A stretch of 64,000 bases of DNA from Hyphomonadaceae bacterium. Its GTDB lineage: Bacteria; Pseudomonadota; Alphaproteobacteria; Caulobacterales; Aquidulcibacteraceae. Location of the stretch: the NCBI GenBank assembly GCA_023384105.1, contig JAHDXR010000002.1, forward strand, positions 62,001-126,000. Direction: 5' to 3'. Numbering within the stretch: position 1 is the first letter of the stretch; every line of letters starts with the position of its first letter. Position numbers and translations under genes: made by a program. Shown piece by piece: positions 1 to 64,000 of this stretch. Below the pieces are notes generated by a model, which ran no database searches, was not told the origin of the DNA, and was given only the letters and a program-made list of their open reading frames with translations.

Positions 1-1196
1 AGCGCGGATGCGACGAGCGCCGGCCCCAGTGCGAGCCCGAGTTTTTCGCTCGCCGTCCAAAGCCCGGTGAACGTGGCTTCGAGCGCCGCGCCTGTATGGG
101 CGCGCTCACGGTGCGCAAGATGAGCGAGCATGGAAAAAGGCAGCACCGACAAGCCGGCGAACGCGACGCCGGCCGTGGCGAAGACGCAAAGCAGCGCCGT
201 CCACGGCAGCTGCGCCATGATCGCGGCCGCCGTCGCGGCGGCGCTCACGGCGAAGAACGCGATTGCGGCGAACAAGCTGGCTTTTTCGCCGAAGCGGTTG
301 CCCAGCCAGCTCCAAAGCGGCGGCGTCGCGACCGAGCCGCCAATCAACGCCGCAAGGGCCACGCCAATATCGCTTTCAGGCCGCATCAGCACCTTGGAGA
401 CGAGGTAAGGCATTGACGCCGTGAGCACGCCGACGGCGGTGATTTGAAGCAGATAAGAACCGGCCAGCGCCGCGAATCCCGGCGTGCCTAGCGCGTTGCG
501 GGTAGCGCGCCAAAGCGGCGGCGCCTTGGCGGCGCGCTCGGGCTGGGCGTTGCGTCTCGGCGCGACGAACAAGGGCGCCAGCATGGCCAGAAAGCATGCC
601 GCGCCGACGACCAACGCCATCCCGGCATAGCCGTTGCGGCCGCCTCCGAATGCCGAAACGAGCGACGGCGCCGCGGCTGCGCCGATGAACACGCCCGCCA
701 TCGCCATGACCATGCGCCATGACACGAGCGAGGAACGTTCGCTGTCCGCGTGCGCCATTTCGGCCGGCAGCGCGATGTAGGGCACAGCGTAGATCGAAAA
801 AATTGTAGCGAGGAAGAAATAGGCGAGGCCGACCCACCAGACGATCGCGGCTGTCCCCCAGGCGGGCGCTGAAAACAGCATGACAAAGCCTGCGGCGACG
901 CCGATTGCACCGACGAACAAGAAGGGGATGCGCCGTCCCCACGGCGAGCGCGCGCGATCCGACCAGGCGCCGACGAGCGGATCCCACACGATTGCCCAGG
1001 TCTTCGGCAGAAATACGAGTGCGCCGGCAAGCGCGGCCGGGATAAGCAGAGTCTCCGTGCAATAATAGAGCAACAATACGGTCGGCACGGTTGAGAACAC
1101 GCCGACGCCTAGAGAACCTAGCGCATACGCCCCTATCGTCAGTGTCGAGTGCGAACGGGCGTTATCCGTTACCTGTGAAGACGCCTGTTCGGCCAT
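1..1196 (-). CDS. MFS transporter, GPH-type sugar:cation symporter family (3' end cut by window)
   Basis: An open frame runs leftward from the ATG at 1196 (MAEQASSQVTDNARS...) to the window edge without a stop, about 398 codons. It is an inner-membrane protein with many hydrophobic helices. The stretch WDPLVGAWSDRARSPWGRR, about 65-85 residues in, is the loop-2/3 signature of the glycoside-pentoside-hexuronide symporters (PxxGxxSDR, then GRRxP). The substrate cannot be read from the sequence. It may be co-transcribed with the acyl-CoA synthetase just upstream on the same strand (gap 15 bp), so a lipid- or aromatic-acid-related role is possible. The C-terminus is missing. Confidence 0.85.
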   Translation of the reverse strand, partial: MAEQASSQVTDNARSHSTLTIGAYALGSLGVGVFSTVPTVLLLYYCTETLLIPAALAGALVFLPKTWAIVWDPLVGAWSDRARSPWGRRIPFLFVGAIGVAAGFVMLFSAPAWGTAAIVWWVGLAYFFLATIFSIYAVPYIALPAEMAHADSERSSLVSWRMVMAMAGVFIGAAAAPSLVSAFGGGRNGYAGMALVVGAACFLAMLAPLFVAPRRNAQPERAAKAPPLWRATRNALGTPGFAALAGSYLLQITAVGVLTASMPYLVSKVLMRPESDIGVALAALIGGSVATPPLWSWLGNRFGEKASLFAAIAFFAVSAAATAAAIMAQLPWTALLCVFATAGVAFAGLSVLPFSMLAHLAHRERAHTGAALEATFTGLWTASEKLGLALGPALVASA

Positions 1197-1211
1197 GGAG
1201 CTTCCTGTCTG

Positions 1212-2810
1212 TCAGTGCGGCGCCGGTTCTGCGTATTCATGCGCGAGTTTGGCGAGCGCGGATTTGTCTATCTTGCCGATCGGCAGCAGCGGCATCCGCT
1301 CAAGCACCACGAACGATTTTGGAATTTTATAGTTGGCGAGGCGATTGCGGCAGTGCGCCTCAAGCGCTTCTTTCGTAAGAGCGCCGCGCAGCGTGACGAA
1401 GGCGATTCCGACCTCCTGCCAGAGCGCGTCGGGGATGCTCACGACCGCGGCTTGATCGACAAGAGCATGCGCTTCGAGCGCAGATTCGATCTCGCGCGGG
1501 TAAACATTATAGCCGCCCGATTTGAACATCTCCTTGATCCGCCCGACGATCCGATAGCGGCCGTCGCTGCGGCGGATCGCCGTATCTCCGGTGCGCATCC
1601 AACCTTCAGCGTCGATCGTTTCGGCGGTCGCACGAGGATTTCGCCAATAGCCGAGCATATTGTACTTGGAGCGTGTCTGGATTTCGCCGGGCGTGTCGTT
1701 TGACTCGATGACGACCCCGTCGGCGCCGACCAGGCGCACCTCAACGCCCCTGGCCGGCAATCCGACCGTGTTGGCGAGAATGTCGCGATCCCGCGTCGGC
1801 GTTGTGACCGTCATCGCGCACGTGGATTCCGTCATGCTGTAATTGGTTGCAAGCGGGAGACCAAACATGAGCAACCGATCGAGCGTTTCGGCGGGAATGG
1901 CTGCGCCTTCCCACACGATCAGTTGGACCGCCGACAGGTCGAACGAAGCAAAGTCCGGCAACGCCAGCTGCATCTGAAATACGCTTGGAACGCTTGCCCA
2001 CAGCGTCACACGTTCTTTTTGCATCTGCCCAAGACAGAAGCTTGGATCGAAGTGTTCCATGAAAACGAGTGCGCCGCCGGAGACGAGCACCGGCGTGGAC
2101 ACATCGGCGACGCAGCCGACATGGTTGATCGGAAAATAGTTCACTACGCGTAATGGCGTGATCGGCCAGGTGCGGTTCTGTTCGAGGGCTGCTTCTACGA
2201 GGCCTTCATGATGCAGCAAGGCGCCCTTAGGCTTTCCGGTTGATCCCGAAGTGTAAACGATGAGGCAGGGATCGCGCCCGCCGCAGGCATCGCGTGCTGC
2301 CGCTAGGCGCGTGTCCGAGATCGTTTCTCCGGTCTTGATAAAGTCGTCATAGGTCTTGCCGCCATCGAGCGGCGCACCGGGAAGGGTGACGAGGCTGCGA
2401 ACAGAATGATTGTCAGTTGACAGCGCACGCAATTCTTTCGCGTAGTCGCGCCCTTCAATCTCGCGGCGTGCAATGAGAATTTTCGGTTCGGCGTCGGCGA
2501 CGGCGTAGCTCAATTCTTCGAGTTGATATTTCGGATTGAGTCCGAGCCAAATTGCGCCGATCGAAGCTGTCGCGAGGAAAGCGATCAGATACTCTGGATG
2601 CGGCGTCGACAGGGTGGCGACACGGTCGCCTTTCTCGACGCCCGCAGCGATGAGCGCCTTCGCAAGACGGTCGATCTCGCGCGCCAATGTCGCATAGTTC
2701 ATGCGTTGTCCGTTCAGGACGGCGGCTTCGGCGTTCGGTGCGCGCCCCGCCCAGTACGCGGCGTAATCGCTGATGCGCGGAAATGACGGAAACGCTTCGC
2801 TGGTATTCAT
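1212..2810 (-). CDS. Class I adenylate-forming acyl-CoA synthetase (AMP-binding)
   Basis: A 532-residue cytosolic enzyme that would activate a carboxylic acid to its acyl-AMP and then the CoA thioester. It has the P-loop YTSGSTGKPKG near residue 190, GWMRTGD (core motif A8 region), GRIKEMFKSGGYNVYPREIE (hinge and A8), and a C-terminal PIGKIDK holding the catalytic lysine. The length is normal for medium- or long-chain and aryl-CoA ligases. It is divergent from the indolepyruvate oxidoreductase gene. Because that enzyme makes arylacetyl-CoA, the ligase could act on the matching free arylacetic acids; that link is inference. The MFS gene follows 15 bp downstream. Confidence 0.88.
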   Translation of the reverse strand: MNTSEAFPSFPRISDYAAYWAGRAPNAEAAVLNGQRMNYATLAREIDRLAKALIAAGVEKGDRVATLSTPHPEYLIAFLATASIGAIWLGLNPKYQLEELSYAVADAEPKILIARREIEGRDYAKELRALSTDNHSVRSLVTLPGAPLDGGKTYDDFIKTGETISDTRLAAARDACGGRDPCLIVYTSGSTGKPKGALLHHEGLVEAALEQNRTWPITPLRVVNYFPINHVGCVADVSTPVLVSGGALVFMEHFDPSFCLGQMQKERVTLWASVPSVFQMQLALPDFASFDLSAVQLIVWEGAAIPAETLDRLLMFGLPLATNYSMTESTCAMTVTTPTRDRDILANTVGLPARGVEVRLVGADGVVIESNDTPGEIQTRSKYNMLGYWRNPRATAETIDAEGWMRTGDTAIRRSDGRYRIVGRIKEMFKSGGYNVYPREIESALEAHALVDQAAVVSIPDALWQEVGIAFVTLRGALTKEALEAHCRNRLANYKIPKSFVVLERMPLLPIGKIDKSALAKLAHEYAEPAPH

Positions 2811-2855
2811 AAATCCTCTTCGATCCCGGCCCTCTAGCTTGACGCTTCATAAAAA

Positions 2856-2869
2856 TGAGGATTACCTCA
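2856..2869. promoter_or_regulatory. Inverted repeat in the divergent promoter region (possible operator)
   Basis: The 92-bp divergent intergenic region between the ligase and oxidoreductase starts (2811-2902) contains TGAGG-ATTA-CCTCA. A TTGACG hexamer lies just before it at 2839-2844. The arms are only 5 bp, so this is a weak operator candidate that could control both directions. Confidence 0.25.
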
Positions 2870-2902
2870 ATTTTATTCGCCGTTCAAGAGCCGAGGCCGC
2901 CC

Positions 2903-5900
2903 ATGCGCCTGAGATCCGTCGATATCGATGACAAATATAGCGCCGAAGCGGGCCAAGTTTTTCTCACCGGCGTACAGGCGCTAGTGCGTGTCGGCCTGGA
3001 TCAACGGCGCAGAGACCGCGCGCATGGGGTTAACACCTCCTTCTACGTCACTGGGTATCGCGGCTCGCCGCTTGGCGGATTGGATTCGGCGCTCTGGCGC
3101 GGGCGCGAACAATTGACGGCGTTCGACGTTCGCTTCCAGCCGGGCGTGAACGAAGATCTCGCGGCGACGGCGTGTCTGGGCACGCAGCAAATCGGCTTCC
3201 TGCCGGGTGCGCTGTATGAAGGGGTGTCTGCGCTTTGGTACGGCAAAGGGCCGGGCGTCGACCGCAGCGGCGACGCCCTTAAACACGGCAATCTTGCCGG
3301 CGCATCGGAGAAGGGCGGCGTGCTCGTCGTCGCTGGCGACGACCACGGCGCCAAGTCATCGACTACGGCGCATCAGTCCGAGCCGGCCCTGGCGGCGGCG
3401 CTTATCCCGGTGCTTCACCCGAGTTCGGTGCAGGAATGTCTCGATTTCGGCTTGGCCGGTCTGGCGATGTCGCGTTTTAGCGGCGCATGGGCCGCGCTCA
3501 AGTGCGCCACCGACATTGTCGAGTCCGGCGCAACCGTGGAGCTTGGCGCCTGGGCGGCGGCTTTTGTTGCGCCGGAAGTCGAACGACCGTCCGAAGGGCT
3601 GCATATCCGCAAAGGTTTCGCGCCGCTGTTCGATGAAATGCGCCATGTGCGCTATCGTCTGCCGGCGGCGCAGGCCTTTTGCCGCGTCAATGCGATCGAT
3701 CGCGTTGTACTTGCGCCCGAGCGGCCGTGCATTGGCGTTGTGGCCGCCGGCAAAGCTTACAACGATACGATGCAGGCCTTGCGTGAGCTTGGACTTGACC
3801 GCGCCGCATGTGAACGATTTGGGATCGGCCTCTATAAACCGGGGCTCACTTGGCCGCTCGACCCCGTTGGCGCACGCGCTTTCGCAGCGAAATACAGGGA
3901 AATCCTCATCATCGAGGAAAAGCAGGCCCTGATAGAGGGGCAATTGGCGCATGCTCTCGGCGCGATTCCTTCCGCCGACCGGCCTATTTTGAGCGGAAAA
4001 CACGCGCCTGACGGTTCGTTTTTGCTGCCGGCGTGGGGGGAATTGTCGCCGGAGACAATCGCGCTCGCGCTCGCGGCGCGGCTTGAGGCGCTCGGTCTGG
4101 CGGATGCGGCGCTTCAAGCGCGCGCCGACGAGATCAAGACGCGTGTGCAAGCGGCGTCCTCGCCGGCGACGATCACGCGTACGCCGGCCTTCTGTTCCGG
4201 TTGTCCGCATAGTACGAGCACGCGCCTGCCTGAAGGCAGCGTAGCCATGGCCGGCATTGGCTGTCATACGATGGCGATCTTGATGCCCGACCGGCCGACG
4301 CTTCCGCCGGTGCAGATGGGCGGCGAGGGCGCCAACTGGATGGGCATGGCGCCATTTACGAGCGCGCCGCACATATTTCAGAATCTTGGCGACGGTACGT
4401 ATTTCCATTCCGGCCTGCTGGCCGTCCGCGCCGCCGTCGCCTCGGGCGCCAACATCACCTACAAGCTGCTCTACAACGACGCCGTCGCCATGACAGGCGG
4501 CCAACCCGTGGACGGCCATTTGAGCGTCGCCGACGTGTGCCGCCAACTGGCCGCGGAGGGCGTGAAACGCATTGTCGTGCTTGCGGAGGATCCCACGCGG
4601 CATCACGAAATCGGCGGCGCGGCCGAGATTCGCCATCGCGACGACTTGCTGCCGGTGGAGCGGGCGCTGCGCGGCTGCAAGGGCGTCACAGTTCTGATTT
4701 TCGATCAAACCTGCGCCGCCGAGAAGCGGCGCAGGCGCAAGCGCGGGTTGATGGAGGATCCCGCGAAGCATCTCGTCATCAATGAATTGGTGTGCGAGGG
4801 CTGTGGCGATTGTTCCGTGCAAGCGACGTGTGTCAGCATCGTGCCGGTGGAGACTGAATTCGGGCGCAAGCGCGCAATCGACCTGGTGAGCTGCAATAAA
4901 GACTATTCCTGCGCCAAGGGGTTTTGCCCTTCGTTCGTCACCGTTCGCGGCGGAAAACCCAGGAAACGGGCGGCGGAAGATTTGCCCGAGCCTGTGCTGG
5001 AGGCGTTGAAGGCGTTGCCGGAAGCGCCGGCTTCTCCGCGCAGCCAAACGCGCAATATTCTGATCGCCGGCATCGGCGGCACTGGCGTCGTAACGACCGG
5101 AGCGTTGCTCGCGATGGCGGCGCATCTTGAAGGGCGAGCCACGTCGACTCTCGACCTCACGGGATTGAGCCAGAAGAATGGCGCGGTGCTGAGCCATGTA
5201 AAGATCGGGCCGAACCCTGCCTCGCTGGAAGGGGCGCGCATCGGCTTGGGCGAAGCGGACGTGCTGCTCGGCTGCGACCTCGTCGTGGCGGCCGGGACTG
5301 AGGCCTATGCCGCTCTGCGGCAAGAGCGCAGCGTGGCGATCGTCAACACGCATGCGACGCCGACCGCGGCGTTTCAACACGCACCGGATATGGCAATCGA
5401 TTCGCAAGCGCTTCTGCGGCGCGTATCGTTACGTGCGTCGGTCACGGATGTTGACGCGGGAACAGCGGCGCAGCGCTGGTTCGGCGACGCCGCGCTCGCC
5501 AATATTTTCTTGCTCGGGCTCGCGTGTCAGCAGGGAGCGATACCCGTCTCGCCGGCGGCGCTTGAGCGCGCGATCGAACTCAACGGGGCGGCGGTCGCCG
5601 CGAACAAGAAGGCGTTTGCGCTGGGCAGATTGGCGGCGGTGCGGCCGGAGCTTTTCAGCAGAGACGAAGGCGGCGCCAAAACTCCGCCGGCGGCTCTCGA
5701 AAACATAATAGAAACACGCGCGCATTTCCTCGCTGCCTATCAGGACAAGGCTTACGCCGACGCTTATCGCGCGTTTGTGACGTCCGTGCGGGAGAAGGAG
5801 CGCGCGCTTGGCTTAAGCGAGGACTTGTCGGTCGCAGTGGCGCACGCGCTGTTCAAGCTGATGGCGTATAAGGACGAATACGAAGTTGCACGCCTGCATC

Positions 5901-6337
5901 TCGATACGGCGTTTAATGCGAGGCTGGCGAGCCGATTCGAAGGCAGGCTGAAGATTTCATATAATTTGGCGCCGCCGACCCTCAGTTGGAACGGCGGAAA
6001 GAACTCCGCGCCGAAGAAGCGTGAACTCGGCGCGTGGATCGTCCCGCTGTTTCATGCGCTCAAAGCGATGCGGCGGCTTCGCGGAACGCCGCTAGATGTT
6101 TTTGGCTATACGCGTGAACGGCGGATGGAGCGACGATTGATCGGAGAATATCGGGCGCGGGTGGCCAAGCTTTGCGACGATCTCAGCGCCTCGAATTATG
6201 CCGCGGCGGTTGAAATCGCGGAAGCGGCGCGCACGATCCGCGGCTACGGGCATGTCAAGCTGGCGTCGGTGGACGCATATCGCAAGCACTTAGAAACCAA
6301 GCTCCTAAATTGGGATGCGTCGACTAAGCGAGACTGA
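2903..6337 (+). CDS. Indolepyruvate ferredoxin oxidoreductase, fused alpha-beta type
   Basis: This cytosolic thiamine-diphosphate enzyme oxidatively decarboxylates aryl-2-oxoacids to aryl-acetyl-CoA. The start is taken at MRLRSVDIDDKYSAEAGQVF (ATG 2903) because this motif begins family members; an in-frame ATG at 2855 would add 16 unlikely residues. The N-terminal third is the pyrimidine-binding domain (YRGSPLGGLD). CSGCPHSTSTRLPEGS and the GGEGANWMG region form the TPP-binding part. The cysteines in VCEGCGDCSVQATC and SCNKDYSCAKGFCPSF fit Fe-S ligation. From about residue 710, GIGGTGVVTTGALLAMAAHL begins the gamma-type (IorB) domain. At 1144 residues it is the usual length for the proteobacterial fusion. 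Confidence 0.92.
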   Translation: MRLRSVDIDDKYSAEAGQVFLTGVQALVRVGLDQRRRDRAHGVNTSFYVTGYRGSPLGGLDSALWRGREQLTAFDVRFQPGVNEDLAATACLGTQQIGFLPGALYEGVSALWYGKGPGVDRSGDALKHGNLAGASEKGGVLVVAGDDHGAKSSTTAHQSEPALAAALIPVLHPSSVQECLDFGLAGLAMSRFSGAWAALKCATDIVESGATVELGAWAAAFVAPEVERPSEGLHIRKGFAPLFDEMRHVRYRLPAAQAFCRVNAIDRVVLAPERPCIGVVAAGKAYNDTMQALRELGLDRAACERFGIGLYKPGLTWPLDPVGARAFAAKYREILIIEEKQALIEGQLAHALGAIPSADRPILSGKHAPDGSFLLPAWGELSPETIALALAARLEALGLADAALQARADEIKTRVQAASSPATITRTPAFCSGCPHSTSTRLPEGSVAMAGIGCHTMAILMPDRPTLPPVQMGGEGANWMGMAPFTSAPHIFQNLGDGTYFHSGLLAVRAAVASGANITYKLLYNDAVAMTGGQPVDGHLSVADVCRQLAAEGVKRIVVLAEDPTRHHEIGGAAEIRHRDDLLPVERALRGCKGVTVLIFDQTCAAEKRRRRKRGLMEDPAKHLVINELVCEGCGDCSVQATCVSIVPVETEFGRKRAIDLVSCNKDYSCAKGFCPSFVTVRGGKPRKRAAEDLPEPVLEALKALPEAPASPRSQTRNILIAGIGGTGVVTTGALLAMAAHLEGRATSTLDLTGLSQKNGAVLSHVKIGPNPASLEGARIGLGEADVLLGCDLVVAAGTEAYAALRQERSVAIVNTHATPTAAFQHAPDMAIDSQALLRRVSLRASVTDVDAGTAAQRWFGDAALANIFLLGLACQQGAIPVSPAALERAIELNGAAVAANKKAFALGRLAAVRPELFSRDEGGAKTPPAALENIIETRAHFLAAYQDKAYADAYRAFVTSVREKERALGLSEDLSVAVAHALFKLMAYKDEYEVARLHLDTAFNARLASRFEGRLKISYNLAPPTLSWNGGKNSAPKKRELGAWIVPLFHALKAMRRLRGTPLDVFGYTRERRMERRLIGEYRARVAKLCDDLSASNYAAAVEIAEAARTIRGYGHVKLASVDAYRKHLETKLLNWDASTKRD

Positions 6338-6782
6338 AGGGCTCGTGACAGCGAATGGTCCGCCAGGCGACTTCGCGCGCCCAGCGTCTTGCCTTGCGCG
6401 GCTTCTGCCGCCGGCGCCGGCGGACGCCTCCTATGCGGAGGCCGTCGAGATGCTGGTCATTGCCTATTACGATGCGCTGCGCAGCGATCCGCTGATGCGC
6501 CAACTCGCCTTCTGGGAGCTTGCCGGACCGAGTGCGCAATTGGAGGCGGTGAGCGCGGCGCGCGGGCGCGTCATGACGCGCTGGATCGCGCAAGCGCGGG
6601 GCTTGCGCGCGCCACGGGAAGGGGAGGACGCGCCGGCGATCAATGCGGCGCTGATCGCGGCGGCGCAGACCTTGGCTTTCGCCGAGCACGCCAACGGCGC
6701 TTTCTCCGGTCTGGCTTTGGGCGCGGGCGCCAAACGTGCGCACGCGGCGCTGCGCGCCCATGTTCGCGCAATCTACCGGTAG
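6315..6782 (+). CDS. TetR-type ligand-binding domain without a DNA-binding domain (truncated regulator)
   Basis: A 155-residue frame that overlaps the end of the oxidoreductase gene by 23 bp. From about residue 40 it reads like the C-terminal effector domain of TetR regulators (AYYDALRSDPLMRQLAFWELAGPSAQLEAVSAARGRVMTRWIAQARG). The N-terminal helix-turn-helix that should precede it is absent, and there is no room for one because the upstream gene is intact. It is either a 5'-truncated regulator gene or a domain reused without DNA binding. The family assignment rests on pattern resemblance only. Confidence 0.5.
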   Translation: MRRLSETEGLVTANGPPGDFARPASCLARLLPPAPADASYAEAVEMLVIAYYDALRSDPLMRQLAFWELAGPSAQLEAVSAARGRVMTRWIAQARGLRAPREGEDAPAINAALIAAAQTLAFAEHANGAFSGLALGAGAKRAHAALRAHVRAIYR

Positions 6783-6791
6783 GGGGCGTGC

Positions 6792-7481
6792 GTGACGCAG
6801 ACACGCTGGCTCGGCGCAAGTCTTGTTCTTTATGCGTTCGCGTTCAACGCGCCCTACGTCTGGCTCGCGGCGAATTTCGACTATCCCGCGATCCTGCGCC
6901 GGCCGGCGGGCGAGATTTTGCACGCGTTCGCGGCGGGCGGAACACCGCTTGTGCTGGCGTGGGCGGCGTTCATGCTCGCGGCCCTGGCGCTTGCGCCGCT
7001 CGCACTCGCACTGGCGCGGCTCACAGGTCATGGCGCAGGCGTGACCGCGCTTGGGATTGCGGCCGCGCTGGCGCAAGCGATCGGCTTGTCGCGTTGGACG
7101 TTTGTGGCGCCGGGGCTCGCCGCCGCATGGCGCTCGGATGCGGCCGCGCGCACGACCGTGGAGGCGACGTTTGCGACGCTGCATCAATTCGCCGGCGTCG
7201 GCATTGGCGAGACGATCGGTCAGGTGTTCACGGCGTTCTGGTTGATCGGCGTCGCCGCCGCGCAGGCGCGCACGCGTCGCGCCTTGGCCGCGCTCGCCGC
7301 GCTTGCGGCCGTGCTGTTGCTCGCCGGTCAGGCGGAAGGGCTTGCGACGGCGATTGCGTTCAATCCCGGACCGCTCGTTTGGAGCGCGCCTCTGGGCTTT
7401 CTTGCGGTGACGGCGTGGCTCATCGCCACGGGGTGTGCGGCATTCGCGGCCGATGCGCCGAAGGCCGAAACGCCAACATAG
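6792..7481 (+). CDS. DUF4386-like integral membrane protein
   Basis: GTG start at 6792, 9 bp after the preceding gene. The 229 residues contain about six hydrophobic segments (for example AFNAPYVWLAANF, VLAWAAFMLAALALAPLALALA, LAALAALAAVLLLAGQA and LGFLAVTAWLIATGCAAF), so it is an inner-membrane protein. The layout resembles the DUF4386 family of unknown function. It probably shares a transcript with the truncated TetR-like gene upstream. Confidence 0.7.
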   Translation: MTQTRWLGASLVLYAFAFNAPYVWLAANFDYPAILRRPAGEILHAFAAGGTPLVLAWAAFMLAALALAPLALALARLTGHGAGVTALGIAAALAQAIGLSRWTFVAPGLAAAWRSDAAARTTVEATFATLHQFAGVGIGETIGQVFTAFWLIGVAAAQARTRRALAALAALAAVLLLAGQAEGLATAIAFNPGPLVWSAPLGFLAVTAWLIATGCAAFAADAPKAETPT

Positions 7482-7490
7482 CGCCCGAAC

Positions 7491-7790
7491 CTAAGGCAGA
7501 AGAACGAGCATGCTCAGGAAAATGCCGCTCAGAGGGTTGGCGCCAAGCCTCAAATATTTGAAATATCTTCTCAAACTTAGGCGAGTTCCCCGTACGAACC
7601 GCCACTTTCCCGGCTCGGCGCTGTCCCGCTGCCTTAGTTTGCATGGCCTACATTTACCGCCATCGCTCGCGGTAGTGCGTGCTTGCGTCCGCCGAGAGGC
7701 AAGGTTTGCCCCCGGAACGCGCGACATCGCCGCAGACGCGATCAGCAGTTCGTGATTTCGCCTTTCGGAGTTGTCGTTTGCTCGCCACAT
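7491..7790 (-). CDS. Small uncharacterised ORF with a perfect Shine-Dalgarno
   Basis: A 99-residue frame in the otherwise empty 7482-7934 interval. Its ATG at 7790 follows AAGGAGG (7796-7802, minus strand) with 5-nt spacing, the best ribosome-binding site in this interval. The protein (MWRANDNSERRNHELL...) is basic, with an ARTTASDGGKCRPC stretch and a short hydrophobic C-terminus. I recognise no family. The rest of the interval holds an AT-rich patch with the palindrome CAAATATTTG (7551-7560), inside this frame, and nothing else I can support. Confidence 0.35.
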   Translation of the reverse strand: MWRANDNSERRNHELLIASAAMSRVPGANLASRRTQARTTASDGGKCRPCKLRQRDSAEPGKWRFVRGTRLSLRRYFKYLRLGANPLSGIFLSMLVLLP

Positions 7791-7934
7791 CCCTGCCTCC
7801 TTAACAGTGATGATGAGGCGTTGCTGCGAAAGCGATCAGGGGGCTGACGCTTGAGCGCGGAGCGAATCCCGCGCGGACGGCGCCGGGCGATGAGCCCAAC
7901 CCGGCGTCCAACAGAAACCTAGTGGTGGAGCATA

Positions 7935-8186
7935 ATGGATCACGACTTCTGCAACCAGGACGGCGCCCGCCGTCTGAAGCAGCGGATCGAAGAGTATTGG
8001 CGGGAGCGCGGTTACCAGGTCGACGTGAAGCTGGTCGAAGCGGGCTTTGTTGCGGCGATGCGGTCGGCGCGCACCGACGTCCGCAGCGATATGGTCAATG
8101 GGTTCCCGACCAAGCGGGCGAGCGCCAACGAGCGCGAGCAGCGCTCCGCGCCGCCTGTGACGCGCGGCCCGCTCGAGATCGCGTAA
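7935..8186 (+). CDS. Conserved hypothetical protein
   Basis: An 83-residue soluble protein beginning MDHDFCNQDGARRLKQRIEE. The segment EYWRERGYQVDVKLVEAGFVAAMRSARTDVRSDMVNGFP has the regular, constrained look of a conserved alphaproteobacterial small protein. The last 20 residues are low-complexity. No catalytic motif is visible and the function is unknown. It lies tail-to-tail with gph. Confidence 0.7.
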   Translation: MDHDFCNQDGARRLKQRIEEYWRERGYQVDVKLVEAGFVAAMRSARTDVRSDMVNGFPTKRASANEREQRSAPPVTRGPLEIA

Positions 8187-8190
8187 GCGC

Positions 8191-8883
8191 TTACGGCCGC
8201 GCCGCCAGGAGGCGGCGACAGGTTGGCGCGACTTCCGAAAAACTGCGCAGAACGACGTCGGCACCGAGCTTCTCGGCGCCTTCGTCACAATAGCCGAACG
8301 CGACCACCGCCACGGGCGCGCCTGCGCCGCGGGCGGCGGCGACGTCGGCCACCGTGTCGCCGATCATCACCGAGCGGCGCAGCGTGCCGCCGGCGCGCGC
8401 GACCGCGGCGCGGTAGTGGTCGGGGTGCGGCTTTCTCTCGGCGACCGCGTCCGCGCCGACAACCGCGGCGAACCAGTCCGTCATGCTCAGCGCCTGCAGC
8501 AGCGCCTGCGACAGCTCGGTGCGCTTGTTGGTGCAGACGGCGAGCTTGGCGCCCAGCTCGGCGAGGCTGCCGAGCGCATCCTCCACGCCTGGAAACGGCC
8601 TCGACTCGCCGGCGATGTCGGCCCGGTAGAAGGAGACGAACGTCTCCGTCAGCTCCTCCAGCCGCTCGCTCTGGTAGCTGACGCCGAAGCGTGCGGCCGC
8701 GCGCTCGATCAGCACGCGCGCCCCTTGCCCGACCATGGTCCGCACGGTTTCGAGCTTGACCCGGGGCAGGCCTTCGAGCGCCAGCGTTTCGTTGAGCGCC
8801 CGCACCAGGTCGGGCGCGGTGTCGACCAGCGTGCCGTCGAGATCGAAAACGATGGTGGCGTCGGCGAGTTCGCCGCTGGTCAT
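8191..8883 (-). CDS. gph: Phosphoglycolate phosphatase, HAD superfamily
   Basis: This cytosolic enzyme dephosphorylates 2-phosphoglycolate. The start is placed at MTSGELADATIVFDLDGTLVDTA (ATG 8883), giving 230 residues, normal for Gph; longer frames add an unlikely leader. HAD motifs are visible: FDLDGTLVDT (motif I, nucleophile Asp), VCTNKRTE (motif II), KPHPDHY (motif III Lys) and MIGDTVADVAAARGAG (motif IV). It is divergent from glmU across 68 bp. Confidence 0.88.
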   Translation of the reverse strand: MTSGELADATIVFDLDGTLVDTAPDLVRALNETLALEGLPRVKLETVRTMVGQGARVLIERAAARFGVSYQSERLEELTETFVSFYRADIAGESRPFPGVEDALGSLAELGAKLAVCTNKRTELSQALLQALSMTDWFAAVVGADAVAERKPHPDHYRAAVARAGGTLRRSVMIGDTVADVAAARGAGAPVAVVAFGYCDEGAEKLGADVVLRSFSEVAPTCRRLLAARP

Positions 8884-8951
8884 GGGATGCCCCTTTCGCG
8901 GCAATTGAGCTAGAACGGCCCTCGGATTCGGACAAGCGGGCGCTTTCAGAC

Positions 8952-10301
8952 ATGAGCCGTGCACGAGCAGCGATCATCCTGGCCGCGGGCCAGGGCACGC
9001 GGATGAAGTCCGACCTGCCCAAGGTGCTGCATGAGGTGGGCGGGCGCGCCATGCTGGACTGGGCGATCGCGGCGGCGGCCGGCGTCGGCGCCGCGCGCAC
9101 CATCGTCGTCACCGGGGTGCATTCGCCCGCGGTCGGCGAGCATGCGGCCAGGACGCTGGGGCCGGATGCGGTGGCGATCCAGGATCCGCCGCTTGGAACG
9201 GCGCACGCGGTGCGGGCGGCGGAACGGGCGCTCGCGGGCTTCGACGGCGACATCGTCGTCCTTTATGGCGACGCGCCGTTCGTGCCGGCGGAGCGGATCG
9301 AACAGATGTTCGCGCTGCGCACGGAGAAAGGCGGGCTGGTCGTGCTCGGCTTCGAGGCGCGCGATCCGACAGGCTACGGGCGCCTGCTGATCGGCGGCGA
9401 CGGCGCGGTCGAGCGCATCGTCGAACACAAGGACGCGACGCCCGAGCAGCGCACGGTCCGGCTCTGCAATTCGGGCGTGCTTTGCGCCGATGCGCGCACG
9501 CTGCTTCGCCTCCTGTCGATGGTGAAGAACGAGAACGCGAAAGGCGAATATTACCTGACCGACGTGGTCGCGCTCGGCCGCGGCGCCGGGTTCGAGACCC
9601 ATGTCGTCATCGGCGTCGAGGCCGATACGCTGGGCGTGAACTCGAAGGCGGAGCTGGCCGCCGCCGAAGCCGCGTTTCAGCAGCGCATGCGCGCGGCCGC
9701 GATGGAGGCGGGCGTCACCCTGATCGATCCGGCCAGCGTGTTCTTTTCGTACGACACCCGGGTCGCCCCGGACGTGGTGATCGAGCCCAACGTGTTTTTC
9801 GGCAAGGGCGTGCGCATCGCCAAGGGCGCCCGGATCAAGGCGTTCTGCCACATCGAGGGCGCAGACATCGGCGAGGGCGCCAATGTCGGGCCGTTCGCCC
9901 GCTTCCGCCCAGGTACGAAACTGGGGCCGCGCGTGAAGATCGGCAATTTCGTCGAGGTCAAGAACTCGACCTTCGCCGAGCGCGCGCAGGCGAGCCACCT
10001 CGCCTATGTGGGCGACACCGATGTCGGCGCGCGCGCCAATCTCGGCTGCGGGACCATCACCTGCAACTATGACGGCTTCGACAAGTATCGCACCACGATC
10101 GGCGAAGACGCGTTCATCGGCTCCGACACCTCGCTGGTGGCGCCCGTCACGGTCGGCGCGCGCGCCTATACCGGCACCGGCAGCGTCGTCACCAAGGACG
10201 TGCCCGACGGCGCGCTCGCCGTGGCGCGCGCCAGGCAGCACAATATCGAAGGCTGGGCGGACAAGAACCGCGCCAAGAAACGCAAGGACAAAGAGGCGTG
10301 A
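8952..10301 (+). CDS. glmU: Bifunctional GlcN-1-P acetyltransferase / GlcNAc-1-P uridylyltransferase
   Basis: Makes UDP-GlcNAc for peptidoglycan and lipopolysaccharide in the cytosol. The N-terminal uridylyltransferase domain starts AAIILAAGQGTRMKSDLPKV and includes PPLGTAHAV and LYGDAPF. The C-terminal half is a left-handed beta-helix acetyltransferase (IEPNVFFGKGVRIAKGARIK, GPFARFRPGT, GNFVEVKNS, SHLAYVGD, GCGTITCNYDG). At 449 residues it is full length. It overlaps rpiA by 4 bp, so the two are translationally coupled. Confidence 0.95.
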   Translation: MSRARAAIILAAGQGTRMKSDLPKVLHEVGGRAMLDWAIAAAAGVGAARTIVVTGVHSPAVGEHAARTLGPDAVAIQDPPLGTAHAVRAAERALAGFDGDIVVLYGDAPFVPAERIEQMFALRTEKGGLVVLGFEARDPTGYGRLLIGGDGAVERIVEHKDATPEQRTVRLCNSGVLCADARTLLRLLSMVKNENAKGEYYLTDVVALGRGAGFETHVVIGVEADTLGVNSKAELAAAEAAFQQRMRAAAMEAGVTLIDPASVFFSYDTRVAPDVVIEPNVFFGKGVRIAKGARIKAFCHIEGADIGEGANVGPFARFRPGTKLGPRVKIGNFVEVKNSTFAERAQASHLAYVGDTDVGARANLGCGTITCNYDGFDKYRTTIGEDAFIGSDTSLVAPVTVGARAYTGTGSVVTKDVPDGALAVARARQHNIEGWADKNRAKKRKDKEA

Positions 10302-10996
10302 GCGGAGATCCCAAGGCCAACGCCGCGCGCGCCGCGCTGGATTTCATTGAACACGGCATGATCGTCGGCCTCGGCACCGGCTCGACCTCGGCGCATTTCG
10401 TGCGCCAGCTGGGCGAGCGGGTGGCGCAGGGGCTCAAGGTCAAAGGCGTGCCGACGTCGGAAGCCACGCGCAATCTGGCCGAGCAGACGGGCGTGCCGCT
10501 GCTGGAGATCAGCCAGGTCGCCGCGATCGATGTCGACGTCGACGGGGCCGACGAGGTCGACACGGCGTTCCGGCTGATCAAAGGCGGCGGCGGGGCGCTG
10601 CTGCGCGAGAAGATCGTCGCGGCCGCGTCCAGGCGCATGGTGGTGATCGCCGACGCCTCGAAATGGGTCGAGACGCTGGGCGCCTTCCCGCTTCCGGTCG
10701 AGGTGACGCGGTTTGGTTTCGCGCTGACGGCGCAGCGCATCGCGGACGCGCTGCGCGCGACCGGCTGCGCCGGCGACGAAGTGGCGCTGCGGGTGGCCGG
10801 CAAGGCCAACGAGCCGGTCATCACTGACGGCGGCAATTACATTATCGACGCCCACGCCAGGAGCATTCGCGACGCAGAGGCGCTCGCCGCGGCGCTGCAG
10901 GCGATTCCGGGCGTGGTCGAGCACGGCCTCTTCCTCGGCCTCGCCCAAGTCGTGATCATCGGCAATGCAACCGGCGCCGAGGTGAAGACGCTCTGA
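10298..10996 (+). CDS. rpiA: Ribose-5-phosphate isomerase A
   Basis: Interconverts ribose-5-P and ribulose-5-P in the pentose phosphate pathway. The GTG at 10298 overlaps the glmU stop. The 232 residues show MIVGLGTGSTSAHFVRQLGE, the conserved DVDGADEVD and KGGGGALLREKIVAAAS, all hallmark RpiA motifs. Its stop codon lies within the tip of a dispersed repeat (10990-11091). Confidence 0.93.
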   Translation: MSGDPKANAARAALDFIEHGMIVGLGTGSTSAHFVRQLGERVAQGLKVKGVPTSEATRNLAEQTGVPLLEISQVAAIDVDVDGADEVDTAFRLIKGGGGALLREKIVAAASRRMVVIADASKWVETLGAFPLPVEVTRFGFALTAQRIADALRATGCAGDEVALRVAGKANEPVITDGGNYIIDAHARSIRDAEALAAALQAIPGVVEHGLFLGLAQVVIIGNATGAEVKTL

Positions 10997-11091
10997 GCGC
11001 CGTCGCGCTGAATATCGGACGCGCCGCACCTATGGACCGCCGGCGGGTCCATATTGGGGCTTGCGTCGAATTCAGCGCGCGATGCTTTAGC
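10990..11091. repeat. Dispersed MITE-like repeat, short copy
   Basis: The two ends match, in reverse orientation, the ends of the repeats at 35514 and 61195. GCTCTGAGCGCCGTCGCGCT at one end and CAGCGCGCGATGCTTTAGCG at the other form imperfect terminal inverted repeats. The middle is a hairpin with arms TATGGACC (11031-11038) and GGTCCATA (11046-11053), apparently a deleted form of the longer central palindrome. The rpiA stop codon is inside the left tip. Confidence 0.65.
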
Positions 11092-11122
11092 GCCGAGCCG
11101 GCAGCATCGCAACAACCGTTCC

Positions 11123-11623
11123 TCAGCGTCCTTTCCGGCTTGGCGCCGCGGTTTTCTTGGTTTTCTTCGCCGCCCGCTTGCGCGCCGCGCTCTTAGGCGC
11201 CGCACTCTTCGCCGCCGCGCGCTTTTCCGCGCACTTCGGGCAGGCGCAGATGTCTTTTAGGTACTCGTTGAAATAGTTCTTGCCGTAATCGTAGCTCAGC
11301 TCCTCGCCCGGCTTGATCTTGCGCCTGGCGTGGATGAACACGCGGCCCTTGTGGATGTTGGGCTCGCAGTTCGGGCGGCAGGAGTGATTGATGTAGCGCG
11401 CCGTGTTCCAGCGCGGCGCGCCGTCGATGGTCTTGCGGGAGTTGATCTCGAACAGGTACTTCGAGTTCGCCTTCTCTTCCTGCTCCTTGGTGAGTTCGAC
11501 GCCGACATATTCGATGACGCACGCGCCCTTCGGGATTTCGCTCTCGGCGTAAAGGCCGAGCCCGGTCTTCGAACGGCCGACCCGCAAATCGAAGTCACCC
11601 GGCGTATAGCTCTTGCGCGTCAT
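11123..11623 (-). CDS. SET-domain protein-lysine methyltransferase with histone H1-like tail
   Basis: Predicted to transfer methyl groups from S-adenosylmethionine to protein lysines; the target is unknown. The start is set at MTRKSYTPGDFDLRVGRSKT (166 residues). Visible SET motifs are GLGLYAESEIPKGACVIEYVG (SET-N), RYINHSCRPNCEPN (the knot-forming NHSCxPN), the catalytic-tyrosine motif GEELSYDYG, and a post-SET CACPKC that with the NHSC cysteine can bind zinc. The last 35 residues are almost only Ala, Lys, Arg, Ser and Pro, like histone H1 tails. It lies next to the attachment site of the integrated element but outside it. Confidence 0.85.
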   Translation of the reverse strand: MTRKSYTPGDFDLRVGRSKTGLGLYAESEIPKGACVIEYVGVELTKEQEEKANSKYLFEINSRKTIDGAPRWNTARYINHSCRPNCEPNIHKGRVFIHARRKIKPGEELSYDYGKNYFNEYLKDICACPKCAEKRAAAKSAAPKSAARKRAAKKTKKTAAPSRKGR

Positions 11624-11757
11624 CGTCGCTCCGTTCCGAACGCATCCAAGGGGCGTTGCTCTTAGCAGAGCCGCGCGCGCGTGAAAGCCTTGCCAATGGA
11701 TTCGCCGGTGAGTCCGTCTGTTCGGACGGCGGCCTTCTCTCGATTTCGCCGAGCAAA

Positions 11758-11780
11758 GGCTGGCTGGGGTGCTAGGATTC
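11758..11780. repeat. attL core repeat
   Basis: The 23-bp sequence starting GGCTGGCTGGGGTGCTAGG matches 24423-24445 exactly. It corresponds to the 3' part of the tRNA-Gln gene (T-arm start through CCA) plus 3 bp beyond. On this side the match ends and no tRNA follows, so this is the duplicated partial copy. Confidence 0.85.
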
Positions 11781-11813
11781 ACAGTGCCTTGAAACGTAAG
11801 CCCCAGCCGGCCC

Positions 11814-11838
11814 CCGATACCAACACGATGCCAACAAC
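11814..11838. repeat. Candidate integrase arm-type sites, left arm
   Basis: CCGATACCAACA at 11814-11825 is the exact reverse complement of a 12-mer found twice near attR (24233, 24383). A shorter relative, ATGCCAACAAC, follows at 11828-11838. Repeats shared only by the two ends of an element fit integrase or excisionase binding sites. Confidence 0.45.
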
Positions 11839-11892
11839 TCGCTTCGAATCCTTAAGGCCGCGTTTACCTATGCGGCCCAGCATCGGCGCGCA

Positions 11893-12081
11893 ATGCTGAA
11901 AGAAGACGCACGCCAAGCCATCATCCGCGAATGGCTCTCGCTGCCCGCCACAGAGCGCGCGACGCAGCACCAAGCGCACCTGTTCACGATAGGCGCGATG
12001 CAGCGCTATCGCTTCCGCGCGCCGGGCGATCCGCACCAGCACATCATGGGCTGGCTAGCTGCATACACGGGGCGGGATTGA
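11893..12081 (+). CDS. Small hypothetical protein of the integrated element
   Basis: A 62-residue soluble protein (MLKEDARQAIIREWLSLPAT...GDPHQHIMGWLAAYTGRD). The stop overlaps the next ATG by one base, as expected for coupled phage genes. It is the first gene inside attL. No family is recognised and a regulatory role is possible by position only. Confidence 0.6.
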   Translation: MLKEDARQAIIREWLSLPATERATQHQAHLFTIGAMQRYRFRAPGDPHQHIMGWLAAYTGRD

Positions 12082-12332
12082 TGGCGCGGCGCCGGCCGGC
12101 GAATGGCGTGGTTTGTCCGCTGAAATGCAGCGGCGGCCGGGCGGATCGTCAGAGCTATCTTAGCGACGGCCAATTAGAGCGACTGCCCGCCGACGTGCGT
12201 GAGCGGATCGACGGCAGCGGCGGCGCTCAGCGCTGCACCTACTGCGGCGCGGTCTATCTGCCGGGCGGCCCCGTGCTCGGCTCCCTGGATAACGGCGTGT
12301 TGGGCGAAGGTTGGCATCCCTTCAAACGCTGA
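12081..12332 (+). CDS. Small four-cysteine (zinc-ribbon-like) protein
   Basis: An 83-residue protein whose ATG at 12081 overlaps the preceding stop. It has Cys pairs CPLKC near residue 12 and CTYC near residue 52, fitting a single structural zinc site, and otherwise no recognisable fold. A short hairpin with CCCC/GGGG arms and a T-run follows at about 12355-12376 and may weakly terminate this small two-gene unit. Confidence 0.6.
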   Translation: MARRRPANGVVCPLKCSGGRADRQSYLSDGQLERLPADVRERIDGSGGAQRCTYCGAVYLPGGPVLGSLDNGVLGEGWHPFKR

Positions 12333-12428
12333 AACGCGAAAGCGGCCGAAATGCCCCTGTGAGATGGGGATTTTCGACTGCAAAAACAATGTCCCGCAAA
12401 TAATCATAGTATTCATGTCACCGAATAG

Positions 12429-12551
12429 TTGACAAAGACTCCGGTTAATTCGCCGTAAAATCATATACTTACGGCGTTTACCTTGTCTTTTTGCTGGGCG
12501 CCCTGTGGTGCGGGAGCCGTTCTTCTGCTGGAACAAGTAAGTGATTACTTG
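12429..12551 (+). promoter_or_regulatory. Promoter/operator region of the element's late operon
   Basis: The 230-bp stretch 12333-12562 is distinctly AT-richer than its surroundings. It has TTGACA (12429-12434) and TATACT (12464-12469), not optimally spaced to each other. An inverted repeat GCCGTAA / TTACGGC (12452-12458, 12469-12475) covers the likely -10. A second, CAAGTAA-GTGA-TTACTTG (12534-12551), ends on the GGAG ribosome-binding site of the next gene. These look like operators controlling the whole downstream operon. Confidence 0.5.
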
Positions 12552-12562
12552 GAGCGGAAGAC

Positions 12563-13114
12563 ATGTCTGAGCGAGGGAAAGTAAAGGCGAGCGAGGCCGG
12601 CGCCGTGCTCGCCGGGCCGTCCATGAGCGAAGCGGAGGCCACGGGGCGTTTTCGGCGCTGGCAAATGGCTGGGATCATCCCGACCGTGGGGCAGGACGGC
12701 GAAGGCCGCCGCGCGCCGTTCCTATTCGACCAGTCGGCGCCCGCCATCGCGGCCGTTCTGTTCTGGGCTCACGATCACGCGGGCATCACCGAACGCGCGA
12801 TGCTAGCGAGCTTCTGGCGTTTCCTCGCCCATCCCCATCACGAACACGGCGTTCCGGCGATTGACCATGTGCTCGCCGAAGTCATGGCCGGCGGCGCGCC
12901 CGTGCTCGTGCTCACGCGCTGGGGCAACGCGCACACTGGCGAGATTCAGACCACGGCCGCGCTGCGCTTTGACGACGAATACACGCGGCCGATTGAAGGG
13001 CCGTCGCCGGACTTCGATCCCATCGCGGACATCGTTCTTGAATTGGCGCCGCTGCTAGAGCGGTTCGTCGGTGGCAACGTGCTTCCGTTCGCCACGCCGG
13101 AAGCCGTGAACTAA
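12563..13114 (+). CDS. Hypothetical protein, possible winged-helix regulator
   Basis: 183 residues, first gene of the head operon, preceded by GGAG at 8-nt spacing inside a palindrome. Residues 21-55 (MSEAEATGRFRRWQMAGIIP, then RAPFLFD) loosely resemble a MerR/AlpA-type winged helix in which a helix is followed by a strand reading out the promoter. The rest is alpha/beta with no motif. Its 3' end overlaps the portal gene start by 1 bp. It could be the element's activator or a head accessory protein; neither is demonstrated. Confidence 0.55.
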   Translation: MSERGKVKASEAGAVLAGPSMSEAEATGRFRRWQMAGIIPTVGQDGEGRRAPFLFDQSAPAIAAVLFWAHDHAGITERAMLASFWRFLAHPHHEHGVPAIDHVLAEVMAGGAPVLVLTRWGNAHTGEIQTTAALRFDDEYTRPIEGPSPDFDPIADIVLELAPLLERFVGGNVLPFATPEAVN

Positions 13115-14499
13115 TGGCGCGCCGTCGCTCCCTCCTGCAGTCGGCGCGCACGGCGATTGCGCGTGTGCTCGCGCCGGATATGGCGCGCGGCTATGACGCT
13201 GCATCGTCGCGGCGCTTCACCCCGGAAGCGCGCATGGGCCGCACGGCGACGGAAACGCTTGCAGCGGCTCCGCACATGCGGCGGCGCGCTCGCTACTTCG
13301 CAGAGAATGACGCGCACGCGGCGGCCGGCGTCGAAGCGCTCGTAACCTACGCCTGGGGCGCGGGCCCCGTGCCGGCGCACGAAAACAGCGAACTCGTGAC
13401 GGCCTTCACTGAGGAATTTTGGAACCAATGCGACGCAGACGGGCGAACCAATTTCGGCGGACTCGGCGCGCTCGCGTTGCGCGCCGCTATCGTAGACGGC
13501 GACTGCCTCGTCATCCTCCGACAACGCCCGGCTGGATTGTTCTTGCAGCTATTGCCTGCCGAACAGTTGGACGAGTCGCTAACCCGCGAACTTGGTGGCG
13601 GCGCATACATCGCATCTGGAATCGAGTTTAGCGCGGCCGGCGAGCGCGTCGCTTATTGGATTCGTCCGTTCCTGCCGACGCAGCAATTCGAGACTTACGC
13701 GCCCCCGGTTCGCGTGGACGCGGCCGACGTGCTGCATCTCTTCAAGCCGAAAGGCATCGGCCAAATTCGCGGCGTCTCGTGGTTGGCGCCGATTCTGTTG
13801 AAGCTCGCCGATCTGGGCTTGCTCTCCGATGCATTGTTGAAGGGCTTCCAAGTCTCTGCGCTCAACAGCGTCTATTTGATCGACCGCGACGGCGCGCCTG
13901 GCATTCCGTTTGAGGGCGACAAACAAGGCGACGCGCTGGACGTTTCGCTAGAGCCCGGCGCCGCACGCATCTTGCGCGGTAACTGGGAAATGAAGGCCAA
14001 CACGCCGCAGCAAGCGCAGCAGTCCACTGAGTTTATGACGGCGATGATTGAAGAGGTCGCCGCTGGACTCGGCGTGCCTGCGTTCATGGTCAGCGGGAAC
14101 GTGAGCCGCGCGAACTATTCGAGCCTTCGCGCCGCGCTTATCACCTTCAAGGCGCATCTGGAGTCCATCCAGCACAATATCCTTGTGCCCCAGCTTCTCG
14201 CGCCGATCTGGCGCCGCTTTGTGCTGACGCAGCAACTACGCGCCGGCCAAATCGGCGAGATCGCGGACGCCGAATGGCGCTTCCCGGCGATGCCGGAAGC
14301 CGATCCGATGAAACAGATTCAAGCCGTCAAGGTCGCGCTAGACGCAAAACTTATGAGCCGTGCGGAAGCGATTGCAGCGCGCGGCGAAAGTATCGAGCGC
14401 GTGGACGCCGACATTGCGGCCGATCCCCACGCGCAGACCCAAGCCGACGAGTCCGCGGACTCTGACGATGAAGAGAAGGAGCCGGACTCCAATGACTAA
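13114..14499 (+). CDS. Phage portal protein, lambda family
   Basis: Forms the dodecameric ring at one capsid vertex through which DNA is pumped. The 461 residues begin with basic MARRRSLLQSARTAIARVLA. They show the lambda-portal landmarks RAIVDGDCLVILR-like (here RAAIVDGDCLVILRQRP), LQLLPAEQLDE, IASGIEFSAAGERVAYWI, VLHLFKPKGIGQIRGVSWLAPIL and ANYSSLRAALITF. The C-terminus is acidic. The gene overlaps the protease-capsid gene by 8 bp. Confidence 0.88.
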   Translation: MARRRSLLQSARTAIARVLAPDMARGYDAASSRRFTPEARMGRTATETLAAAPHMRRRARYFAENDAHAAAGVEALVTYAWGAGPVPAHENSELVTAFTEEFWNQCDADGRTNFGGLGALALRAAIVDGDCLVILRQRPAGLFLQLLPAEQLDESLTRELGGGAYIASGIEFSAAGERVAYWIRPFLPTQQFETYAPPVRVDAADVLHLFKPKGIGQIRGVSWLAPILLKLADLGLLSDALLKGFQVSALNSVYLIDRDGAPGIPFEGDKQGDALDVSLEPGAARILRGNWEMKANTPQQAQQSTEFMTAMIEEVAAGLGVPAFMVSGNVSRANYSSLRAALITFKAHLESIQHNILVPQLLAPIWRRFVLTQQLRAGQIGEIADAEWRFPAMPEADPMKQIQAVKVALDAKLMSRAEAIAARGESIERVDADIAADPHAQTQADESADSDDEEKEPDSND

Positions 14500-16348
14500 G
14501 CTCGCTTTGCGCGCGGCCACGTTCGCGCCCGATACTTACGACGCCGACACGAACACGATTGAAGTTGTGCTTTCGACGGGCGCCGACGTTCAACGCGCCG
14601 GCTATATCGAGCGCCTGCCGATTGCGAACGCCGACTTGCGCGGCATCGCTGGCGCTCCCGTGCTGGACGCGCACAACCAAGGCAGCACGCGCGCCGTGCT
14701 TGGCGTCATTCAGAAGGCTTGGAAGGCGGCCGGCGAAATCCGCGCGCGGCTCAAACTTTCGTCGCGAGACGACGCGGCCGGCATCGTGCGCGACATCGCA
14801 GACGGCATTCTGCGCAATCTCTCCATCGGCTACCGCGTGAAGCAATGGCGCGATGAAACTAACTCCAAAGGCCAACGCATAAGGACGGCGTTGGCGTGGG
14901 AAATCCACGAGGCGTCCTTTGTCCCTATTGGCGCCGATCCTGGCGCGCAAACTCGGAGTCATTCCATGAAACGGAAAAATGCTCCCGGCGCCGAGACCGC
15001 GCCGGAAATCGAAGCGGATGTGATCGACACGCCCGCGAACGACGACAACGTGGCGCAAACCCGCGCCGCGATCCGCGACGTTTTCAAGCGCGCGTTCCCG
15101 AACGATCTGGCGCGCGCGACTACGGAAGCGGACGCGATCATTGACGCGGACGGCTCTGTGGAAGACGCCAACACGCGCGCGCTCGAAATGCTCACGGTTC
15201 GCAGCAATACTGCGCCGCGCGTGCGCGTCATCAATCCCGGCCCGTCGCCGGAAGAAACGCTGCACCTTCGCGCCGAAGGCTTCGCTGCTCGCTATCTTGG
15301 CGTCGCGTTGAAGAATGACGCGGCGCGCCCGTTCGCGAACCTGAGCGTTGAAGATCAGGCTCGCGACTATCTCGAAGCGAACGGCGTTCGCACGCGCGGC
15401 ATGAGCCGCGAAGCGTTGTTGACGGCTGCGTTCCAAACGCGCGGCGGCCAACATACCACGTCGGATTTCCCGCTCATGCTGGACGTTGGCTTGGGTTCGG
15501 CCGTGCGCGCCGCCTATGAAGCGGCATCGTCGCCGCTCGTGACGCTTTGCCAGAAGGCCACGGCGAACGATTTCCGCACGCAGACGGTGCATCAACTCGG
15601 CGAACTGCCGAAGCTGGGCAAGGTCAGCGAAAGCGGCGAGATCAAGAGCGTGTCGCGCGGCGAAGCGAAAGAGTCGTGGGCGCTGGACACTTACGGCGCG
15701 ATCTTCTCGGCGAGCCGCAAGCTGATCGTGAACGATGCGTTCAATCAGCTTGGCGACTTCGCGCGCGACGCAGGCCAAGCGGCTGCGAACACTACCGCCG
15801 ACCTCGTGGTTGCGGCGTTGACGCAAGCCGGCGGCGCGGGCCCGACGATGGGTGACACCAAGGCGCTGTTCCATGCCGATCACGCCAACCTGTTCGCGGA
15901 AGCGGCTTACGCGGCCATCGACGAAACCGGCATCTCTGCGATGCGAGTCGCCATGATGACGCAAACCGGCGTGGACGGTCAGACGCTTATCAACGTCCGG
16001 CCCGATACGATTGTGGTTGCGCCGTCGCGCTTGACGGAAGCCGAAAAGTTCGTGGCGGCGATTCAGCCCGTCACCACGGCCGATGCGCAACCGATCAAGC
16101 TCACGGTTGTCTGTGAGCCTCGCCTGGAAGCCGTCAATCCGTTTGGCTTCTATCTCGCCGACTCGCGTCACCCCGCGCTCGTGCTGGGCGGCCTTGCCGG
16201 AAGCGAGGGCCCGCAAGTGTCCGCGCGTGATGGCTGGGAAATCCTTGGCCGCGAATGGCGCGTGACGCTGGACGTTGGAGTCGGCCCGCGTGATTGGCGC
16301 GGCTGGGCTTACAACGCTGGCGAAGACAGCAACTCGGCGCTCGCGTAA
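14492..16348 (+). CDS. Prohead protease / major capsid protein fusion
   Basis: A single 618-residue chain. ATG 14492 was chosen over upstream in-frame ATGs because those lie inside the portal gene. Residues 1 to about 150 resemble caudoviral prohead proteases: VVLSTGADVQRAGYIERLPI, LDAHNQ with a candidate catalytic His, and NLSIGYRVKQW with the Ser. An acidic linker (about 155-230) may act as the scaffold. The remainder resembles Mu gpT-type major head subunits (TTSDFPLMLDVGLGSAV, VSESGEIKSVSRGEAKESW, LFHADHANL, IVVAPSRLTEAEKF). Such fusions are known in temperate phages. Self-cleavage would release the capsid subunit. Confidence 0.85.
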   Translation: MTKLALRAATFAPDTYDADTNTIEVVLSTGADVQRAGYIERLPIANADLRGIAGAPVLDAHNQGSTRAVLGVIQKAWKAAGEIRARLKLSSRDDAAGIVRDIADGILRNLSIGYRVKQWRDETNSKGQRIRTALAWEIHEASFVPIGADPGAQTRSHSMKRKNAPGAETAPEIEADVIDTPANDDNVAQTRAAIRDVFKRAFPNDLARATTEADAIIDADGSVEDANTRALEMLTVRSNTAPRVRVINPGPSPEETLHLRAEGFAARYLGVALKNDAARPFANLSVEDQARDYLEANGVRTRGMSREALLTAAFQTRGGQHTTSDFPLMLDVGLGSAVRAAYEAASSPLVTLCQKATANDFRTQTVHQLGELPKLGKVSESGEIKSVSRGEAKESWALDTYGAIFSASRKLIVNDAFNQLGDFARDAGQAAANTTADLVVAALTQAGGAGPTMGDTKALFHADHANLFAEAAYAAIDETGISAMRVAMMTQTGVDGQTLINVRPDTIVVAPSRLTEAEKFVAAIQPVTTADAQPIKLTVVCEPRLEAVNPFGFYLADSRHPALVLGGLAGSEGPQVSARDGWEILGREWRVTLDVGVGPRDWRGWAYNAGEDSNSALA

Positions 16349-16569
16349 TGGCCGCGCTCGACCTCACCGAACTGCAGTCGCTCCGCGATGAACTCGTGCG
16401 CGCTCTCGCACGCGGCGAACGCCGTGTGCGGGACGCGAACGGGGAAGAAGTCGAATACGCGAGCAAAGGCGAAATGACGCGCGCGCTCGCACACATCGAG
16501 TCTCGCATCGCGGCGCTGCAGTCGGCGAGGCCGAACGTCATCAAATTCCAAGTCTCGAAAGGAACCTGA
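16348..16569 (+). CDS. Head-tail joining protein, gpW-like
   Basis: A 73-residue protein. The ATG at 16348 shares one base with the previous stop. The pattern LTELQSLRDELVRALARGER, then EVEYASKGEMTRALAHIESRI, follows the lambda gpW plan of two helices around a beta-hairpin that displays a basic/aromatic edge. It would close the portal and prepare the vertex for a tail. In an element lacking tail genes this implies that a tail is supplied from elsewhere. Confidence 0.75.
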   Translation: MAALDLTELQSLRDELVRALARGERRVRDANGEEVEYASKGEMTRALAHIESRIAALQSARPNVIKFQVSKGT

Positions 16570-16572
16570 GTC

Positions 16573-16938
16573 ATGAAGAACTTTGTCCAACCCGGCGTGA
16601 ACATCACGCTTCCCGCTTCGCCTTATGCCGTTGACAGCGGCGAAGGCGTGCTTGCCGGCCAACTGTTCGGCATCGCCTGCGGCGACGCTGAAAACGGCGC
16701 CGAAGTCACGATCCAAACCGAAGGCGTGTTCGACATCGCCAAGGATTCGGACGACGTGTTTACGCTTGGCGCGCCCGTCTATTTCGACACGGCGACCAAA
16801 ACGGCCCGCTCGCACGGCGACACCGACTCCAATAGCGCTGGCGACTCCGAAGCCTGCATTGGCGTCTCTATCGCGGCGGCCGGCGCCGGCGCGTCCACCG
16901 TCCGCGTGAAGCTCTGCGTCCCTGTGGCGCTGGCCTAA
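16573..16938 (+). CDS. DUF2190 capsid cement/decoration protein
   Basis: 121 residues starting MKNFVQPGVNITLPASPYAV, then GEGVLAGQLFGIACGDAENG. This is the typical DUF2190 opening, a small beta-rich protein found next to capsid genes and thought to bind the capsid exterior. It starts 3 bp after the gpW-like gene and sits in the head operon. The family is recognised by pattern; the role is from genomic context. Confidence 0.75.
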   Translation: MKNFVQPGVNITLPASPYAVDSGEGVLAGQLFGIACGDAENGAEVTIQTEGVFDIAKDSDDVFTLGAPVYFDTATKTARSHGDTDSNSAGDSEACIGVSIAAAGAGASTVRVKLCVPVALA

Positions 16939-16942
16939 CGCA

Positions 16943-17272
16943 ATGGGCGCGGTTGAACACTACCTAGCCGGCCAATTCGTCTCTCACCCTGAGCACGGCC
17001 CCGCGCGCGTGCTTGGGGTGCAGAGCGCCACGGTTGCCGGCGAGCGCCTAGACGTGCTCGCGCTCGCGCTCCTGAGCCCGAACAATGCCGTTGTGCAGAT
17101 TCCGCTCTCGAAGCTCGTGAGCGTTCCGCTGCGCTCTTTGAGCGAGCCGGAAGCGCGTGCGCAGGCAATCGAACAGGATCGGCGCCAGCCGACCCGTCGC
17201 CAGCTTTGGGGAATGTTCGCAGAGCGGTCTAGGCGCAAAGGGAGCATGGTTATCGCCATGCGTCACCGATGA
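16943..17272 (+). CDS. CarD-like RNA-polymerase-interaction protein (short form)
   Basis: 109 residues. Residues 8-70 (FVSHPEHGPARVLGVQSATVAGERLDVLAL, then VQIPLSKLVSVPLRSLSEPE) follow the CarD/CdnL/TRCF RNAP-interaction domain: aromatic-x-HPxHG, a beta-turn with an xxGE element, then VPxxKxxxxxLRxLSEPE. Residues 71-100 (ARAQAIEQDRRQPTRRQLW) match the start of the CarD C-terminal DNA-binding domain, which is cut short compared with the roughly 170-residue host CarD. It may bias host RNA polymerase toward or away from element promoters. Its stop overlaps the next ATG. Confidence 0.6.
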   Translation: MGAVEHYLAGQFVSHPEHGPARVLGVQSATVAGERLDVLALALLSPNNAVVQIPLSKLVSVPLRSLSEPEARAQAIEQDRRQPTRRQLWGMFAERSRRKGSMVIAMRHR

Positions 17273-17394
17273 AAGAAACCGCCGACCGCAGGGATGAATC
17301 TGCGGCCGGCGATGGAGTTTCCCTGACTGCAGAGACCATCCCGACCAAAGGAAAGCCTCTCACGCGAATGAACGAAGGAAGTCAATCGCTATGA
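17269..17394 (+). CDS. 41-residue peptide gene coupled at both ends
   Basis: An ATG at 17269 overlaps the stop of the CarD-like gene (ATGA), and its TGA at 17392-17394 overlaps the next ATG at 17391, again as ATGA. Double ATGA coupling in a compact phage operon argues for real translation. The peptide (MKETADRRDESAAGDGVSL...) is hydrophilic, with no transmembrane segment or motif. No function can be proposed. Confidence 0.5.
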   Translation: MKETADRRDESAAGDGVSLTAETIPTKGKPLTRMNEGSQSL

Positions 17395-17978
17395 CTCTCG
17401 CTAGCCCCAGCCCCGCACACTTGCAACCCGACGCCGAACAAAAATTCGGCTTCGAGAATCTGATGCTGATTGGCGATTATCGCCGCGCCGGCTGGCGTCA
17501 GTGCGCGCAGCGTAACGAGGTCGCGCGCGCCCGTTGGCGCCGTTGGACGGCCGCACTAGAGCCCGCGGATTCCATCTTTCACGAGATGCCGGACGGCGAG
17601 GAAGCCGCGTATTGCGCGGCGTTCGATCTGAGCAAATGGGATTACGCGAAGCACGCGCTTCGCCATGATGCGCCGAAGCCTGATCTAGCGCCCTTGAAGG
17701 CGCTCCCGTTGGCGGACGCCTTCGCGATTTTGGAAAGAGCGCACGCCGTCACTGAGCGCTGGCTGCGCCAAGGCGGCGGCCGTGGCGCACCGTGGCGTGT
17801 GATCGCCGACGCACGCGCGCGAGCCCGCGCTTGCGATCACGTCGATTTCTACCGCGTGCGCGGCGGCAAACGTATTTTCGACCTTGAAGCGAGCGTTCGG
17901 CGCCCGTCGCCGACGCTGGAAGACGTGCAACGCGGCGCCGCGCGCTATCGCCGACACGGGAGACTCACTCATGCGTAG
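17391..17978 (+). CDS. Hypothetical protein preceding the helicase
   Basis: A 195-residue, Arg/Ala-rich soluble protein. It has a mid-region with several tryptophans (RWRRWTAALEPADSIFHEMPD, LSKWDYAKH) and a basic C-terminus. Its end overlaps the SF3 helicase start by 8 bp, so it is probably a replication-module protein (primase partner or regulator). I see no primase or nuclease motif. Confidence 0.6.
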   Translation: MTLASPSPAHLQPDAEQKFGFENLMLIGDYRRAGWRQCAQRNEVARARWRRWTAALEPADSIFHEMPDGEEAAYCAAFDLSKWDYAKHALRHDAPKPDLAPLKALPLADAFAILERAHAVTERWLRQGGGRGAPWRVIADARARARACDHVDFYRVRGGKRIFDLEASVRRPSPTLEDVQRGAARYRRHGRLTHA

Positions 17979-19317
17979 CGTTGAAGACCTTTTGGGCCCG
18001 GAGCCCGACGAACGCGAAGAATCCCGCAACGCCGCAATCGCGCGCCTGAATAAGCGCTTCGCCGTTGTAGCGCACGGCGGCCAAGTCCGCGTGATCCGCG
18101 AAGATGGCGCTGGCGGCTTCACTATGGAGTCCGTGCGCGCCTTCGAGGATTGGCATGCGAATGATGTGATTTGGGAGAAAGGCAAGGCCGGCCCCGTCGC
18201 GACTCCCGTGTCTTCCGTTTGGTTCGCCAGCCCGAAGCGCCGACAATACGAACAGATTGTGCTTGATCCGCGCGGCCGGCGCCGTGGCGCTTACAATCTG
18301 TGGCGCGGTTTCAGCTTCGAGCCCGAACGCGGCGACTGCAGCCTGTTCCTAGATCACTTGTTCGATAACGTCTGCGGCGCCGATGAAGCGCTTTACACCT
18401 GGCTTGTCGGATGGATGGCGCATCTTGTGCAACGCCCCCATGAGAAGCCGGGAACGTCTGTTGTGTTGAAGGGCGAAAAGGGAGTCGGAAAATCCATCGT
18501 CGGCGAAATTCTGGGCGCCTTGATCGCGCGCCATTTCGTGACGGTGACGCAGCCGCGCCACCTAATCGGCAACTTCAACAGCCATTTGGCAACCGCCGTG
18601 CTCGTGCTCGTGGAAGAGGCATTCTGGGCCGGCGATAAAGTCGGCGAAGGCGTGCTGAAAGACCTAATTACCGGCCCGCGTATCATGCTCGAAAAGAAGG
18701 GCGTGGACGCAATCCCGCTCGACTCCTTCCATCGTTTTATCATCACGTCGAACGCCCATTGGGTTGTGCCGGCGACGCATGACGAACGCCGCTTTGCCGT
18801 GTTCAACGTGGGCGACGCACACCGGCAGGACGGCCCTTACTTCGAGGCGATCAAGCGCGAGATGGAGAACGGCGGCTATGAGGCGTTGCTGCACTATCTG
18901 GGGCGCTTCGATCTATCCCGCGTGGACGTGCGCCGCGTGCCGAACACTGAGGGCTTGACCGAACAGAAGCTCGCCGGGCTGCGCAACGTGGAAGCGTGGT
19001 GGTGGGAGACGTTGGCGGCCGGCGATCTAACCGATTGCCGAGATGGCGCCGATTGGGGTGGCGCGATCCGCGTGGAAGCCGACGATCTGCGGACCTATTA
19101 CCGGACGTGGATGCAGCCGCGCCGCACGCATGGCGACATTCTGGGGGATGTGCATTTTGCGAAGCGCTTCCGCGCAATGTGCCCCGTGACCGAACGTCGG
19201 CGCGTGCGGATCAATAAGGAACTGTCCTACGTTTACGAATTGCCGCCGCTCGCTGAATGTCGCGCGGCCTTCGAGTCGTGGTGCAATAGCGCCATTGATT
19301 GGGAAGACGCAGCCTAA
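17971..19317 (+). CDS. Superfamily 3 phage helicase (primase-helicase C-terminal type, DUF5906-like)
   Basis: 448 residues. It carries Walker A GEKGVGKS at about 168-175, a Walker-B-like hydrophobic strand AVLVLVEEAFW at about 211-221 and an SF3 motif C RFIITSNAHWVVP at about 251-263, then an arginine finger region HDERRFAVF. This matches the helicase half of P4-type and DUF5906 primase-helicases. No N-terminal primase domain is evident. It would unwind the element's origin. The iteron-like repeats begin 21 bp after its stop. Confidence 0.82.
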   Translation: MRSVEDLLGPEPDEREESRNAAIARLNKRFAVVAHGGQVRVIREDGAGGFTMESVRAFEDWHANDVIWEKGKAGPVATPVSSVWFASPKRRQYEQIVLDPRGRRRGAYNLWRGFSFEPERGDCSLFLDHLFDNVCGADEALYTWLVGWMAHLVQRPHEKPGTSVVLKGEKGVGKSIVGEILGALIARHFVTVTQPRHLIGNFNSHLATAVLVLVEEAFWAGDKVGEGVLKDLITGPRIMLEKKGVDAIPLDSFHRFIITSNAHWVVPATHDERRFAVFNVGDAHRQDGPYFEAIKREMENGGYEALLHYLGRFDLSRVDVRRVPNTEGLTEQKLAGLRNVEAWWWETLAAGDLTDCRDGADWGGAIRVEADDLRTYYRTWMQPRRTHGDILGDVHFAKRFRAMCPVTERRRVRINKELSYVYELPPLAECRAAFESWCNSAIDWEDAA

Positions 19318-19337
19318 CAGAGCGAAAGAGCGCGAGT

Positions 19338-19547
19338 GTCCCTAGTCCGTTCCTAGTGCATGCCATTCACTAGGAACGGCCAAAACCCGCATGAATAAAG
19401 GCGTTTATCGTCTCTGTTCCTAGTGTTCCTAGTGTTCCTAGTAGATATTCGCATACGCGCATGCACGCACACGCGCGCACGCACACGCGCGCATACATTC
19501 CGACCAAAACACTAGGAACGGAACGAACACTAGGAACAGTCTAGGTT
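19338..19547. repeat. Iteron-like repeat cluster flanking an alternating purine-pyrimidine tract (candidate replication origin)
   Basis: The 9-mer GTTCCTAGT occurs exactly four times forward (19349, 19416, 19425, 19434) and three times inverted (19369, 19511, 19529). A one-mismatch copy lies at 19338. Copies at 19416-19442 are perfect tandems, and the two right-hand inverted copies are spaced 18 bp. Copies at 19347-19358 and 19368-19379 form a perfect 12-bp-arm palindrome with a 9-nt loop. Between the clusters, 19451-19498 is 48 bp of strict purine-pyrimidine alternation, prone to Z-DNA or melting. Next to the helicase, this fits an origin. It is not a CRISPR array. Confidence 0.7.
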
Positions 19548-19598
19548 CTTCCCGAAGGCCCGGCGTCGGGGGCAGCACTGACCCCGGCAAACCAATGG

Positions 19599-19624
19599 AA
19601 ACTCAAAATTTCGTTTTTGAGTTT
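19599..19624 (+). terminator. Hairpin upstream of small terminase (terminator or packaging structure)
   Basis: AAACTCAAAA (19599-19608) and TTTTGAGTTT (19615-19624) form a perfect 10-bp stem with a 6-nt loop. It separates the helicase/iteron region from terS. The stem is AT-only apart from two pairs and the T-tail is short, so it may be a weak terminator or a protein-binding site near a cos or pac region. Confidence 0.4.
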
Positions 19625-19671
19625 TGGCGCCGGGTGGACTGCAGCGCCGGCTTAGGGCTAGCGCTGGAGCC

Positions 19672-20076
19672 ATGACCAAAGCGCGCGCCCACCGCTCGAA
19701 AGCCGAACTTCTCGGCGACGCCAAACCGGCGCGCGAGCCCGGCAACTCGCGCGGGCCCATGCGCGGCTCTGGCGTCGGCGGCCGATCTGCGAATCCGTTT
19801 CGAGATCAGCTTTACCAAGCGCAGACGCGCATCGCGGAGTTGAAGGCCGAACAGTTGGCCGGCCGGCTCGTGCTCATCTCCGATGTGGAAGAGCAATGGG
19901 CGGCCCGCGTTGTCGATTGTCGGCAGCGGCTCCTAGCGGTGGCGTCGCGCGTCGGCGCCAAGCTGGGGCTTAATCGCGAGCAAGTGGAGGTCATAGACTC
20001 GGAAATCCGGGCCGCCTTGACCGCCCTGGCTGCGCAGGGAGGCGTTTCCGATGCCGGCGACCCTCCGAGAGCCTGA
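19672..20076 (+). CDS. terS: Phage terminase small subunit (Nu1-like)
   Basis: A 134-residue DNA-packaging protein that would recognise the packaging site. The ATG at 19672 is preferred over a TTG 48 bp upstream. The N-terminus is basic and flexible (KARAHRSKAELLGDAK). Residues 45-125 have the small-terminase helical signature: QTRIAELKAEQLAGRLVLIS, then EEQWAARVVDCRQRLLAVASRV, then EIRAALTAL. Its 3' end overlaps terL by 26 bp. Satellites often keep their own TerS to redirect packaging to their DNA. Confidence 0.75.
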   Translation: MTKARAHRSKAELLGDAKPAREPGNSRGPMRGSGVGGRSANPFRDQLYQAQTRIAELKAEQLAGRLVLISDVEEQWAARVVDCRQRLLAVASRVGAKLGLNREQVEVIDSEIRAALTALAAQGGVSDAGDPPRA

Positions 20077-21886
20077 GACGGCGAAGCGCGATCCTGGGCC
20101 GAGTCTCGCCGTTCTCGCGATTGACGCTAGAGCCGTCGCGAATTTCGCCCCGCCGCCGAAGATCAGCACGGCCGATTGGATCGAGTCCAACGTCACCCTG
20201 CCGTCCGACGTGTCCGACACGCCGGGACTTATGGCGCTGTTTCCCTATCAGCGCGGCATCGCGGATGCGTGCGACGATCCGGCGATTGAGCGCGTGACGT
20301 GGCAGAAGTGCGCGCGGATCGGCGCGACCTCGCTCATGGTGGCCATTGTCGCCAGCTTCGTGAAAAACAACCCCAGCAACATCCTGGCAGTTCAACCGAC
20401 GCAGGACGATGCGCGCGACTTCATGGTTTCGACCGTGGAGCCCGTTTTCGCGGCGAGCCCGTCCTTGGCCGGACTCCTCGTGCAAGACGAAAAGAAGCGC
20501 GACACGATTCAGAGCCGGCGCTTTCCGGGCGGGAGCTTCAAATGCGTTGGCGCGGCGCCGCGGAATCTGCGTCGCCACTTCGTTCGCGTTCTCATGCTGG
20601 ACGAAACGGACGGCTATTTGCCGAGCCCGGAAGGCAATCCGCTCAAGCTCGCCGAAAACCGAACCCGCACGGCGCGCGACCGTCTCATTTTCCAGGCGAG
20701 CACGCCGACCGACGCCGAAACGTCGAACATCGCCCGCGCGTATCGGGAGTCGGATCAGCGCATTTATGAGACGCCGTGTCCGCATTGCGGCGAGCACTTC
20801 GAGCCCCGCTTTGAGCATTTGAAATGGGATAAGAGCGAAGACGGCCGCCACATGCCCGAAACCGCGCATCTCGTATGCCCGGCCAATGGCTGCGTGATTG
20901 AAGAGTCGAGTAAGTCGGCAATGGTCGCGGCCGGCCGATGGCGCGCGACGGCGCCGCATGTGAAGGGACACGCGGGCTTCAAATGCAGCGCGCTCATTTC
21001 GACCATCGAGCATGCGCGCTGGGCCAACATCGTCGGCGAGTTTCTGGAAGCCAAAAGCGACCCCGAACTATTGCGCGTGTGGACGAACACGCTCCTAGGC
21101 GACGTGTTCGCGGATCGCAGCGGCGAAGGCTTGGACGAAAACGCTTTGGCGCGTCGCGCCGAACGGATCGGACTGCAGGCCATACCGGAAGACGTGCGAC
21201 TGCTTACGGCCGGTGTAGATGTGCAAGCGGATCGGCTCTGCATCGTGACGCTAGGCCATTCGGCGACTCAAATGTTCGCGCTCGCAGATGAAACGATCTG
21301 GGGAGCGCCGACTGCAGAGCAAACTTGGCGCGAACTAGACGATCTGTTGAAGCGTCGCTTTCCGCATCCTCTAGGCGGGATGCTGGGCTATGACGCCGCC
21401 GCCATCGACTCCGGTGACGGCAATGTCACCGATATTGTGTATTCGTTCACGCGCCCGCGTTTTAGCGGCCGTCGCGTGGTCTCCATCAAAGGCGACGCCG
21501 GCAACCGCGCGCTAATCGAGCGCGCAAGCAAGCCTTGGCTTTGGATTGTTGGCGTGGACGGCGGGAAGAGTCGTTTGTTCGGGTTACTCGAACAGCCGGG
21601 ACATATCCGCTTTTCGCAGGATTTGCCGCCGCGCTTCTATGAGGAATTGTGCAGCGAGCGGCGCGTGACGTTCTACAAATCCGGCCAACCCCGCCGACGC
21701 TGGGAGCGCATCAAGGGCATGCGAGCGGAAGCGCTTGACGCCTTTGTTTATGCGATGGCGGTTCGCGGACTCGTCGGCGTGAATCTGACCACGCGGGAGA
21801 ACGAATTGCGCGCGCTCGTGAAGCCGAACGCGCAACAGACGGTTTTCCGCTCGAAATGGATGGAGGGTTCTCGTGGGGGTGCGTAA
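20051..21886 (+). CDS. terL: Phage terminase large subunit, GpA family
   Basis: A 611-residue packaging ATPase and nuclease. The Walker-A-like WQKCARIGATSLM near residue 95 lacks the classical GKT, as is usual for GpA proteins. The Walker B is RVLMLDETDGYLP near residue 180. A zinc-type insertion follows (CPHCGEHF and CPANGC near 240-280). Nuclease acidic residues lie in LTAGVDVQADRL, LGYDAAAIDSGDG and EALDAFVYAMAV. The length and domains are complete. The gene is coupled to both neighbours. Confidence 0.9.
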   Translation: MPATLREPETAKRDPGPSLAVLAIDARAVANFAPPPKISTADWIESNVTLPSDVSDTPGLMALFPYQRGIADACDDPAIERVTWQKCARIGATSLMVAIVASFVKNNPSNILAVQPTQDDARDFMVSTVEPVFAASPSLAGLLVQDEKKRDTIQSRRFPGGSFKCVGAAPRNLRRHFVRVLMLDETDGYLPSPEGNPLKLAENRTRTARDRLIFQASTPTDAETSNIARAYRESDQRIYETPCPHCGEHFEPRFEHLKWDKSEDGRHMPETAHLVCPANGCVIEESSKSAMVAAGRWRATAPHVKGHAGFKCSALISTIEHARWANIVGEFLEAKSDPELLRVWTNTLLGDVFADRSGEGLDENALARRAERIGLQAIPEDVRLLTAGVDVQADRLCIVTLGHSATQMFALADETIWGAPTAEQTWRELDDLLKRRFPHPLGGMLGYDAAAIDSGDGNVTDIVYSFTRPRFSGRRVVSIKGDAGNRALIERASKPWLWIVGVDGGKSRLFGLLEQPGHIRFSQDLPPRFYEELCSERRVTFYKSGQPRRRWERIKGMRAEALDAFVYAMAVRGLVGVNLTTRENELRALVKPNAQQTVFRSKWMEGSRGGA

Positions 21887-22277
21887 GCCTTGCGCCATCT
21901 GCGGCCGGCCCTTCATCGCGCGTCACGGCGCGCTGACGTGCTCCGAGGCCTGCCACAAAGAACGGAAGCGCAAGCAAGGCGCGGAAAATCAGCGGCGCCG
22001 GCGCGCTGAGAAGCCGGAGGAATGCAAAGCCGTGCGCGATGCGTGGCGCGCTCGAAACAAAGAGCGCGAAGCAGGCTATATGCGAGCGTCGCGCGCGGCC
22101 GATCCCCAGGGCCATAAGCTATACATGCGCGTCTATCGTGAGATGCACAAAGAACGGCTTCGCGATTATGGGCGGCAGCGGCGTGAGCGCGCAAAGCCCG
22201 AAGGCAAATATTGCGACTCTGAAACCGGCGTGCGAGAACGTTTCGCTGGGAGAATTGCGGATGCGATTGAAGACTGA
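21873..22277 (+). CDS. Small basic zinc-finger-like phage protein
   Basis: 134 residues from a GTG start that overlaps terL by 14 bp. The N-terminus CAICGRPFIARHGALTCSEAC has a CxxC / CxxxC pattern typical of treble-clef zinc fingers of HNH-like phage proteins. The middle is a long, highly charged helix rich in Arg, Lys and Glu. No HNH catalytic triad is visible, so a DNA- or RNA-binding role is the most that can be said. Confidence 0.65.
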   Translation: MGVRKPCAICGRPFIARHGALTCSEACHKERKRKQGAENQRRRRAEKPEECKAVRDAWRARNKEREAGYMRASRAADPQGHKLYMRVYREMHKERLRDYGRQRRERAKPEGKYCDSETGVRERFAGRIADAIED

Positions 22278-22578
22278 AAACGGTCAACTCACGCTTGGCA
22301 GCGCATACAAGATGATCGTCTGGGGGTGGCTCCTCTCTTGGGGTGCCTTCATGATTCCCATCTTGCTCATCATCACGGTTGGAGCACTGCTGAGCGGTGA
22401 GATGAACGTGAATGGCGAGATGGTCTACGGCGTCGGCCCGGTTTTCATGGTGATCTTGCCGTTTCTAGTTATGTTGCCAATCATCATTGTGATGCATGCG
22501 TTTATGTTCGGCGCGTTTCTCACTTTCGGATTGTGGCTATACCGGCACTGGCGGCCGTTGAGCGTCGATCCAGAGTAA
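22261..22578 (+). CDS. Small two-helix membrane protein (element accessory gene)
   Basis: 105 residues from ATG 22261, overlapping the zinc-finger gene by 17 bp. Two long hydrophobic segments (WLLSWGAFMIPILLIITVGALL and a run of about 40 residues from FMVILPFLVMLPIIIVMHAF) predict inner-membrane insertion. A holin is conceivable from size and position, but no endolysin is nearby. It may instead be cargo such as an exclusion protein. Confidence 0.6.
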   Translation: MRLKTENGQLTLGSAYKMIVWGWLLSWGAFMIPILLIITVGALLSGEMNVNGEMVYGVGPVFMVILPFLVMLPIIIVMHAFMFGAFLTFGLWLYRHWRPLSVDPE

Positions 22579-22585
22579 TCTCCCT

Positions 22586-22897
22586 TCATTCGGGGCGATT
22601 TAACCGCTGACGTATAGCCACCACGCCAAAGCCAGGTATCGCAAAGGCAACAGCGCCCAAGACGCCCCAAAGCATGAATCGATCAATCGAGAGATAGAGA
22701 CCCGATGCGCTCCAAACGTAGGGTGTTCGGAATGGAGAGAAGAGCCCGGCGAACAAAAAGCATGCGAACACCCCGGCGGCATAGATCAGGGCGAACGTAA
22801 AGTCCGGGCGGGACCAAAGCTTTAGCCAGCCGAGAAAATACAGTCCGACCAGCAAGAGTGGTCCGGTGTATTTTAGGGCGAAGACGATGACTTCCAT
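22586..22897 (-). CDS. Small membrane protein, opposite strand (candidate cargo gene)
   Basis: About 103 residues from ATG 22897; a GTG at 22909 would add four. Three hydrophobic segments are visible (LLLVGLYFLGWLKLW, LIYAAGVFACFLFAGLF, LWGVLGAVAFAIPGFGVVAI). It runs against the packaging operon and lies between terL and the integrase, where temperate elements often carry exclusion or defence genes. No family is recognised. Confidence 0.55.
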   Translation of the reverse strand: MEVIVFALKYTGPLLLVGLYFLGWLKLWSRPDFTFALIYAAGVFACFLFAGLFSPFRTPYVWSASGLYLSIDRFMLWGVLGAVAFAIPGFGVVAIRQRLNRPE

Positions 22898-22979
22898 TGG
22901 ACCCGTCACGACGCATCAAAGACAAGGGAAGTGGTCTTTAGCAGGCGCGACAGTTGAGGCCAACTTTTGGGGCATGAAC

Positions 22980-24233
22980 TCAGCCCAGCAATTCCGCCGT
23001 TGTCCGGCCGCGCGCGCGTGCTCGATACAGGTCTAGCTTGTCTGCCCACCATTGCAGAAGCTCGCGACGCTTGGGGAGATACTCGGCGCTGTTGTAAGCA
23101 CGATGCACCTTGCCGCCGACCGCGTGAGCTAGCTGCGCTTCGATCACTTCCGGCGCCCACATGCCGGACTCGTTGGCGATAGTCGAAAACGAGCCGCGGA
23201 ATCCGTGCATCGTCGTTTTGTTGCGGTAGCCCATCGCGTAGCAGTGAAACAGCATCGTGTTGTTGCTCATGTGCCCGCGACCGCCGAACGCCGCAGGAAA
23301 GAGATAGTCGCCTTTGCCGGTTCGCTCATGCAATTCGTGAAGCAACGCGATCACTTGGCGGCTTAGCGGGATCAGGTGTTCGCGATCCGCCTTCATCCGA
23401 TCTTCTGGGAGACGCCAGAGAGCTTTGCGCGTGGAACGTAGGTGTTCAAATTCATCCCAACGCGCACCGATAGATTCCGATGTGCGCGTGGCCGTGTAGA
23501 TCGTGAGAAGCATCGCTAGCCGCGTTTCGGGCTCGCAAGTGCTCTTGTCCAAGTCCACGAGGAACGGGCCGATCTGTTCGGCCTTAAGCCGCTTGAACCC
23601 CTTCGTTGGGGGCCGTTTCGGCAGGCGGACCTTGGGCGTGGGGTCGCTCACATCGTCGGCCGCGTGAGCGAAGACTGAGGCAATGTGCTTTTTCAGCCGG
23701 TGCGCCGTCTCGACCGCGCCACGGTCCACGACGCGCGTTAGGGCGGCTTCAATGTCATTCTTTGTGATGCGGCCGATGGGCATGGCGCCGATTTCCGGGA
23801 ACACGTCATCTTCGAGCCGCGATAGGATCAGCCCGGCGTATTTGGGAGCCCAATCCGAAGCATGGAGCTTGTGCCACGCTCGCGCGACGGTCTCGAAGGT
23901 GGACTGTCCGTCAGTCGCCGGTGCCGTGCGTCCCGGATCGCGCCCTTCCTTCAACGCCAGCTTGGCGGCTTCCCGCTTGGCGCGCGCATGGGTTAGCCCG
24001 TTCGTCTGTGGATCATAGACGCCAAGCGCGAGCGTCTTTTGTTTGGGTGGATCGCCGAACCGATACGCGAGGCGCCAGAGCTTCGAGCCGTTCGGATTCA
24101 CGAGCACATAGAGGCCGCCGCCGTCGCTCTCTTTGTATGGCTTCGCGCGCGGTTTCAGCGCGTCCAGCTTCGTTTGATTGAGCGGGATTCGTGGCGCTTT
24201 CCGCTTCGCTTGAGAGGGCGATTTCGTCGGCAT
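22980..24233 (-). CDS. int: Tyrosine recombinase/integrase, P4 type
   Basis: Integrates the element at tRNA-Gln. The start is put at MPTKSPSQAKRKAPRIPLNQ (24233) rather than 13 codons upstream. An N-terminal DUF4102-type arm-binding domain (LDALKPRAKPYKESDGGGLYVLV, LALGVYD) is followed by a core-binding domain (WAPKYAGLILSRLEDDVFPEIG). The catalytic domain has IYTATRTSESIGARWDEF (Arg), a likely Lys in LPEDRMK, MHGFRGSFST (HxxR), LAHAVGGKVHRAYN (His and tyrosine region) and RRELLQWWADKL. A 12-bp repeat (24233-24244) overlaps its start codon, suggesting autoregulation. Confidence 0.9.
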   Translation of the reverse strand: MPTKSPSQAKRKAPRIPLNQTKLDALKPRAKPYKESDGGGLYVLVNPNGSKLWRLAYRFGDPPKQKTLALGVYDPQTNGLTHARAKREAAKLALKEGRDPGRTAPATDGQSTFETVARAWHKLHASDWAPKYAGLILSRLEDDVFPEIGAMPIGRITKNDIEAALTRVVDRGAVETAHRLKKHIASVFAHAADDVSDPTPKVRLPKRPPTKGFKRLKAEQIGPFLVDLDKSTCEPETRLAMLLTIYTATRTSESIGARWDEFEHLRSTRKALWRLPEDRMKADREHLIPLSRQVIALLHELHERTGKGDYLFPAAFGGRGHMSNNTMLFHCYAMGYRNKTTMHGFRGSFSTIANESGMWAPEVIEAQLAHAVGGKVHRAYNSAEYLPKRRELLQWWADKLDLYRARARGRTTAELLG

Positions 24234-24394
24234 GTTGGTATCGGTTTTCCGGCGCCAACAAAGTGCCAACAATTCGGCTCCCGCGACGCGAGAAACCCCT
24301 TAGCAGGTCTAGGTTAAGATGTGCCGCAGAAGACGAAATTAACCGCGATCCAACTGAAATCAGTCAACTTTTCCGTGACTGTTGTTGGTATCGG
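24233..24394. repeat. Candidate integrase arm-type sites, right arm
   Basis: TGTTGGTATCGG occurs at 24233-24244 and 24383-24394, and inverted at 11814-11825. Two shorter relatives containing GCCAACAA lie at about 24254 and 24263-24272. The set brackets the integrase promoter and lies within 200 bp of attR, as arm-type sites do. Confidence 0.45.
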
Positions 24395-24422
24395 CGACTG
24401 CGGAGCGAGCCCGTAAAAGAAG

Positions 24423-24445
24423 GGCTGGCTGGGGTGCTAGGATTC
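24423..24445. repeat. attR core repeat within tRNA-Gln
   Basis: An exact 23-bp copy of 11758-11780. It overlaps the 3' end of the tRNA-Gln gene, so integration keeps the tRNA intact on this side. Confidence 0.85.
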
Positions 24446-24500
24446 GAACCTAGGAATGGCGGTACCAAAAACCGCTGCCTTACCGCTTGGCGACACCCCA
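24426..24500 (-). tRNA. tRNA-Gln (anticodon TTG)
   Basis: Seventy-five nucleotides including an encoded CCA. Acceptor TGGGGTG pairs with CACCCCA. The anticodon stem GCGGT/ACCGC encloses the loop TTTTGGT, giving anticodon TTG. The T-loop is GTTCGAATC within CTAGGTTCGAATCCTAG. It is the integration target of the element on its left. Confidence 0.95.
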
Positions 24501-24635
24501 AAACCGGCGAAGCGCGTACTTAGAGGCGCCCGTGCCCGGATGCAACAGCGCCCGCCGGCCGCGAATGGGAAGCCGCAGCTCGCCCGCGGGGGTCCGTTGC
24601 AACGGGGCAAGCCGCAGTCTATAAGCCCCGGCCTT

Positions 24636-24712
24636 CGGAGCATAGCTCAGCCTGGTAGAGCACCACGTTCGGGACGTGGGGGTCGTTGGTTCGAATCCAG
24701 CTGCTCCGACCA
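24636..24712 (+). tRNA. tRNA-Pro (anticodon CGG)
   Basis: Seventy-seven nucleotides including CCA. Acceptor CGGAGCA/TGCTCCG. Anticodon stem CCACG/CGTGG with loop TTCGGGA gives anticodon CGG. The D-arm reads AGCTCAGCCTGGTAGAGC and the T-loop GGTTCGAATCC. Confidence 0.95.
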
Positions 24713-24756
24713 TTTCAGTCGGATTCCCGCTCAACGCCGCCGTCTCGGAGCCAGGC

Positions 24757-25596
24757 ATGGAGCCCACGCCGGAACAGACCGCCGCGTTCAATGGCCGGGT
24801 CTTCACCCAAGTCATCAACATGGACCGCAGCGTCGACCGGCTGCGGACGGTGGACGGTTTCCTCAAGGCGGCCGGCGTCGAGTACACCCGCTTCTCCGGC
24901 GTCGACGGCAGGAAGCTCGATCTGACCGGCGATCCCGAAATCCGGCGCATGGTGGACCTCAAGGGCTGGGTCCGCCGCCACCATCGCAACCCGACGCCCG
25001 CGGACGTCGGCTGCTACCTGAGCCACTATTACGCGATCCAGGCGTTCCTGAAGCAGGACAAGCCGCTGGGGCTGATTTTCGAGGACGATGCGGCGCTGAC
25101 GCCGAGTTTCATTCCATCGGTCCTGCCGGCTGTGGAGGATGCGGCCTCCTGGGACATCCTCAAGCTCCATGCGCGCCATCCGGGCCCGCTGGTGGTGCGC
25201 AAGGTCTATAACGACCGCGTCAGCCTCTGCTCCTACGTCACCAAGCACGCCGGCGGCACGGCCTACATGATGAGCAAGGACGCGGCGGCGAAGATGGTGA
25301 AGCATCTGACCCCGGCGGTGAAGATGATCGATTGGGCCCACGACGAGGGCCACATCATGAATCTTCGGGTGCGGACGCTGAAGCCCGAGCCGGTGACGCT
25401 GCAGGACGTGGCCAGCACGCGGGAATCCATGCCCAAGAAGCGCTCCTGGATCGAACGTCAGACCGACCGTCCGATCCTGCCGCGCTGGCAGCTGCCGTTC
25501 CGGCGTGCGGCCGACGATGCGCACCGGCTGGTCTTCAATCTGTTCAATGACGGCGGCCTGCAGGCCATGCTGTTCGGCCCGGAACGGGCGCGCTGA
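24757..25596 (+). CDS. Glycosyltransferase family 25 (LOS/LPS-type)
   Basis: Probably adds a sugar to lipooligosaccharide or another glycan in the cytosol. ATG 24757 (MEPTPEQTAAFNGRVFTQVI) is used because the longer frame starts inside tRNA-Pro. Family 25 features: VINMDRSVDRL at the N-terminus, FSGVDGRKLD, GCYLSHYYAIQ, LIFEDDAALTPSF (metal-binding acidic motif) and HAGGTAYMMSKDAAAKM. At 279 residues it is a normal length. The specific linkage is unknown. Confidence 0.82.
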   Translation: MEPTPEQTAAFNGRVFTQVINMDRSVDRLRTVDGFLKAAGVEYTRFSGVDGRKLDLTGDPEIRRMVDLKGWVRRHHRNPTPADVGCYLSHYYAIQAFLKQDKPLGLIFEDDAALTPSFIPSVLPAVEDAASWDILKLHARHPGPLVVRKVYNDRVSLCSYVTKHAGGTAYMMSKDAAAKMVKHLTPAVKMIDWAHDEGHIMNLRVRTLKPEPVTLQDVASTRESMPKKRSWIERQTDRPILPRWQLPFRRAADDAHRLVFNLFNDGGLQAMLFGPERAR

Positions 25597-25600
25597 GCGC

Positions 25601-26017
25601 TCAAGCGGGCGGGTTCGCGAGCAGCCAGAGCGCGGCGAGGCCGGCGCCGGCGATCAAGCCCCAGCGCATTGTCTCAGCCAGCGCAAGGACCAGACCGCGG
25701 GCCGGCCCAAGCAGGCTCAAGGACAGCGTGACGATGAAGCCTGCGCCAACCGCGAGCCAGACCTCGAACTCGCCCAGCGCCGAATCCAGCGCCGCGATCC
25801 AGGCGAGATAGGCGCCGAAGCCGGCGAGGCCGAAGCGGACGAGGGCCTTGAGGATGACGCCGCCGCTGCGGTGGTAATCCGGTTCGGCAGGCGCCGGCGG
25901 CGGGGCGGCGGTTTCGCGCCGCAGGCGCCGCCACGCCTCAGCCTCCATCTCGGCCCGGAGCTGTTGCTCGAGCATCCAGTCGTCGCTGGCGATGGCGGGC
26001 CGGCGGGCGTGGGCCAT
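25601..26017 (-). CDS. Hypothetical membrane protein
   Basis: 138 residues. The first 45 are hydrophilic (MAHARRPAIASDDWMLEQQL), then three or four hydrophobic segments follow (ILKALVRFGLAGFGAYLAWIAAL, WLAVGAGFIVTLSLSLLG, WGLIAGAGLAALWLLA). It is tail-to-tail with the glycosyltransferase gene. No family is recognised. Confidence 0.65.
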   Translation of the reverse strand: MAHARRPAIASDDWMLEQQLRAEMEAEAWRRLRRETAAPPPAPAEPDYHRSGGVILKALVRFGLAGFGAYLAWIAALDSALGEFEVWLAVGAGFIVTLSLSLLGPARGLVLALAETMRWGLIAGAGLAALWLLANPPA

Positions 26018-26124
26018 AGCGGTCTCCTGTCGGCACTATTGCTCCACGACCGCCGCTCTGGGAATGGGCCGCCACAGCAACTTTCTTACGATAGCGGGCG
26101 AGTTGAGCGAGCATTGCCGCCGGA

Positions 26125-26186
26125 TTTATCATTTTTCGATAAAATATCACTTGCCTTTGCTGGCTGGGCATATCAATTATCGATAA
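26125..26186. promoter_or_regulatory. AT-rich region with two GATAA-type palindromes upstream of sppA
   Basis: TTTATC (26125-26130) and GATAAA (26138-26143) form an inverted repeat. A perfect 10-bp palindrome TTATCGATAA lies at 26177-26186, 34 bp before the sppA start. This is the only AT-rich stretch in the 202-bp intergenic region and probably contains the sppA promoter and a regulator site. Confidence 0.35.
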
Positions 26187-26219
26187 ATTCCGGCGTAGGG
26201 CTGGGCGGGAGACGTCCTC

Positions 26220-27974
26220 GTGAAGCAATTCCTGATCACGGTCGGCGGCGTGCTGACAGGGCTGGTGCTGTTCCTGTTCATCGGGCCGTTCTTGCTCGTC
26301 GCGATAGTGGCGGGGATGGCGCAGCCTCCGGCGCAGCCGTCGCAGATGGTGCTGTCGCTCGATCTGCGCGAGGACATGACGGACCAGCGGCCCTCGAACC
26401 CGTTCGCGGCCCTGGGCGGCGGCAACGCCTTGCTCGATGTCCTGACCAAGCTCGATGCGGCCCGCACCGACAATCGCGTGAAGGGCCTCTTTATCCGCGC
26501 CAACACCCAAGGCCTGTCCACGGCGCAAGCCGAAGAACTCCGCGCCGCGCTCGCCGCGTTCCGCGAGTCCGGCAAGTTCGTCGTCGCGCACCTGCAGAAC
26601 GACAACGTCCGCATGGGCATGCCCGGCTACATGGCGATCGCCGACAGCGACGAGGTCTGGCTGCAGGACGCCAGCGAGTTCATGCCGATGGGTCTCTCGG
26701 CGGAGGTGACGTTCCTCGCCGGCACGCTGCAGCGCTATCACATGCAGGCCCAGTTCGAAGCGCGCGAAGGCTACAAGACCGCCGCGCACACGCTGACGCA
26801 GCGCGGCTTCACGCCCGAGCACCGGGAATCGATGCTGGGCCTGATGACCGGGCTCTACGACACGATGCTGGCGAACATCGCCGCCGACCGCGGCATCACG
26901 CCGGAAGCGGCGCGCGCGGCGGTTGAAAGCACGCCGTTTACGGCGACGCGCGCGCGCGAACTCAGCCTGATCGACCAGATCGGCCGTCCGGAAGAGGCCG
27001 AGCGCGCGGCGCTCGCCCGCGCCGAGAACGCCGAGATCGTGGCGTTCGGCGAATATCGCGCGCCGACCAGTCATCGCGGCCGGATCATCGCCGTTGTGCA
27101 GGGCGAAGGCGCCATCGTGTCCGGCGTGCCGGACGAAGGCATCTTCGGCGAAGACACCGTGATCAACAGCGACCGCATCGCCGAAGCGCTGCTCGACGCC
27201 TCGGAGGACGACAATGTCGCCGCCATCGTGTTCCGCGTCTCGAGCCCCGGCGGCTCGGTGGTGGCGTCCGACCAGATCCTGGCGGCGCTGCGCACGGCGC
27301 AGGAGCGCGGCAAGAAGGTCGTCGTGTCGATGGGCGACGTGGCGGCGTCCGGCGGCTATTACGTCTCGGCCTACGCCGACGAGATCGTCGCCAACGCCGG
27401 CACCATCACCGGTTCGATCGGCGTGATCGGCGGCAAGCTGATCATCGGCCCCGCGTTCGATCACTACCTCTCGACCAATACCGAAACGCTGACGGTCGGC
27501 TCGCCCATGGTCGAGATGTTCACCACCGAGCGGCCCTTCAACCAAGCCGAGCGGGCGGCGTTCGCGGGCTTCATCGACCGCGCCTACGCGCAGTTCCTGG
27601 GCCTTGTCGCCGAAGGCCGCGGCATGCAGCCGGACCGCGTGCGCGCGCTGGCGGGCGGCCGCGTTTGGACCGGCCAGCAAGCGCTGGAAAACGGCCTCGT
27701 CGATCACATCGGCGGCTTCCATGTCGCGGTGGCGCGGGCGCGCTCGCTCGCCGGCATCGAAGAGGACGCCCGCGTGCAGCTGCGCTTCTATCCGCAGCAG
27801 CGCAATCCGTTCGAAGCGTTCGGCCGCCTGTTCGGGGCGTCGTCGGAAAGCGTCGAGGCGCTGGCGCGGCTCAACGCCGTGCTGTCGGACCCGCGCACGC
27901 AGCGGGCGCTTGCGGCCCTGCGCGAGGAAGACGCCGGCATCCGCGCTGAAAGCGAGGCGCCGACGATCCGCTGA
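26220..27974 (+). CDS. sppA: Signal peptide peptidase SppA, 67 kDa type
   Basis: A membrane-anchored serine protease that degrades cleaved signal peptides. It has a GTG start and an N-terminal transmembrane anchor (FLITVGGVLTGLVLFLFIGPFL). There are two tandem S49 domains. The general-base lysine is likely in REGYKTAAHTLTQ (N-terminal domain). The nucleophile serine is in GDVAASGGYYVSAYADEIVA (C-terminal domain), with VSSPGGSVVASDQI beside it. At 584 residues it is the long form. It is followed by a strong terminator. Confidence 0.92.
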   Translation: MKQFLITVGGVLTGLVLFLFIGPFLLVAIVAGMAQPPAQPSQMVLSLDLREDMTDQRPSNPFAALGGGNALLDVLTKLDAARTDNRVKGLFIRANTQGLSTAQAEELRAALAAFRESGKFVVAHLQNDNVRMGMPGYMAIADSDEVWLQDASEFMPMGLSAEVTFLAGTLQRYHMQAQFEAREGYKTAAHTLTQRGFTPEHRESMLGLMTGLYDTMLANIAADRGITPEAARAAVESTPFTATRARELSLIDQIGRPEEAERAALARAENAEIVAFGEYRAPTSHRGRIIAVVQGEGAIVSGVPDEGIFGEDTVINSDRIAEALLDASEDDNVAAIVFRVSSPGGSVVASDQILAALRTAQERGKKVVVSMGDVAASGGYYVSAYADEIVANAGTITGSIGVIGGKLIIGPAFDHYLSTNTETLTVGSPMVEMFTTERPFNQAERAAFAGFIDRAYAQFLGLVAEGRGMQPDRVRALAGGRVWTGQQALENGLVDHIGGFHVAVARARSLAGIEEDARVQLRFYPQQRNPFEAFGRLFGASSESVEALARLNAVLSDPRTQRALAALREEDAGIRAESEAPTIR

Positions 27975-27999
27975 CGACCAAGGTTCTCTCCATAGCCTC

Positions 28000-28032
28000 C
28001 GCCCTCCGCGCTCCAACGTGGAGGGCGTTTTG
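28000..28032 (+). terminator. Rho-independent terminator of sppA
   Basis: Stem CGCCCTCC (28000-28007) / GGAGGGCG (28020-28027) followed by TTTTG, 25 bp after the sppA stop. Confidence 0.75.
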
Positions 28033-28046
28033 TTTGCGGCGCGTCC

Positions 28047-28508
28047 TCAGCTGTTTGCGCCGGCGAGGTGCGAGCCGAGATTGTCGAGCGCCGCGGACCA
28101 GCCGAACTGGTAGCCCTTCTCCATCTCGGCGCCGTCGAACGAGGCGATCTGCATGGTGAGCAGCAGGCGCGCGCCGCCGCCGCGCGGACTGAGTTCGACG
28201 CTGGTCAGCGCCGCCGAGACCCGCACGCCGCCATGGGCGACATCCTCGGCGAAGACGATGCGGCGATCCTGCCTGATATCGATGTAGTGGACCTGCGCGG
28301 TGTAGTCGGCGACGCCCTGCTCGATGCAGCGCGAGAAGTCCCGTCCGCCTTCGCGGAAATCGGCCGATTCGTACTCGATGCGGATGTTCTCCGCCGGCGC
28401 CGACCAGTGCTTGCGCGATTCGACGTCGGCCCAGGCGCTGAATACTCGCGCGGGCGAAGCATCGTAGCTGCGCTCCATTACGATGGTTGCATGGGCGATG
28501 GCGGTCAT
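28047..28508 (-). CDS. SRPBCC / AHSA1-family protein
   Basis: 153 residues from ATG 28508 (MTAIAHATIVMERSYDASPA). The fold signature is RSYDASPARVFSAWADVESRKHWSAP at the start and GARLLLTMQIASFDG, then GWSAALDNLGSHL at the end. These hydrophobic-ligand-binding proteins are often encoded with ArsR regulators, as here, in the arsR / gst / AHSA1 operon. The ligand is unknown. Confidence 0.82.
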   Translation of the reverse strand: MTAIAHATIVMERSYDASPARVFSAWADVESRKHWSAPAENIRIEYESADFREGGRDFSRCIEQGVADYTAQVHYIDIRQDRRIVFAEDVAHGGVRVSAALTSVELSPRGGGARLLLTMQIASFDGAEMEKGYQFGWSAALDNLGSHLAGANS

Positions 28509-28513
28509 GGGCG

Positions 28514-29149
28514 TTACGCTCCCGGATAGAGATGGAACAGCGGTTCGGATTCTTTCAGCGCTCGGGCGAAAGCCGGGCGCGCCTTCAGCCGTTCGAGATA
28601 AGCGGCGACGCGCGGGAAGGCTCCATCGAGGGGCGCGTTGCGCACGCCGTACCAGAGCGCGGGCGCGGCGGCGCAATCGGCCATGGTGAAGCTGTCGCCG
28701 GCGATGAACTCGCGTGCGCCGAGCTGGGTTTCGACGACGCCGTAGACGCCCCGAATGATGCGCTTGGCTTCCTCGACGCCGTACGGGTCGCGTTGTCCGG
28801 CTGGGCGGATGTTGTCGACGACGATCTTGCTCATCGTCACGTTGAGATGATCGAACACGCGGTCCCAGCGGCGCACTTCGAGCGCGGTGTCGATGTCCTG
28901 GGGTACGAAGCGGATGCGGCCGGGATAGTAGATGTCGAGATATTCGATGATGACGGACGTCTCGGTGACCGTCCTCTTGCGGTCGTCATCGATGAGGATG
29001 GGAAACTTGCCCATGGGCCACTTGGCGATGAAATCGGCGTAGCTGTCCTGATCCACCGTGATGGACGTGAACGGCGTCGCGTTTTCGTAGAGCGCGATCA
29101 GCGTCTTCCAGGTGAAGGAGGAGATCGGGTGTCCGTAGAGCGTGAGCAT
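28514..29149 (-). CDS. Glutathione S-transferase family protein
   Basis: 211 residues. The N-terminal thioredoxin-like domain is MLTLYGHPISSFTWKTLIAL, with the GSH-binding KFPIL (cis-Pro region) and ETSVIIEYLD. The C-terminal helical domain contains FIAGDSFTMADCAAAPALW, with the conserved N-capping Asp. It is cytosolic and probably conjugates or isomerises small molecules. Its start overlaps the arsR-family stop by one base. Confidence 0.85.
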   Translation of the reverse strand: MLTLYGHPISSFTWKTLIALYENATPFTSITVDQDSYADFIAKWPMGKFPILIDDDRKRTVTETSVIIEYLDIYYPGRIRFVPQDIDTALEVRRWDRVFDHLNVTMSKIVVDNIRPAGQRDPYGVEEAKRIIRGVYGVVETQLGAREFIAGDSFTMADCAAAPALWYGVRNAPLDGAFPRVAAYLERLKARPAFARALKESEPLFHLYPGA

Positions 29150-29481
29150 CAGTCGCCTTTCGTCTCATCGAGAAACTGTCCGAGCCGGTCCAAACGGCGC
29201 TCCCAGAGGGCGCGGCGCTCGGCGATCCAGTGTTCCGCCCGGCTGAGGGCGTGCGGCTCGATCGAGCAGGTGCGCACGCGGCCGACCTTCCGGCTCTTCA
29301 CCAGCCCGCTCGCCTCCAGCACCGCCAGGTGCTGCATTACCGCCGGCAGCGACATCGCCAGCGGCTTGGCGAGTTCGCTGACCGAGGCCGGCCCCTGGGC
29401 CAGCCGGTCGACCATCGCCCGCCGGCTGGGGTCCGCCAGCGCCTGGAAGGCCAGGTCGAGAACCGCGTCCTGTCTGAACAT
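29149..29481 (-). CDS. ArsR-family transcriptional regulator
   Basis: A 110-residue winged-helix repressor (ALADPSRRAMVDRLAQGPAS, VSELAKPLAMSLPAVMQHLAVLEASGLV, KVGRVRTCSIEPHAL). It has no obvious metal-ligand cysteine pair, so it belongs to the non-metal-sensing group paired with AHSA1 proteins. It is first in the three-gene operon and probably autoregulated through the palindromes just upstream. Confidence 0.88.
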   Translation of the reverse strand: MFRQDAVLDLAFQALADPSRRAMVDRLAQGPASVSELAKPLAMSLPAVMQHLAVLEASGLVKSRKVGRVRTCSIEPHALSRAEHWIAERRALWERRLDRLGQFLDETKGD

Positions 29482-29485
29482 CTAT

Positions 29486-29505
29486 ACTTAAGTAGAAACT
29501 TAAGT
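29486..29505. promoter_or_regulatory. Twin palindromic operator upstream of the ArsR-type gene
   Basis: ACTTAAGT occurs at 29486-29493 and again at 29498-29505, both perfect 8-bp palindromes separated by 4 bp. The nearer copy begins 5 bp before the start codon. The layout suits a dimeric winged-helix repressor binding its own promoter. Confidence 0.6.
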
Positions 29506-29616
29506 GATGATCGGCAAGGGGAGGAGGGTCTGAGGGGCCGGCGCGCGGTGGATGGCCGCATGGGGCGCGGCACTGTTGCCTAGCTGATAGAATTGCATCC
29601 AACTCACCGAACAAGC

Positions 29617-29630
29617 GCATCTTAAGATGC
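29617..29630. promoter_or_regulatory. Perfect 14-bp palindrome before the ECF sigma cluster
   Basis: GCATCTTAAGATGC is a perfect palindrome 38 bp upstream of the first gene of the sigma-factor cluster. It is followed by a small GGGG/CCCC hairpin. Within the 187-bp interval 29482-29668 these two and the twin operator of the ArsR gene are the only structures I see. It may be an operator or a transcript-boundary structure. Confidence 0.35.
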
Positions 29631-29668
29631 AAAGGGGCTAAAGACCCCAGGGCTATGGAGATCCCCTT

Positions 29669-30064
29669 ATGGGTGCGGATGTTTTTGTTCCGTTTGTGTT
29701 TTTTGGCTTCTTGGGGGCCGTGATCCTGGTGCCGATCTGGCTCAAGGAGCGGACCAAGCAGTCGGCCCACGCCCTTATTTCGCAGGCCCTGGAGAAAGGC
29801 CAGCAGCTCGATCCGGCGCTGCTGCGGCAGCTGACGGAGGGCGCGGCCAAGGCGCCGAAGGACAGGGCGCGGAGCACGCTGGGCAGCGGCGTCGTTCTCC
29901 TGGCGCTTGCAATCGGCTTCGTGATCGGCGGTTTCGCTATGGAGGATTTCACCGGCGCCGTGGAGGCGGGCATGCTAGTCCCGGCGGCGATCCTGGGTGC
30001 GTTGGGCGTCGCCTTCATCCTTCTTGCGATGGTCGATTACGCCGCCCGGAAGAAAGAGCAATGA
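29669..30064 (+). CDS. DUF6249-like membrane protein
   Basis: 131 residues. An N-terminal hydrophobic segment (VFVPFVFFGFLGAVILVPIWL) is followed by a cytosolic helix (KERTKQSAHALISQALEKGQ, then DPALLRQLTEG), and two further membrane segments near the C-terminus. This resembles the DUF6249 proteins that accompany ECF sigma factors. A GGAG lies about 10 bp upstream. It is probably co-transcribed with the sigma gene 7 bp downstream. Confidence 0.7.
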   Translation: MGADVFVPFVFFGFLGAVILVPIWLKERTKQSAHALISQALEKGQQLDPALLRQLTEGAAKAPKDRARSTLGSGVVLLALAIGFVIGGFAMEDFTGAVEAGMLVPAAILGALGVAFILLAMVDYAARKKEQ

Positions 30065-30071
30065 GTGATCC

Positions 30072-30629
30072 GTGTCGTCGCGGGGGTTCCACAATCTGGC
30101 CGAGGCCACCGAAGCGGCGCTCATCGTCGCGGCCCAGGCCAGGAACCAAGCGGCGTTCAGTGAACTGGTTAAGCGCCGCCAAGGGTGGGCCCGCGCTTTA
30201 TTGAGGAGGATGTGCAACAGCCACGCCGAAGCCGATGATCTTGCTCAAGAGGCCTTCATCAAGGCGTGGGATAAGTTGAACGACCTCGAAACCCCGGCTG
30301 CTTTTCCGGGTTGGTTTCGAAGGATCGCGGTGACCACGTTCCTGATGGCCAAGAGGCGCCAGAAGGCCGTGTTCGAGGAAATCGACGATGCGTCGCCTGT
30401 CGCGTCGGAGGAATCCACCCCGGAGGCCGCGGCCGGAGCGAAGATTGACCTGGAAAAGGCTCTTGCCAGGCTGTCGGATGCTGAGCGACTTTGTGTGACG
30501 CTGAACCACGGAGAAGGGTTAAGCCACGCGGAAATTGTAGAAGTTACCGGTCTTCCCCTCGGCACGGTGAAATCCCACGTCCTGAGGGGAACGGAAAAAC
30601 TGAGACGGCTATTGGAACCAAGCCAATGA
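30072..30629 (+). CDS. ECF RNA polymerase sigma factor
   Basis: 185 residues from a GTG start. Region 2 includes FSELVKRRQGWARALLRRMC and AEADDLAQEAFIKAWDKL (the conserved DDLxQE). Region 4 includes LSDAERLCVTLNHGEGLSHAEIVEVTGLPLGTVKSHVLRG. Its stop overlaps the next start (ATGA), and the next gene looks like its anti-sigma factor. The signal sensed is unknown. Confidence 0.9.
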   Translation: MSSRGFHNLAEATEAALIVAAQARNQAAFSELVKRRQGWARALLRRMCNSHAEADDLAQEAFIKAWDKLNDLETPAAFPGWFRRIAVTTFLMAKRRQKAVFEEIDDASPVASEESTPEAAAGAKIDLEKALARLSDAERLCVTLNHGEGLSHAEIVEVTGLPLGTVKSHVLRGTEKLRRLLEPSQ

Positions 30630-31015
30630 CGGACTTCGACGCCCTCCTGAAGCGCTCCTTCGCGGAAGCTCCCGAACCGGTCGATGACGGGTTCGCCGTG
30701 AAGATCGAGCATGCGGTCGCCCGGCGCGAATCCGCGCTCAAGGCGCGCAATCTGGCGCAGACCATCGGTCTTGCGGCGGCGGGCGCGGCGCTGGCCTATG
30801 GCGGCTACTCGTTCTACGGCGCGTTCGGCCAGGAATTGCTGGCGTCCGCCGGTCTCGAAGTCGCGCGCGCGCACGGCGCGCTGAGCTCGGCCCCGTCGCT
30901 GGGCGGCGCCGCGCAGAACGTGCTGCACGCGATCGGCGCAGGCCTCACCCAAATCCTGCTGATCGCCGGCGCGCTCGCCGGCGGCGCGGTGGCCTATCGC
31001 GCCACCCAGGACTGA
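30626..31015 (+). CDS. Probable membrane anti-sigma factor
   Basis: 129 residues, coupled to the sigma gene by a 4-bp overlap. The cytosolic N-terminal 40 residues (MTDFDALLKRSFAEAPEPVD) are followed by two hydrophobic segments (IGLAAAGAALAYGGYSFYG, LTQILLIAGALAGGAVAY). Position, size and topology suit an anti-sigma factor, but no zinc-binding HxxxCxxC motif is present. The assignment is by context. Confidence 0.6.
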   Translation: MTDFDALLKRSFAEAPEPVDDGFAVKIEHAVARRESALKARNLAQTIGLAAAGAALAYGGYSFYGAFGQELLASAGLEVARAHGALSSAPSLGGAAQNVLHAIGAGLTQILLIAGALAGGAVAYRATQD

Positions 31016-31041
31016 AGCCTCCGAGCCATTGGTTAACGTGG

Positions 31042-31066
31042 AAGGCGGCCGCTGCGGCCGCCTTTT
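31042..31066 (+). terminator. Rho-independent terminator of the sigma-factor cluster
   Basis: GC-rich hairpin GGCGGCCG / CGGCCGCC with adjoining AA/TT pairs, followed by TTTT, 27 bp after the last gene of the cluster. Confidence 0.8.
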
Positions 31067-31159
31067 GCGTTCTGTGCTCAGTTTCTGCTCTCTGGGGTCG
31101 GCGCTGGCGCTGCAGCGCAGCAAAGGCTAGGACAAGGGTCCAAGTCACGAGGCGCTCCC

Positions 31160-32023
31160 ATGTCCCGCCACACCGAAATCCGCCGCATCACGGCCCCCGA
31201 AATCAGCGCCCGCAAGGGCGGCGATCCGATCGTGTGCCTCACCGCCTACACGGCCCCGGTCGCGCAGATCCTGGACCCGCACTGCGACCTCCTGCTGGTG
31301 GGCGATAGCGTCGGCATGGTCGTGCATGGGCTGCCGAACACCGTCGGCGTCACCCTCGACATGATGATCATGCACGGCCAGGCGGTGATGCGGGGTTCGC
31401 AACACGCCATGGTGGTCGTGGACATGCCGTTCGGCTCCTACGAGGGCGAGCCGCGCGAGGCCTTCGCCAACGCAACGCGCATCCTGAAGGAAACCGGGGC
31501 CCAGGCGGTGAAGGTCGAGGCCGGTCCGCAGATCGCCGGCACCATCGCCTATCTGGTCGACCGCGGCATCCCGGTCATGGGCCATGTCGGCTTGCGGCCG
31601 CAGGCGGTGAACGTGGACGGTAAGTTCCGCGCCAAGGGCCGGACCATGGACGAGCGGGCGAAGGTCCTGGCCGAGGCCAGGGCCGCCGACGAGGCCGGGG
31701 CGTTCGCCATCGTTGTCGAGGGCGTGGACGAGACCCTGGCCCCTGAGATCACGGCCGCCGTCGCCGCCCCAACCATCGGCATCGGCGCATCCGCCCAGTG
31801 CGACGGCCAGATTCTGGTCACCGACGACATGCTCGGCCTGTTCGACTGGACCCCCAAATTCGTCCGCCGCTACGGCGACATCAAAGGCGCTATCGACAAG
31901 GCCGTCTCCCAATATGCAGCCGACGTCCGCGGGCGCCGTTTTCCTGCCGCAGCCGAGACCTATGCCCTGAAGGTCAACCAGGCGCCGCAAGCACGCGTTG
32001 CCGGGGGCGACAAGCGCGGCTAG
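31160..32023 (+). CDS. panB: 3-methyl-2-oxobutanoate hydroxymethyltransferase
   Basis: The first committed step of pantothenate synthesis, transferring hydroxymethyl from methylene-THF to ketoisovalerate. The 287 residues show [62 protein letters not shown] and [19 protein letters not shown], all PanB signatures including the metal ligands. It is the first gene before the yfgM-like/bamB/der group. Confidence 0.95.
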
Positions 32024-32091
32024 CTTGCCCGCGCTTTTCAGGGGGCGAGTCCGCCGGCGTGCGGGCCGGCGGGGTCAAGGAACAACGGCGC

Positions 32092-32805
32092 GTGACCAAC
32101 GAAACCGACTCTTTTGTCCAGGAAGTCGATGAGAGCCTGCGCCAGGATCGCGCGCTGGCCTTCGCGAAGGCGTACGGGCCGTGGCTGATCGGTCTCTTCG
32201 TCGTGTTTCTGGTCGGCATTGGCGGCTGGCAGCTGTGGCATAGCCAGCAGACCAAGACCGCCCGCGCCCAGGCCGACGCCTACTACGCCGCCATCGAACT
32301 GGCCCAGCAGGGCGACATGGACGGCGCGCAGGCCGCGCTTGAGCGGCTTTCGGGCCAAGGTCCGCGCGTCTATCGCGCGATGGCGCGGATGCAGCGCGCG
32401 GCGATGCTTCAGTCTGAAGGCGACCTCGACGCCGCGCTCGCGGAGTTCGACGCCGCCGCCGAAGCGTCGCCCGACAATCTGATGCGCGACACCGCCCGTC
32501 TGCGCGCCGCCTATATCGCCGCCGAGACGCAGGACTTCGCAGCGCTGCAGACCCGCCTCCAGCCCTTGATCGATTCAGGCACGCGCCTCTCCTTCCTCGC
32601 GCGCGAGCTGCTCGCGATCCAGGCGTGGAAGGCCGGCCAGAACGACGTCGCCCGCAACCAGCTTGAGAACCTCACGCTGGCGTTCGATGCGCCGGAAGCG
32701 GTGCGCCAGCGCGCCCAGCTCGCGCTTTCGGTCATCGGGCCCGCGCCAACACCAGCGGACGGGGGCGAAACTGCGCCCGCGCCCGCCGAAGGAGGAAACG
32801 AATGA
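32092..32805 (+). CDS. TPR membrane protein, YfgM-like
   Basis: 237 residues from GTG 32092. A short cytosolic N-terminus is followed by one transmembrane anchor (WLIGLFVVFLVGIGGWQLW) and a periplasmic helical-repeat domain (RAQADAYYAAIELAQQGDMD, YRAMARMQRAAMLQSEGD, NDVARNQLENLTLAF), then a Pro/Ala/Glu-rich tail. It lies directly upstream of bamB and der, as YfgM does in gammaproteobacteria, where it assists translocon chaperone networks. It overlaps bamB by 4 bp. Confidence 0.8.
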   Translation: MTNETDSFVQEVDESLRQDRALAFAKAYGPWLIGLFVVFLVGIGGWQLWHSQQTKTARAQADAYYAAIELAQQGDMDGAQAALERLSGQGPRVYRAMARMQRAAMLQSEGDLDAALAEFDAAAEASPDNLMRDTARLRAAYIAAETQDFAALQTRLQPLIDSGTRLSFLARELLAIQAWKAGQNDVARNQLENLTLAFDAPEAVRQRAQLALSVIGPAPTPADGGETAPAPAEGGNE

Positions 32806-34160
32806 GCCGTCACATGGGCCGCTTGGGTCCGCTTGCCGTACTCGCGGCCGCCACTGCGCTGTCGGCGTGCTCGACCATAAGCCGTCTCAATCCGTTCGAC
32901 GGCAGCGATGCGCCCCGCCAAACGGCGCCGGAGGACGGCCGCATCTCGATCCTGGCGTTCGAGCAGCAATTGACGCCGGATCCGTCGCTCGCATCGCGCA
33001 CCATCGTGACGCCGCCGCGCCAGACCGTGACGGAGTGGAGCCAGCCCGGCGGCACCGCCGACAATTCGCCGCCGCATGCGAACGGCGCAGCCGTGCTTGA
33101 GCGCGCCTGGCGCGCCGATCTGGGCGCCGGCTCGAACAACAGATCGCGCATTGCTGCGCCGCCGGTGATTTCCGGCGGCACGCTGTTCTTCCTCGACGCC
33201 GATCATCGCGTGCATGCGGTCAGCGCGAGCGACGGCCGCCGGCAATGGACTGAGGCGCTGTGGCCGCGCGGGAGCCGCGACCGCGTAGCGCGCGGCGGCG
33301 GCGTCGCGGCGGGCGATGGACGCGTTTACGTCGCCACCGGCTTTGGCTTCATCGCGGCGCTCGATGCGCAGACCGGCGACGAAGTGTGGCGCGCCAGCGC
33401 CAGCGCGCCGTTCCAGTCGGCGCCGACCTTCGCCGGCGGCCGGGTGTTCGCCATCACCAATGACAGCGAACTGATCGCGCTCGATGCGCGCACCGGCGAA
33501 GTCACCTGGACGCACCAGGCGATCGCCGAACCGGCGCGGATTCTCTCCGCGCCGAGCGTCGCCGTCGAAGGCGAAACGGTCGTGGCGCCGTTCGCTTCGG
33601 GCGAGGTCGTGGCGCTGCTGGCGGGCAACGGCCGGCGGCTGTGGTCGGACTCGCTGTCGCGCACCGGGCGCCTGACGTCGCTCTCCGCGATCAACGACAT
33701 TGCCGGCCGCCCGGTGCTGGACAACGGCATCGTTTTCGCGGCGAGCCATTCCGGCGTGCTGGCGGCGATCGATCTGCGCTCCGGCCAGCGCGGCTGGGCG
33801 CGCGCGTTCGCCTCCACCCAGACGCCGCTGATCGCCGGCGACGTGCTCTACGCCGTCAGCGTCGACGGCGAACTGGCCGCGTTCGACCGCATGACCGGCA
33901 ACGTCTATTGGGTGCAGCAGTTGCGCCGCTACGAGGACGAACGCGACCGCAAGGGGCGCATCTCGTGGGCGGGGCCGGTGCTGATCGGCGGACGCCTCGT
34001 GCTCGCCAATTCGCTGGGCGAGGTCATCGCCGTGTCGCCGGAGAACGGGCAGACGGTCGCGACCGCGGACGTGGACAAGCCGGTGTTCATTCCGCCGATC
34101 GCCGCGAACGACCAGATCTACATCGTGACCGACGACGCGCGTCTCGTCGTCCTGCGTTGA
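32802..34160 (+). CDS. bamB: Outer membrane protein assembly factor BamB
   Basis: A lipoprotein of the Bam complex. The signal peptide ends in the lipobox LSACS near residue 22. The rest is an eight-bladed PQQ/WD-like propeller with repeated A-L-D-A-x-T-G-x-x-x-W units (ALDAQTGDEVW, ALDARTGEVTW, AIDLRSGQRGW). At 452 residues it is somewhat longer than the E. coli protein because of an N-terminal extension. It is coupled to the YfgM-like gene and followed by der. Confidence 0.9.
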   Translation: MSRHMGRLGPLAVLAAATALSACSTISRLNPFDGSDAPRQTAPEDGRISILAFEQQLTPDPSLASRTIVTPPRQTVTEWSQPGGTADNSPPHANGAAVLERAWRADLGAGSNNRSRIAAPPVISGGTLFFLDADHRVHAVSASDGRRQWTEALWPRGSRDRVARGGGVAAGDGRVYVATGFGFIAALDAQTGDEVWRASASAPFQSAPTFAGGRVFAITNDSELIALDARTGEVTWTHQAIAEPARILSAPSVAVEGETVVAPFASGEVVALLAGNGRRLWSDSLSRTGRLTSLSAINDIAGRPVLDNGIVFAASHSGVLAAIDLRSGQRGWARAFASTQTPLIAGDVLYAVSVDGELAAFDRMTGNVYWVQQLRRYEDERDRKGRISWAGPVLIGGRLVLANSLGEVIAVSPENGQTVATADVDKPVFIPPIAANDQIYIVTDDARLVVLR

Positions 34161-34172
34161 TGTTGGCCGCCC

Positions 34173-35513
34173 ATGACGATCAAGCTCGCGATCGTCGGGC
34201 GGCCGAATGTCGGCAAGTCGACGCTCTTCAATCGCCTCGCCGGCAAAAAGCTGGCGCTTGTCGATGACACGCCCGGCGTCACGCGCGACCGGCGCGAGGC
34301 GCAGGGCCGGCTCGGCGATCTCGACTTCACCCTGATCGATACTGCCGGCTTCGAGGATGCCACCGACGCATCGCTCGAAGCCCGCATGCGCGCGCAGACG
34401 GAAGCGGCGATCCGCGAAGCGGACGTGATCCTGTTTCTGATCGACGCGCGCGCCGGCGTGCTGCCGCTCGACGAAGCCTTCGCCGCGCTGCTGCGGCGCG
34501 CCGACAAGCCCGTCGTGCTGGCCGCCAACAAGGCCGAGGGCAAGGCCGGCGACGCCGGCGTCAACGAAGCGTATGCGTTGGGGCTGGGCGAGCCGATCCC
34601 GCTCTCCGCCGAGCACGGCGAAGGCATGGCCGAGCTTTACGCCGCCATCGCCGCGCACGCGCCGGCGCCGGACGCCGAGGACGCCGAGAAGAGCGAACGG
34701 CCGATCCAGATCGCCATTGTCGGGCGCCCGAACGCCGGCAAGTCGACGCTGGTGAATGCGCTGATCGGCGAGGACCGCCTGCTCGTCGGCCCCGAAGCCG
34801 GCATCACCCGCGACAGCATCGCCATCGACTGGCAATGGCAGGGCAAGCCTTACCGCCTGATCGACACGGCCGGCATGCGCAAGAAGGCCAAGGTGCAGGC
34901 CAAGCTTGAGCGCATGTCCGTGGGCGATACGCTGCACGCGATCCGTTTCGCCGACGTCTGCGTGCTGGTGATGGATTCCGCCGAGGCGTTCGAGAAGCAG
35001 GATCTCGCCATCGCCGACCTCGTCATCCGCGAAGGCCGCGCGCTCGTGTTCGCGCTCGCCAAGTGGGACAAGATCGAGGACAGCCGCGCCGCGTTCGAGG
35101 AATTGAAACTCACCGCGCGCGAAAGCCTGCCGCAGGCGCGCGGCGCGCCGATCGTCACGATCGCGGCGCAATCGGGCGTGGGGCTCGACCGGCTGATGAA
35201 GGCGGTCGAACAGGCGCATGCGGATTGGACGGCGCGGGTCAAGACCAAGGATCTCAACGACTGGCTCTACGCCACCATCGCGCGCCATCCGCCGCCGGCG
35301 GTGCGCGGCAAGCGCATCAAGCCGCGCTACCTCACCCAGATCAAAATCCGCCCGCCGACTTTCGTGCTGATCGCCTCGCGCGCTGAGGAGATGCCGGAGA
35401 GCTACAAGCGCTATCTGGTGAACGGCATTCGCGATGCGTTCGATCTGCACGCGGCGCCGATCCGCCTGATCGTGAAAGCCGGCAAGAACCCGTTCGCCGA
35501 ACAGGGAGACTGA
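34173..35513 (+). CDS. der: Ribosome biogenesis GTPase Der
   Basis: A 446-residue tandem GTPase needed for 50S assembly. First G domain: [22 protein letters not shown]. Second: [21 protein letters not shown] (in place of NKWD). A C-terminal KH-like domain follows ([34 protein letters not shown]). The repeat at 35514 begins directly after its stop codon. Confidence 0.95.
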
Positions 35514-35665
35514 AGCGCCGCGCGCAAACCCGGCGCAAGCGCTATGGAGCGCCGGCGTCCTCGCCGGCACATAATGATTGGCGTAGGCGCTTTTCGATAA
35601 GGCGCAGGCGGGCGAGTGCGCCCGCGCTCCAGAGCGACGCATCCGATGTGCGGTACAACGCTCTA
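35514..35665. repeat. Dispersed MITE-like repeat, long copy A
   Basis: About 152 bp, homologous throughout to 61195-61349. The outer ends (AGCGCCGCGCG..., ...ACGCTCTAAG) form imperfect terminal inverted repeats. Inside is GCGCCGGCGTCCTCGCCGGC and its degenerate partner, which can fold into a long hairpin. It begins directly after the der stop and its right tip contains the galM stop codon. Confidence 0.75.
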
Positions 35666-36700
35666 AGGCTCGACGCTGAAGCGGAATTCCGTACGCGAGC
35701 GATAGATGCCGTCCGGCCGCAGCAGCGTTGATGGAAACTCGGGCCTGTTCGGCGAATCCGGAAAATGCTGCGGTTCGAGGCAAAGCCCGCTGCGGCGGAT
35801 GAATGGACCCGCAGTTCCCACGAGCGAGCCGTCGAGATGGTTGCCGCTGTAGAACTGCAGGCCGGGCTCGGTGGTCCAGACCTCCATGCGCCGGCCGCTG
35901 GCCGGCTCGCTCAGCGCGGCGGCGCGTGTGAGCGCGCTTGGCGCAGATTTGTTCAGCACAAAGGTGTGGTCATAGCCTCCGGCCGCGATCAGCTGCGGAT
36001 CGCCTGCTTCGATAGAGGCGCCGATGCGGCGCGCGCTGCGAAAGTCGAACGGCGTGTTCGCGACGCCGCGCAGCTCGCCGGTTGGAATCAACTCGCGATC
36101 GACGGGCGCGAAGCGGTCGGCGTCGATCTGCAGCAGATGATCGCCGATGTCGGACGGCGCGCCGCTCAGGTTGAAATAGGAATGGTGCGTGAGATTGACG
36201 TGCGTAGGCTTGGTCGTGCGTGCGCTGTACTCGATCGTCAGCCGGTCGGCGCTTAAGCGGTAAGCGACCTCGACGCGCAGTTCGCCGGGATAGCCTTCCC
36301 CGCCATCGGCGCTCACATGGCGCAGCGCGACGCCGTCCTCAAGCGGTGCGGCGGACCAGACGACTTTATCGAACCCGCGCAGCCCGCCGTGCAAATGGTT
36401 GCGTCCCTCGTTCGCCGCAAGCCGATAGGTGCGCCCGTCGATCTCGAAGCGCGCGTTGGCGATGCGGTTGGCGTAGCGCCCGACGGTCGCGCCGAGACAC
36501 GGCGCGCCGGCGAGATAGGGCGCGAGCGTGTCGAAGCCCAGCACGATGTCGCCGGCCTTGCCGCTTCTGTCCGGCGTGTAGAGCGCCATGAGCGTCGCGC
36601 CATACGTCATCACATCGGCGTGGAGCGCCCCGGCGCGCAGACGATAGCGCCGCACCGTTTCGCCAGTCGCTGTCCGGCCGATCGGTTGGCTTTCCGGCAT
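35663..36700 (-). CDS. galM: Aldose 1-epimerase (galactose mutarotase)
   Basis: 345 residues from MPESQPIGRTATGETVRRYR (ATG 36700), which overlaps the stop of the upstream flavoprotein gene by one base. Catalytic features: NHLHGG with a conserved His, THHSYFNLSG with the catalytic His, YDHTFVLN, and the Glu in LCLEPQHFPDSPN. It interconverts alpha and beta anomers of aldoses. Its last codons lie in the tip of repeat copy A. Confidence 0.92.
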   Translation of the reverse strand: MPESQPIGRTATGETVRRYRLRAGALHADVMTYGATLMALYTPDRSGKAGDIVLGFDTLAPYLAGAPCLGATVGRYANRIANARFEIDGRTYRLAANEGRNHLHGGLRGFDKVVWSAAPLEDGVALRHVSADGGEGYPGELRVEVAYRLSADRLTIEYSARTTKPTHVNLTHHSYFNLSGAPSDIGDHLLQIDADRFAPVDRELIPTGELRGVANTPFDFRSARRIGASIEAGDPQLIAAGGYDHTFVLNKSAPSALTRAAALSEPASGRRMEVWTTEPGLQFYSGNHLDGSLVGTAGPFIRRSGLCLEPQHFPDSPNRPEFPSTLLRPDGIYRSRTEFRFSVEP

Positions 36701-37875
36701 CAGATCGCCTGTCCCGCGGCCCAGCCGCTCGACCACGCCCATTGAAAATTATAGCCGCCGAGCCAGCCCGTCACGTCGACCGCCTCGCCGATGAAGAACA
36801 GTCCCGGCGCGGCGCGCGCTTGCATGGTCTGCTGCGAGAGCGCGTTCGTGTCGACGCCGCCGACCGTCACCTCGGCCTTGGCGTAGCCTTCCGTGCCGAC
36901 CGGCGTCAGCCGGAAGTTCTTCAGCATGCGCGCCGCCTCGATCAGCGCCGCGTCTTTCATGTCGCCGACGGCGCCCTGCGGCAGCCGTTCCGCCAGCGCT
37001 GCGGCGAGGCGCTCGGACAGCAGCTCCGAAAGCACGCTCTTGAGCTGCGCCTTGGGGCGCTCGCGCTTGCGCGCGGCGAGGATGTCGTCCGCCGCGTCCG
37101 GGAGCCAGTCGAGCACGACGGTCTCGCCCGGCGTCCAGTAGGACGAGACCTGCAGGATCGCGGGCCCGGAGAGTCCGCGATGGGTGAACAGCGCCGCCTC
37201 GCGAAACGTCGCCTTGCCTGCACGCGCGGCGATGTCGGCGGACACCCCGCTCAACGGCCGCATCCAGCCCAGGTCGCCTTCGGCGAACGTCAGCGGCACA
37301 AGCCCCGGCCGCAGCCGGACAACGGGCAAACCGAACTGCGCGGCGATGTCGAAGGCGAAGCCGCTGGCGCCGAGCTTCGGGATGGAGAGTCCGCCGGTTG
37401 CGATCGTCAGCGTCTCGCTCTCGAACACGCCTGCGCTCGTCTCCACGGTGAAGCGCTCGCTGCGGCGCACCGCGTTCACACGCACGCCGGTCCGCACCTC
37501 GACCCCAGCGGCGGCGCATTCGTCGAGCAGCAGGCGCACGATCTTCCGCGACGAGCGCGGACCTTCGCAGAACAGCTGGCCCAGCGTCTTTTTATAGAAG
37601 GCGACGCCATGCTTCCGCACCAGCGCGATGACGTCGGCTTGCGTATGGCGCGCCAGCGCCGAGCGGGCGAAATGCGGATTGCCGGAGAGGAAGCGCTCCG
37701 GCGCGGCATGCAGGTTGGTGAAGTTGCAGCGGCCGCCGCCTGAGATCAGGATTTTCGCGCCGGGCTCGCCATTGTGCTCCAGCACCAGCACGCGCCGTCC
37801 GCGCCGGCCGGCGTGAAACGCCGCGTAGAGCCCCGCCGCCCCGGCGCCGACGACGATGGAATCGTACGCGGCCAT
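36700..37875 (-). CDS. HI0933/BaiN-family flavoprotein oxidoreductase
   Basis: 391 residues from MAAYDSIVVGAGAAGLYAAF (ATG 37875). The FAD-binding dinucleotide fold VVGAGAAGLYAAFHAGRRGR is followed by KILISGGGRCNFTN, the family hallmark, then TIATGGLSIPKLGASG and a C-terminal FFIGEAVDVTGWLGGYNFQWAWSSG. It is cytosolic and the physiological substrate is unknown. It overlaps galM and follows an SDR gene by 5 bp in the same direction. Confidence 0.9.
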   Translation of the reverse strand: MAAYDSIVVGAGAAGLYAAFHAGRRGRRVLVLEHNGEPGAKILISGGGRCNFTNLHAAPERFLSGNPHFARSALARHTQADVIALVRKHGVAFYKKTLGQLFCEGPRSSRKIVRLLLDECAAAGVEVRTGVRVNAVRRSERFTVETSAGVFESETLTIATGGLSIPKLGASGFAFDIAAQFGLPVVRLRPGLVPLTFAEGDLGWMRPLSGVSADIAARAGKATFREAALFTHRGLSGPAILQVSSYWTPGETVVLDWLPDAADDILAARKRERPKAQLKSVLSELLSERLAAALAERLPQGAVGDMKDAALIEAARMLKNFRLTPVGTEGYAKAEVTVGGVDTNALSQQTMQARAAPGLFFIGEAVDVTGWLGGYNFQWAWSSGWAAGQAI

Positions 37876-37880
37876 CGAGC

Positions 37881-38585
37881 TCAGCGCTCGAACTGCACCC
37901 ACGCGCCGTTCTGCGTGTAGCCGGGCTCGAGCATGTCGGCGATGGCGGGCGCGACTTCTTCCGGCGCTGGCAGCGTCGCCGGGTCTTCGCCGGGGAACGC
38001 CTTCTGCCGCATGGCGGTGCGCGTCGGGCCCGGATTGAACAGGTTCGCTTTTATGGGCGTGATGTTGAGTTCGGCCGCGTAGCACATCACCAGCGCGTCG
38101 AGCGCGGCTTTCGAGGCGGCGTAGGGCGCCCAATAGGCGCGCGGATTTTTCGAAGCGCCGGAGGTGAGAAAGACGGCGCGGCCGGCGTCGGATTCACGCA
38201 GCAATGGGTGCAAGGCGCGGATCAGGCGCTGATTGGCGAGGTAATTGACGACGGTCGTCTCATCCATGACCGACGGCGTGATCTGCTGCACCGGCGTCAG
38301 CGCGCCCAGTACGCCGGCGCAGGCGGCGAGGCCGTCGAGCCTGCCGAAACGCTCGAACAGCGGCGCCGCCAGCTGGTCGACGCCGTTCAGGTCGCGCAGA
38401 TCGAGCGGGACCAGCGTCGCTTCGCCGCCGATTTCGCGGACGCGGTCGTCCAGCTGTTCCAGCGCCTTCTGTGCGCGCGCCACGGCGACGATGCGCCAGC
38501 CGCGCCGCGCCAGTTCCAACGCCACCGCCTTGCCAATGCCGCGCGACGCGCCGGTGACCAGCGCGATGCGTTTGCCGTCCGTCAT
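37881..38585 (-). CDS. Short-chain dehydrogenase/reductase
   Basis: 234 residues. NAD(P) binding motif [19 protein letters not shown] (TGxxxGIG), a [10 protein letters not shown] segment in place of NNAG, and the active site with Ser in [10 protein letters not shown] and YAASKAALD (YxxxK). It lies between purF and the flavoprotein gene in a same-strand run. The substrate is unknown. Confidence 0.87.
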
Positions 38586-38591
38586 GTGAGG

Positions 38592-40112
38592 TTACTCCGC
38601 CGCTTCCTCGGCCAGCAGCGACAGCTGATAGTCGCGCGAGGCGCGGTCCGTTTCGTGATCCAGAAGCGGGGTCGGGTATTCGCCGGTGAAGGCGTGGTCG
38701 GTGAATTGCGGGCTGTCGCCGTTGCGGCGCTCTTCGCCCATGGCGCGGTAGAGGCCGTCGACCGAAAGGAAGCCGAGCGAATCCACTTCGAGCGATTTGC
38801 GCATTTCTTCGACCGTCATCTGCGCGGCCATCAGCTGGTCCACGCTCGGCATGTCGATGCCGTAGAAGTCGGGGTGCTTGATCGGCGGCGACGCGCTGCG
38901 CAGGTGCACTTCGCGCGCGCCCGCCTCGCGCACCATCTGCACGATCTTGCGCGATGTGGTGCCGCGCACGATCGAGTCGTCCACCAGCACCACGCGCTTG
39001 CCCCTGATCACCGCGTGGTTGGCGGAATGCTTGAGCCGCACGCCGAGCGCGCGGATTTCCTGCTTCGGCTGGATGAAGGTGCGCCCAACATAGTGGTTGC
39101 GGATGATGCCGAGTTCGTACGGGATGCCGCTCTCGGCGGCGAAGCCCATCGCCGCGGGCACGCCCGAGTCCGGCACCGGCACGATCACGTCGGCGTCGAC
39201 GGCGGTTTCCTGCGCCAGCATGCGGCCCATGCGCTTGCGGATGTCGTAGACGCTGCGGCCGTCGATCACCGAGTCCGGCCGCGCGAAATAGACGAACTCG
39301 AAGATGCACGGCCGCGCCTTGCGCCGCGGGAACGGGAAGTGGCTGTCGATGCGCACCTTGCCGGCCTCGCGCGTGATCACCAGCACTTCGCCCGGCTCCA
39401 CCGTCCGCACGAACTTGGCCCCGATCATGTCGAGCGCGCAGGTCTCCGAGGCGAGGATCGGCGCGCCGTTGCGGTCGCCCAGCACGAGCGGGCGGATGCC
39501 GATCGGATCGCGCGCGGCGATCATCATGTTGGTGGTCAGGCAGATGAGCGCGTAGGCGCCCTGGATCTGGTGCAGCGCTTCGACGAAACGGTCGACCACC
39601 TTGGCGCGGCGCGAACGGGCGATCAGCTGCAGGATGCACTCGGTGTCGGAGGTCGACTGGAAGATCGCGCCGTCGTCGACCAGCCGCTCGCGCAGGTCGC
39701 GCGCGTTGGTCAGGTTGCCGTTGTGGGCGAGGGCGAAGCCGCCGAGCGCGAGATCGGCGAACAGCGGCTGGACGTTGCGCAGGATGGTGCCGCCCGACGT
39801 GGCGTAGCGGGTGTGGCCGATCGCCGAGGCGCCCGGCAGCCGTTTCGGCACGTCGGCGCCGGAGAAGTGCTCGCCGACCAGGCCGAGATAGCGTTCGTGG
39901 TGAAAGCGGCCGTCATACGAGACGATGCCGCAGCCTTCCTGGCCGCGGTGCTGCAGGCCGTGCAGACCCAGAGCGGTGAGAACCGAAGCGTCTTCGGAGC
40001 CGAACACGCCGAACACGCCGCATTCCTCGCGCGGCTTGTCATCGAACTCCCATTTGTCCGCCGGGTCCGCCGGCGCCGTCTGGAAGCGAAGGGAAGGGCG
40101 CTCGGCAGTCAT
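38592..40112 (-). CDS. purF: Amidophosphoribosyltransferase
   Basis: The first step of purine synthesis, forming phosphoribosylamine from PRPP and glutamine. The catalytic Cys is in [11 protein letters not shown], exposed after propeptide removal. The N-terminal Ntn glutaminase has [22 protein letters not shown] and LAHNGNLTN. The phosphoribosyltransferase domain has [17 protein letters not shown]. At 506 residues it is the usual length. It is preceded by cvpA. Confidence 0.95.
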
Positions 40113-40125
40113 CGGGTCCTCAGCG

Positions 40126-40761
40126 TTACGGCGTCGGCGCCGCCGGCGGCGTCTCGTCGGCCGGCGGGATTGGGGCCGACTCGCCCTTTTGCCGATTAAT
40201 TATATCACGCGCGCGATCGCCGGCCCGCGGGAGCACTGCGCCCAGGGCCGACGCCACACTGCTGTATATGGGATAGGTTCTGGCGCAGCGAATAGCCGCT
40301 TGCAGCGGATCGTAGGTCGCACGGCATTGGACCGGGTCCGCTGGCGGCCGGGCGGGAACGTCGGGGTCCGCCGTCTGGCGCATCAGCAGCACCAGCAGCG
40401 AAACGACCACGACCCCGCGCAGGATGCCGAAGGCCAGGCCCGCGGCGCGGTCGAACGAGCCGATCTCGGTCGATTGATGGGCCGTCTTCGCCACCGTCGA
40501 AACGATCACGGTGATGAGGATGAACACGAACAGGAAGATGAACAGGCCAGCGGCTACCGCAGCCAGCCAGCCGGACAGCGGCGTGAAGCGCTCCACGAGC
40601 GGCGCGCCCGTCTGGGCGAAAAACACGCCGGCGATGGCGCCGCCGATAAACGCGATGATCGAGAAGACCTCGCGGATCAGGCCCCGCGCAAACGCCATCA
40701 CGCCGGACAAGCCCAGCACCACCAGAGCCGCGAAATCGAACCAGGTCAGCCCGAGGTCCAT
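40126..40761 (-). CDS. cvpA: CvpA family protein
   Basis: 211 residues from MDLGLTWFDFAALVVLGLSG (ATG 40761). Four transmembrane segments follow the CvpA plan: an N-terminal D-x-x-x-L helix, RGLIREVFSIIAFIGGAIAG, LAAVAAGLFIFLFVFILITVIV, and FDRAAGLAFGILRGVVVVSLLVLL with the conserved DxxxG...RG. A Pro-rich tail ends the protein. The cvpA-purF order is conserved in many bacteria. Confidence 0.88.
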   Translation of the reverse strand: MDLGLTWFDFAALVVLGLSGVMAFARGLIREVFSIIAFIGGAIAGVFFAQTGAPLVERFTPLSGWLAAVAAGLFIFLFVFILITVIVSTVAKTAHQSTEIGSFDRAAGLAFGILRGVVVVSLLVLLMRQTADPDVPARPPADPVQCRATYDPLQAAIRCARTYPIYSSVASALGAVLPRAGDRARDIINRQKGESAPIPPADETPPAAPTP

Positions 40762-40878
40762 GTGCTCGCTCCCATTGCCCGCGGGCCGGGCCCGCCCCCA
40801 CAACGCGGAACCTGTTTCAAGGAGGCCGCGACGGAGAGCAAGGGATAGTCCCAGGGAGGGGCGAAAAAAAGCCGCGTG

Positions 40879-42255
40879 CTAGCGGGCCGTGACGCCCAGC
40901 GCCGCCGCCAAGTCGGCGATGTGCCCGAACGGGCGTACTTTCACGCCTGCGCCTGCGCCGTTCTTCTTCTGCGGCGGGGCGAACGCCAGCTCGAAACCGA
41001 GCTTGGCGGCTTCCTTCAAGCGCAGGTCCGTGCGCCCCGCCGGACGCACCTCGCCCGACAGCGCCACTTCGCCGAACACCACGCTGCGCGAGGGCAGCGG
41101 CCGGTCCGCCAGGGCCGAAACGAGCGCTGCCGCGACCGCGAGGTCGGCGGCAGGCTCGGTGATGCGCAGGCCGCCGGCGACGGAGAGATAGACGTCCCGC
41201 CCGGAAAACGAGAGCCCGCAGCGCGTCTCGAGCACGGCGAGGATCATCGCCAGGCGCGCGGAATCCCAGCCCACGACGGCGCGCCGCGGCGTGCCATAGG
41301 CCGTCGGCGCCGCCAGCGCCTGGATCTCCACCAGCACCGGCCGCGAGCCTTCGACGCCGGCGAACACCGCCGCGCCCGACGGCCTGTCGCCGGCGCCGCC
41401 GAGAAAGAGCGCTGACGGATTCGGCGTTTCGACCAGGCCGTTCTCGACCATCTCGAACACGCCGATCTCGTCGGTCGGGCCGAAGCGGTTCTTCACCGCG
41501 CGCAGGATGCGGAACGGCAGCCCGCGCTCGCCCTCGAAATAGATCACTGCATCGACCAGATGCTCGACCACGCGCGGACCGGCGATCTGCCCGTCCTTGG
41601 TGACGTGGCCGACGAGGATCAGCACGGCGCCGGATTTCTTGGCGAACCGCACCAGTTCATGCGCGCAGGCGCGCACCTGCGCCACCGTGCCGGGCGCGGC
41701 TTCCACGCCATCGGCCCAGAGCGTCTGGATGGAATCCACGATCACGACATCCGGCTTCAGCGCCTTCAGCCCGTCGACGATCTTGCGCAGGTCGGTTTCG
41801 GCCGCGAGGCTGACATTGGCGTCCGCCGCCTTCAGCCGGCGCGCGCGTTCCTGCACTTGGGCTTCCGCCTCCTCGCCAGTGACGTAAGCGACGCTTGCGC
41901 CGCATCGCGCCAGCGAAGCGACGGCCTGCAGCAGCAGCGTCGACTTGCCGACGCCCGGATCGCCGCCGATCAGGATCGCCGAGGCCGGCACGAGCCCGCC
42001 GCCGCAGACGCGGTCGAACTCCGATATGCCGCTCGCCAGCCGCGCGGGCGGATCGGCTTCCCCGGCGAGGTCGACGAACTGGAGCGCCTTGGCCTTCCTG
42101 CCGCCGGTCGGCGCCGCCAGCGCGCCCGGCACGACCGGACGCGCGCTTTCCTCCACCAGCGTATTCCACGCGCCGCACGCGTCGCACTTGCCGGTCCACT
42201 TGGGCCAGATCGCGCCGCAGGCCTGACAGGTGAAGACGTGGTCGGTTTTGGCCAT
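40879..42255 (-). CDS. radA: DNA repair protein RadA
   Basis: A 458-residue RecA-like ATPase that processes recombination intermediates. The N-terminal zinc finger is CQACGAIWPKWTGKCDACG. Walker A is GGDPGVGKSTLLLQ, followed by the RadA motif KNRFGPTDEIGVFEM. The C-terminal Lon-like domain contains DVYLSVAGGLRITEPAADLA. The start is taken at MAKTDHVFTCQACG (42255). Confidence 0.95.
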   Translation of the reverse strand: MAKTDHVFTCQACGAIWPKWTGKCDACGAWNTLVEESARPVVPGALAAPTGGRKAKALQFVDLAGEADPPARLASGISEFDRVCGGGLVPASAILIGGDPGVGKSTLLLQAVASLARCGASVAYVTGEEAEAQVQERARRLKAADANVSLAAETDLRKIVDGLKALKPDVVIVDSIQTLWADGVEAAPGTVAQVRACAHELVRFAKKSGAVLILVGHVTKDGQIAGPRVVEHLVDAVIYFEGERGLPFRILRAVKNRFGPTDEIGVFEMVENGLVETPNPSALFLGGAGDRPSGAAVFAGVEGSRPVLVEIQALAAPTAYGTPRRAVVGWDSARLAMILAVLETRCGLSFSGRDVYLSVAGGLRITEPAADLAVAAALVSALADRPLPSRSVVFGEVALSGEVRPAGRTDLRLKEAAKLGFELAFAPPQKKNGAGAGVKVRPFGHIADLAAALGVTAR

Positions 42256-42361
42256 GGGCGGGCGAATCCTCCGGGCGGAACGTATACGGAACATTTGCCG
42301 AGGCGGCCAGCCCCGATTTCCGGCGGACGCCGGTTCGCGGCTTTGCTAGCGTCGGCGGCGC

Positions 42362-43090
42362 ATGACGGGGCTTCGGACACTACATCCGCTGAAGGGCGAG
42401 CCGGACTTCGAATGGCGCGGCGGCAACCCCACGCGTGTCGAAGCGCTCACCGACATGGTGTTCGCGTTCGCGCTGACGCTGCTGGTGGTTTCGAACGCGC
42501 CGCCCGGCTCGTTCGGCGAGCTTCGCGAACTCCTGTGGGGCTTTCCGGGTTTTGCCGCGGCGTTCGCCATCCTGCTGCTGCTCTGGCACTCGCACTACAT
42601 CTTCTTTCGCCGCTATGCGCTGCAGGACGGCTGGACGACCACGCTCAATGCGGCGCTGCTCTTCCTGATCCTGTTCTTCGTCTATCCGCTCAAATACCTG
42701 GCCACGATGCTGTCGGAGTGGCTGCGTTCGCTGTTTGCGGGGGCGCCGTATCCGCCGATGTCGGTCGAGGAAGGGCGCGATGCGCTGATCATCCTCTCGG
42801 GCGGCTACGCGGCGGTGTTTCTCATGCTGTTTGCGCTCTACGCGCATGCGCTGCGCAACGGCGACCGGCTGGAGCTGAGCCGGCGCGAACGTCAGCTCAC
42901 GCGTTTCGCCAAGTGGCAGCATGGCGTGCATGTGCTGGTGGGGCTTCTGGTGATCGCCTGCGCCAGCGTGCTGCCGACGCGGTGGGCGCCTTTCGCCGGC
43001 TTCGGCTATTTCCTGATCGGTCCGCTGGTGATGCTGGCGGGCGTCCTCATTGCGCCTTCGCCGAAACCTGGGCCGCGGCCGTCGATGTAA
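42362..43090 (+). CDS. TMEM175-family (DUF1211) cation channel-like protein
   Basis: 242 residues with six hydrophobic helices. Helix 1 carries RVEALTDMVFAFALTLLVVS, the variant RxxxFSD-type signature of TMEM175 potassium channels (here LTD for FSD). Bacterial members form tetrameric K+-permeable pores in the inner membrane. Function in this organism is inferred from the family. It is divergent from radA. Confidence 0.82.
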   Translation: MTGLRTLHPLKGEPDFEWRGGNPTRVEALTDMVFAFALTLLVVSNAPPGSFGELRELLWGFPGFAAAFAILLLLWHSHYIFFRRYALQDGWTTTLNAALLFLILFFVYPLKYLATMLSEWLRSLFAGAPYPPMSVEEGRDALIILSGGYAAVFLMLFALYAHALRNGDRLELSRRERQLTRFAKWQHGVHVLVGLLVIACASVLPTRWAPFAGFGYFLIGPLVMLAGVLIAPSPKPGPRPSM

Positions 43091-43101
43091 GGTTGGAGCC
43101 A

Positions 43102-43581
43102 ATGACCAGTCTCTACGATTTCACGACGCGCGACATCGACGGCGCCGAACGCGCGCTTGGAGATTTCCGCGGCAAGGTGCTGCTGATCGTGAACACGGCG
43201 AGCCAGTGCGGCTTCACCTATCAGTACGAGGGGCTCGAAGCGCTGCATCGCAAGTACGCCGAGCGCGGCTTCGAGGTGCTGGGATTTCCCTGCAACCAGT
43301 TCGGCAAGCAGGAGCCGGGCGACGCCGAGGAGATCAAGAGCTTCTGCTCGCTGACGTACGACGTCACTTTCCCGATGTTCGCCAAGATCGACGTCAACGG
43401 TCCCGACGCGCATCCGCTCTATGATTATCTCACGCGGCAGAAGGGCGGCGGCCTGCTCGGGCGCGGCATCAAGTGGAACTTCACCAAGTTCTTGATCGGT
43501 CGCGACGGCGAGGTGCTCGCGCGCTTTCCGCCGACGACGAAGCCCGAGGCGCTGGAAGGTGCGATCGAACGGGCGCTTTGA
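43102..43581 (+). CDS. Glutathione peroxidase-family thiol peroxidase
   Basis: 159 residues. The peroxidatic Cys is in NTASQCGFTYQY, with the resolving-loop GFPCNQFGKQEPG and WNFTKFLI (catalytic Trp and Asn). As in most bacterial members, the active residue is Cys rather than Sec, and it probably uses thioredoxin. The short 11-bp gap suggests co-transcription with the channel gene and with the Nudix gene 2 bp downstream. Confidence 0.92.
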   Translation: MTSLYDFTTRDIDGAERALGDFRGKVLLIVNTASQCGFTYQYEGLEALHRKYAERGFEVLGFPCNQFGKQEPGDAEEIKSFCSLTYDVTFPMFAKIDVNGPDAHPLYDYLTRQKGGGLLGRGIKWNFTKFLIGRDGEVLARFPPTTKPEALEGAIERAL

Positions 43582-43583
43582 GC

Positions 43584-43991
43584 ATGACCCAGCCGAGCAC
43601 ACCGGCGCTGACTGTCGATTGCGTCGTGTTCGACGCCGCCGATCGCCTGCTGCTGATCAAGCGCAAGCATCCGCCGTTCCAGAGTCTCCATGCGCTGCCC
43701 GGCGGGTTCGTCGATGTCGGCGAAACGGTGGAAGCGGCGGCGCTGCGCGAACTCAAGGAGGAGGCCGGCGTCGACGGCGAGATCGCGGCGCTGATCGGCG
43801 TTTATTCCGATCCCGGACGCGACCCGCGCGGTCCCACGGTGAGCGTGGCCTTTCTGGTGCGGCCGCGCTCCACTCAGGTCATAGGCGGCGACGATGCAGC
43901 GGAGGCGCGCTTCGTGGCCGATTGGCGCGGATTGAAACTGGCGTTCGATCACAATCGGATCGTGGCCGACGCATTGCGGAGGCGAGCATGA
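43584..43991 (+). CDS. Nudix hydrolase
   Basis: 135 residues from ATG 43584. The Nudix box GGFVDVGETVEAAALRELKE, then EAGV, is intact (Gx5Ex7REUxEExGU), with the upstream substrate strand FDAADRLLLIKRKHPPF. It hydrolyses a nucleoside diphosphate linked to an unknown group. It overlaps the patatin gene by 4 bp. Confidence 0.9.
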   Translation: MTQPSTPALTVDCVVFDAADRLLLIKRKHPPFQSLHALPGGFVDVGETVEAAALRELKEEAGVDGEIAALIGVYSDPGRDPRGPTVSVAFLVRPRSTQVIGGDDAAEARFVADWRGLKLAFDHNRIVADALRRRA

Positions 43992-44902
43992 GCGGACCGC
44001 GTCTCGGCCTGGTGCTTGGCAGCGGCGCCGCAAGGGGCTGGGCGCATATCGGCGTGCTTGAGGCGCTGCGCGCGGCGAAGATCGAAGCGAAGATCGTCTG
44101 CGGCTGCTCCATGGGCGCGCTGGTCGGCGCCGCGCACGTCACCGGCGGGCTCGCGGGTCTGCGGACGTTCGCCGAGGGGCTAACGCGGCGCGGCGTCGTC
44201 AAGCTGCTCGACATCGGGCTGTCGGGCGGCGGGCTGATCAACGGCGTGGCGATCGTCGAGCTGCTGCGCGGGCTGAACGTCGGAACGCCGATCGAAGCAT
44301 GCGCGACGCCGTTCGCGGCCGTGGCGACCAACCTCGAGACCGGTCGCGAGACATGGCTGCGCCAAGGGCCGATCGAAGATGCGGTGCGCGCGTCGATTTC
44401 GATTCCGGGCGTGTTCAGCCCGGCGCGTCACGCCGGCGCCTGGCTGTGCGACGGCGCCCTGGTGAACCCGGTGCCGGTTTCGCTGTGCCGGGCCATGGAC
44501 GCCGACGTCATCATCGCCGTTCATGTAAACAGCAAAGGCCTCGTGAACTTCGGCGCGACGGTGAAGGCAGCACCCGAACAGAAGCCCGCGCCGGAATTCC
44601 TGCGCAATCTGATCGAGCAGATTCCGCCCGCCTTGCGCGCGCAAGCGACGGACATCGCCAGCGGCCTGTTTCCGCCGCCGGCGGTGTCGCCGGGCTATTT
44701 CGAGGTGTTGTTCAACGCGATCAACATCATGGAAGACCAGATCACCCGCTCGCGGCTCGCGGGCGAACCGCCGGACCTGCTGCTGACGCCCAAGCTCGAC
44801 CATATCGGCCCGCTCGAGTTCCACCGCGCCAAGGAAGCGATCGACGAGGGCTATGCGTGCATGGAGCAGGCGCTGCCTGTGCTGGAGCGTTTGCTCGGCT
44901 AA
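43988..44902 (+). CDS. Patatin-like phospholipase (RssA-type)
   Basis: 304 residues. The oxyanion loop is LGSGAARGWAHIGVLEAL, the nucleophile elbow GCSMGALVGA, and the catalytic Asp is in LCDGALVNPVP (DGA). These are the patatin dyad elements. It is predicted as a cytosolic or membrane-associated lipid acyl hydrolase. It is convergent with mlaF, and the two genes overlap by 4 bp at their ends. Confidence 0.9.
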   Translation: MSGPRLGLVLGSGAARGWAHIGVLEALRAAKIEAKIVCGCSMGALVGAAHVTGGLAGLRTFAEGLTRRGVVKLLDIGLSGGGLINGVAIVELLRGLNVGTPIEACATPFAAVATNLETGRETWLRQGPIEDAVRASISIPGVFSPARHAGAWLCDGALVNPVPVSLCRAMDADVIIAVHVNSKGLVNFGATVKAAPEQKPAPEFLRNLIEQIPPALRAQATDIASGLFPPPAVSPGYFEVLFNAINIMEDQITRSRLAGEPPDLLLTPKLDHIGPLEFHRAKEAIDEGYACMEQALPVLERLLG

Positions 44903-45660
44903 ACAACCGCCTGGATCGGCCCGTCGGCGCGGCCGGCGACGAACTGCGCCACCATGGCGTTGCCGCTCGCATCGAGCGCGGCGGTGGAGCCGCGCCAGAC
45001 GATCTTGCCGTTATGCAGCATGGCGATCTCGTCGGAAATCTTGCGCGCGCTGGCCATGTCGTGGGTGATGGAGATCGCCGCGCAGCCCAGCTCCTTCACC
45101 ATCTCCACGATCAGATCGTTGATCGCGTCGGCGGTGATGGGATCGAGGCCGGTGGTGGGCTCGTCGAAGAACAGGATTTCCGGCCTGGCGATGATGGCGC
45201 GGGCGAGACCGGCGCGCTTTTGCATGCCGCCGGAAAGCTCGACCGGGCGCACGTCGGCGAAGTCCGGCGCGAGCCGCACTCTGCGCATCGCCTCGATCGC
45301 CCGCTCGCGCGCGTCGGCGCGCTTCACGTTGTCCGCATAGAGCAGGCGGAAGGCGATATTCTCCCAAACGCTCAGGCTGTCGAACAGGGCGCCGCCCTGG
45401 AACAGCATGCCGAACTTGCGCATCACGCGGGCGCGGATTTCCTGCGGCATGCGCGTGACGTCGGCCCCGTCGACCAGCACCTGGCCGGCGTCCGGCTTCA
45501 TCAGCCCCAGCGCGCATTTCAGCGTCACCGACTTGCCCTGGCCCGAGCCGCCGATGATCACCAGCGAACGGCCGGCGGCGACATCGAGATCGACGCCGTC
45601 GAGCACCTGGCGCCCGCGCAGCTTCTTCTTGACGCCGGAGAGCTGGAGCTTCGCTGTCAT
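44899..45660 (-). CDS. mlaF: Mla/organic-solvent-type ABC transporter ATPase
   Basis: 253 residues. Walker A GGSGQGKSVTLK, Q-loop MLFQGGALFDSL, ABC signature LSGGMQKRAGLARAI, Walker B ILFFDEPTTGLDP and switch THDMASA. The GALFDSLSVWENIAF stretch is typical of MlaF. With MlaE it energises phospholipid transport between the membranes. It lies 34 bp after mlaE. No MlaD gene is in this window. Confidence 0.92.
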   Translation of the reverse strand: MTAKLQLSGVKKKLRGRQVLDGVDLDVAAGRSLVIIGGSGQGKSVTLKCALGLMKPDAGQVLVDGADVTRMPQEIRARVMRKFGMLFQGGALFDSLSVWENIAFRLLYADNVKRADARERAIEAMRRVRLAPDFADVRPVELSGGMQKRAGLARAIIARPEILFFDEPTTGLDPITADAINDLIVEMVKELGCAAISITHDMASARKISDEIAMLHNGKIVWRGSTAALDASGNAMVAQFVAGRADGPIQAVV

Positions 45661-45694
45661 TGCGCGTCTCCATTTCCTTGAGTGGCGAGCGGTA

Positions 45695-46468
45695 TCATTC
45701 GACGAAGAACGCGGTGATCAGATAATTGAGGGCGAGAATCAGCACGATCGAGCCGACCACGGCGTTGGTCGTGGCGCGGCCGACCCCGAGCGCGCCCCCG
45801 GACGAGTTGTAGCCCTGATAGGCGCCCATCGCCGCAATGATGAAGCCGAACACCGCCGCTTTCACCAGCCCCAGGATAACGTCCTGGTTTTCGAGAAAGT
45901 CGAACGTGTTGCGCAGATACGTGGCGCCGTTGAAGTCGAGGCTGTTCACCGCGACCAGATAGCCGCCCATCACGCCGATGATGTCGGCGACGACGACCAG
46001 CAGCGGCAGCGTGATCGTCGCCGCCATTACGCGCGGCGCGATCAGGAACTTGAACGGATCGGTCGACAGCGTCGTCATCGCGTCGAGCTGTTCGGTCACG
46101 CGCATGGTGCCGATCTCGGCGGCGATGCCGGCGCTGACGCGGCCGGCCAGCATCAGCCCCGCCAGCACCGGGCCAAGCTCGCGCGTGATGCCGAGCACGA
46201 CGATGTTCGGCACGAAGCTCTCGGCGTTGAAGCGGGCGCCGCCGACATAGATGTTGAGCGCGAGCGCCGCGCCGATGAAGACGGCGGTGAGGCCGATCAC
46301 CGGCAGCGAGTAATAGCCGATCGCCATGCATTGGCGCAGCAGCTGGCCGGCGAATACGGGCGGCGCAAAGCAGGACGCCGCCGCGCGCGCCGCGAACGCG
46401 GTGAAGCGCCCGATCTCGGCCAGCACGCCGAGCACGCCGCGCCCGATCGGTGCGAACGGATTGATCAT
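45695..46468 (-). CDS. mlaE: Mla-type ABC transporter permease
   Basis: A 257-residue inner-membrane permease with the MlaE landmarks QLLRQCMAIGYYSLPVIGLT, LGITRELGPVLAGLMLAGRV, ELGTMRVTEQ-like (here EIGTMRVTEQLDAM) and GVGRATTNAVVGSIVLILAL. It works with MlaF in phospholipid trafficking. It is separated from alr upstream by the 25-bp-arm palindrome. Confidence 0.92.
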   Translation of the reverse strand: MINPFAPIGRGVLGVLAEIGRFTAFAARAAASCFAPPVFAGQLLRQCMAIGYYSLPVIGLTAVFIGAALALNIYVGGARFNAESFVPNIVVLGITRELGPVLAGLMLAGRVSAGIAAEIGTMRVTEQLDAMTTLSTDPFKFLIAPRVMAATITLPLLVVVADIIGVMGGYLVAVNSLDFNGATYLRNTFDFLENQDVILGLVKAAVFGFIIAAMGAYQGYNSSGGALGVGRATTNAVVGSIVLILALNYLITAFFVE

Positions 46469-46471
46469 GCC

Positions 46472-46564
46472 TGGACCGCCGGCGTCCTCGCCGGCGCGCC
46501 GGCTGCTGTTTCAAAGACGGCGCTAGGGGCGCACGAATTCGCCGGCGAGGACGCCGGCGGTCCA
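46472..46564. repeat. Long perfect palindrome between alr and mlaE
   Basis: Two 25-bp arms (46472-46496 and 46540-46564) are exact reverse complements around a 43-bp loop. Each arm begins TGGACCGCCGGCGTCCTCGC. The same sequence forms the core of the long repeats at 35514 and 61195 and of the insert in rsmA. In mRNA it would form a very stable hairpin between the two cistrons. Confidence 0.8.
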
Positions 46565-46571
46565 AAGCGGT

Positions 46572-47675
46572 TCATCCGCGCACCCCCGTCTTGCGCACCG
46601 TGCCGGCGAACGTCGTCAGAATCTCGTACGAGGCCGTGCCGGCCAGCGCCGCCACTTCGTCGAGCGGCGCCCCCGGCCCCAGGAACTCGACCCTTGCGCC
46701 TGGCTGCGCCTCGGCGCAGCCGGTGACGTCGATGATGATCAGGTCCATCGAGATGCGCCCCAGAATTGGGCGCTTCGCGCCCCCCAGCACGCCATAACCG
46801 CGCCCGCCGAGCGCGCGCAAGTAGCCGTCGGCGTAACCCATCGCCACGGTGGCGGTGCGCATCTTCTTGGGCGCGGCGAAGGTTGCGCCGTAGCCGAAGG
46901 TTTCGCCGGCGTTGACGTCGCGCACCTGCAGGATGGGCGCCTCGATCGTGGCCGCCGCGGCGAGCGCCGGATTGTCGGCGTCGAGGCCGCCCGAGCCGTA
47001 GAGGCCGACGCCGGGGCGGATCAGGTCGAAGTGATAGTCGGGGCCGATCAGCGCGCCGGCGGTGGCGGCCAGCGACAGCGGCGCTTTCGGAAACAGCGTC
47101 GCGGCGTCGGCGAAGCGCTTCAGCTGCACGGCGTTCATCTCGTGCTTCACGTCCGCGCCGCAGGCGAGGTGGCTCATCACCAGGTCGAGGGCGGCGCCTT
47201 TCAGCGCCGTCATCGCCGGCGCCAGTTCTTCGGGGCCGACGCCGAGGCGGTTCATGCCGGTGTCGATGTGCAGGCCGGCCGGCCCGCGGCCCGCCCACAT
47301 TTGGATCTGCGCCATCGAATTGAGGATCGGCGTGAGCGCGGCGGCGGCGAAGTCCGCCACGTCCTCGACGCTCGGCCCGTTCAGCACGAAAATCTGCGGC
47401 CCTTCGCCCAGCGCTTTGCGCACGAGCAGGGCTTCCCCGACGGTGGCGGTGAAGAACGTGCGCGCGCCGGCCTTGGCCAGGGCGCGCGAGGCCGCCACCG
47501 CGCCCAGCCCATACGCATCCGCCTTCACCACCGCCGCGACCACCGCATTGGGCGCGCGCTTCCGGAAGAAGCGCCAGTTCTCCACGATCGCGCCGTAATC
47601 GATCCCGATCCGCGCGAGCCGGCGCGGCTCACGTACGGGAGGAGAGGTTGCCGAATCTGGTGTAGCGGCTGTCAA
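46572..47675 (-). CDS. alr: Alanine racemase
   Basis: Makes D-alanine for peptidoglycan. PLP-lysine in AAVVKADAYGLGA; the second catalytic base Tyr is in ETFGYGATF; also GLHIDTGMNRLG and ISMDLIIIDVTG. No ATG or GTG is available near the expected N-terminus. A TTG at 47675 gives 367 residues and a 47-bp overlap with dnaB, so the exact start is uncertain. Confidence 0.9.
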   Translation of the reverse strand: MTAATPDSATSPPVREPRRLARIGIDYGAIVENWRFFRKRAPNAVVAAVVKADAYGLGAVAASRALAKAGARTFFTATVGEALLVRKALGEGPQIFVLNGPSVEDVADFAAAALTPILNSMAQIQMWAGRGPAGLHIDTGMNRLGVGPEELAPAMTALKGAALDLVMSHLACGADVKHEMNAVQLKRFADAATLFPKAPLSLAATAGALIGPDYHFDLIRPGVGLYGSGGLDADNPALAAAATIEAPILQVRDVNAGETFGYGATFAAPKKMRTATVAMGYADGYLRALGGRGYGVLGGAKRPILGRISMDLIIIDVTGCAEAQPGARVEFLGPGAPLDEVAALAGTASYEILTTFAGTVRKTGVRG

Positions 47676-49107
47676 AGAAGAGCTTCACTTTCCCGATCGG
47701 ACCGTGGCGCTGCTTGCCGATAATGACTTCGGCCTGGTTGCGCACGTCGTCCACTTGCCGCATCCACGCGATATGCTCGTCGGTGCCCTCGCGCGGCTCG
47801 GCGCGTTCTAGATAATAGCTTTCCCGATACACGAACAGGACTGCGTCGGCATCTTGTTCGATCGAACCGGATTCGCGCAGGTCCGACAGCTGCGGGCGCT
47901 TGTCGTCGCGGGCCTCGACCTGGCGCGACAGCTGCGACAGCGCGACGACGGGGACTTTCAGGTCCTTGGCCAGCGCCTTGAGGCCCTGGGTGATCTCGCT
48001 GACCTCCTGCACGCGGCCTTCGCCGCCCTTCTTCGAGCCCGTCACCAGCTGCAGGTAGTCGACCATGATGCAGTCGAGGCCGCAGGTGCGCTGCAGCCGG
48101 CGCGCGCGCGCCTGCAGCTGGGCGATGCTGATGGCGCCGGTTTCGTCGATATGCAGCGGCAGGCGCTGCAGATTGACCGCTTCTTCGGAGAGGCGCTCGT
48201 ACTCCTGCTTGGAAATCTTGCCGCGGCGGATGCGGTCGGACTCGATCTCGGCGGCGTCGGAGAGCAGGCGCGTCGCCAGCTGCTCCGCCGACATTTCGAG
48301 CGAGAAGAACGCGACGATGCCGCCTTTCGTGACCGGCTTGGCCTCCTCCGACGCCCGCTCCCATTCGAGCCGGTTCTTGGCGATGTTGAAGGCGATGTTG
48401 AGCGCGAGCGAGGTTTTGCCCATTGACGGACGCCCGGCCAGGATGACGAGGTCGGACGGGTGGAGCCCGCCCAGCATGCGGTCGAGGTCCTCGAAATTGG
48501 TGGCGAGCCCGGAGACGTCGGTTTTGCTCTCATAGGCGGCGGCGGCGGTCTCGATCGAGTGCGCCAGCGCGCGCGAGAACGGCGAAAAGCCGGCCGAGGC
48601 CGCGCCGCTTTCGGCCAGCGCGAACAAGGTGCGCTCGGCTTCCTCGATGATGTCCTTGGCGTCGTGGTCTTCGGGCGGGTTCTCGGCCAGATCGGCGATG
48701 ACGTTGCCGACGCGGATCAGTTCGCGGCGCAGCGCGAGGTCGTAGATGAGGTCGGCGTAGGACTGCGCCTGCGCCGAAAGCGGCGCGGCCATCTCCATCA
48801 GCTTCATCAGGTAGACGGCGCCGCCGATTTCCTTGATGCCGCCGTCGCGGGCGAAGCGCTCTTTCAGCGTCACCCCGTCGGCGAGGTCGCCCGACGCGAT
48901 CAGCTCCTGGCACGCCGCGAAGATGCGTCCGTGCACCGGGTCGTAGAAGTGCTTGGCCTGAAGGTTGGGATTGATCCGGTTGTAGGTCTCGTTGTCGAAC
49001 AGGATGGCGCCCAGGAGGCCCTGTTCGGCCTCGAGGTTATGCGGCGCGACGCGCGGCTGCGGCGCAGGCGCGGGGGCGGCGAGGGGAAGGGCGGGCTGCG
49101 AACTCAT
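47629..49107 (-). CDS. dnaB: Replicative DNA helicase
   Basis: 492 residues from ATG 49107 (MSSQPALPLAAPAPAPQPRV); an in-frame TTG upstream would add three. The N-terminal domain starts PHNLEAEQGLLGAILFDNET. The RecA-like domain has Walker A GRPSMGKTSLALN, IMVDYLQL (Walker B), VALSQLSRQVE and DLRESGSIEQDADAVLFVYR. It is the chromosomal fork helicase and is unrelated to the element's SF3 helicase. Confidence 0.96.
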   Translation of the reverse strand: MSSQPALPLAAPAPAPQPRVAPHNLEAEQGLLGAILFDNETYNRINPNLQAKHFYDPVHGRIFAACQELIASGDLADGVTLKERFARDGGIKEIGGAVYLMKLMEMAAPLSAQAQSYADLIYDLALRRELIRVGNVIADLAENPPEDHDAKDIIEEAERTLFALAESGAASAGFSPFSRALAHSIETAAAAYESKTDVSGLATNFEDLDRMLGGLHPSDLVILAGRPSMGKTSLALNIAFNIAKNRLEWERASEEAKPVTKGGIVAFFSLEMSAEQLATRLLSDAAEIESDRIRRGKISKQEYERLSEEAVNLQRLPLHIDETGAISIAQLQARARRLQRTCGLDCIMVDYLQLVTGSKKGGEGRVQEVSEITQGLKALAKDLKVPVVALSQLSRQVEARDDKRPQLSDLRESGSIEQDADAVLFVYRESYYLERAEPREGTDEHIAWMRQVDDVRNQAEVIIGKQRHGPIGKVKLFFDSRYTRFGNLSSRT

Positions 49108-49247
49108 GGCCGGCAAGATGGTGCGATTCGGAGGCGGAACGGTTTACGCTCCGCCTCCGTCGTACTGATATCCCGAGTCGCATCGGCAATTTCGTTCTTG
49201 ACGGCCAACGATCCAATCGTTGCCGGCTCGAATCGAAAACGTTTCCG

Positions 49248-50240
49248 CTAGGTTTCGCGCCGTTCAAGCATCAGTTTCGGTTCCGTGCGCGTGCGCCACA
49301 GCGAATAGAGCACGCCGGCCGCCAGGATCGCGAACGTGACCGCGAGCGACCACTCGGCCGGGAATTTGCCGAGCCCCAGCGCGTCGGCGACAAACACTTT
49401 CCCGCCGATGAAGATCAGCAGCGCGGCCAGCGCCTGCTTCAGGTGCGCGAAGCGGTGCATCACCGCCGCCAGCGCGAAGTAGAGCGCGCGCAGGCCCAGG
49501 ACGGCGAAGATATTCGAGGTATAGACGATATAGGGATCGGTGGTGATGGCGAAGATCGCCGGCACCGAATCCACGGCGAAGATCACGTCCGCCGCTTCGA
49601 TCATCAACAGCGCCAGAAACAGCGGCGTCATCAGCCTCCTGGCCTTGCCTGTGCCGGCGTCGATCTCCTTCACGAAGAAGCGGTTGCCGTGCAGCGTGTC
49701 GGTGAGCTTGAGGCGCCGCCGCGTCCAGCGATAGAGCGGATTTTCCGAGAGCGGCGTCTCCTTGCTCCACGCCAGCATCCTCACGCCCGTGAAGACGAGA
49801 AAGGCGGCGAAGATGTAGAGCACCCAGGCGTATTGCGTGACCAAGGCGGCGCCGACGCCGATCATGACCGCGCGCAGCACAATGACGCCGAGAATGCCCC
49901 AGAACAGTACGCGGTGCTGGTGCGCGCGCGGGATGGCCAGGAACGAGAAGATGGTGGCGATGACGAACACGTTGTCCATCGCCAGGCTCTTTTCCACCAC
50001 GAATCCGGTGACGTACTCGATCGCCGCCGTCTGGCCGAGCTGCATCCAGACGAAGCCGCCGAAGCCCAGTCCGATCAGGATATAGAATCCGGACAGCAGC
50101 AGGCTTTCGCGGACGCCGATTTCCTTGCCGCCCTTGTGCAGCACGCCGAGATCGAACGCGAGCAGCGCGACGATCACGCCGAAAAAGCCGAGCCACATCC
50201 AAAGCGGCTGGCCGAGAAACAATGTCTGGAACGTTTCCAT
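49248..50240 (-). CDS. TerC/Alx-family membrane protein
   Basis: 330 residues with about eight transmembrane helices. Family landmarks: FDLGVLHKGGKEIGVRESLL, VVEKSLAMDNVFVIATIF (acidic membrane residue) and MIEAADVIFAVDSVPAIFAI. Members are linked to manganese and metal handling at the membrane. Just before the start codon a hairpin overlaps the ribosome-binding site. The 140-bp interval to dnaB holds nothing I recognise. Confidence 0.9.
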   Translation of the reverse strand: METFQTLFLGQPLWMWLGFFGVIVALLAFDLGVLHKGGKEIGVRESLLLSGFYILIGLGFGGFVWMQLGQTAAIEYVTGFVVEKSLAMDNVFVIATIFSFLAIPRAHQHRVLFWGILGVIVLRAVMIGVGAALVTQYAWVLYIFAAFLVFTGVRMLAWSKETPLSENPLYRWTRRRLKLTDTLHGNRFFVKEIDAGTGKARRLMTPLFLALLMIEAADVIFAVDSVPAIFAITTDPYIVYTSNIFAVLGLRALYFALAAVMHRFAHLKQALAALLIFIGGKVFVADALGLGKFPAEWSLAVTFAILAAGVLYSLWRTRTEPKLMLERRET

Positions 50241-50244
50241 GAGA

Positions 50245-50262
50245 CCCTCGTAACGACGAGGG
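50245..50262 (-). promoter_or_regulatory. Hairpin sequestering the terC-family ribosome-binding site
   Basis: On the minus strand CCCTCGT-CGTT-ACGAGGG forms a 7-bp stem with a tetraloop. The GAGGG that serves as Shine-Dalgarno is in its 3' arm, 4 nt before the ATG at 50240. I do not see the conserved GGGGAGUAG loop of the manganese riboswitch, so this is a simple inhibitory hairpin or coincidence. Confidence 0.4.
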
Positions 50263-50413
50263 CGAACCCGGAAGGACCGTTGCGTCCCCGAACCTGCACC
50301 GAGCTCGCCCGATGCGGTCCGACATCACGACGCGAAGGCGCCGCCAGAGGGGCCCGGTCCCGCGCCCGGAACATAGGCGCGGGATTGTCGGCGCCAAGGG
50401 GCGCTGTGAATAT

Positions 50414-52339
50414 TTACTGCGCCGCGCCGCGCAGATGCCGGTCGAGGAACCCGAGATACGCTTCCTGCGCGGCGATGCGGTTCTCCTTGCGCAGGAAGCC
50501 ATGGCCCTCGTCGGGGAAGACCACGTACTCGACCGGCACGTTGTTGGCGCGCACCGCCGCGACCAGTTCGTCGCTCTCCACCTGCAGCACGCGCGGATCG
50601 TTCGCGCCCTGGATGACGAGCAGCGGCTTCCTGATGTTGGACGCATGGAACAGCGGCGAGATGCGGTGGTGCCGTTCGGCGTCGGTGGCGGGATCGCCCA
50701 TCTCGTCATAGAGCGCTTCGCGGAAGCTCTCCCACCAGGGCGGGATCGAGGTCAGCGTGCGCGACCAGTTGGTGACGCCGAAAATGTCGATGCCGACGTC
50801 GAACGCGTCCGGACGGAACGCCAGCGCCGCCGCCACCATGTAGCCGCCATAGGAGCCGCCCATGACCGCCACGCGCTCGCGATCGACCCAGTTCAGCGTC
50901 TCCAGATAGCGGCGCGCATAGACGATGTCGTCGAGATCGACTTCGCCGTGGCGGCGGTTGTCCATGTTGAAGAAGGTCTTGCCGTAGCCGGACGAGCCGC
51001 GGTTGTTGGCCGCGAACACGGCGTAGCCGTGGTTCGCCAGGTGCTGGATCATTGCCGAATAGCCGCGCCGGCTCTGCCCGCCGGGACCGCCGTGCACCAG
51101 CACGATCGCCGGCGCGCGGTTCGAGGCGTTCGCGGTGCGCGGGCGATAGAGGATGCCGGGGATTTGCAGGCCGTCGAAGCTGCGATAGCGGACCACCGTC
51201 GCTTCAACCAGCAGCTCCTCGCTGATCTCCGGATTGAGCGCGTGGGTGAGGCGCGTTGCGGCGCCGGTCGAGAGCGGGGCGGTGAAGATGTCCGCCGGCG
51301 AGGTGTCGGACGCGACGGTGAACGCGATCCGGGTTTCGTCGCGGTTGAAGCGCACCTGCGCCAGATCGCCGGCCGGCGCGCCGGTCAGGCGGATCGGGCG
51401 GTTGGTCTGGGTGTCGAGGATCGTGACTGCGGTGGAGGCGTCGGCGTTCACCGCGGAGACGCGATAGCGCCCGCTCGGCGAGTGGACGACGAACATCACG
51501 TCCCACTCGGCCTGGATCAGCGGCGTCTTCTGAGCCGTAGCGAGATCGTAGCGCCATGCCTGGTTGAACTCGCCGTGCTCGTCGGTGGCGTAGATCAGCG
51601 CGCTGCTGTCCGGCGCGAACTCGTAGACGCCGTAATTGATGTTGCCCGTGTGCTCGGTGATCAGCCGCGGCTCGCGCATGTCGCGCGTCAGCAGATCGAC
51701 TAGGTAGATGTCGGAATCCGCGGTCGTGCGCGGGCGGACCAGGGCGAGCCAGCGGCCGTTGCGCGAAATATCGGCGATCTCCATGCCTGGGTTCTCGTAA
51801 ACCAGCCGGCGCGCGTAGCTCGCGGCGTCGTACTCGTAGAGATCGAAGTGCTGCTGGTTGCGTTCGTTGGTCGTGACCCAGAACGCTTGCCTGTCTCCGC
51901 GCCAGGCCAGGAACTGCGCCTTCACATTCTCGCCGGGCGTCAGGTCGCGCAGCGCGCCGTCGCGTTCGCGCACATAGAGGTGGTCGAGTTCGTTGCCGCC
52001 CTCGTCGGCGCTGACGAGCACGCGCTCATCGTCGGGGAAGTAGGACACCGCGAACGTGGCGTTGGTGGTGGAGCCCGTGAGCGGCACGGGCGCGCCGCCT
52101 TCGATCGAGAGCGCGTAGGCGTTGATGACGCCGCTCGAGTCGTTCCAGGTGAGAATCGAGCGCCCGTCCGGCGAGAAGCCGAAGCCGGCCGGAGAAGCCA
52201 TGCCGTAAGATGTGGTCTGAAAGAACGCCGAGGCCGAATAGGTCTGGTGCGCAAGCGCGTCCGGCGTTGCGGTGCTGGCGCAGGCGGCGGCGAGGCCCGC
52301 GGCGGCGGTGGCGAGCAAGAGGCGGCGTCGGTCGATCAT
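50414..52339 (-). CDS. S9 family (prolyl oligopeptidase-type) serine peptidase, lipoprotein
   Basis: 641 residues from MIDRRRLLLATAAAGLAAAC (ATG 52339). The twin-arginine-like start and lipobox AAAC-A predict export and lipid anchoring. An N-terminal beta-propeller has repeated SPDG/FSPD-type strands (FGFSPDGRSILTW). The C-terminal hydrolase domain has the nucleophile in MGGSYGGYMVAAAL, Asp in GANDPRVLQ and His in PDEGHGFLR. It cleaves short peptides. Confidence 0.9.
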   Translation of the reverse strand: MIDRRRLLLATAAAGLAAACASTATPDALAHQTYSASAFFQTTSYGMASPAGFGFSPDGRSILTWNDSSGVINAYALSIEGGAPVPLTGSTTNATFAVSYFPDDERVLVSADEGGNELDHLYVRERDGALRDLTPGENVKAQFLAWRGDRQAFWVTTNERNQQHFDLYEYDAASYARRLVYENPGMEIADISRNGRWLALVRPRTTADSDIYLVDLLTRDMREPRLITEHTGNINYGVYEFAPDSSALIYATDEHGEFNQAWRYDLATAQKTPLIQAEWDVMFVVHSPSGRYRVSAVNADASTAVTILDTQTNRPIRLTGAPAGDLAQVRFNRDETRIAFTVASDTSPADIFTAPLSTGAATRLTHALNPEISEELLVEATVVRYRSFDGLQIPGILYRPRTANASNRAPAIVLVHGGPGGQSRRGYSAMIQHLANHGYAVFAANNRGSSGYGKTFFNMDNRRHGEVDLDDIVYARRYLETLNWVDRERVAVMGGSYGGYMVAAALAFRPDAFDVGIDIFGVTNWSRTLTSIPPWWESFREALYDEMGDPATDAERHHRISPLFHASNIRKPLLVIQGANDPRVLQVESDELVAAVRANNVPVEYVVFPDEGHGFLRKENRIAAQEAYLGFLDRHLRGAAQ

Positions 52340-52420
52340 GGGCTGTCCCTCCGTTGGCGCGATGTTAGCGCCCGCGCGCGCCATGACCAGAAAAAGCCCA
52401 TGACCGGAACAAGCACCGGA

Positions 52421-52459
52421 AAAAGCAAAGGCCCGCGCACCGTTCGGATGCGCGGGCCT
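52421..52459 (-). terminator. Rho-independent terminator of the rpsF-rpsR-rplI operon
   Basis: On the minus strand AGGCCCGCGCA and TGCGCGGGCCT form an 11-bp GC-rich stem with a 9-nt loop, followed by TTGCTTTTT, 23 bp past the rplI stop. Confidence 0.85.
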
Positions 52460-52481
52460 GAACGCCTGGATGCGCTGTGGA

Positions 52482-53063
52482 TTACTCCGCGCGCGCGCCC
52501 GGATCGTTGGTGATCGAAGCGGCGGCCAGTTCCTTGGCGGCGGCTTCGGCCTGCGCGCGCTCGGCTTCGATGGCCGAGGCGATGACGTTTTCGCCGCGCG
52601 CCTGGCGCTCGGCTTCGTCCTGGCTGCGCGCGACATTGACCTTCACCGTCGCCGACACTTCCGCATGCAGGCGCACGCGGACGTCATAGACGCCGATGGT
52701 CTTGATCGGCTTGTCGAGCACGACCGCGTTGCGGTCGATCTTGCCGCCGGCCTTGGCGATCTCGTCGGCGATGTCGCGCGAAGAGACCGAGCCGTAGAGC
52801 TGGCCGGCTTCGCCGGCCTGGCGGATCAGCACATAGCTCTGGCCGTCGATCTTGCCGCTTGCCTTCTCGGCTGCGGCCTTGGCTTCGGCGTTGCGCGCTT
52901 CGATCTCCGCGCGCTTGGCTTCGAACACCTTGCGGTTCGCGTCGGTGGCGCGCAGCGCCTTCTTCTGCGGCAGCAGGAAGTTGCGGGCGAAGCCGTCGCG
53001 GACCTTCACCTCGTCGCCGATGGCGCCGAGGTTTTCGACGCGTTCAAGCAGGATGACTTGCAT
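52482..53063 (-). CDS. rplI: 50S ribosomal protein L9
   Basis: 193 residues. The N-terminal rRNA-binding domain is [36 protein letters not shown], then a long central helix ([20 protein letters not shown]) and the C-terminal domain ([34 protein letters not shown]). It is about 40 residues longer than E. coli L9 because of an Ala/Glu-rich tail, common in alphaproteobacteria. Confidence 0.95.
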
Positions 53064-53075
53064 GTGCCGGTCTCC

Positions 53076-53354
53076 TTACTGAACGGCGAACGGCAACAGC
53101 GCCAGCTCGCGGGCGAGCTTGATCGCGCGCGCGAGTTCGCGTTGCTTCTTGGCGGAGACGGCGGTGATGCGCGCAGGCACGATCTTGCCCTTTTCGCTGA
53201 TGTAGCGCTGGAGCAGCTTCACGTCCTTGTAGTCGATCTTCGGCGCGTTGGCGCCGGAGAACGGGCACACCTTGCGCCGGCGTCCGAACGGACGGCGGGC
53301 CGGAATGTTCGAGATGTTGAACTTCGGGGCGCCTTTAGCAGCTTTGGCAGCCAT
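53076..53354 (-). CDS. rpsR: 30S ribosomal protein S18
   Basis: 92 residues: [60 protein letters not shown], the complete S18 core. It partners S6 on the small-subunit platform. Three bp separate it from rpsF. Confidence 0.96.
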
Positions 53355-53357
53355 GGA

Positions 53358-53762
53358 TTATTCCTCCCCGCCTTCGAAATCGCCGCCGACATCCTCGCCG
53401 TCGCGGCCTTCGCGGCGCGCGCGGCGGCGCTCGTCGCGGTCGCGACGGGCCAGGATCGGCGAGGGCTCCTCGTCGAGTTCTTCGACGCGGATGGTCTTGA
53501 AGCGCATGACGTCTTCATTGATCCGCAGGCGCCGCTCCAATTCGTGCACGGCGGGCGCCGGCGCATCGATGTTGATCAGGGCGTAGTGGCCCTTGCGGTT
53601 CTTCTTGATGCGGTAGGTGAGGTTGCGAAGGCCCCAGTACTCGGTCTTGGTGGTCGCGCCGCCGAGTTCCTTGATGGTCTTGGTGATGTCCTCGATGAGG
53701 GCGTCGACCTGCTGCGGCGAGATTTCCGGCCGCGCAATCAGCACGTGTTCGTAATAAGCCAT
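53358..53762 (-). CDS. rpsF: 30S ribosomal protein S6
   Basis: 134 residues from ATG 53762 ([20 protein letters not shown]); an upstream in-frame ATG would add five. [20 protein letters not shown] and the [13 protein letters not shown] strand are typical. The C-terminal tail is extended and charged ([20 protein letters not shown]), with acidic residues at the end. It is the first gene of the operon with S18 and L9. Confidence 0.95.
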
Positions 53763-53940
53763 AATGTCCTCTTCCAAAGACCCGCGGCGTCTTGAACGGG
53801 GAAGAACCGGCCAAAACGATGGACCTCGGGCAGCTTATGCCCCCGGGGCCGCGGATCGCGAAGGCGCGGAAAATACGCATTTCGGCCCCGGAAGCAAGGG
53901 GGATGGGACGAAACCGGCCGTTCATGCTAAGTTTGCCGGC

Positions 53941-54387
53941 ATGTCAGACCTCTACGACACCGACACTTACACCTGGGCTAAGCAGCAGGCGGACGCTTTG
54001 CGCCGTCGTTCGGCCAACGAGGTCGATTGGGACAACGTGGCCGAGGAGATCGAGAGCGTGGGGAAAAGCCAGGCCAGCGAGCTGCGCTCGCGCTACGCCA
54101 TTTTACTGCTCCACCTCTTGAAGTGGCGCTATCAGCCTGAACGCCGCTCACGCTCGTGGGAAGCCACGATCCGGGTCCAGCGCAAGTCGATCCTGGACCA
54201 TTTGGAGGAAAACCCGGGTTTGCGAGCGCGGCGCGATGAATTGTTGGGACGGGCGTATTTTGAGGCGCGCCAGGGCGCGTCTGGCGAGACCGATCTACCG
54301 GTCGAGACCTTTCCGGAAACCAACCCGTTCACGCTTGCCGAGGCGATGGACGAGAGTTTCTGGCCTGATGCGCCGACCGCGAAGTAG
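53941..54387 (+). CDS. DUF29 family protein
   Basis: 148 residues from ATG 53941: LYDTDTYTWAKQQADALRRR, VDWDNVAEEIESVGKSQ, ELRSRYAILLLHLLKWRYQP, RSWEATIRVQR, the well-known DUF29 pattern. The function is unknown. These genes are often multicopy and mobile in cyanobacteria and alphaproteobacteria. A small hairpin (CCACGCA/TGCGTGG) follows the stop at about 54390-54410. Confidence 0.88.
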   Translation: MSDLYDTDTYTWAKQQADALRRRSANEVDWDNVAEEIESVGKSQASELRSRYAILLLHLLKWRYQPERRSRSWEATIRVQRKSILDHLEENPGLRARRDELLGRAYFEARQGASGETDLPVETFPETNPFTLAEAMDESFWPDAPTAK

Positions 54388-54533
54388 CGCGTCCACGCAT
54401 CCTGCGTGGTTCATCCCGCGGCGCCGACGAGGAGCGCATCTCGGGTCTTAGAGTTTGCCCGCGGTTGAATTTTTCCTTCTGAGTTGGCCGGATACATTGC
54501 CCGCGATCGGTTGAGGCGATAACCCCTCGGCCC

Positions 54534-55475
54534 ATGAGCATCGCCTTTATTTTTCCCGGCCAGGGGAGCCAGTCGCCCGGCATGGGCAAGTCCCTTTATG
54601 ACGCCTTCGGCTCGGCCCGCGAGGTATTCCAGGAAGTCGATGAAGCGCTGAACGAGAAGCTCTCGAAGCTGATCTTCGAGGGCCCGGCCGACGAACTGAC
54701 CCTCACCGCCAACGCCCAGCCGGCGCTGATGGCCGTGAGCCTCGCGGCGGTGCGGGTGCTCGAGCGGGAGTTCGGCGCGCCGGTCACGAAGGCCGCCTAT
54801 GTCGCCGGCCACTCGCTCGGCGAATATTCGGCCCTGGCCGCGGCGGGCGCGCTCGCCGTCGCCGACGCCGCGCGCCTGCTGCGCACGCGCGGCGACGCCA
54901 TGCAGGCGGCCGTGCCGGTGGGCGAAGGCGCCATGGCCGCGCTGATCGGCAAGGTCGACGTCGCGCTGGCCGAGGAGATCGCCAATGCGGGGTCGGCGGC
55001 CGGCGTGGTCGTGCTCGCCAACGACAACAATATCGGCAACGTCGTCATCTCCGGTTCGAAGGCCGGCATCGACGCGGCTCTCGCCTACGCCAAGGAAAAA
55101 GGCGCGCGCGCCATTCCGCTCAACGTCTCGGCGCCGTTCCACTCGCCGCTGATGCAGCCCGCCGCCGAGGTGATGGCCGAAGCGCTGGCGAAGGCGGAGA
55201 TCGCCCCGCTCGCCGCGCCGTTGGTCGCCAACGTCACGGCGCGCCCGGTCCATGAGCCCGCCCTTGTGCGCAAGCTGCTGGTCGAGCAGGTGACCGGCCG
55301 CGTGCGCTGGCGCGAGAGCGTCGAGTGGATGGCCGGCGAAGGCGGCGTGACGCGATTTGCCGAGATCGGCGCCGGCAAGCAGCTCACCGGCATGGTCAAG
55401 CGCAACGCGCCGGACGCCGAGGCGCTGGCGCTCAATGAGCCGGCTGATCTGGAAGCGTTCGCAAGGACGCTCTGA
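54534..55475 (+). CDS. fabD: Malonyl-CoA:ACP transacylase
   Basis: 313 residues. FIFPGQGSQSPGMGKSLYDA, nucleophile GHSLGEYSALAAAGAL, the acyl-binding Arg in LLRTRGDAMQ, and the catalytic His in SAPFHSPLM. It loads malonyl groups on AcpP for fatty-acid elongation. It starts the fabD-fabG-acpP-fabF cluster. Confidence 0.95.
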   Translation: MSIAFIFPGQGSQSPGMGKSLYDAFGSAREVFQEVDEALNEKLSKLIFEGPADELTLTANAQPALMAVSLAAVRVLEREFGAPVTKAAYVAGHSLGEYSALAAAGALAVADAARLLRTRGDAMQAAVPVGEGAMAALIGKVDVALAEEIANAGSAAGVVVLANDNNIGNVVISGSKAGIDAALAYAKEKGARAIPLNVSAPFHSPLMQPAAEVMAEALAKAEIAPLAAPLVANVTARPVHEPALVRKLLVEQVTGRVRWRESVEWMAGEGGVTRFAEIGAGKQLTGMVKRNAPDAEALALNEPADLEAFARTL

Positions 55476-55527
55476 TGCAAAGGCTGGCCGGACGCCGGCC
55501 GTTCGAAGCGGTCATACGGAGTAGGAA

Positions 55528-56268
55528 ATGTTCGATCTCAGCGGAAAGACGGCGCTTGTAACCGGCGCTTCGGGCGGCATTGGCGGCGCTATCGCCAAGG
55601 CCTTGGCGCAGCAGGGCGCGCGCGTGGCGCTTTCGGGCACGCGGGTCGACGCGCTGGAGAAGGTGCGGGCCGAACTCGGCGGCGACCATCCGATCACGCC
55701 GTGCAATCTCTCTGATTCCGCCGCGGTCGACGCGCTGATCGGCCAGGCCGAGCAGGCGCTGGGCGGGCGGCTCGACATCCTTGTCGCCAATGCCGGCATC
55801 ACCAAGGACGGCCTCCTGCTGCGCATGAAGGACGAGGATTTCCAAAACGTCCTGAAGATCAATCTGGAGAGCTATTTCCGGCTTTCGCGCGCGGCGCTGA
55901 AGAACATGATGAAGAACCGCTGGGGGCGGATCATCGGCATCACCTCGGTCGTTGGCGTCACCGGAAACCCCGGACAGGCGAATTACGCGGCCTCCAAGGC
56001 GGGCATGATCGGCTTCACCAAGGCGCTGGCGGCGGAGGTCGCGAGCCGCAACGTGACCGCCAACTGCATCGCCCCCGGCTTCATCGCCTCGCCGATGACG
56101 GACGTGCTCAACGAGGCGCAAAAGACGGCTCTGCTGGGCAAAATCCCGGCTGGGCGGCTCGGCGAGGGCGCCGACGTGGCCGCGGCGGCGGCGTATCTGG
56201 CCAGCGACGAGGCGGGCTACGTGACCGGCCAGACATTGCACGTGAACGGCGGCATGGCCATGATCTGA
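55528..56268 (+). CDS. fabG: 3-oxoacyl-ACP reductase
   Basis: 246 residues. NADPH motif TGASGGIGGAIAKALAQQG, VANAGITKDGLLLRMKDEDF, catalytic Ser in IIGITSVVGVTGNPGQ, and NYAASKAGMIGFTKALA (YxxxK). Position between fabD and acpP supports FabG over other short-chain dehydrogenases. Confidence 0.95.
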   Translation: MFDLSGKTALVTGASGGIGGAIAKALAQQGARVALSGTRVDALEKVRAELGGDHPITPCNLSDSAAVDALIGQAEQALGGRLDILVANAGITKDGLLLRMKDEDFQNVLKINLESYFRLSRAALKNMMKNRWGRIIGITSVVGVTGNPGQANYAASKAGMIGFTKALAAEVASRNVTANCIAPGFIASPMTDVLNEAQKTALLGKIPAGRLGEGADVAAAAAYLASDEAGYVTGQTLHVNGGMAMI

Positions 56269-56388
56269 CGGGCCGGTCTTGCACCCCAGGCAGTGAAAAG
56301 GGCTTGCGCAGGACCGTCACAGTGGCCAAAAGGCCGCCACAGCGCCCGGTTCGGGCGTGACCGGTTTTTCAGCACCAGCGAGGCGTGC

Positions 56389-56625
56389 ATGTCGGAAGTT
56401 TTTGAGCGCGTGAAGGCCATCGTGATCAAGCATCTCGAAGCGCCGCCGGAGAAGGTGACCGAGAAGGCTTCCTTCATCGACGACCTCGGCGCGGACAGCT
56501 TGGACAACGTCGAGCTCGTCATGGCGTTCGAAGAAGAGTTCGGCATCGAGATTCCGGACGACGCCGCCGAGCACATCCAAACCGTCGGCGACGCCGTGAA
56601 GTTCATTACGGAGAAGCAGGGCTAA
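56389..56625 (+). CDS. acpP: Acyl carrier protein
   Basis: 78 residues from ATG 56389. The phosphopantetheine serine is in [20 protein letters not shown]. It is acidic, as expected. The 120-bp space from fabG may hold a separate promoter, since AcpP is needed in excess, though I cannot assign one. Confidence 0.97.
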
Positions 56626-56641
56626 GGCCCTGCTTACGCGC

Positions 56642-57922
56642 ATGCGGCGCGTCGTCATCACTGGCATAGGGCTCGTCACCCCGCTGGCCGCGAACCGCGA
56701 AGCCACGTGGGAGCGGCTGCTCGCGGGCAAGTCCGGCGCAAACAGGATCGAGCACATCGACGTGTCCGATCTGCCTGCGCGCGTGGCCTGCATCGTGCCG
56801 CGCGTCGACGGCCGCGGCGGCGGCGCGGACGATCCGCACGCCTTCGATCCCGACAAAGTCATGTCGGCGAAAGAGCAGCGCCGGATCGAGGACTTCATCC
56901 TGTTCGCCATCGCCGCCGCTGACGAAGCGGTGGCCGACAGCGGCTGGAAGCCCGAAGACGACGACGCCAGGAACCGCACCGGCGTTCTGATCGGCTCCGG
57001 CATCGGCGGCATCGAAGCCATCGGCAATAATGCGCTGATCCTGGAGAAGGACGGCCCGCGCAGGATTTCGCCGTTCTTCATTCCGAGCGCGCTGATCAAT
57101 CTGGCGTCGGGCCAGGTCTCGATCCGCCACGGCTTCCGCGGCCCCAACCACGCGGTCGTCACCGCCTGCGCCACCGGCGCGCACGCCGTAGGCGACGCTG
57201 CACGCCTGATCACGCATGGCGATGCGGACGTGATGGTGGCCGGCGGCGCCGAAGCGGCGGTGTGCCGCCTGGCGATGGCGGGCTTTGCGGCGCTGCGTGC
57301 GCTGTCGACCGGCTTCAACGACACGCCCGAACGCGCCTCGCGGCCCTACGACAAGGGCCGCGACGGCTTCGTCATGGGCGAAGGCGCGGGCTGCCTGGTG
57401 CTGGAAGAGTACGAGCACGCCAAGGCGCGCGGCGCCAAGATCTACGCCGAGGTAAAGGGCTATGGCCTTTCGGGCGACGCCTATCACATCACCGCGCCCT
57501 CCGAAGACGGCGACGGCGGCTTCCGCGCCATGGGCGCGGCCTTCAAGGACGCCGGCATGGCGCCCAGCGACATCGACTACATCAACGCGCACGGCACCTC
57601 GACGCCCATGGGCGACGAGATTGAGCTGCGTGCGGTGGAGCGCATGTTCGGCGCCTCGGCGGCGAACCTCTCGCTCTCGTCCACCAAATCGGCGATCGGG
57701 CATTTGCTTGGCGCGGCGGGCGCGGTGGAGACGATCTTCTGCGCGTTGGCGATCCGCGACGGGATCGTGCCGCCGACGCTGAACCTCGAAAATCCATCGG
57801 TCGAAACCGCTATAGATTTGACGCCGCTCAAAGCTAGGAAGCGCAGCGTGAAAGCGGCGATGTCCAACTCGTTCGGATTCGGCGGCACCAATGCAGCCGT
57901 GATCCTCACTGCGGTGGATTGA
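56642..57922 (+). CDS. fabF: 3-oxoacyl-ACP synthase II
   Basis: 426 residues. Catalytic Cys in VVTACATGAHAVGDAA, His in INAHGTSTPMGD, and His in SAIGHLLGAAGAVE, with the GFGGTNAAV C-terminus. It condenses malonyl-ACP with acyl-ACP. Its stop overlaps the mltG start. Confidence 0.95.
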   Translation: MRRVVITGIGLVTPLAANREATWERLLAGKSGANRIEHIDVSDLPARVACIVPRVDGRGGGADDPHAFDPDKVMSAKEQRRIEDFILFAIAAADEAVADSGWKPEDDDARNRTGVLIGSGIGGIEAIGNNALILEKDGPRRISPFFIPSALINLASGQVSIRHGFRGPNHAVVTACATGAHAVGDAARLITHGDADVMVAGGAEAAVCRLAMAGFAALRALSTGFNDTPERASRPYDKGRDGFVMGEGAGCLVLEEYEHAKARGAKIYAEVKGYGLSGDAYHITAPSEDGDGGFRAMGAAFKDAGMAPSDIDYINAHGTSTPMGDEIELRAVERMFGASAANLSLSSTKSAIGHLLGAAGAVETIFCALAIRDGIVPPTLNLENPSVETAIDLTPLKARKRSVKAAMSNSFGFGGTNAAVILTAVD

Positions 57923-58947
57923 TGCGCACGCTGTTCTGGCTCGCCGTGCTGATCGGCGCCGGCGCGATCTTCGCTTTTGGATTTTTTATGAGCGCGATCG
58001 ATCGCGCGGGCCCGTTGCAAGAGGACCGCGCCTTCATGGTCGAGCGCGGGGCCACGGGCGCGTCCATTGCGGACGCGCTCGAAGATCAGAACCTGATCAC
58101 CGACGCGCTGCTGTTCCGCATCGCTAACCGCATTTTCTCGAACGGCCAGCCGCTGCAGGCGGGCGAGTACCGGATCCCGGCGCATGCATCGGTGAAACAG
58201 ATCGTCGAGATGATCTCAGGCGGCGATGCGCTGCAGCACGCGATCACGTTCCCGGAAGGCATCACCGTCGACGGCGTGATGCGCATTCTCGAAACCTCCG
58301 ACGTGCTCACCGGCGAAACGCCCGAACCGCCGCCGGAAGGCGCGCTCCTCCCGGACACCTATCATGTGCAGCGCGGCATGACGCGCGCGGCGCTGCTGCA
58401 GCAGATGCGCGATGCGCACGACCGCGTCGTCGCCGAAGTCTGGGCCGAGCGCGCCGAGAACCTGCCGCTCAATTCGCCGGAAGAGCTGGTGATCCTCGCG
58501 TCCATCGTCGAGCGCGAAACCGGCATCGCCTCTGAACGCCCGCTGGTGGCGGCGGTGTTCGTCAACCGCTTGCGCCGGCCGATGCGGCTCGAAACCGATC
58601 CGACCATCATCTACGGCGTCTGCAAGGCGCATCCCGATCGCTGCCGCGACGGCCGCTTGGTCGATGCGCAAGGCAATCGCCGCACCATCCGCGCCAGCGA
58701 GATTGCACTCGACACCGGCTACAACACCTATCGCATCGACGGCCTGCCGCCGACGCCGATCTCCAATCCCGGCCGCGCCGCGCTGGAAGCCACCGCCAAT
58801 CCGGCGCAGTCGAACGCGCTGTTCTTCGTCGCCGACGGCAGCGGCGGGCATATCTTCGCCGAGACGCTGGCCGAGCATAACGCCAACGTCGCCCGCTGGC
58901 GCGTGATCGAGCGCGAGCGCCTCGCGGCGGAGCGGGCGGGACGCTAG
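57922..58947 (+). CDS. mltG: Endolytic murein transglycosylase
   Basis: 341 residues. An N-terminal membrane anchor (LFWLAVLIGAGAIFAFGFFM) and a periplasmic domain with the LysM-like region RIPAHASVKQIVEMISGG. The catalytic Glu is in ILASIVERETGIASERPLVA, followed by LETDPTIIYG and YNTYRIDGLPPTPISNPG. It cuts nascent glycan strands. Translation is coupled to fabF. Confidence 0.93.
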   Translation: MRTLFWLAVLIGAGAIFAFGFFMSAIDRAGPLQEDRAFMVERGATGASIADALEDQNLITDALLFRIANRIFSNGQPLQAGEYRIPAHASVKQIVEMISGGDALQHAITFPEGITVDGVMRILETSDVLTGETPEPPPEGALLPDTYHVQRGMTRAALLQQMRDAHDRVVAEVWAERAENLPLNSPEELVILASIVERETGIASERPLVAAVFVNRLRRPMRLETDPTIIYGVCKAHPDRCRDGRLVDAQGNRRTIRASEIALDTGYNTYRIDGLPPTPISNPGRAALEATANPAQSNALFFVADGSGGHIFAETLAEHNANVARWRVIERERLAAERAGR

Positions 58948-59240
58948 AGAATCAACCGTAGTGTTTCGGCCAGCGCCGCGTGAAAGAAACCTGCGAACAG
59001 CGCGCCGATGAAGAGGCCGGCAAAGGCGCCGGAGACGATGGCCTGCGCTCGCTGCGTGTGCAGCCCCGCGATGGCCGCGCCCAACAGACCGCCGCCGAGC
59101 GTCTCCAGTCCGCCCCGCCACAGCAATGCGGCCGCGAGCGCAACAATCGCCAGCAACAGCGCGAGATCGACGAATAGGCCCGATTGCGCCGCCGCTGTGC
59201 GGGGTCGCCCCACCTGCGAGGATAGGTTCGCCAGTGTCAT
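58944..59240 (-). CDS. Small hypothetical membrane protein
   Basis: 98 residues. The N-terminal 20 are polar, followed by three hydrophobic segments (LFVDLALLLAIVALAAALLW, LGGGLLGAAIAGL, IVSGAFAGLFIGALFAGFFHA). It converges on mltG with a 4-bp overlap. No family is recognised. Confidence 0.6.
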   Translation of the reverse strand: MTLANLSSQVGRPRTAAAQSGLFVDLALLLAIVALAAALLWRGGLETLGGGLLGAAIAGLHTQRAQAIVSGAFAGLFIGALFAGFFHAALAETLRLIL

Positions 59241-59336
59241 CGTCGCGCTCCGTTAACGGCTGCGAACTGCGCCGCTTGTGACCGAGTCGGATAAAGGTCG
59301 CGTGACAGCCGGAGCACAAATGCGCGAAAAGGCTCT

Positions 59337-60227
59337 ATGACCATTTCCGGAATGACTGGTTTCGGCCGCGCCGAAGGCCAACACGCCGGCCAGCGCTGGC
59401 TTTGGGAGCTGAAGAGCGTCAACGGCCGCAGCCTCGATCTCAAGTTGCGCCTGCCGCCCGGCTTCGACGCGCTCGAGCCTCAGGCCCGCGCCGCCGCCGG
59501 CGCCAGGTTCAAGCGCGGTTCGCTGCAGGCGACGCTCGCTCTGGCGCGCGATCCCGCTGCTGCGCCGCCGGTGAAGATCGATTTCGCGCTGGTCGATCGC
59601 CTGATCCAGGCCGGCGATTTCCTGGTGCTCGAAGGCAAGGTGGGGAAGCCGCGCTGGGACGGCCTGCTCGCCGTGCGCGGCGTGGTGCAGACCGAAGACG
59701 CTGCGGTCATGAGCGAGGATGAGCGCGCCGCGCTGGACGCCGCGCTGCTTGCCGGCTTCAGCCTTGCGCTCGACAGGCTCGCCGAAGCGCGCCAGGCTGA
59801 GGGCCGCACGCTCGCCGCCATCTTCAGCGACGCCGCCGACCGCATGGACGCGTTGATCGCCGCCGCGCGCGTCTCCGCCGCCGCCGCGCCGGCCGCCGCG
59901 CTCGAACGCATCCGCCAGCGCCTGGATGCGCTTGCGCCGGAGGTGAAGCTCGATCCGGCGCGCCTCGCCCAGGAAGCCGCCATCGCCGCGACCCGCGCCG
60001 ACGTGCAGGAAGAACTCGAACGCCTCGCCGCCCACGCCATCGAGCTGCGGGCGCTGATCACCAAGCCCGAGCCCGCCGGGCGCCGGCTCGACTTCCTCAG
60101 CCAGGAGCTCACGCGCGAGGCCAACACGCTGTGTTCGAAATCCGCCGACCTCGACCTCACGCGCATCGGTCTCGACCTCAAGACCGTGGTCGATCAGATC
60201 AAGGAGCAGGCCGCCAATGTTGAATGA
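59337..60227 (+). CDS. YicC family protein (endoribonuclease-type)
   Basis: 296 residues: MTGFGRAEGQHAGQRWLWEL, KSVNGRSLDLKLRLPPGFD at the N-terminus and GRRLDFLSQELTREANTLCS, KSADLDLTRIGLDLKTVVDQ, IKEQAANVE at the C-terminus, the defining YicC and DUF1732 blocks. YicC proteins are associated with RNA decay. It overlaps gmk by 11 bp, a conserved pairing. Confidence 0.93.
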   Translation: MTISGMTGFGRAEGQHAGQRWLWELKSVNGRSLDLKLRLPPGFDALEPQARAAAGARFKRGSLQATLALARDPAAAPPVKIDFALVDRLIQAGDFLVLEGKVGKPRWDGLLAVRGVVQTEDAAVMSEDERAALDAALLAGFSLALDRLAEARQAEGRTLAAIFSDAADRMDALIAAARVSAAAAPAAALERIRQRLDALAPEVKLDPARLAQEAAIAATRADVQEELERLAAHAIELRALITKPEPAGRRLDFLSQELTREANTLCSKSADLDLTRIGLDLKTVVDQIKEQAANVE

Positions 60228-60855
60228 GAACGTCGCGCGGCGCGGCCTGATGTTCGTGCTGTCGAGCCCGTCGGGCGCCGGCAAATCCACGCTGGCGAAG
60301 AAGCTCCTGGAGGCGGACGCCAACATGTCGCTCTCCGTCTCCGCCACCACGCGCCCGGCGCGGACCAGCGAAGTCGACGGCCGCGAGTACAAATTCATGT
60401 CCAAGGCGCAGTTCGAGGACATGGCCGACCGCGGCGAATTTCTCGAGCACGCGATGGTGTTCGGCAACCATTACGGCACGCCGCGCGCGCCGGTGGAGGC
60501 GATGCTGATCCAGGGCCGCGACGTGCTGTTCGACGTCGATTGGCAAGGCGCGCGCGCGCTGCGCGCGGCCGAGCCGCAGGATGTCGTCGGCATTTTCATC
60601 CTGCCGCCGTCGATGGCCGAGCTGGAGCGGCGCCTGCGCGCCCGCAACGAGGACAGCGAGGACGTGATCGGAAAGCGCATGGCGCGCTCGCTCGACGAGA
60701 TCAGCCACTGGGAGGAGTACGACTATGTGCTCGTCAACACGCTGCTCGAACAGACGCTGACGCAGATCCAACAAATCCTCGCCGCCGAGCGCCTCAAGCG
60801 CCACCGCCAGAAATGGCTCGCCCTGCACGTGGAGCGGCTGAAGCAGGGCGTTTGA
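60217..60855 (+). CDS. gmk: Guanylate kinase
   Basis: 212 residues. P-loop SSPSGAGKSTLAKKLL, GMP-binding SVSATTRPARTSEVDGREYK and FDVDWQGARALR, lid region RLRARNEDSEDVIGKRM. It converts GMP to GDP. A modest hairpin AAGCAGC/GCTGCTT (60870-60891) follows the stop. Confidence 0.95.
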   Translation: MLNENVARRGLMFVLSSPSGAGKSTLAKKLLEADANMSLSVSATTRPARTSEVDGREYKFMSKAQFEDMADRGEFLEHAMVFGNHYGTPRAPVEAMLIQGRDVLFDVDWQGARALRAAEPQDVVGIFILPPSMAELERRLRARNEDSEDVIGKRMARSLDEISHWEEYDYVLVNTLLEQTLTQIQQILAAERLKRHRQKWLALHVERLKQGV

Positions 60856-60900
60856 GCGCGCCTTCGACAAAGCAGCCTGTTGGTGCTGCTTAGTCGCACC

Positions 60901-61199
60901 ATGACGGTTAAAACCTCGATTTCACTCACAGACGCCCAGGAAGCCTACGCGCGCGGATTGGTGGAGCGTCCAAGCGCGTGGAGCGGATCAAGTCGGACAT
61001 GGGAGCGCTGGCGGCGCTTCCGCACCAGGGCACGCGTTGCGACGATTGGGCGCCGGACCTGCGCAGAGTCACCAAGGATCGCGCGATTTTTCGCTTCACT
61101 GTCAATGACGAAGCGCGGCTCGTGCGCGTGCTGGCCATATTCTTCGGCGCCCAGGAGCATCAGCGCGAAATGCTGAGGCGGCTTATGCGTCGCGGCTAA
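60901..61199 (+). pseudogene. Decayed parDE toxin-antitoxin locus
   Basis: An ATG at 60901 opens a ParD-like start (MTVKTSISLTDAQEAYARGL) that leaves the family pattern after about 25 codons. In another frame, from about 60969 to the stop at 61199, the sequence reads as a ParE toxin C-terminus (RVERIKSDMGALAALPHQGT, PDLRRVTKDRAIFRFTVND, RLVRVLAIFFGAQEHQREML). The ParD C-terminus and the ParE N-terminus are missing, so one internal deletion seems to have fused the genes out of frame. The toxin stop lies in the tip of repeat copy B. Confidence 0.7.
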
Positions 61200-61349
61200 A
61201 GCGCCGCGCGCTAAATTCGGCGCAAACGCCCTATGGAGCGCCGGCGTCCTCGCCGGCACGGCGCGACAGGCGCTTGTTCGACAAGGCGCAGACGGGCGAG
61301 GACGCTCCATAGGGCCGGCGCGTCCGATATTCAGCGCGACGCTCTAAGC
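61195..61349. repeat. Dispersed MITE-like repeat, long copy B
   Basis: 155 bp, related throughout to 35514-35665. Terminal inverted repeats GCTAAAGCGCCGCGCGCTAA and (reverse complement of the right end) GCTTAGAGCGTCGCGCTGAA agree over most of about 27 bp. The centre is a palindrome built on GAGCGCCGGCGTCCTCGCC. The left tip holds the stop of the ParE remnant and the right tip the stop of rsmA. Confidence 0.78.
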
Positions 61350-62243
61350 GCGTGCGCGCCAGGCGTCGGCGAGGCGCCTGAAGCCGGCTTGATCGATCTC
61401 TTCCGCGCGCGCCGTTGGCGCCAGTTCTGCGGCGCGCAGCAGGTCTTCCGCGTCCGGCGTCAGCGATCTGAGCGAGGCGCGCAGCATCTTGCGGCGCTGG
61501 CCGAACGCCGCCGCGGTGACGCGCTCCAGCACGTCGAGATGCGGGTAGGGATCGGGGCGGTCCTTCAGCGTGACGACGGCGGAAGCGATCTTGGGCGGCG
61601 GCGTGAATGCGCGGGCCGGCACGGTAAACTCAAGCCGCACGCTGCAGCGCGCCTGCGCCAGCACGGCGAGCCGCCCGTAAGCGTCGTCGCCAGGTTTGGC
61701 GACGATGCGCTGCGCCACTTCCTTCTGGAACATCAGCGTCATGTCCCCGCGCCCAGCGCCGGCTTTGAGCCATTTCACCAGCAGCGGCGTGCCGACATTG
61801 TAGGGCAGGTTGGAGACAATCGAGGCCGCTTGGACCGCCGGCGTCCTCGCCGGCGACGCCGTATCAGTTGCGCTGCGGTTTGCCGGCGAGACGCCGGCGG
61901 TCCAAGCGAGCAGCGCGTCTTCGTCCGCCGTCAGTGCGTCCCCATGCACGACGCGGAGGCGCCCGCCGCTCCATTCCGCCAGCGGCGCCAGCAGCGGCAG
62001 GAAGCGCGCGTCCTTCTCGATCGCGATCAGCGGATCGGCGCCGGCCTCCAGCAGCGCGCGCGTCAGCCCGCCGGGGCCCGGCCCTACTTCGATCACCGGC
62101 TTGCCGGCGATGTCGCCCGCGGCGCGGGCGATTCGGCGGGTGATGTTGAGGTCGAGCAGGAAATGCTGGCCGAGACCCTTGTTGGCCCACAGCCCATGCG
62201 CTTCCAGCTCCGCGCGCAGCGTCGGCAGGTCGTCGGCGTTCAT
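61344..62243 (-). CDS. rsmA: 16S rRNA (adenine-N6,N6)-dimethyltransferase with in-frame repeat insertion
   Basis: Dimethylates two adenines near the 3' end of 16S rRNA. 299 residues from MNADDLPTLRAELEAHGLWA, against roughly 260-280 usually. SAM motif IEVGPGPGGLTRALLEAGAD, acidic IAIEKDARF, GDALTADEDALL, and the catalytic NLPYNVGTPLL near 145. Residues about 114-139 (WTAGVSPANRSATDTASPAR...) are encoded by a dispersed palindrome and separate two core blocks just before the catalytic motif. The frame is intact. Confidence 0.9.
   Translation of the reverse strand: MNADDLPTLRAELEAHGLWANKGLGQHFLLDLNITRRIARAAGDIAGKPVIEVGPGPGGLTRALLEAGADPLIAIEKDARFLPLLAPLAEWSGGRLRVVHGDALTADEDALLAWTAGVSPANRSATDTASPARTPAVQAASIVSNLPYNVGTPLLVKWLKAGAGRGDMTLMFQKEVAQRIVAKPGDDAYGRLAVLAQARCSVRLEFTVPARAFTPPPKIASAVVTLKDRPDPYPHLDVLERVTAAAFGQRRKMLRASLRSLTPDAEDLLRAAELAPTARAEEIDQAGFRRLADAWRARA
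61831..61904. repeat. Palindromic repeat inserted inside rsmA
   Basis: The left arm 61831-61855 is identical to the 25-bp arm at 46472-46496. The right arm 61882-61904 is its reverse complement apart from one missing G and one edge change. The 26-bp loop differs from the copy at 46472. It contributes about 25 codons to rsmA without a stop. Confidence 0.8.
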
Positions 62244-63247
62244 GCGCGCGAACGGCGCGCGGCCATCTCCCAGGCGAGCTTGAGCGCGGCGCGGAAGCTG
62301 TCGGCGCGGGCGAGGCCCTTGCCGGCGATGTCGAAGCCGGCGCCGTGATCGGGCGAGGTGCGGATGATCGGCAGCCCGAGCGTGACGTTCACCGCGTCCC
62401 AGAAATGCAGCGTCTTGATCGGGACGAGTCCCTGGTCGTGGTAAAGCGCGATCACCGCATCGTAGCTTCGCCGCGCGCCGTCGTGGAACAGCGTGTCGGC
62501 CGAGCGCGCGTCGCTCACGTTCCAGCCTTCGGCGCGCAGCGTCGCCGCGGCCGGATTGACGATGTCGATCTCCTCGCGGCCGATATGGCCGCTTTCGCCG
62601 GCATGCGGGTTGAGCCCGCACAGCGCGATCCGCGGGTCGTCGAGGCCGAAGTCGCGCTTCAGCGTTTCGCCCAGCACGCGCCCCACATGCGCGACGCGCT
62701 CGCGCGTCAGCGCGCGGGGGACGTCGGCGAGCGGAGTGTGAATGGTGGCGAGCGCGACTTTCAGCTGCGGCCCTGCAAGCATCATCACCGGCCCCCGCGC
62801 GTGGGGCCATGCGTCGTCCTTGACGAGGTGGGCGATGAACTCGGTGTGGCCGGGAAAGCCGAAATCGGCCGTGTGCAGCACCGCCTTGGCGATCGGCAGC
62901 GTCACCAGCGCCGAAGCCGCGCCCGCGCGCACCGCCGCAACGCCCCGAGCGATTGCGCCGATCGTCGCTTCCGCGTTGACCGGGTCCGGTTCGCCCGGCG
63001 TTTCCTCGATCGCCAGCGGCGCATACAGCACGCTCAGCGCATCGGTCTTGAACGCGAGTTCCGCCGCCGACTGCGCGACGCGGAGCGCGGGCCTGGCCGC
63101 GCCGATGCGCGCGCAGGCGCGCTCGAACGCGTCAGGATCGCCGACCAGGAAGAAGGGCGGCGCACCCTCGCGTGCGGCCCAGACGCGCGCCGCCAGTTCG
63201 AGGCCGATCCCGGCGGGATCGCCCATCGAAACGGCGAGCGGCTTCAT
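62240..63247 (-). CDS. pdxA: 4-hydroxythreonine-4-phosphate dehydrogenase
   Basis: 335 residues. LAVSMGDPAGIGLELAARVW, TLPIAKAVLH, FPGHTEFIAHL, LNPHAGESGHIGREEIDIV, and VIALYHDQGLVPIKTLHFWD with the metal-binding His residues. It acts in pyridoxal phosphate synthesis. It overlaps rsmA by 4 bp and follows surA by 4 bp, the classical surA-pdxA-rsmA order. Confidence 0.95.
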   Translation of the reverse strand: MKPLAVSMGDPAGIGLELAARVWAAREGAPPFFLVGDPDAFERACARIGAARPALRVAQSAAELAFKTDALSVLYAPLAIEETPGEPDPVNAEATIGAIARGVAAVRAGAASALVTLPIAKAVLHTADFGFPGHTEFIAHLVKDDAWPHARGPVMMLAGPQLKVALATIHTPLADVPRALTRERVAHVGRVLGETLKRDFGLDDPRIALCGLNPHAGESGHIGREEIDIVNPAAATLRAEGWNVSDARSADTLFHDGARRSYDAVIALYHDQGLVPIKTLHFWDAVNVTLGLPIIRTSPDHGAGFDIAGKGLARADSFRAALKLAWEMAARRSRA

Positions 63248-63251
63248 GGCG

Positions 63252-64000
63252 TCACTGCGAGCGGGTGATGATCGTGGCTTCGCGGCGCAGGTTGCGCAGA
63301 TAACGGTCGGCGAGCATGGCCAGCTCCTGTTCCCGCAGTTCGCTCTCGATCACGTCGCGGGGAGGCACGGCCGAGCCGCCGGTTTCCCGCGCGCATACGA
63401 CGATCGTCGACGCCTGGTCGCCGCTCGCCACGACCGGCGACGCGCGGCCGGCGGCGACGCCGCTGATGCGGCTGCGAATGGCGGGCGACAGGTCCGCTTC
63501 CTGCGTGCGGCCGAGGTCGGCGACGCTGGCGTCTTGAATGCTCGACGCTTCGGACTCGAGCCGGCCGCAGCCGTCGATGCGCCGCTGCAGGCGTTCGAGC
63601 GCCGCCTGCCGCGCGACCGGCGCGCTGATCTGGCGCAGCGAGACGATGGAGATGGTGCCGGCGTCGGCGCCGGCGCGGCGGTCGCGCATGGCGATGATAT
63701 AGACGCCGTTCTGCGTGCGGACCGGCAGCGAGACCTGGCCGGGCTGCAATTGCTCGGCGATCGGCTGAAGCTCCAGGGCGAGTTCGGGCGCGGCGATCCA
63801 GCCGATGTCGCCGCCGGCGGCGGCCGAGGGCGCTTGCGAGAACTGGCGTGCGACCGCCGGGAAAGGCGCGCCGCGCTGCATTTCCTGTAGCAGGCGCATG
63901 GCGCCGTCCTGCATTTCCGCGAACTCCTGCTCGGTCTCGGCCGGCAGGAAGATTTCGGCGATGTGGTACTGCGGACGGGTGGCGTTGGCGGCGATGCGCT
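63252..64000 (-). CDS. surA: SurA-like peptidyl-prolyl isomerase (5' end outside window)
   Basis: The frame is open to the window end; about 249 C-terminal residues are seen. A parvulin-type domain is recognisable (HIAEIFLPAETEQEFAEMQD, ARQFSQAPSAAAGGDIGWIA, LQPGQVSLPVRTQNGVYIIA). A second degenerate region and a basic C-terminus follow. A periplasmic chaperone for outer-membrane proteins is inferred from the domain and from the pdxA and rsmA neighbours. Confidence 0.85.
   Translation of the reverse strand, partial: RIAANATRPQYHIAEIFLPAETEQEFAEMQDGAMRLLQEMQRGAPFPAVARQFSQAPSAAAGGDIGWIAAPELALELQPIAEQLQPGQVSLPVRTQNGVYIIAMRDRRAGADAGTISIVSLRQISAPVARQAALERLQRRIDGCGRLESEASSIQDASVADLGRTQEADLSPAIRSRISGVAAGRASPVVASGDQASTIVVCARETGGSAVPPRDVIESELREQELAMLADRYLRNLRREATIITRSQ

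Follow-up and report, generated by a model that had tools for sequence, protein, structure and literature searches.

In the accessible text of the reports concerned, capsid-forming phage-inducible islands (cf-PICIs, e.g. EcCIEDL933) are integrated elements of ∼14 kb on average whose gene set comprises portal, capsid, protease and connectors along with TerS and TerL, without tail genes, and which are described as relying on helper tails (PMC10690885, PMC10803314, PMC11389934), while the cf-PICI capsids covered in part of a further report belong to PF05065 and are accompanied by an HNH gene (PMC13230959). According to the available portions of the same literature, the Streptomyces satellites MulchRoom and MiniFlayer also have genes for both terminase subunits (TerS and TerL) as well as for portal, capsid and adaptor, and MulchRoom is thought to borrow the tail of its helper (PMC10690885). 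Two Vibrio satellite-plasmids, the cf-PISP TG54 (15.8 kb) and the PISP TG93 (11.1 kb), are described in the accessible text as tailless carriers of head genes, TG93 having capsid and protease genes and, in addition, genes for a MerR-like regulator and for the small terminase (PMC13230959). Since the TG93 capsid is placed there among the satellite-encoded capsid E proteins, satellite capsids outside PF05065 are already in print. In the parts consulted, capsid-forming satellites are reported mainly from Gammaproteobacteria and Firmicutes (PMC10803314) and termed widely distributed, with predicted members in Actinomycetota (PMC10690885). None from Alphaproteobacteria was found in the literature searched, the primary cf-PICI papers lying outside its reach.

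The window analyzed here, a stretch of 64,000 nt from a Hyphomonadaceae bacterium (Alphaproteobacteria), holds an integrated element of 12.7 kb (positions 11758–24445). Given its head and packaging genes without recognizable tail genes, and the same design in many related bacteria, this element is very probably (roughly 0.85) a capsid-forming phage satellite, making its own heads and using the tails of a helper virus. It is bounded by direct repeats of 26 nt (11755–11780 and 24420–24445; 25 positions identical), whose exact 23-nt cores lie at 11758–11780 and 24423–24445, the right copy overlapping the 3′ end of a complete tRNA-Gln (TTG) gene (24426–24500, minus strand) which is the integration target. 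A three-domain tyrosine integrase is encoded next to this site (22980–24272, minus strand; PF22022 1.1e-23, PF13356 and PF00589). No element sequence was detected at the 19 same-genus tRNA-Gln loci examined (L248–L266); in 16 of them, −21 to 781 nt separate the tRNA match from a homologue of the SET gene of the left flank. Same-genus genomes hold empty integration sites.

The head and packaging genes, all on the plus strand and most of them overlapping or abutting one another, begin with a lambda-family portal (13114–14499; PF05136 (Phage_portal_2) 2.1e-64, phrog_21) and a gpT-like fusion of prohead protease and major capsid protein (14495–16348). The fusion matches PF25209 (Phage_capsid_4, 7e-34), PF04586 (Peptidase_S78, 8e-05) and PF10124 (Mu gpT, 1.5e-04) as well as the ‘major head and protease’ family phrog_4523 (1.5e-134), and the profile of its capsid family aligns with part of the PDB capsids 9jod and 8rkc. 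A gpW-like head-tail adaptor (Ad1, 16348–16569; phrog_2545 6.9e-14), of the type that readies the head for tail attachment, and a DUF2190 head cement/decoration protein (16573–16938; PF09956 (Phage_cement_2) 3.5e-22) follow. Packaging is represented by TerS (19672–20076; phrog_57 8e-10) and a GpA-type TerL with ATPase and nuclease domains (20051–21886; PF05876 6e-73, PF20454 9e-68). The core genes are full length without any inner stop, and portal, capsid, TerL and cement show dN/dS values of 0.20–0.29 when compared with L006, a copy from the same order. A second connector of FII/neck type was not found among the element genes; the product of 16943–17272 (plus strand), considered for this role, was ruled out by its fold and Pfam match, both pointing to a CarD/Mfd RID-like RNA polymerase interaction domain (PF02559 2.9e-05; AF2 model matching Mfd and CarD at E 1.7e-04 to 7e-04).

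Replication is covered by a DUF5906 (SF3-type) helicase (17971–19317, plus strand; PF19263 1.6e-21, phrog_1156), preceded by a 195-aa protein with a homologue in L029 (17391–17978, plus strand). The probable replication origin is an iteron array at 19349–19537 in which GTTCCTAGT occurs seven times without mismatch, both strands contributing; 0.07 occurrences are expected in the window, and seven was reached in none of 100 shuffles. Taken together, these results bear out the initial annotation in its reading of an att-bounded 12.7-kb element with integrase, of an SF3 helicase with iterons, and of a clean operon without pseudogenes comprising portal, protease-capsid, gpW-like, DUF2190, TerS and TerL genes, with a GpA-type terminase and a Mu gpT-like capsid in place of the HK97 set.

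Directly upstream of the portal lies a 183-aa signature gene (12563–13114, plus strand) with weak resemblance to MerR-like helix-turn-helix proteins (AF2 model pLDDT 84.7; best BFVD match E 0.022; no PDB match at E 1e-3). It is present in six of 398 genomes of the order, all carrying such an element, and a search of 50,697 phage records with an E cut-off of 0.1 gave no match; given these results, its assignment as a known head protein is unsupported. Of 39 elements, 19 have a recognized member of its family upstream of the portal, compared to 0 of 691 control ORFs, and the remaining 20 have an ORF at this position that the family profile does not recognize. The other genes of the plus strand encode a 62-aa product (11893–12081) without Pfam match, an 83-aa product (12081–12332) with CxxC pairs noted by eye and no Pfam match in frame, a 134-aa cysteine-containing protein (21873–22277) for which L007 and L029 have weak homologues following TerL, and a 105-aa accessory protein (22261–22578) which, like a 107-aa accessory protein on the minus strand (22586–22909), is by eye a probable membrane protein. 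The MerR-like, CarD/RID-like and accessory (21873–22909) genes add to those named in the initial annotation. Neither a CI- nor an Stl-type repressor was recognized in the element.

In line with the absences first reported for tail, lysis and CI genes, none of the tail, baseplate, tape-measure, lysin or CI families was matched among the window proteins scanned, the gpW-like protein being a head-tail adaptor. We extended this search to 144 accessory ORFs from 28 elements, drawn from a list of 153 ORFs of 65–420 aa after omission of nine that were replication-like, integrase-like or doubtful; apart from one gpW-type adaptor, no tail-type family occurs among the 25 of 33 PHROG families listed. As a positive control, the same PHROG library detected tail genes of the tailed loci L147 and L032, namely those for tape measure, tail terminator and minor tail proteins. 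The larger unassigned ORFs (>420 aa, n = 32) were taken from a table of 48 elements, from which the duplicates L078, L079, L082 and L085 as well as L114 and L126 were dropped and in which the right end of L094 was set by hand. Of these, 20 match primase/AAA proteins; another five have tape-measure matches, and all five lie in a separate class of elements with no portal (9/48). The four in L092, L112, L115 and L144 received no assignment. In a further batch (A2), one of 37 members matched a tape-measure family, the 606-aa ORF of L030 being the likely one (22 bits to a tape measure), and L030 was set aside.

The tailless unit recurs in the same order, with five further copies in four other genomes (L006, L007, L025, L026 and L029) and, divided across two contigs (L038/L039), in a fifth. 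Copies in the order sit at tRNA-Ser, -Cys, -Leu and -Asn. No att was found for L026 by exact 14-mer search. The window capsid alone retrieved no close relative from genome contigs, whereas a ten-member capsid profile found 266 there and at least 488 in viral contigs; from either set, the 80 best relatives were examined. Among the best 80 of 266 genome-contig loci, direct repeats at a tRNA flank the capsid in 44, mostly 10–13 kb apart, and gpW follows the capsid, as in the satellite order, in 49, 33 of which have a detected tRNA att; the 44/80 and 33/49 counts include the four duplicates named above. Repeats of ≥17 nt are present in 39 of the 44 loci compared to 9 of 1435 random windows. On the viral side, 71 of 79 classified loci from the best 80 of at least 488 have the satellite gene order. 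Relatives also occur in named strains belonging to Stappia, Aureimonas, Asticcacaulis and Celeribacter, among them Stappia indica SN13-18 (L100), Aureimonas glaciei (L113) and Asticcacaulis tiandongensis (L090), and the satellite lineage looks common. The expectation that relatives would carry the same unit at tRNA-Gln thus held for the tailless layout, which recurs independently, but not for the site, as many different tRNAs are used.

Neither of the two outcomes given in the initial annotation as refuting a satellite was encountered: the tailless layout does recur, and among the loci fetched no close relative was seen in which the portal-capsid block is joined to a tail. The tailed Rhodobacter phage RcMamaDuck (41.8 kb) and Stenotrophomonas phage S1 (40.3 kb) share the protease-capsid fusion (35% and 28% capsid identity to the window, respectively), portal, GpA-type TerL, gpW and DUF2190-type genes; however, their gpW precedes the portal and tail genes follow the head genes. 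More generally, gpW lies after the capsid in most satellites and before the portal in three annotated tailed phages. In the portal tree, 35 satellites form one clade (support 100/99; 200/200 bootstrap trees) on one side of a single branch, indicating that the tailed relatives are a separate lineage. Capsids of satellites likewise form one cluster apart from the tailed ones (SH-aLRT 93–95, three unclassified rows included), whereas in the TerL tree the satellites fall in two clades, such that the comparison with phages proposed in the initial annotation separates the two groups for the capsid while leaving two satellite groups for TerL. Trees and recurrence together support the assignment of the element to an old satellite lineage across Alphaproteobacteria.

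These data bear directly on alternative origins of the locus. That it is a prophage decayed by loss of its tail and lysis genes might be suggested by related prophages that share the capsid family and do have tails, one in the order (L032) and one in Sphingomonadales (L147), but the full-length genes with the dN/dS values given above, the recurring layout, the placement of gpW behind the capsid in most satellites, and the separation of satellite portals and capsids from tailed ones in trees make this highly improbable, and we reject it as largely refuted. A GTA-like or domesticated head locus packaging host DNA seems least credible of all: Alphaproteobacteria do carry GTAs, as stated in the available part of PMC12946183, and contig C22 of the host genome holds a GTA-like cluster of head and tail genes, yet an own integrase and att sites, which a GTA lacks, are present here together with iterons and TerS, and the patchy distribution at different tRNAs points to a mobile element whose packaged DNA is probably its own.

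An autonomous tailless virus, using no helper tail and entering and leaving cells by another route, would also carry head and packaging genes, and neither a Phage_sheath_1 nor a PhageMin_Tail (tape-measure) gene was found in the host genome, so that no resident helper is evident. In addition, one viral contig of 85 tested (L196; 11,498 nt, with the terminase first and no recognized gpW) has a 127-nt terminal repeat, fitting a closed circle, and looks circular. We nevertheless consider such a virus very unlikely, since the element has kept a gpW-type adaptor, whose role is in preparing heads for tails, and no lysis or entry gene was found in it. With respect to tails in the host genome, the one Phage-tail_3 match above cut-off lies inside the C22 cluster; a 1163-aa frame on contig C16 matches below cut-off (E 0.002) and a second ORF there shows weak similarity to a tail tube (29 bits), such that C16 could hold a tailed prophage.

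The capsid-forming satellite thus remains our preferred reading, and what was found agrees with this class: an integrated element within roughly 10–15 kb with integrase and att, encoding capsid, protease, portal, connector, TerS and TerL, in which missing tail and lysis genes are a recurrent state. We suggest a model in which the element would excise when a tailed helper infects or is induced, replicate from the iteron origin and build small heads from its own protease-capsid fusion. Its ∼12.7-kb DNA would then be packaged by a terminase of lambda type, probably cos, through the portal, both encoded by the element, and gpW would close the filled heads. The helper would supply the tails that finish the particle and the lysis proteins that release it. 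Transcription is probably controlled by the MerR-like and CarD-like proteins. Helper dependence, packaging and particles are inferred here.

As with cf-PICIs, we are dealing with an integrated, tailless element with a head/packaging set, known here from its genes. It differs in the fused gpT/Phage_capsid_4 protease-capsid, the GpA terminase, the lambda-type portal and the alphaproteobacterial host. The HK97-type capsid PF05065 is matched on host contigs C22 and C12 and not in the element, whose capsid is of the Phage_capsid_4, Peptidase_S78 and Mu-like_gpT kind. Considering the families listed, four ORFs among the 54 of the first arrangement match the HNH family phrog_1271 (E 3.8e-05 at best), and the window gene at 21873–22277 has no HNH match in Pfam; within the satellite family, five of the 144 accessory ORFs match the excisionase/regulator family phrog_66, and no window ORF has an AlpA-type Pfam match. 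The element shares TerS, TerL, portal, capsid and adaptor with MulchRoom and MiniFlayer, which by the partial description available differ in several ways: their genomes are linear and carry terminal repeats of ∼1 kb, their helpers are virulent, and they have no obvious replicase. TG54 and TG93, in the accessible text, are episomal with PF05065 or PF03864 (capsid E) capsids in Vibrio hosts (PMC13230959). Hence, of the cf-PICI-like satellite originally proposed, the satellite part is supported by recurrence and trees; membership of the cf-PICI family is not established, because the capsid family differs, and we class the element as a new lineage of capsid-forming satellite.

Overall, this lineage represents the same life strategy with a different head and terminase set in Alphaproteobacteria. 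How a head-only element fits the tails of other phages via one gpW adaptor becomes testable, and small database ‘proviruses’ of this type may need re-labelling. Tentatively, and with slightly more doubt than belief, we consider a broader picture combining two kinds of element: an ancient head-only satellite radiation with one split from tailed phages (portal tree), spanning Caulobacterales/Hyphomonadaceae, Rhodobacterales, Hyphomicrobiales, Sphingomonadales and Acetobacteraceae with swapped replication modules and defence-like cargo, and a second, ∼11-kb tRNA element with its own capsid and tape-measure protein and no recognized portal or terminase. If this holds true, the virion would be shared between satellites and helpers in at least two complementary ways, and one such division of labour may set tail length besides head size.

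The element at 11758-24445 is delimited by a 23-nt exact direct repeat (25/26 nt identical from 11755), the right copy of which forms the 3' end of tRNA-Gln (24426-24500), and the integrase gene (22980-24272) adjoins this tRNA end, in agreement with the integrated unit between att repeats proposed in the initial annotation. Using the tRNA-Gln-side flank as DNA query, matches were obtained in 29/30 same-genus genomes, own included. Of 19 tRNA-Gln loci, each from a different relative's genome, 16 carry a SET-gene homologue, corresponding to the left neighbour of the element, at a distance of -21 to 781 nt from the tRNA match, and element sequence was found in none of the 19; the insertion is thus a gain at a single site. 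TerL and capsid identical to those of the window are also encoded by IMG/VR contig 2713896720_000001 (11,119 nt).

As determined with Pfam and PHROGs, the element encodes, in gene order, a lambda-type portal, a protease-capsid fusion, a gpW-like adaptor, a DUF2190 cement protein, a CarD-like protein, a DUF5906 helicase, TerS and a GpA-type TerL in which the ATPase and nuclease domains are both present. Between the helicase and TerS (19349-19537), the iteron GTTCCTAGT occurs in seven exact copies, against 0.07 expected in the window, and seven copies were reached in 0/100 shuffles. Most head and packaging genes overlap or abut, and no inner stops were found in the core genes, so that the full-length, tightly coupled gene set described initially was borne out, as was the reported lack of tail, baseplate, tape-measure, lysin and CI-type genes, none of these families being present among the scanned window proteins.

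Two of the encoded proteins may act as regulators of the element. The 183-aa protein encoded directly upstream of the portal (12563-13114, plus strand) has a confident predicted fold (pLDDT 84.7), with no match in the PDB at E 1e-3; best matches to viral models include MerR-like helix-turn-helix proteins (E 0.02-0.1, none at E 1e-3), and no match was found in phage records at E 0.1. For the 109-aa protein following the cement gene (16943-17272, plus strand), the match is to the domain through which Mfd and CarD interact with RNA polymerase.

Searching the 398 genomes of the Caulobacterales with the window capsid at E 1e-30 returned 17 matching genomes, six of which, own included, carry the window-type arrangement (183-aa gene, portal, capsid, gpW, cement, replication, TerS, TerL, integrase); the 183-aa gene is present in exactly these six of the 398. 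Loci with this arrangement lie at tRNA-Ser (L006, with a short att repeat of 15 nt), tRNA-Cys (L007), tRNA-Leu (L025, 14 nt) and tRNA-Asn (L026, where no att repeat was found, and L029), and one is split across two contigs (L038/L039). They measure 12.7-13.3 kb between att repeats and vary in their replication gene, and L025 and L026 carry different repeated 9-mers at the position of the window iterons. The tailless unit of 12-13 kb predicted initially therefore recurs, but at these tRNA genes rather than at tRNA-Gln. Three more of the 17 genomes harbour tRNA elements of a second order, with terminase first and integrase last (10.2-12.6 kb). The remaining eight are of tailed type or without clear class; the only one scanned with the tail library, L032, has tail genes. 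Two prophage-type loci of family f3 (L035, L036) contain, in several places, a palindrome of 18-20 nt that reads ATGCGAACG(C/G)CGTTCGCAT or differs only slightly from it.

A capsid profile built from ten members matched 17 of 385 alphaproteobacterial genomes at E 1e-40. In genome contigs it gave 266 matches and in viral contigs at least 488, the best 80 of each being examined. Among the 80 genome-contig loci, which include four repeating loci already collected, the capsid is enclosed in 44 by a tRNA-associated repeat of 14 nt or more (17 nt or more in 39 of the 44). In 1435 random control windows, such repeats were found in 62 and 9, respectively, the longest (51 nt) probably overlapping a real att, and a few of the short att repeats may accordingly be due to chance. 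The gpW gene follows the capsid in 49 of the 80 loci (33 with att) and precedes it in 14 (none with att, although that of a long prophage would fall outside the stretch); four have a portal without gpW (one with att) and 13 no portal (ten with att). The six genomes of the order, together with these 33 of 49 loci, substantiate the independent recurrence of the tailless layout. In viral contigs, gpW follows the capsid in 71 of 79 loci with classified layout, and one of 85 (L196) has a terminal repeat (127 nt), as expected of a complete circle of ~11.4 kb.

Forty-eight elements, nine of them without portal, span 9,548-13,568 nt (median 11,582), with the typical order TerS-TerL-(cargo)-X-portal-capsid-gpW-cement-(short ORF)-integrase. 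In terminase-first elements, an opposite-strand slot between TerL and portal holds cargo (L113:6003-7424, L134:5692-6864, L130:5403-7670) encoding caspase (Peptidase_C14), Schlafen AlbA_2 and SEC-C proteins; this content recalls anti-phage defence. One terminase-first element of 10.6 kb, with 17-nt repeats at tRNA-Glu, sits on a 2.2-Mb replicon of Paracoccus versutus (pBEN 908573-938363; L054, 11634-22223), and PLSDB lists no genes for it.

With regard to tail and lysis functions, the 54 accessory ORFs of the window-type arrangement matched 24 Pfam families, which include neither tail nor lysis families, and no tail family is among the PHROG matches listed (25 of 51 families). Likewise, when 144 accessory ORFs (65-420 aa) taken from 28 elements were scanned with PHROGs, the families listed (25 of 33; E 1e-4) include an excisionase/regulator family with five members, several HNH families and a single gpW-type adaptor, but no tail family. 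As positive control, the tailed relatives L147 and L032 yielded tail terminators together with minor and distal tail proteins, and L147 a tape measure. The 48 elements contain 32 unassigned ORFs above 420 aa, of which 20 match primase-helicase/AAA proteins, five tape measures and seven no query, three of the latter being named by Pfam as caspase, SEC-C protein and integrase.

All five tape-measure-like ORFs belong to elements without recognised portal (L120, L125, L129, L131, L146; perhaps also L030), ~11-kb tRNA elements, several in Hyphomicrobiales, which combine a related protease-capsid fusion with this protein and an integrase. PhageMin_Tail matches three of them (2e-21 to 4e-25), and the L120 and L129 proteins are weakly linked to that of L131; neither profiles nor annotated-phage queries detected a portal or TerL. 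They are possibly satellites supplying their own capsid and tail ruler. A protease-capsid fusion is also found on a small extrachromosomal record of Rhodovastum atsumiense ('plasmid RHOAph', NZ_OW485609.1, 10,690 nt; L286), which is satellite-plasmid-like and encodes ParA, a toxin-antitoxin pair and a DUF3987 protein, portal and terminase being absent from its annotation.

In midpoint-rooted trees, the 35 satellites, i.e. tailless head-gene elements, lie on one side of a single branch of the portal tree (64 rows; 100/99, 100% of 200 bootstrap trees). In the comparison of TerL and capsid with tailed phages suggested initially, a quick capsid tree (75 rows) unites the 37 satellites with three no-portal rows (SH-aLRT 93; or 38 rows, 95). 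The TerL satellites (63 rows) separate into one group of 6 rows and another of 30, both at 100/100 and without any tailed row inside. Between window and L006, dN and dS are 0.25 and 1.21 for portal, 0.26 and 0.91 for capsid, 0.26 and 1.33 for TerL, and 0.19 and 0.89 for cement. Judged from these trees and substitution values, selection has maintained the head genes without a tail, which an origin of the element as decayed prophage leaves unexplained.

Neither Phage_sheath_1 nor PhageMin_Tail was found in the host genome. On its contig C22, capsid, portal and tail genes form a GTA-like cluster. C12 (91-5142) starts with a second PF05065 capsid (1.2e-29), followed by an HK97-type portal and an integrase; this may be another head-only element, of HK97 type, truncated by the end of the contig. 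C16 (~5.9-18.1 kb) may hold a tailed prophage, a candidate helper: Phage-tail_3 weakly matches a 1163-aa frame (E 0.002), and another ORF is weakly tail-tube-like (29 bits). The helper need not be resident; in a study of the cf-PICI EcCIEDL933 (PMC11389934), 0/17 resident prophages are reported to have mobilised it at detectable frequency.

The titles and abstract openings retrieved in literature searches describe no such elements in Alphaproteobacteria; the lists in the primary cf-PICI papers could include some. Taken together, the element is real and complete and works like a capsid-forming satellite with a putative helper, and, in contrast to published cf-PICIs, its lineage is built on a different head set.
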